The notes below the pieces were generated by a model. The model did no database searches. It was not told the origin of the DNA and worked only from the letters and a program-made list of their open reading frames with translations. Below, in pieces: positions 1-10,311 of a stretch of 10,311 nt of DNA (its first letter is position 1; each line of letters opens with the position of its first letter). This DNA comes from Erythrobacter sp. 34-65-8. Lineage in GTDB: Bacteria > Pseudomonadota > Alphaproteobacteria > Sphingomonadales > Sphingomonadaceae. The translations under genes and the position numbers were made by a program. The stretch spans positions 1 through 10,311 of the forward strand of contig NCJP01000035.1 of NCBI GenBank assembly GCA_002278985.1. Direction: 5' to 3'.

Positions 1-32
1 GACGCAAGCGGTCGGCTGTGCCGAAATTCTCC

Positions 33-50
33 CTGTCATCAGAGTTTCAT
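33..50 (+). promoter_or_regulatory. Probable Pho box (PhoB operator) of phoD
   Basis: The sequence CTGTCATCAGAGTTTCAT consists of a perfect PhoB half-site CTGTCAT (33-39), a 4-base spacer, and a second half-site GTTTCAT (44-50) matching CTGTCAT at 5 of 7 positions. Two 7-base direct repeats with a 4-base spacer are the classical Pho-box geometry. The box lies 52 bases before the start of an alkaline phosphatase gene, the typical target of PhoB under phosphate starvation. A weak -10-like ACTAGCCA lies at 55-62, roughly where PhoB-dependent promoters place it. The site and geometry are seen directly; PhoB binding is inferred. Confidence 0.65.
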
Positions 51-102
51 CCGGACTAGCCAGTGGGCGGGGGAACTGGATGTCCAGGCAGAGGAGCGCA
101 CG

Positions 103-1758
103 ATGATTCCGACCGAACCGCAGGGCCGGGCAAGGGGCCACGCGCTCGACCGCCGCCAGCTGCTCAAGGGCGGGATGATCGGCATGGGGCTGTTCGCCGC
201 TCCGCTCGGCGCGCAGGCGCCGGGTGACGGCTTTACCCATGGGGTTGCCAGCGGCGAGCCGGGGCAGAACACCGTGCTGCTGTGGACCCGCTGCGTCGGC
301 GAGGCGGAGATCGCGCTTGAATGGCAGGTGGCCGAGGACGAGAACTTCACCCGGATCGCCAGCGAAGGCTTCGCCAAGGCCAGCCCGGCGCGGGACTGGT
401 GCGCCAAGGCTGTCGCCGAAGGGCTCGCGCCGGGGCAGTGGTACTATTACCGCTTCATCGCACCCGACGGCTCCATGTCCGATGTGGGCCGCACCCGCAC
501 CCTGCCCGATGGCCCGGTGGCGCGCTGGCGAATGGCGGTATTCAGCTGCGCCAACCTGGGCTTTGGCTGGTTCAACGCCTATGCCCATGCGGCCGAGGCC
601 GGCGATTTCGACATGGTCGTCCACACGGGCGACTATCTCTACGAATATCCCGAGGGCACCTATCCCGACAGGATGATGGACGGCCGCCGCCTGTGGCCCG
701 ACCACGAGACGGTGACGCTGGCCGACTATCGCCTGCGCCATGCCGCCTATCGCGCCGATCCCGACCTGCGCCGCCTGCACCAGCTATGGCCGATGGTGAT
801 GGGGTGGGATGACCACGAGAGCACCAACGACAGCTATGCCGATGGCGCGGAAAATCACCAGCCCGACACCGAGGGCGACTGGCAGGTGCGCAAAGGCGCG
901 GCGATGCGCGCCTACCGCGAATGGCTGCCGGTCTCGGACGAGCCGTGGGCACGCTACGAGATTGGCGAGCTTGCCACGCTGTTCCGGCTGGAAACGCGGC
1001 TGACCGCGCGCTCGCAGCCGCCCAGTCTGGCAGAATTGCTCAAAGGTGCGGCGGGCCGTGACGAGATGATCGCCCGCCTCACCGCCTTCCGCGAAGGCGC
1101 CTATGCCGATCCGGCCCGGACCGTGCTGGGCGATGCGCAGGAACTGTGGCTGGCCGACGGGCTGAAGTCTTCGCGCAGGTCAGGCAGGACGTGGCAGGTG
1201 CTGGCCCAGCAGGTGGTGATGGGCCGCTTTGCCTCGCCGGCCGAACTGGTCGAAGGGCTCGCAGGGGAAGCGCCGGACTGGTTGCGCGGCCGGTTGCTGG
1301 CCGCCGCTGCCGCCAGCCGTGCTGGCCTGCCGGCCAACATGGACGCCTGGGACGGATATCCCGCCGCGCGCGAACGGCTGCTTGCCGCGGCTCGGGAGGC
1401 GGATGCCAACCTCGTGACCCTGACCGGGGACACCCACAACGCCTGGGCGTTCCAGCTTGAACACGCAGGCGAAGCGGCCGGGATCGAGTTCGCCGGGCAG
1501 AGCGTCACGTCGCCCGGGTTCGAAAGCTATCTCACCACGATTGCTCCGGCTGATCTGTCCAAGGCCATGGTCAGCGACAATCCGCAGCTCTCCTGGGCCG
1601 AAACCAGCCGCCGCGGTTATATGGCGGTCGAGCTGACGCCCACCCGCGCCAGCTGCGAATGGCGGATGATGGCCGGCGTGCGTGAACGCTCGACCCGGCT
1701 GGCGGGATCGCACAGCATGGCAAGCATGGCGGGCAGCAACCGCTTTGATGCCGGTTGA
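103..1758 (+). CDS. phoD: Alkaline phosphatase D (PhoD family), Tat-exported
   Basis: This 551-residue protein is a PhoD-type phosphomonoesterase/phosphodiesterase that releases phosphate from organic esters outside the cytoplasm. Residues 16-22 (DRRQLLK) form a twin-arginine motif, followed by a hydrophobic stretch and a likely AQA cleavage site after residue 39, so folded, metal-loaded export is expected. Residues ~44-140 match the PhoD N-terminal beta domain (THGVASGEP, LLWTR). The metallophosphatase core follows, with the motifs FSC (C149), HTGDY (D177), WDDHE (D236, D237, H238, E239) and GDTHN (D443, H445), expected to ligate the Fe/Ca centre known for this family. GAGGAG at 91-96, six bases before ATG, supports the start. 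An upstream Pho box suggests induction by phosphate limitation. Length is normal for the family. The stop codon overlaps the proposed -35 element of the next transcript. Confidence 0.95.
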   Translation: MIPTEPQGRARGHALDRRQLLKGGMIGMGLFAAPLGAQAPGDGFTHGVASGEPGQNTVLLWTRCVGEAEIALEWQVAEDENFTRIASEGFAKASPARDWCAKAVAEGLAPGQWYYYRFIAPDGSMSDVGRTRTLPDGPVARWRMAVFSCANLGFGWFNAYAHAAEAGDFDMVVHTGDYLYEYPEGTYPDRMMDGRRLWPDHETVTLADYRLRHAAYRADPDLRRLHQLWPMVMGWDDHESTNDSYADGAENHQPDTEGDWQVRKGAAMRAYREWLPVSDEPWARYEIGELATLFRLETRLTARSQPPSLAELLKGAAGRDEMIARLTAFREGAYADPARTVLGDAQELWLADGLKSSRRSGRTWQVLAQQVVMGRFASPAELVEGLAGEAPDWLRGRLLAAAAASRAGLPANMDAWDGYPAARERLLAAAREADANLVTLTGDTHNAWAFQLEHAGEAAGIEFAGQSVTSPGFESYLTTIAPADLSKAMVSDNPQLSWAETSRRGYMAVELTPTRASCEWRMMAGVRERSTRLAGSHSMASMAGSNRFDAG

Positions 1759-1783
1759 AGCGACACCGGCATTCCGCTATCCG
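1755..1783 (+). promoter_or_regulatory. Candidate promoter of the thrS leader transcript
   Basis: TTGAAGC (1755-1761) resembles the -35 and GCTATCCG (1776-1783) the -10 of the alphaproteobacterial housekeeping promoter described in Caulobacter (roughly TTGACGS, 10-15 base gap, GCTANAWC). The gap here is 14 bases. The -35 matches 6 of 7 positions; the -10 matches the GCTA core but not its 3' half. The -35 overlaps the phoD stop codon (1756-1758). A start about 6-8 bases after the -10 falls on or next to the ATG at 1791, implying a leaderless transcript. Elements are seen; activity is inferred. Confidence 0.45.
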
Positions 1784-1790
1784 CAGTCTC

Positions 1791-1862
1791 ATGCAACGGC
1801 CCGACACCCGTGTGACGACTACCACCACCCCGGCCCTCCGGGGGCGGTCGGACGCGAACTAA
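1791..1862 (+). CDS. Threonine-rich leader peptide of thrS (23 aa)
   Basis: A short ORF begins with ATG at 1791 and ends with TAA at 1860-1862. Codons 9-13 (1815-1829) are ACG ACT ACC ACC ACC, giving VTTTTTP, and codon 6 is also Thr. A run of five Thr codons in a tiny ORF immediately ahead of a threonyl-tRNA synthetase gene is the signature of an attenuator leader peptide: stalling at the Thr codons would report low charged tRNA-Thr. Known parallels are the E. coli thrL leader of the biosynthetic operon and the Phe leader of pheST. There is no Shine-Dalgarno sequence before the ATG, but the proposed promoter would start transcription at or beside it, as reported for the leaderless trpL of Sinorhizobium. 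A GTG at 1812 is an alternative start that retains all five consecutive Thr codons. The peptide itself probably has no further role, though that is not established. Confidence 0.75.
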   Translation: MQRPDTRVTTTTTPALRGRSDAN

Positions 1863-1915
1863 TCGTTTCCGCCGCCACCCGGTTTCGGGTGGCTGGCGTT
1901 TCCTCCCGAAACCGG
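1824..1915 (+). promoter_or_regulatory. Transcription attenuator region with alternative hairpins, upstream of thrS
   Basis: Four segments fit the classical attenuator scheme. Segment 1 (1828-1833, CCCCGG, overlapping the last Thr codon) pairs with segment 2 (1838-1843, CCGGGG) around a 4-base loop, extendable by ACC 1824-1826 with GGT 1846-1848. Segment 3 (1870-1881) pairs with segment 4 (1886-1898) as the terminator hairpin. The competing 2:3 pairing is GGGGGCGG (1840-1847) with CCGCC-A-CCC (1872-1880), eight pairs with one bulged A. A ribosome stalled on the Thr codons would mask segment 1 and favour 2:3 (antitermination). A ribosome reaching the stop at 1860 would cover segment 2 and let 3:4 form. 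In addition, 1879-1889 and 1905-1915 are perfectly complementary over 11 bases, a further exclusive pairing. Complementarities were read by eye; no folding energies were computed. Confidence 0.6.
1870..1904 (+). terminator. Putative attenuator terminator hairpin of thrS leader
   Basis: Bases 1870-1881 pair with 1886-1898 to give a 12-bp GC-rich stem with a single bulged T (1894) and a GTTT loop (1882-1885). The stem begins 8 bases after the leader-peptide stop codon. It is followed by TTTCCT (1899-1904), a short and interrupted U-tract, so it may be a weak intrinsic terminator or need a factor such as NusA or Rho. Position and competing pairing with 1840-1847 support an attenuator role. Confidence 0.55.
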
Positions 1916-1954
1916 ATTGAATGAAAACGCCGCTTCAAGCGCGCGCGGCCCTGT

Positions 1955-1981
1955 GCCATGGCGCCCGGAAACGGGCGTGGC
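1955..1981 (+). other. GAAA-loop hairpin in the thrS 5' untranslated region
   Basis: CGCCCG (1962-1967), loop GAAA (1968-1971) and CGGGCG (1972-1977) form a perfect 6-bp stem. It is extendable by GCCA (1955-1958) with TGGC (1978-1981) across a 3-base bulge. The stem ends about 36 bases before the thrS start. CGGGCG could alternatively pair with CGCCCG near 1990-1995. It may be an mRNA stability element or part of the leader fold; no function can be assigned from sequence. Confidence 0.35.
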
Positions 1982-2017
1982 TTCAGGCGCCGCCCGCGAA
2001 ACGAACGGACGGATACG

Positions 2018-4021
2018 ATGACGGAATTGCTCAAGATCAGCCTGCCCGATGGCTCGGTGCGCGAGATGCCGCAGGGCTCGACCCCGCTCGACGTCGCGGC
2101 TGCGATCGGCCCGGGCCTTGCCAAGGCGGCGCTCGCGGCGCGCGTGGACGGGGAACTGCGCGACCTGACCCGGCCGTTCGAAGGCGATGCGCAGCTGGCA
2201 TTGGTGACATCACGCGACGAAGCCGACGCGCTCGAACTGGCCCGGCACGACTATGCCCATGTCCTTGCCGAAGCGGTGCAGGCGTTGTTCCCGGGCACGC
2301 AGATCACCTTCGGCCCGGCAACCGATGACGGGTTCTATTACGACGTGAAAGCCCCCGACACGCGCGAGCCGTTCAGCATGGACGATCTGCCCGCGATCGA
2401 GGAAGAAATGCGCCGCATCATCCGCGCCGACAAGCCGCTGCGCCGCGAAGTGTGGAGCCGCGAGGCGCTGATCGCCAAGTGGGCAGGTGAGGGCGAGAGC
2501 TTCAAGGCCGAATGGGCGAAAGAACTGCCTGAGGGCGAGGAACTGACGGTCTACTGGAGCGGCGAAGACTGGCTCGACATGTGCCGCGGCCCGCACCTTC
2601 CCAGCACCGGCAAGCTCGACCCGCAGGCTTTCAAGCTGATGCGGGTTGCCGGTGCCTACTGGCGCGGTGACCAGAACAATGCCCAGCTGACGCGGATCTA
2701 CGGCACGGGCTGGCTGAACAAGAAGCAGCTTGATGCGCACCTTCACCGGCTGGAGGAAGCCGCCAAGCGCGACCACCGCAAGCTGGGGCGCGAGATGGAC
2801 CTGTTCCACTTGCAGGAAGAGGCCCACGGCAGCGTCTTCTGGCATCCCAAGGGCTACCGCATCTGGCGCGAGCTGGAGGCCTATATGCGCCGCAAGATGG
2901 ACGGCGCGGGCTACCGCGAGATCAAGACCCCGCAACTGATGGACGTGCGCCAGTGGACCCAGTCCGGCCACTGGGGCAAGTACGCGCAGAACATGTTCGC
3001 GGTCCCCGACATCGTGCCCGATGTCGACGAAGAGAGCGGCGCAGCCTCTCCCAAGGTTGCCGATGATGCCGAATGGCTGGCGATCAAGCCGATGAACTGC
3101 CCCGCCCACGTGATGGTGTTCAAGCAGGGCATCACGTCCTACCGCGACCTGCCGGTCCGGCTGGGCGAGATGGGCTGCTGCCACCGCAACGAACCCCACG
3201 GCGCGCTGCACGGGCTGATGCGGGTGCGCCAGTTCACGCAGGACGATGCCCACATCTTCTGCACCGAAGGCCAGGTGGTGGCCGAAGTGCAGGACTTCAT
3301 CGCGCTGGCCGACAGCGTCTATCGCGATTTCGGCTTCACCTACGATATCAAGCTGGCCCTGCGCCCGGACAAGCGGTTCGGGTCCGATGCCGACTGGGAC
3401 AAGGCCGAGCAGGAATTGCGCGATGCTTTGACCGCCAATGGCCTCGAATGGGAAGAACTGCCGGGCGAGGGCGCGTTCTACGCGCCGAAGCTCGAATGGC
3501 ACCTGACCGATGCGATCGGGCGGACCTGGCAGGTCGGGACGATCCAGTCCGACCGGGTGCTGCCCGAACGGCTCGATGCGACCTATGTCGGCGAGGACGG
3601 CGGCAAGCACCGCCCGGTCATGCTCCACCGCGCGATATTCGGCAGCTACGAACGTTTCATCGGCATCCTGATCGAGCACTATGCCGGACGGATGCCGGCG
3701 TGGCTGGCCCCGGTGCAGGCGGTGGTGGCGACGATCGTGTCCGATGCCGACGACTATGCCCGCGATGTCACGGCGAAGCTGGACAGCGCAGGAATCCGGG
3801 TGGAGACCGACCTGCGCAACGAGAAGATCAACTACAAGGTGCGCGAGCACAGCCTCGCCAAGGTGCCGCACCTGCTGGTGGTCGGCAAGCGCGAGGCGGA
3901 GGAAGGCAAAGTCGCCGTCCGCACGCTGGGCGCCGAGCACCAGAAGGTGATGACACTGGACGAAGCGATTGCCATGCTCCGCGCCGAGGCGACGCCGCCC
4001 GATCTGCGCAAGGGAGACTGA
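2018..4021 (+). CDS. thrS: Threonyl-tRNA synthetase
   Basis: This 667-residue cytoplasmic enzyme charges tRNA-Thr with threonine and edits Ser-tRNA-Thr. Domain order is complete. A TGS domain lies at residues ~1-64. The editing (SAD) domain has both zinc/catalytic pairs, HDYAH (H77, H81) and CRGPH (C189, H193). The class II catalytic core carries the zinc ligands C361 (MNCPAH), H412 (DDAHIF) and H537 (MLHRAIFGS), plus motif 2 (CHRNEPHG...[11 protein letters not shown]). The C-terminal anticodon-binding domain starts near residue 565. The ATG at 2018 begins [12 protein letters not shown], the usual ThrRS N-terminus; the longer frame back to 1958 adds an Arg-rich stretch foreign to the family. 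The Shine-Dalgarno is weak (ACGGA about 9 bases upstream). An acidic insertion relative to E. coli (residues ~331-350, around DEESGAA) precedes MNCP. Expression is probably controlled by the threonine attenuator upstream. The stop overlaps the first possible ATG of the next gene (TGATG). Confidence 0.98.
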
Positions 4022-4023
4022 TG

Positions 4024-4437
4024 ATGCGGATGATTGCAGCTCTGGCCCTGGCCCTCGTTCTGGCCGCCTGTTCCGGTGAACCGGCCACCGACACAGCAGA
4101 GGGCGCTGCCGCTCCGGCAATGACTGAAGCTCAGGCCGCCTACGATGCGGCCAGTCAGCGCATGCACGAGGGGATGACGACGGTGGACGCCGATCCTGAC
4201 GTTGCCTTCATGCAGGGGATGCTGGCCCACCATCGCGGTGCGGTGGAGATGAGCGAAGTGGCGCTGAAATACGGCACCGACGAGAAGGTCAGGGAGCTCG
4301 CCACCCGCGTGATCGCCACGCAGCAGGCCGAGATCGAGGAAATGGAGCGCTGGCTGCGGGTCCGCAACGCGATCATGGAATCGGCCGGTGCGGGTGCCGA
4401 TGCATCAGCGGCTGCCGACCCCCACGCCAATCATTGA
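4024..4437 (+). CDS. DUF305 family lipoprotein
   Basis: A 137-residue small lipoprotein with a DUF305 domain. Residues 1-16 are a lipoprotein signal ending in a lipobox LAAC (C16), followed by a low-complexity Ala/Glu/Thr linker. The domain at ~34-108 shows the family hallmark FMQGMLAHHRGAVEMS (H69, H70, M76) and a second helix with IATQQAEIEEM. DUF305 proteins are four-helix, ferritin-like periplasmic proteins; some cyanobacterial members bind copper, and the His/Met pattern here could do so, but the substrate is not known. Two tandem ATGs exist: 4021 overlaps the thrS stop, while 4024 lies 7 bases from GGGAG (4012-4016) and is preferred. The overlap with thrS and the overlap of its 3' end with the next gene suggest one operon. 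The tail is His/Asp-ended (DPHANH). Confidence 0.92.
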   Translation: MRMIAALALALVLAACSGEPATDTAEGAAAPAMTEAQAAYDAASQRMHEGMTTVDADPDVAFMQGMLAHHRGAVEMSEVALKYGTDEKVRELATRVIATQQAEIEEMERWLRVRNAIMESAGAGADASAAADPHANH

Positions 4438-5209
4438 TCTTCCCCTGCCAGAGTTTCTGACAGAATTGCTGGCCGGGCTCGGCCTGACCTGGACACAGGT
4501 CACAATCGCTCTGCTGGCGACGCTTGGCTCGGCCTATGTGCGCGGGCTGGCGGGCTTCGGCATGGCGATCCTGCTGGTGCCGGTGCTGGCGCTGGCCCTG
4601 CCGCCGGTTGAATCGGTGGTTGTGGCCAATTTCCTGTCCCTCTTCATCGGGCTGACCGAAATCCGGCGGCTGGTGCGCGGGGCGGAGCGCAGCGCATTCC
4701 ACCTTTCGGGCCTGGTGCTGCTGCTTACTCCTCTGGGTCTTTTTGCCCTTGCCGCCACCGGTCCGGACATTGCCCGGCTGGTGATCGCGCTGATCGCCCT
4801 GTCAGCCTTCGCTGCGATTCTCCTCCCTCGGCGTAGAGCCCTCCATCATGGCCCGCTGGTAACGGGTGGAGTCGGCGTGGTCAGCGGGCTGATGACCGGA
4901 TATGCCGGGATGCCGGGGCCGCCGGTGGTGCCCTACTATGTCGGGCGCGACATTCCGCGCGAGACGGCCAAGGCGTCAATGATGCTGGTGTTCACCGTTG
5001 CCGGGCTGGCCGGACTGCTCTCGGCAAGCGTGCTGGGGATCATGGAAATGCGCCATCCCCTGCTCGCCGCAGCGCTCTTTCCCATGGTCCTGCTGGGCAA
5101 CTGGCTCGGCGCAAAAGCCTCCGGCAAAGTCAGCGATCCGCTCTGGCGCAGCGTGGTCGGCCTGGTGCTGGGCGGAGCGGCCGTGGCCGCCCTTATCCGG
5201 CTGTTCTGA
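4400..5209 (+). CDS. TauE/SafE family membrane permease (sulfite exporter-like)
   Basis: This 269-residue integral membrane protein has about eight hydrophobic segments in two similar halves. Each half begins with a Gly-rich signature: GLAGFGMAILLVP in the first, and TGYAGMPGPPVVPYYVGR in the second. This is the layout of the TauE/SafE (DUF81) family, whose members move sulfite, sulfoacetate or other small organic anions across the inner membrane; the substrate here cannot be told. ATG 4400 overlaps the DUF305 gene by 38 bases. A GTG at 4388 with a weak GGAA seven bases upstream is an alternative that adds four residues. Neither start has a strong Shine-Dalgarno, so translation may be coupled to the upstream gene. 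It is the last gene of the thrS-DUF305-permease cluster and converges with minus-strand genes. Confidence 0.9.
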   Translation: MHQRLPTPTPIIDLPLPEFLTELLAGLGLTWTQVTIALLATLGSAYVRGLAGFGMAILLVPVLALALPPVESVVVANFLSLFIGLTEIRRLVRGAERSAFHLSGLVLLLTPLGLFALAATGPDIARLVIALIALSAFAAILLPRRRALHHGPLVTGGVGVVSGLMTGYAGMPGPPVVPYYVGRDIPRETAKASMMLVFTVAGLAGLLSASVLGIMEMRHPLLAAALFPMVLLGNWLGAKASGKVSDPLWRSVVGLVLGGAAVAALIRLF

Positions 5210-5216
5210 TCAGAAC
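5203..5216. repeat. Perfect 14-bp palindrome across two abutting stop codons
   Basis: GTTCTGATCAGAAC is self-complementary and can be extended to 5200-5219 with one wobble. It contains the permease stop TGA (5207-5209) and, on the other strand, the TGA of the small ORF (5210-5212). Its position between convergent genes suggests a bidirectional transcript end, but there is no U-tract and the central loop would be tight. Coincidence from two TGA stops meeting is also possible. Confidence 0.4.
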
Positions 5217-5335
5217 GGCAGCGGCTGACGCGCGAACACCAGCGCCAGACCACAGCCGACCACCAGCATCGGGCGCAGCCAGTCCAGCGACACATTGAGC
5301 GTCGCATTGCGGGCAAGGGCAAGAGCGTGAGCCAT
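5210..5335 (-). CDS. Possible 41-residue membrane miniprotein, unrecognised
   Basis: A short minus-strand ORF runs from ATG at 5335-5333 to TGA at 5212-5210. I do not recognise the family. The product has an amphipathic N-terminal half (ALALARNATLNVSLDWLR) and a hydrophobic segment (MLVVGCGLALVFA) ending in RQPLPF, so a single membrane-spanning or signal-anchor topology is possible. About 78% of its codons end in G or C, similar to real genes in this window. Against it, there is no convincing Shine-Dalgarno. It begins 35 bases after the stop of agmatine deiminase on the same strand and could be translated from that transcript. It may instead be non-coding 3' sequence. Confidence 0.4.
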   Translation of the reverse strand: MAHALALARNATLNVSLDWLRPMLVVGCGLALVFARQPLPF

Positions 5336-5370
5336 CGGTTCACATTGGCCCCGCGCCGGTAAACCAATCG

Positions 5371-6339
5371 TTAAAGCACGGGCATCTGCTGGCTCGCGCA
5401 ATGGAAACCCCCGCCCCCTGCCAGCACGGCATCGGCGGGCAGGCCGACCGTGTCCCGATCAGGAAACAGCGCGGCAATGGCCGCCACGCCGTCGGTATCG
5501 TGAGGAGAGCCGAACGTCGGCACGACCACCAGGCGGGTGGTGATCGCAAAGTTGGCATAGCTGGCAGGCTCGATCCGTCCGTCTCGTTCGATCAGGCCGG
5601 GTGAGGGAATTTCTTCCACTTTGACCCCCATGCCCTCTGCCCGCGTCTTCGCATCAGCATAGATCGCGGCGTTCGGATCGTCGGTGCCGGTCGCGCGCGG
5701 CAGGGCGAGCACGTTGGGGGCGACGAAGCGGGCGAGGTTGTCGACGTGCCCGTCGGTATGATCGTTGATCAACCCGTCACCCAGCCACAGCACGCGGGTA
5801 AAGCCGAGATCGCGGGCCAGCCGCGCCTCGATCTGATCGCGTGACAGGTGCGGGTTGCGGTTGGGATTGAGCAGGCATTGCTCCGTGGTGGCGACCAGAC
5901 CGGTGCCATCGCCGTCAATCGCGCCGCCTTCCAGCACCCAGTCGCTCTCCACGACAGGCAACCCGGCATCACGCGCCAGTTCGGCGCCGATTGTCTGGTC
6001 GCCCTCCATCAGGTACTTGCCACCCCAGCCGTTGAAGCGGCAGCGCAGCCCGGAACCATCGGCCCGCACCAGGGGCCCGGTGTCGCGCAGCCAGACGTCG
6101 CCATAGACCCGCCGCTCCAGCGTGACGGAGGCTGAGCAGAGCGCCTTCGCCCGCGCCTCGTTGGCCTCGTCGCGGACCAGCAGCCGCACGTCCTGCCCGC
6201 TCTCGGCCACAGCACTGGCGAAGGCCGCCATCTGTTCCTGTGCACGCGCAAGGTAGCCCGGCCATTCCTCCGCATCGTGCGGGAAACCGACCCACAGCCA
6301 GCTTTGCGGCGCCCATTCGGGCGGCATCAATGCAGTCAC
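5371..6339 (-). CDS. aguA: Agmatine deiminase (guanidine-modifying, PAD-like family)
   Basis: This 322-residue cytoplasmic enzyme hydrolyses agmatine to N-carbamoylputrescine and ammonia, in the arginine-decarboxylase route to putrescine. The family motifs occur in order: WLRDTGP (D86), NGWGGK (~103-108), LEGGAIDGDG (~136-145), TEQCLLNPNRNP (~152-163), DHTDGHVDN (H198, D200) and the catalytic GFHCASQQMP (C314). These are the expected Cys-His-Asp active-site elements of the pentein fold. The usual Asn before the catalytic His-Cys (GGGNIHC in most members) is replaced by GGGGFHC. The preferred start is GTG at 6339 (VTALMPPEW), because GGAG at 6351-6348 lies 8 bases upstream; ATG at 6327 is the alternative. 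The gene follows the M28 peptidase by 23 bases, so the two are probably cotranscribed. The usual partner, N-carbamoylputrescine amidase, is not in the window. Confidence 0.94.
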   Translation of the reverse strand: MTALMPPEWAPQSWLWVGFPHDAEEWPGYLARAQEQMAAFASAVAESGQDVRLLVRDEANEARAKALCSASVTLERRVYGDVWLRDTGPLVRADGSGLRCRFNGWGGKYLMEGDQTIGAELARDAGLPVVESDWVLEGGAIDGDGTGLVATTEQCLLNPNRNPHLSRDQIEARLARDLGFTRVLWLGDGLINDHTDGHVDNLARFVAPNVLALPRATGTDDPNAAIYADAKTRAEGMGVKVEEIPSPGLIERDGRIEPASYANFAITTRLVVVPTFGSPHDTDGVAAIAALFPDRDTVGLPADAVLAGGGGFHCASQQMPVL

Positions 6340-6362
6340 CGGTACCGCTCCAACTGGACTGG

Positions 6363-8045
6363 TCAGCTGCCACACCCTGCGCCGGCCGCGCAGCTTTGAT
6401 CGCGGATGGCGCGGAATTCGTCGCCCTCGTTCCAGTTGGGCCAGCTCGCGCTTTCCGCCAGCATGCGGCCGATGCGGTAAAACAGCTGCAGGTCGGCCAT
6501 TACGCCCGACCAGTCCCAGTTCTCGTCGAATTCGTCCTTCGGGCCGTGATAGCGCTTGTCGCGGTATTCCGCCGCCAGTGCCGCGCCAGCCTCGCGCCCG
6601 CCCTCGGCCAGATCCTCGCCGCCGTCGACATAGAGGAACGGCACTCCGCGCTTGGCAAAGGCAAAGTGATCGGAGCGGTAGTAATAGCCCGCTTCCGGGT
6701 TCGGGTCCGGGGTGACCGTGCGCCCGTCGGCCGTCAGCGCGTTTTCGAGGAATTCGTCCAGCTGCGACTTGCCGAGGCCGACGGCCGTCACGTCCTTCGA
6801 CGTCCCGCCCACCAGAAAGGCGTCCATGTTGATGCCGCCCACGGTCTGGCTGAGCGGGAAGACCGGGTTCTCGGCATAGTAATGCGCGCCGAGAAGGCCC
6901 GATTCCTCGGCTGTCACGGCCAGGAACACCAGGCTGCGATCGGGTGCTCCGGCCTTGGCGTGGGCTTCCGCCAGCGCGACCAGGGCCGCAGTACCGGTAG
7001 CGTTGTCGACCGCACCGTTGCAGATGTCGTCGCCGTCGGGGGCGGGTGTGCACCGGCCGAGGTGATCCCAGTGCGCGGTGTGGATGACGTATTCTTCCGG
7101 CCGGGTCTTGCCGCGCAGGATCCCGATCACGTTCTGCGATTCGAACGTGCGGATGTCGCTCTGGAAGCTGGTCGACACGGTCAGCCCCAGCGGCATCGGC
7201 TTGAAACCCTTTTTCGCCGCTTCGGCGGACAGGGTGGCGAGATCCTTGCCTGCTGCCTTGGCAATCTGCTCGGCCACGCCCTTCTGCACCCAGGCGTTCA
7301 TCTGCGTCAGCGGCGGGGCATTCTCCCCGCGCTGGGCATAGGCCTGCGGCCCGGACCAGCTCGATTCGACCACATTCCAGCCGTAGGAGGCGGGCGCCGT
7401 GTCATGGACGATGATCGCGCCTGCCGCACCCTGCCGGGCGGCTTCCTCATACTTGTAGCTCCAGCGGCCGTAATAGGTCATCGCCTTGCCATTGAACGGC
7501 CCTTCGAGGCCTTCGGTAGCAAAATCAGGATCGTTGACCAGGATGACGGCGGTCTTCCCCTTCATGTCGATCCCGGCATAGTCGTTCCAGCCCTTTTCAG
7601 GGGCGACGATCCCGTAGCCTACGAACACCAGTTCGCTGTCGGCCAGAGCGGTCGCCGCTTCCTCGCGGTAGGTCACACCGACCCAGTCCTGCTGGTACTG
7701 GAAGGACAGGTTCACGCCCTGGCCCTTGATCGACAGCGGGGCGTAATCGCGCCCGGTGATCTCCACCAGCGGCACTTTCTGCACCCAGCTGCCGTTGTTG
7801 CCCGGCTCCAGCCCGGCGGCCTGGAACCGCTCGGTCAGCAGGGCGACGGTCTTCTCTTCCCCGGGCGATCCCGGCATCCGCCCCTCGAATGCGTCGGAGC
7901 TCAGCTCGCGGGTAATGTCGACCATGGTCGTCTGCGACAGTTCACCCGCCTCGATGGCGGGAATATCCAGTCCGGCCTGTTCGGTGCTCGCGCTGCAGGC
8001 GCCCAGCGCGGCAGCGGTGGCGGCAGCCAGTACAAAGCGGTTCAT
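6363..8045 (-). CDS. M28 family zinc aminopeptidase, PA-domain lipoprotein
   Basis: A 560-residue secreted metallopeptidase, probably cleaving N-terminal residues from peptides in the periplasm or at the outer membrane. Residues 1-17 form a lipoprotein signal with LGAC (C17). A protease-associated (PA) insert covers roughly residues 130-270, including the AAGAIIVHDTAPASYGW segment. The co-catalytic zinc core is intact: AHWDH (H325, D327), GAVDNATG (bridging D347), TAEESG (E380 base, E381 ligand), NMDA (D408) and RSDHFAF (H460). The order and spacing match M28 peptidases such as Streptomyces griseus aminopeptidase, with the extra PA domain typical of Gram-negative secreted members. GAGGA about 9 bases upstream of the ATG supports the start. 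It lies upstream of agmatine deiminase on the same strand (23-base gap) and divergent from glnE. The exact peptide substrate is unknown; a family match to glutamate carboxypeptidase-like enzymes is also possible. Confidence 0.94.
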   Translation of the reverse strand: MNRFVLAAATAAALGACSASTEQAGLDIPAIEAGELSQTTMVDITRELSSDAFEGRMPGSPGEEKTVALLTERFQAAGLEPGNNGSWVQKVPLVEITGRDYAPLSIKGQGVNLSFQYQQDWVGVTYREEAATALADSELVFVGYGIVAPEKGWNDYAGIDMKGKTAVILVNDPDFATEGLEGPFNGKAMTYYGRWSYKYEEAARQGAAGAIIVHDTAPASYGWNVVESSWSGPQAYAQRGENAPPLTQMNAWVQKGVAEQIAKAAGKDLATLSAEAAKKGFKPMPLGLTVSTSFQSDIRTFESQNVIGILRGKTRPEEYVIHTAHWDHLGRCTPAPDGDDICNGAVDNATGTAALVALAEAHAKAGAPDRSLVFLAVTAEESGLLGAHYYAENPVFPLSQTVGGINMDAFLVGGTSKDVTAVGLGKSQLDEFLENALTADGRTVTPDPNPEAGYYYRSDHFAFAKRGVPFLYVDGGEDLAEGGREAGAALAAEYRDKRYHGPKDEFDENWDWSGVMADLQLFYRIGRMLAESASWPNWNEGDEFRAIRDQSCAAGAGCGS

Positions 8046-8080
8046 CAGCGGTGTTCCTCGTAATGCATCGTGACGGCACC

Positions 8081-8107
8081 TTTGCAGCAGGCGGAGCCAT
8101 GTCGCAA
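8081..8107 (-). promoter_or_regulatory. Candidate promoter of the M28 peptidase-aguA transcript
   Basis: Reading the minus strand, TTGCGAC (8107-8101) and GCTGCAAA (8088-8081), separated by 12 bases, partly match the alphaproteobacterial pattern TTGACGS / GCTANAWC. A start about 7 bases downstream would leave a 5' leader of roughly 30 bases containing the GAGGA site. The -35 match is poor beyond TTG, so this is tentative. Confidence 0.25.
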
Positions 8108-8158
8108 GGTTGGCGGGCTTGCCTCGTCCGGCGGAGCGGGGCAGGGACGCCGGCATGA
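8099..8158 (+). CDS. Possible 19-codon upstream ORF coupled to glnE
   Basis: ATG at 8099 opens a 19-residue frame (begins MSQGWRACLV, ends GTPA) whose TGA at 8156-8158 overlaps the glnE start as ATGA (8155-8158), the classical geometry for translational coupling. A weak AGG (8089-8091) lies 7 bases upstream. glnE also has its own AGGGA site, so coupling is not required. The frame is short enough to arise by chance in GC-rich DNA, and the peptide has no recognisable feature. Confidence 0.25.
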   Translation: MSQGWRACLVRRSGAGTPA

Positions 8159-10311
8159 GCCCGGACTGGACCTCTGCTGCCGAACGCGCCCGCGCCCACG
8201 CGCCGTTCCTCGCCATGGCGCTGGAGCGGCGCCCCGATCTGGCAGAGTTGCTGGAAGCGGGGCGGGGCGAGGAAGCCCTGCAACGCGCCCGGGCCTCCGG
8301 CGAAGGGATCGACGATGTCGGCGTGGCCCTGCGGCGCGAGCGGCTGGGGGTGGCGCTGGTGCTGGCCATCAGCGACCTGGCCGGAGCCTTCCCGCTCGCG
8401 CAGGTGACCGGAGAACTGTCCGCGCTGGCCGACCGCGCGCTCGATGCCGCAATCCGCGATGCGGTTTTGCGGCGCACGGACCAGGAGCCGCGCGGGTTCA
8501 TCGCACTGGCGCTGGGCAAGCACGGTGCGGGGGAACTGAACTACAGCTCGGATATCGATCCGATCCTGCTTTACGATCCCGACACCCTGCCCCGGCGCGA
8601 ACGGGACGAACCGGGCGAGGCGGCCCAGCGCTATGCCCGTGAAATCGTCCGCACCCTCGCCGAGAGCACGGCCGAAGGCTATGTCTTCCGGGTCGATCTG
8701 CGCCTGCGCCCGGCGTCCGAAGTCAGCCCGCTGGCGATCTCGTACAATGCGGCCCTGTCGCATTACGAAAGCTCGGCACTGGCGTGGGAGCGGGCGGCGT
8801 TCATCCGCGCGCGGGCCTGTGCCGGCGACATTCCGGCGGGCGAGGCATTCCTCGCCGCGATCCGCCCGTTCGTGTGGCGGCGCAGCCTCGATTTCGGCGC
8901 GATCGAGGAGATCGGGCGGCTTACCGCACGCATCCGCGAGACTTACACCGGCCCGCTCGCCCCGCAGCCCGGGTTCAACCTCAAGCAGGGGCGCGGCGGC
9001 ATCCGCGAGGTCGAGTTCTTCGCGCAGACTCACCAGCTGATCCATGGCGGGCGCGATCCTTCGCTGCGGCTGCGCGGCGTACGGGCGACGCTCGACGCAG
9101 TGGCCGCCGCCGGGCTGGTCTCGGCCGAGGACGCCATGGCGCTGGGGACAAGCTACGACCGGTTGCGCACGGTTGAGCACCGGTTGCAGATGCTGGAGGA
9201 CCAGCAGACCCACACCCTGCCCGGCGGTGAGGCGCTTGACCGGGTAGCGCGGCTGGATGGCCTCGCTGATGGTGCCGCGCTGCTGGAAGAGCTGGCCGGC
9301 GTTACGGCGCAGGTGGCCGAGCGGTTCGACCGGCTGATCGGGGCGGAATCGGCAACCGGACATAGGGCTGCCGGTGCCCTCCCGTCCCTTCTGGCCGAAC
9401 TGGGCTATGCCGATCCGGAGGCGCTGGCGCTGCGGATTGACGGCTGGCAGGACGGGCATATCCGCGCGCTGCGCAGCCCGTCGGCTCAGGCCGCCTTCGC
9501 CAGCCTGTTGCCGCGTCTGCTGGAGGCGCTGGCCGAAGCACCCGAGCCGGAACGCGCCTTGCTGAGGTGGGAACACGTGCTGGAAAGGGCGTCGAGCGCG
9601 ATCAACCTGTTCCGCCTGCTCGAAGCGCGGCCTGGCCTGCTGGACCAGCTGGTACGGATCCTCACGCTCGCCCCACCGCTGGCAGACGAGCTGGGGCGGC
9701 GGCCCGACCTGCTCGATACACTGATTGACCAGAGCGCGCTCGACCTGCCCGGATCGACTGCCGCCCTGAAGGCCAAGATGGCCCGCACCGAGCGCGACGA
9801 AGGGTACGAGCAATTGCTCGACCGCATTCGGCTGGTCACCGGCGAAGCGCGCTTCGCGCTGGGAGTGCAGCTGATCGAGGCGGTGCACGACCCGCTCGAT
9901 ATCGCCCGCGCCCTGTCACGCTATGCCGAGGCGGCCTTGCAGCTGGCCAGCGAGGCGGCGGCGCAGGAATTTGCCCGCGAGCATGGCAGGATTGCCGGGA
10001 GCGAACTCCTGGTGCTGGGGTTCGGGCGTTTCGGCGGGGGCCTGCTCACCCATGCGTCCGATCTCGACATTGTCTATCTCTTCTCCGGCACGCACGAGGG
10101 CGAATCGGATGGGCGCCGCTCGCTGGGGGCAACGCTCTATTTCAACCGTCTGGCCCAGCGGGTCAGCGCCGCCCTCAGCGTACCGACCGCGCAGGGCGCG
10201 CTCTATGAAGTCGATACGCGGCTGCGCCCGCAGGGCACGCAGGGGCCGCTCGCCGCCAGCATCGAAAGCTTTGCCCGCTACCAGCGCGAGGATGCCTGGA
10301 CCTGGGAACAC
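8155..10311 (+). CDS. glnE: Bifunctional glutamine synthetase adenylyltransferase/adenylyl-removing enzyme (3' end cut by window)
   Basis: The frame is open from ATG 8155 to the last base, 719 codons. GlnE attaches AMP to glutamine synthetase when nitrogen is plentiful and removes it when nitrogen is scarce, under control of PII protein and glutamine. Two nucleotidyltransferase domains are visible. The N-terminal (de-adenylylating) domain has GKHGAGELNYSSDID (D133, D135) with RVDLRLRP. The second (adenylylating) domain has GFGRFGGGLLTHASDLD (D636, D638) with YEVDTRLRPQG and DAWTWEH at the edge. Between them are the GRGGIREVEFFAQ motif (~residues 280-293) and the helical linker. AGGGA at 8143-8147, 7 bases before ATG, supports this start. 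The N-terminus is about 40 residues shorter before the first active site than in E. coli. Compared with E. coli, roughly 160-200 C-terminal residues lie beyond the window. There is no sign of a frameshift. Confidence 0.95.
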   Translation, partial: MSPDWTSAAERARAHAPFLAMALERRPDLAELLEAGRGEEALQRARASGEGIDDVGVALRRERLGVALVLAISDLAGAFPLAQVTGELSALADRALDAAIRDAVLRRTDQEPRGFIALALGKHGAGELNYSSDIDPILLYDPDTLPRRERDEPGEAAQRYAREIVRTLAESTAEGYVFRVDLRLRPASEVSPLAISYNAALSHYESSALAWERAAFIRARACAGDIPAGEAFLAAIRPFVWRRSLDFGAIEEIGRLTARIRETYTGPLAPQPGFNLKQGRGGIREVEFFAQTHQLIHGGRDPSLRLRGVRATLDAVAAAGLVSAEDAMALGTSYDRLRTVEHRLQMLEDQQTHTLPGGEALDRVARLDGLADGAALLEELAGVTAQVAERFDRLIGAESATGHRAAGALPSLLAELGYADPEALALRIDGWQDGHIRALRSPSAQAAFASLLPRLLEALAEAPEPERALLRWEHVLERASSAINLFRLLEARPGLLDQLVRILTLAPPLADELGRRPDLLDTLIDQSALDLPGSTAALKAKMARTERDEGYEQLLDRIRLVTGEARFALGVQLIEAVHDPLDIARALSRYAEAALQLASEAAAQEFAREHGRIAGSELLVLGFGRFGGGLLTHASDLDIVYLFSGTHEGESDGRRSLGATLYFNRLAQRVSAALSVPTAQGALYEVDTRLRPQGTQGPLAASIESFARYQREDAWTWEH

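Follow-up and report, generated by a model that had tools for sequence, protein, structure and literature searches.

A probable ribosome-sensing threonine-codon leader with competing RNA helices upstream of thrS in the Sphingomonadaceae

In E. coli, the threonyl-tRNA synthetase gene (thrS) is autoregulated through an operator in its mRNA to which the synthetase (ThrRS) binds, and thrS of the Firmicutes is under the control of a T-box. The leader that we describe here, located upstream of thrS in members of the family Sphingomonadaceae, shares its target gene with the E. coli operator, but most probably not the mode of action by ThrRS binding. Threonine codons are also found in the enterobacterial thrABC leader, which differs in that it controls biosynthesis. 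Finally, E. coli pheST is a classic attenuator with the pheM leader peptide; it resembles the sphingomonad leader in having cognate codons before a synthetase gene and, probably, in using the ribosome as the sensor, but it responds to phenylalanine rather than threonine and uses an ordinary intrinsic terminator.

A threonine leader peptide upstream of thrS is already published, i.e. thrL of Streptomyces lividans TK24, which encodes 18 residues with two threonines (MKRVRPFLETTPGFVPAR) and was named from RNA-seq data (PMC8079986), and the statement of an earlier note on the present DNA that no such description was known for thrS therefore does not hold. S. lividans thrL is leaderless, as the sphingomonad leader appears to be, and like the latter has a hairpin without a U-rich stretch; however, it has one hairpin and comes from one genome of another phylum (PMC8079986), whereas the sphingomonad leader combines at least four Thr codons with five helices in 146 genomes. 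The S. lividans peptide ends in ETTPGFVPAR, which is reminiscent of the C-terminal TTTPGFRGR found in several of the sphingomonad peptides. For S. lividans, leuS, trpS and alaS are also listed as preceded by leaders (PMC8079986); in Streptomyces, trpS2 and leuS are predicted to have attenuators of the leader-peptide kind (PMC1262725), and a similar prediction exists for the hisS paralogues of bacilli (PMC2965389). All of these likewise place a synthetase gene under a leader peptide, but they concern other amino acids and phyla, and the published account of the leuS attenuators of Streptomyces includes poly-U tracts (PMC1262725), unlike the sphingomonad thrS leader.

Outside the synthetase genes, the LEU element before leuA in Actinobacteria resembles the sphingomonad leader in its leader ORF with a run of codons, in a pseudoknot, which in the sphingomonads is a putative one, and in an alternative hairpin, but its codon run pairs with the Shine-Dalgarno box of leuA (PMC1262725), whereas the sphingomonad thrS starts at least 112 nt past the leader stop. 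The leaders of the Mycobacterium cys operons also have a codon run without an obvious terminator, for which the authors weigh Rho, but they are described without conserved hairpins, unlike the leader studied here (PMC1262725). In the alphaproteobacteria, the trpL/rnTrpL attenuator of Sinorhizobium meliloti has a leader ORF that begins at the first base of the RNA, but it concerns tryptophan and a biosynthesis gene, and a Thr- and Lys-rich small ORF precedes an aspartate dehydrogenase gene in Sinorhizobium (PMC10117765). In the available part of PMC2330054, thrS is mentioned only as a frameshifted gene. Searches of open PMC full texts turned up no Thr leader before thrS in proteobacteria.

The window analysed here, i.e. 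the whole stretch of 10,311 nucleotides from Erythrobacter sp. 34-65-8, carries a gene for a PhoD-like phosphatase that ends at 1758, upstream of thrS, whose ATG lies at 2018 by direct reading. The gap between the two genes is occupied by a putative promoter, an ORF of 23 codons and several RNA helices (Table 1). The earlier note had described this ORF with its five consecutive Thr codons and its stop, and direct reading bears out all of these positions. When positions 1759-2017 were dinucleotide-shuffled in two sets of 2000, an ATG-initiated ORF with at least five Thr in eight codons arose in one case, and one with at least four Thr in seven cases; on the strength of these shuffles and of the conservation of the leader in 146 genomes, we rejected chance or a plain coding gene as explanations.

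Table 1. Features of the thrS leader region of Erythrobacter sp. 34-65-8 (positions in the window)
Feature	Position	Strand	Description
Putative promoter P1	1755..1783	+	TTGAAG 1755-1760, TATCCG 1778-1783; leader ATG almost directly after
Leader ORF	1791..1862	+	MQRPDTRVTTTTTPALRGRSDAN, 23 codons; ATG at 1791, TAA at 1860-1862, by direct reading; ATG start in 146/146 leaders
Thr codon run	1815..1829	+	ACG ACT ACC ACC ACC, regulatory codons
Helix A	1828-1833 with 1838-1843	+	overlaps last Thr codon; covariation weak
Helix B	up to 1838-1857 with 1863-1882	+	hairpin across stop codon, stop in loop
Helix C	1874-1881 with 1886-1893	+	8 pairs; terminator-like stem of the earlier note
Helix D	1879-1889 with 1905-1915	+	occupies loop and 3' arm of C
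Helix E	1895-1901 with 1925-1931	+	loop contains 3' arm of D
Putative promoter P2	1933..1961	+	CTTCAA-N17-CCATGG, by eye; between leader and thrS
thrS, threonyl-tRNA synthetase	2018..4021	+	TIGR00418, 645.8 bits (cut-off 383.65); Pfam TGS, tRNA_SAD, tRNA-synt_2b, HGTP_anticodon

By eye, the leader was found less than 500 nt from thrS in 12 of 58 thrS-upstream regions, drawn from 59 genomes (that of the window and relatives), and further upstream in a thirteenth (G007); among 80 named genome loci it was seen in 21. A covariance model built from 26 leaders matches 147 of 397 genomes of the family, representing 40 of 91 genera, with one match each, and has no match in the remaining 250, thrS itself being matched in 395 of the 397. 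In 146 of the 147 matches thrS lies downstream in the fetched sequence; one match (L280, E 2.6e-4) has no thrS in the fetched stretch. The number 147 is a lower bound, since at least two divergent leaders recognised by eye (L025 and L026) escaped the model. In a class-wide draw of 387 genomes the model matched seven, four of them in the family; the other three (G630, G798 and G455, E about 1e-4) are weak matches over long ORFs that lack a Thr run, and on visual inspection we regarded them as chance hits. The comparison of thrS-upstream regions among sphingomonads that the earlier note had proposed has thus yielded in-frame Thr runs and covarying, competing stems kept before thrS in many genera of the group, but the breadth implied there was too large, the matches outside the family lying over unrelated ORFs. 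As far as the model reaches, the leader appears to be a patchy trait of the family.

Named holders include Porphyrobacter, Erythrobacter, Parerythrobacter, Croceicoccus, Altererythrobacter, Pelagerythrobacter and Allopontixanthobacter, together with some Novosphingobium, Blastomonas, a Sphingopyxis and a few Sphingomonas; among the loci inspected by eye, the leader was not seen in many others of Sphingomonas, Sphingobium and Sphingopyxis. Thr ORFs in L013, in the tail of the upstream gene, and in L040 were judged by eye to be non-homologous, and in the divergent leaders of L025, L026 and L118 the Thr run is interrupted (STTTST, KTST and TSTTTT). The leader ORF was seen by eye to end mostly 110-170 nt before thrS (50 nt in L061 and 94 nt in L026), and the distance from the leader stop to the start of thrS is 112-170 nt in 132 of the 146 genomes.

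A short ORF with cognate codons, as is characteristic of leader-peptide attenuators, is present in all 146 leaders with thrS downstream (the ORF of L237 was assigned by hand, the remaining ones by script). Each contains at least four Thr codons, which form an uninterrupted run of four or more in 129 leaders and a shorter one in 17, and the ORF is exactly 23 codons long in 90. As 139 distinct peptides occur among the 146 leaders, it is the Thr codons that are conserved and not the peptide itself. The third base of these codons varies within the run, less so in the last codon. Codon use in the leaders is ACC 52%, ACT 22%, ACG 21% and ACA 5%, and that in thrS, counted over the first 1200 nt or less of the gene in 107 representatives, is ACC 48%, ACT 5%, ACG 43% and ACA 4%. 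Both ACC and ACT are read by tRNA-Thr with the anticodon GGU, and the run may therefore sense mainly this tRNA.

The five helices overlap in such a way that several of them compete. Helix B, whose full-length duplex has an energy of -34.2 kcal/mol in the window (mean over 137 leaders, -32.7 kcal/mol), spans the stop codon, and in all but one of 137 leaders (136) its 3' arm shares bases with the 5' arm of C, which is the arrangement of competing helices found in leader-peptide attenuators. At full length, B excludes both A and C; a shortened B is compatible with either. The earlier note had paired 1840-1847 with 1872-1880, a pairing that exists as a part of the larger B, and had placed a 12-bp terminator-like stem after the stop. 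That stem is helix C, a stable GC hairpin (mean energy, -16 kcal/mol) shortly after the leader ORF, but we found eight pairs, to which three more can be added by eye across a bulged T. The spacing suits ribosome-mediated attenuation, as was claimed there, the last Thr codon overlapping A and the stop lying in the loop of B.

Helices D and E are additions to that description. D excludes C, as it takes up the loop and 3' arm of the latter, and D and E together would form a pseudoknot, since the loop of E holds the 3' arm of D. This D/E layer resembles the multi-hairpin his leader, and the possible pseudoknot resembles the LEU element (PMC1262725). C was located in 137 of the 146 leaders, and L171, L193, L225, L230, L245, L253, L270, L277 and L281 are omitted from the helix counts; E was located in 131 of the 137, and its loop measures 22-29 nt in 82 of 94 leaders. 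The free minimum fold of the window sequence, i.e. with no ribosome, has an energy of -74.8 kcal/mol and contains D, an A of five pairs and a shortened form of B, so an untranslated leader would read as a starved one. The best fold with C lies about 3 kcal/mol above this minimum (-71.7 kcal/mol), and the shortened B persists in it beside C, which means that the exclusion between B and C is partial.

Covariation of the arms was assessed by an alignment-free swap test, in which the duplex energy of a leader's own two arms is compared with that of one arm and the partner arms of other leaders. For B, C, D and E a leader's own arms paired better than swapped ones, which the controls did not show. 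With 107 representatives, the test gave p = 3.7e-13 for B, 4e-11 for C, 5.8e-11 for D and 3e-6 for E, against 0.06 for A and 0.05 for the part of B between the stop and C; controls gave p values of 0.056-0.85, the lowest in the wrong direction. As relatives are still among these representatives, the p values are too small, and a set of 24 leaders with less than 75% identity is safer; here we obtained 0.005 for A, 0.0006 for B, 0.00015 for C, 0.0018 for D and 0.027 for E, with 0.053-1 in four controls, the lowest again in the wrong direction. An identity cut of 68% leaves just three leaders. The test is biased for C, since C was selected as a hairpin. The arms of E, chosen as the best helices, change in step among leaders, e.g. 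GGTGTC/GACACC, CGGCATC/GATGCCG and TCGCGCC/GGCGCGA. On this comparative evidence, B, C, D and E covary, and A and the stop-to-C part of B do so weakly.

A -10-like TA is located 12-14 nt before the leader ATG in 104 of the 146 leaders, compared with 1-14 (mean 7.5) in 20 shuffles, and SD-like motifs stand before seven of the 146 leader ATGs but before 73 of the 146 thrS starts. Such spacing, together with the scarcity of SD-like motifs before the leader, suggests that the leader RNA begins at or beside the leader ATG. Likewise, the RNA of S. meliloti trpL is reported to begin with the first base of its ORF (PMC10117765), and starts at or next to the ATG are reported for several S. lividans leaders (PMC8079986). 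P2-like elements, with a partly palindromic spacer, are found by eye upstream of thrS both with and without the leader.

The Thr-codon ORF and the competing helices before thrS fit a sensor of charged tRNA-Thr based on ribosome stalling, and we consider it likely that the region is a ribosome-sensing leader attenuator for thrS; the response to charged tRNA-Thr is what we infer from its architecture. Transcription from P1 would start at or beside the leader ATG. When Thr-tRNA is ample, the ribosome would reach the stop, sit in the loop of B and hold B open, allowing C and then E to form, and thrS expression would be low. When Thr-tRNA is scarce, the ribosome would stall on the Thr codons, block A and leave B free; the full B would capture the 5' arm of C, D would form in place of C, and thrS expression would be high. 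The Thr codon choice of the leaders, with more ACT and less ACG than in thrS, and the similar make-up of S. lividans thrL (PMC8079986) also speak for this reading. P2 would provide a basal thrS transcript and would thereby weaken control by the leader, which counts against the sensor reading, as do the 250 family genomes with no match, the partial exclusion of C by B, the weak covariation of A and of the stop-to-C part of B, and the rarity of U-tracts described next.

Runs of at least five T within the 8 nt after the helix occur in five of 137 leaders for C, in nine of 136 for D and in one of 94 for E, and a terminator scan found no terminator-like site on the + strand of 1700-2100, so that the GC hairpin with a following U-tract that marks an intrinsic terminator is rare at all three helices. 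E as an intrinsic terminator was discarded on account of its tails, and where a gene is inserted behind the leader (see below) E runs into the start of that gene. The earlier note had read C as an ordinary intrinsic terminator with B as the antiterminator, and D and E would then be accessory. The stability of C so soon after the leader ORF, the four T that follow C within 8 nt in Erythrobacter sp. 34-65-8 and the nearly universal overlap of B and C speak for such classical attenuation; however, fewer than five T follow C in 132 of the 137 leaders, the + strand scan came out empty, and the covarying D and E are left unexplained, for which we regard it as rather unlikely. Given these rare U-tracts, we cannot support an ordinary intrinsic terminator; premature termination of another kind, or an output at the level of translation or decay, seems preferable to us. 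For the state with C and E, we consider it most likely that transcription ends prematurely but needs no classical U-tract, and we give this step about an even chance; Rho, for example, could assist, as the C-rich 3' arm of D is left free when C forms.

As a comparison, hairpins upstream of ilvB, picked by eye in seven of eight relatives (L287-L293), reach five T in five of the seven. They are strong and GC-rich, often with a U-run, which amounts to eight T in L287, and they possibly represent a separate attenuator. In these eight relatives no clear cognate-codon leader was found before ilvB, trpE or pheS; the ilvB-upstream peptides include ones with five branched-chain residues out of ten.

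Natural variation at the locus bears on the output as well. In 13 genomes (L217, L189, L199, L206, L210, L211, L219, L220, L221, L223, L224, L234 and L247), about 500 nt with another ORF separate the leader from thrS, and a deleted remnant of the same gene is found in L216. The inserted gene has about 165 codons, starts with MRYYIDTEF or MRYFIDTEF in 13 of 13, and presumably encodes a DEDD-type exonuclease, judging by motif; its copy in L217 has no match among Pfam or NCBIfam models. E is kept in these genomes with different arm sequences (such as CGCGCC/GGCGCG or TGCGCCG/CGGCGCA), and in the 13 genomes and the L216 remnant its 3' arm ends a few bases from the likely ribosome site of the inserted gene. 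Since this gene sits between the leader and thrS, the leader may control it too. In L061, a metagenome-assembled genome, the leader ORF is kept but the stretch from the stop to P2, and with it C, D and E, is missing; if the assembly is right, this is a natural deletion.

The position of E beside the inserted gene, and its persistence there with different arms, speak for a switch acting on translation or RNA decay, in which E would block or free a ribosome or cleavage site downstream. In the 132 genomes with the usual leader-to-thrS distance, on the other hand, no ribosome site lies beside E (86 nt separate the end of E from the thrS ATG in Erythrobacter sp. 34-65-8), and a P2-like element intervenes between the leader and thrS, and such a switch seems unlikely to us. 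An additional action of the leader transcript or peptide in trans, like that of rnTrpL/peTrpL in S. meliloti, would suit a leader ORF that, like trpL (PMC10117765), apparently opens right at the 5' end of its RNA, but a peptide so poorly conserved outside its Thr run makes this improbable. Least credible is the binding of ThrRS to a tRNA-like hairpin in the leader in the style of E. coli thrS: the target gene is the same, and GGUUUC, with GGU in it, is a frequent sequence of the loop region of C, but this region also reads GGGTTC, GATTTC, GGAG, GGGATC and others, and the leader stays clear of the thrS ribosome site, over which a tRNA-Thr-like hairpin of the E. coli type would lie. We have ruled out a tRNA-like operator, as the loops of C vary and are not conserved as an anticodon would be. 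Rfam gave no match at gathering score in the whole 10,311-nt sequence, and a search of 1740-2030 at E values up to 1 returned only an unrelated lncRNA of 7.7 bits; the T-box, Thr_leader and other Rfam families were rejected for lack of a covariance model match.

Returning to the ribosome-sensing leader, we offer a fuller description of it tentatively, as a possibility that we think doubtful in its entirety: a Thr leader followed by a chain of helices that ends in a facultative D/E pseudoknot, has no intrinsic terminator, is specific to the family and controls its own synthetase gene, and that in some genera is re-used on an inserted gene through the location of E beside the ribosome site of that gene. 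The absence of a U-tract and the covarying downstream helices make the leader a good natural system for the study of leader peptides that act without intrinsic terminators, and the natural variants, i.e. the arm changes, the inserted gene and the deletion, are ready-made test material. If true, ribosome sensing before thrS, conserved in many sphingomonad genera and independently described from one streptomycete, would show how freely one gene swaps its sensors.
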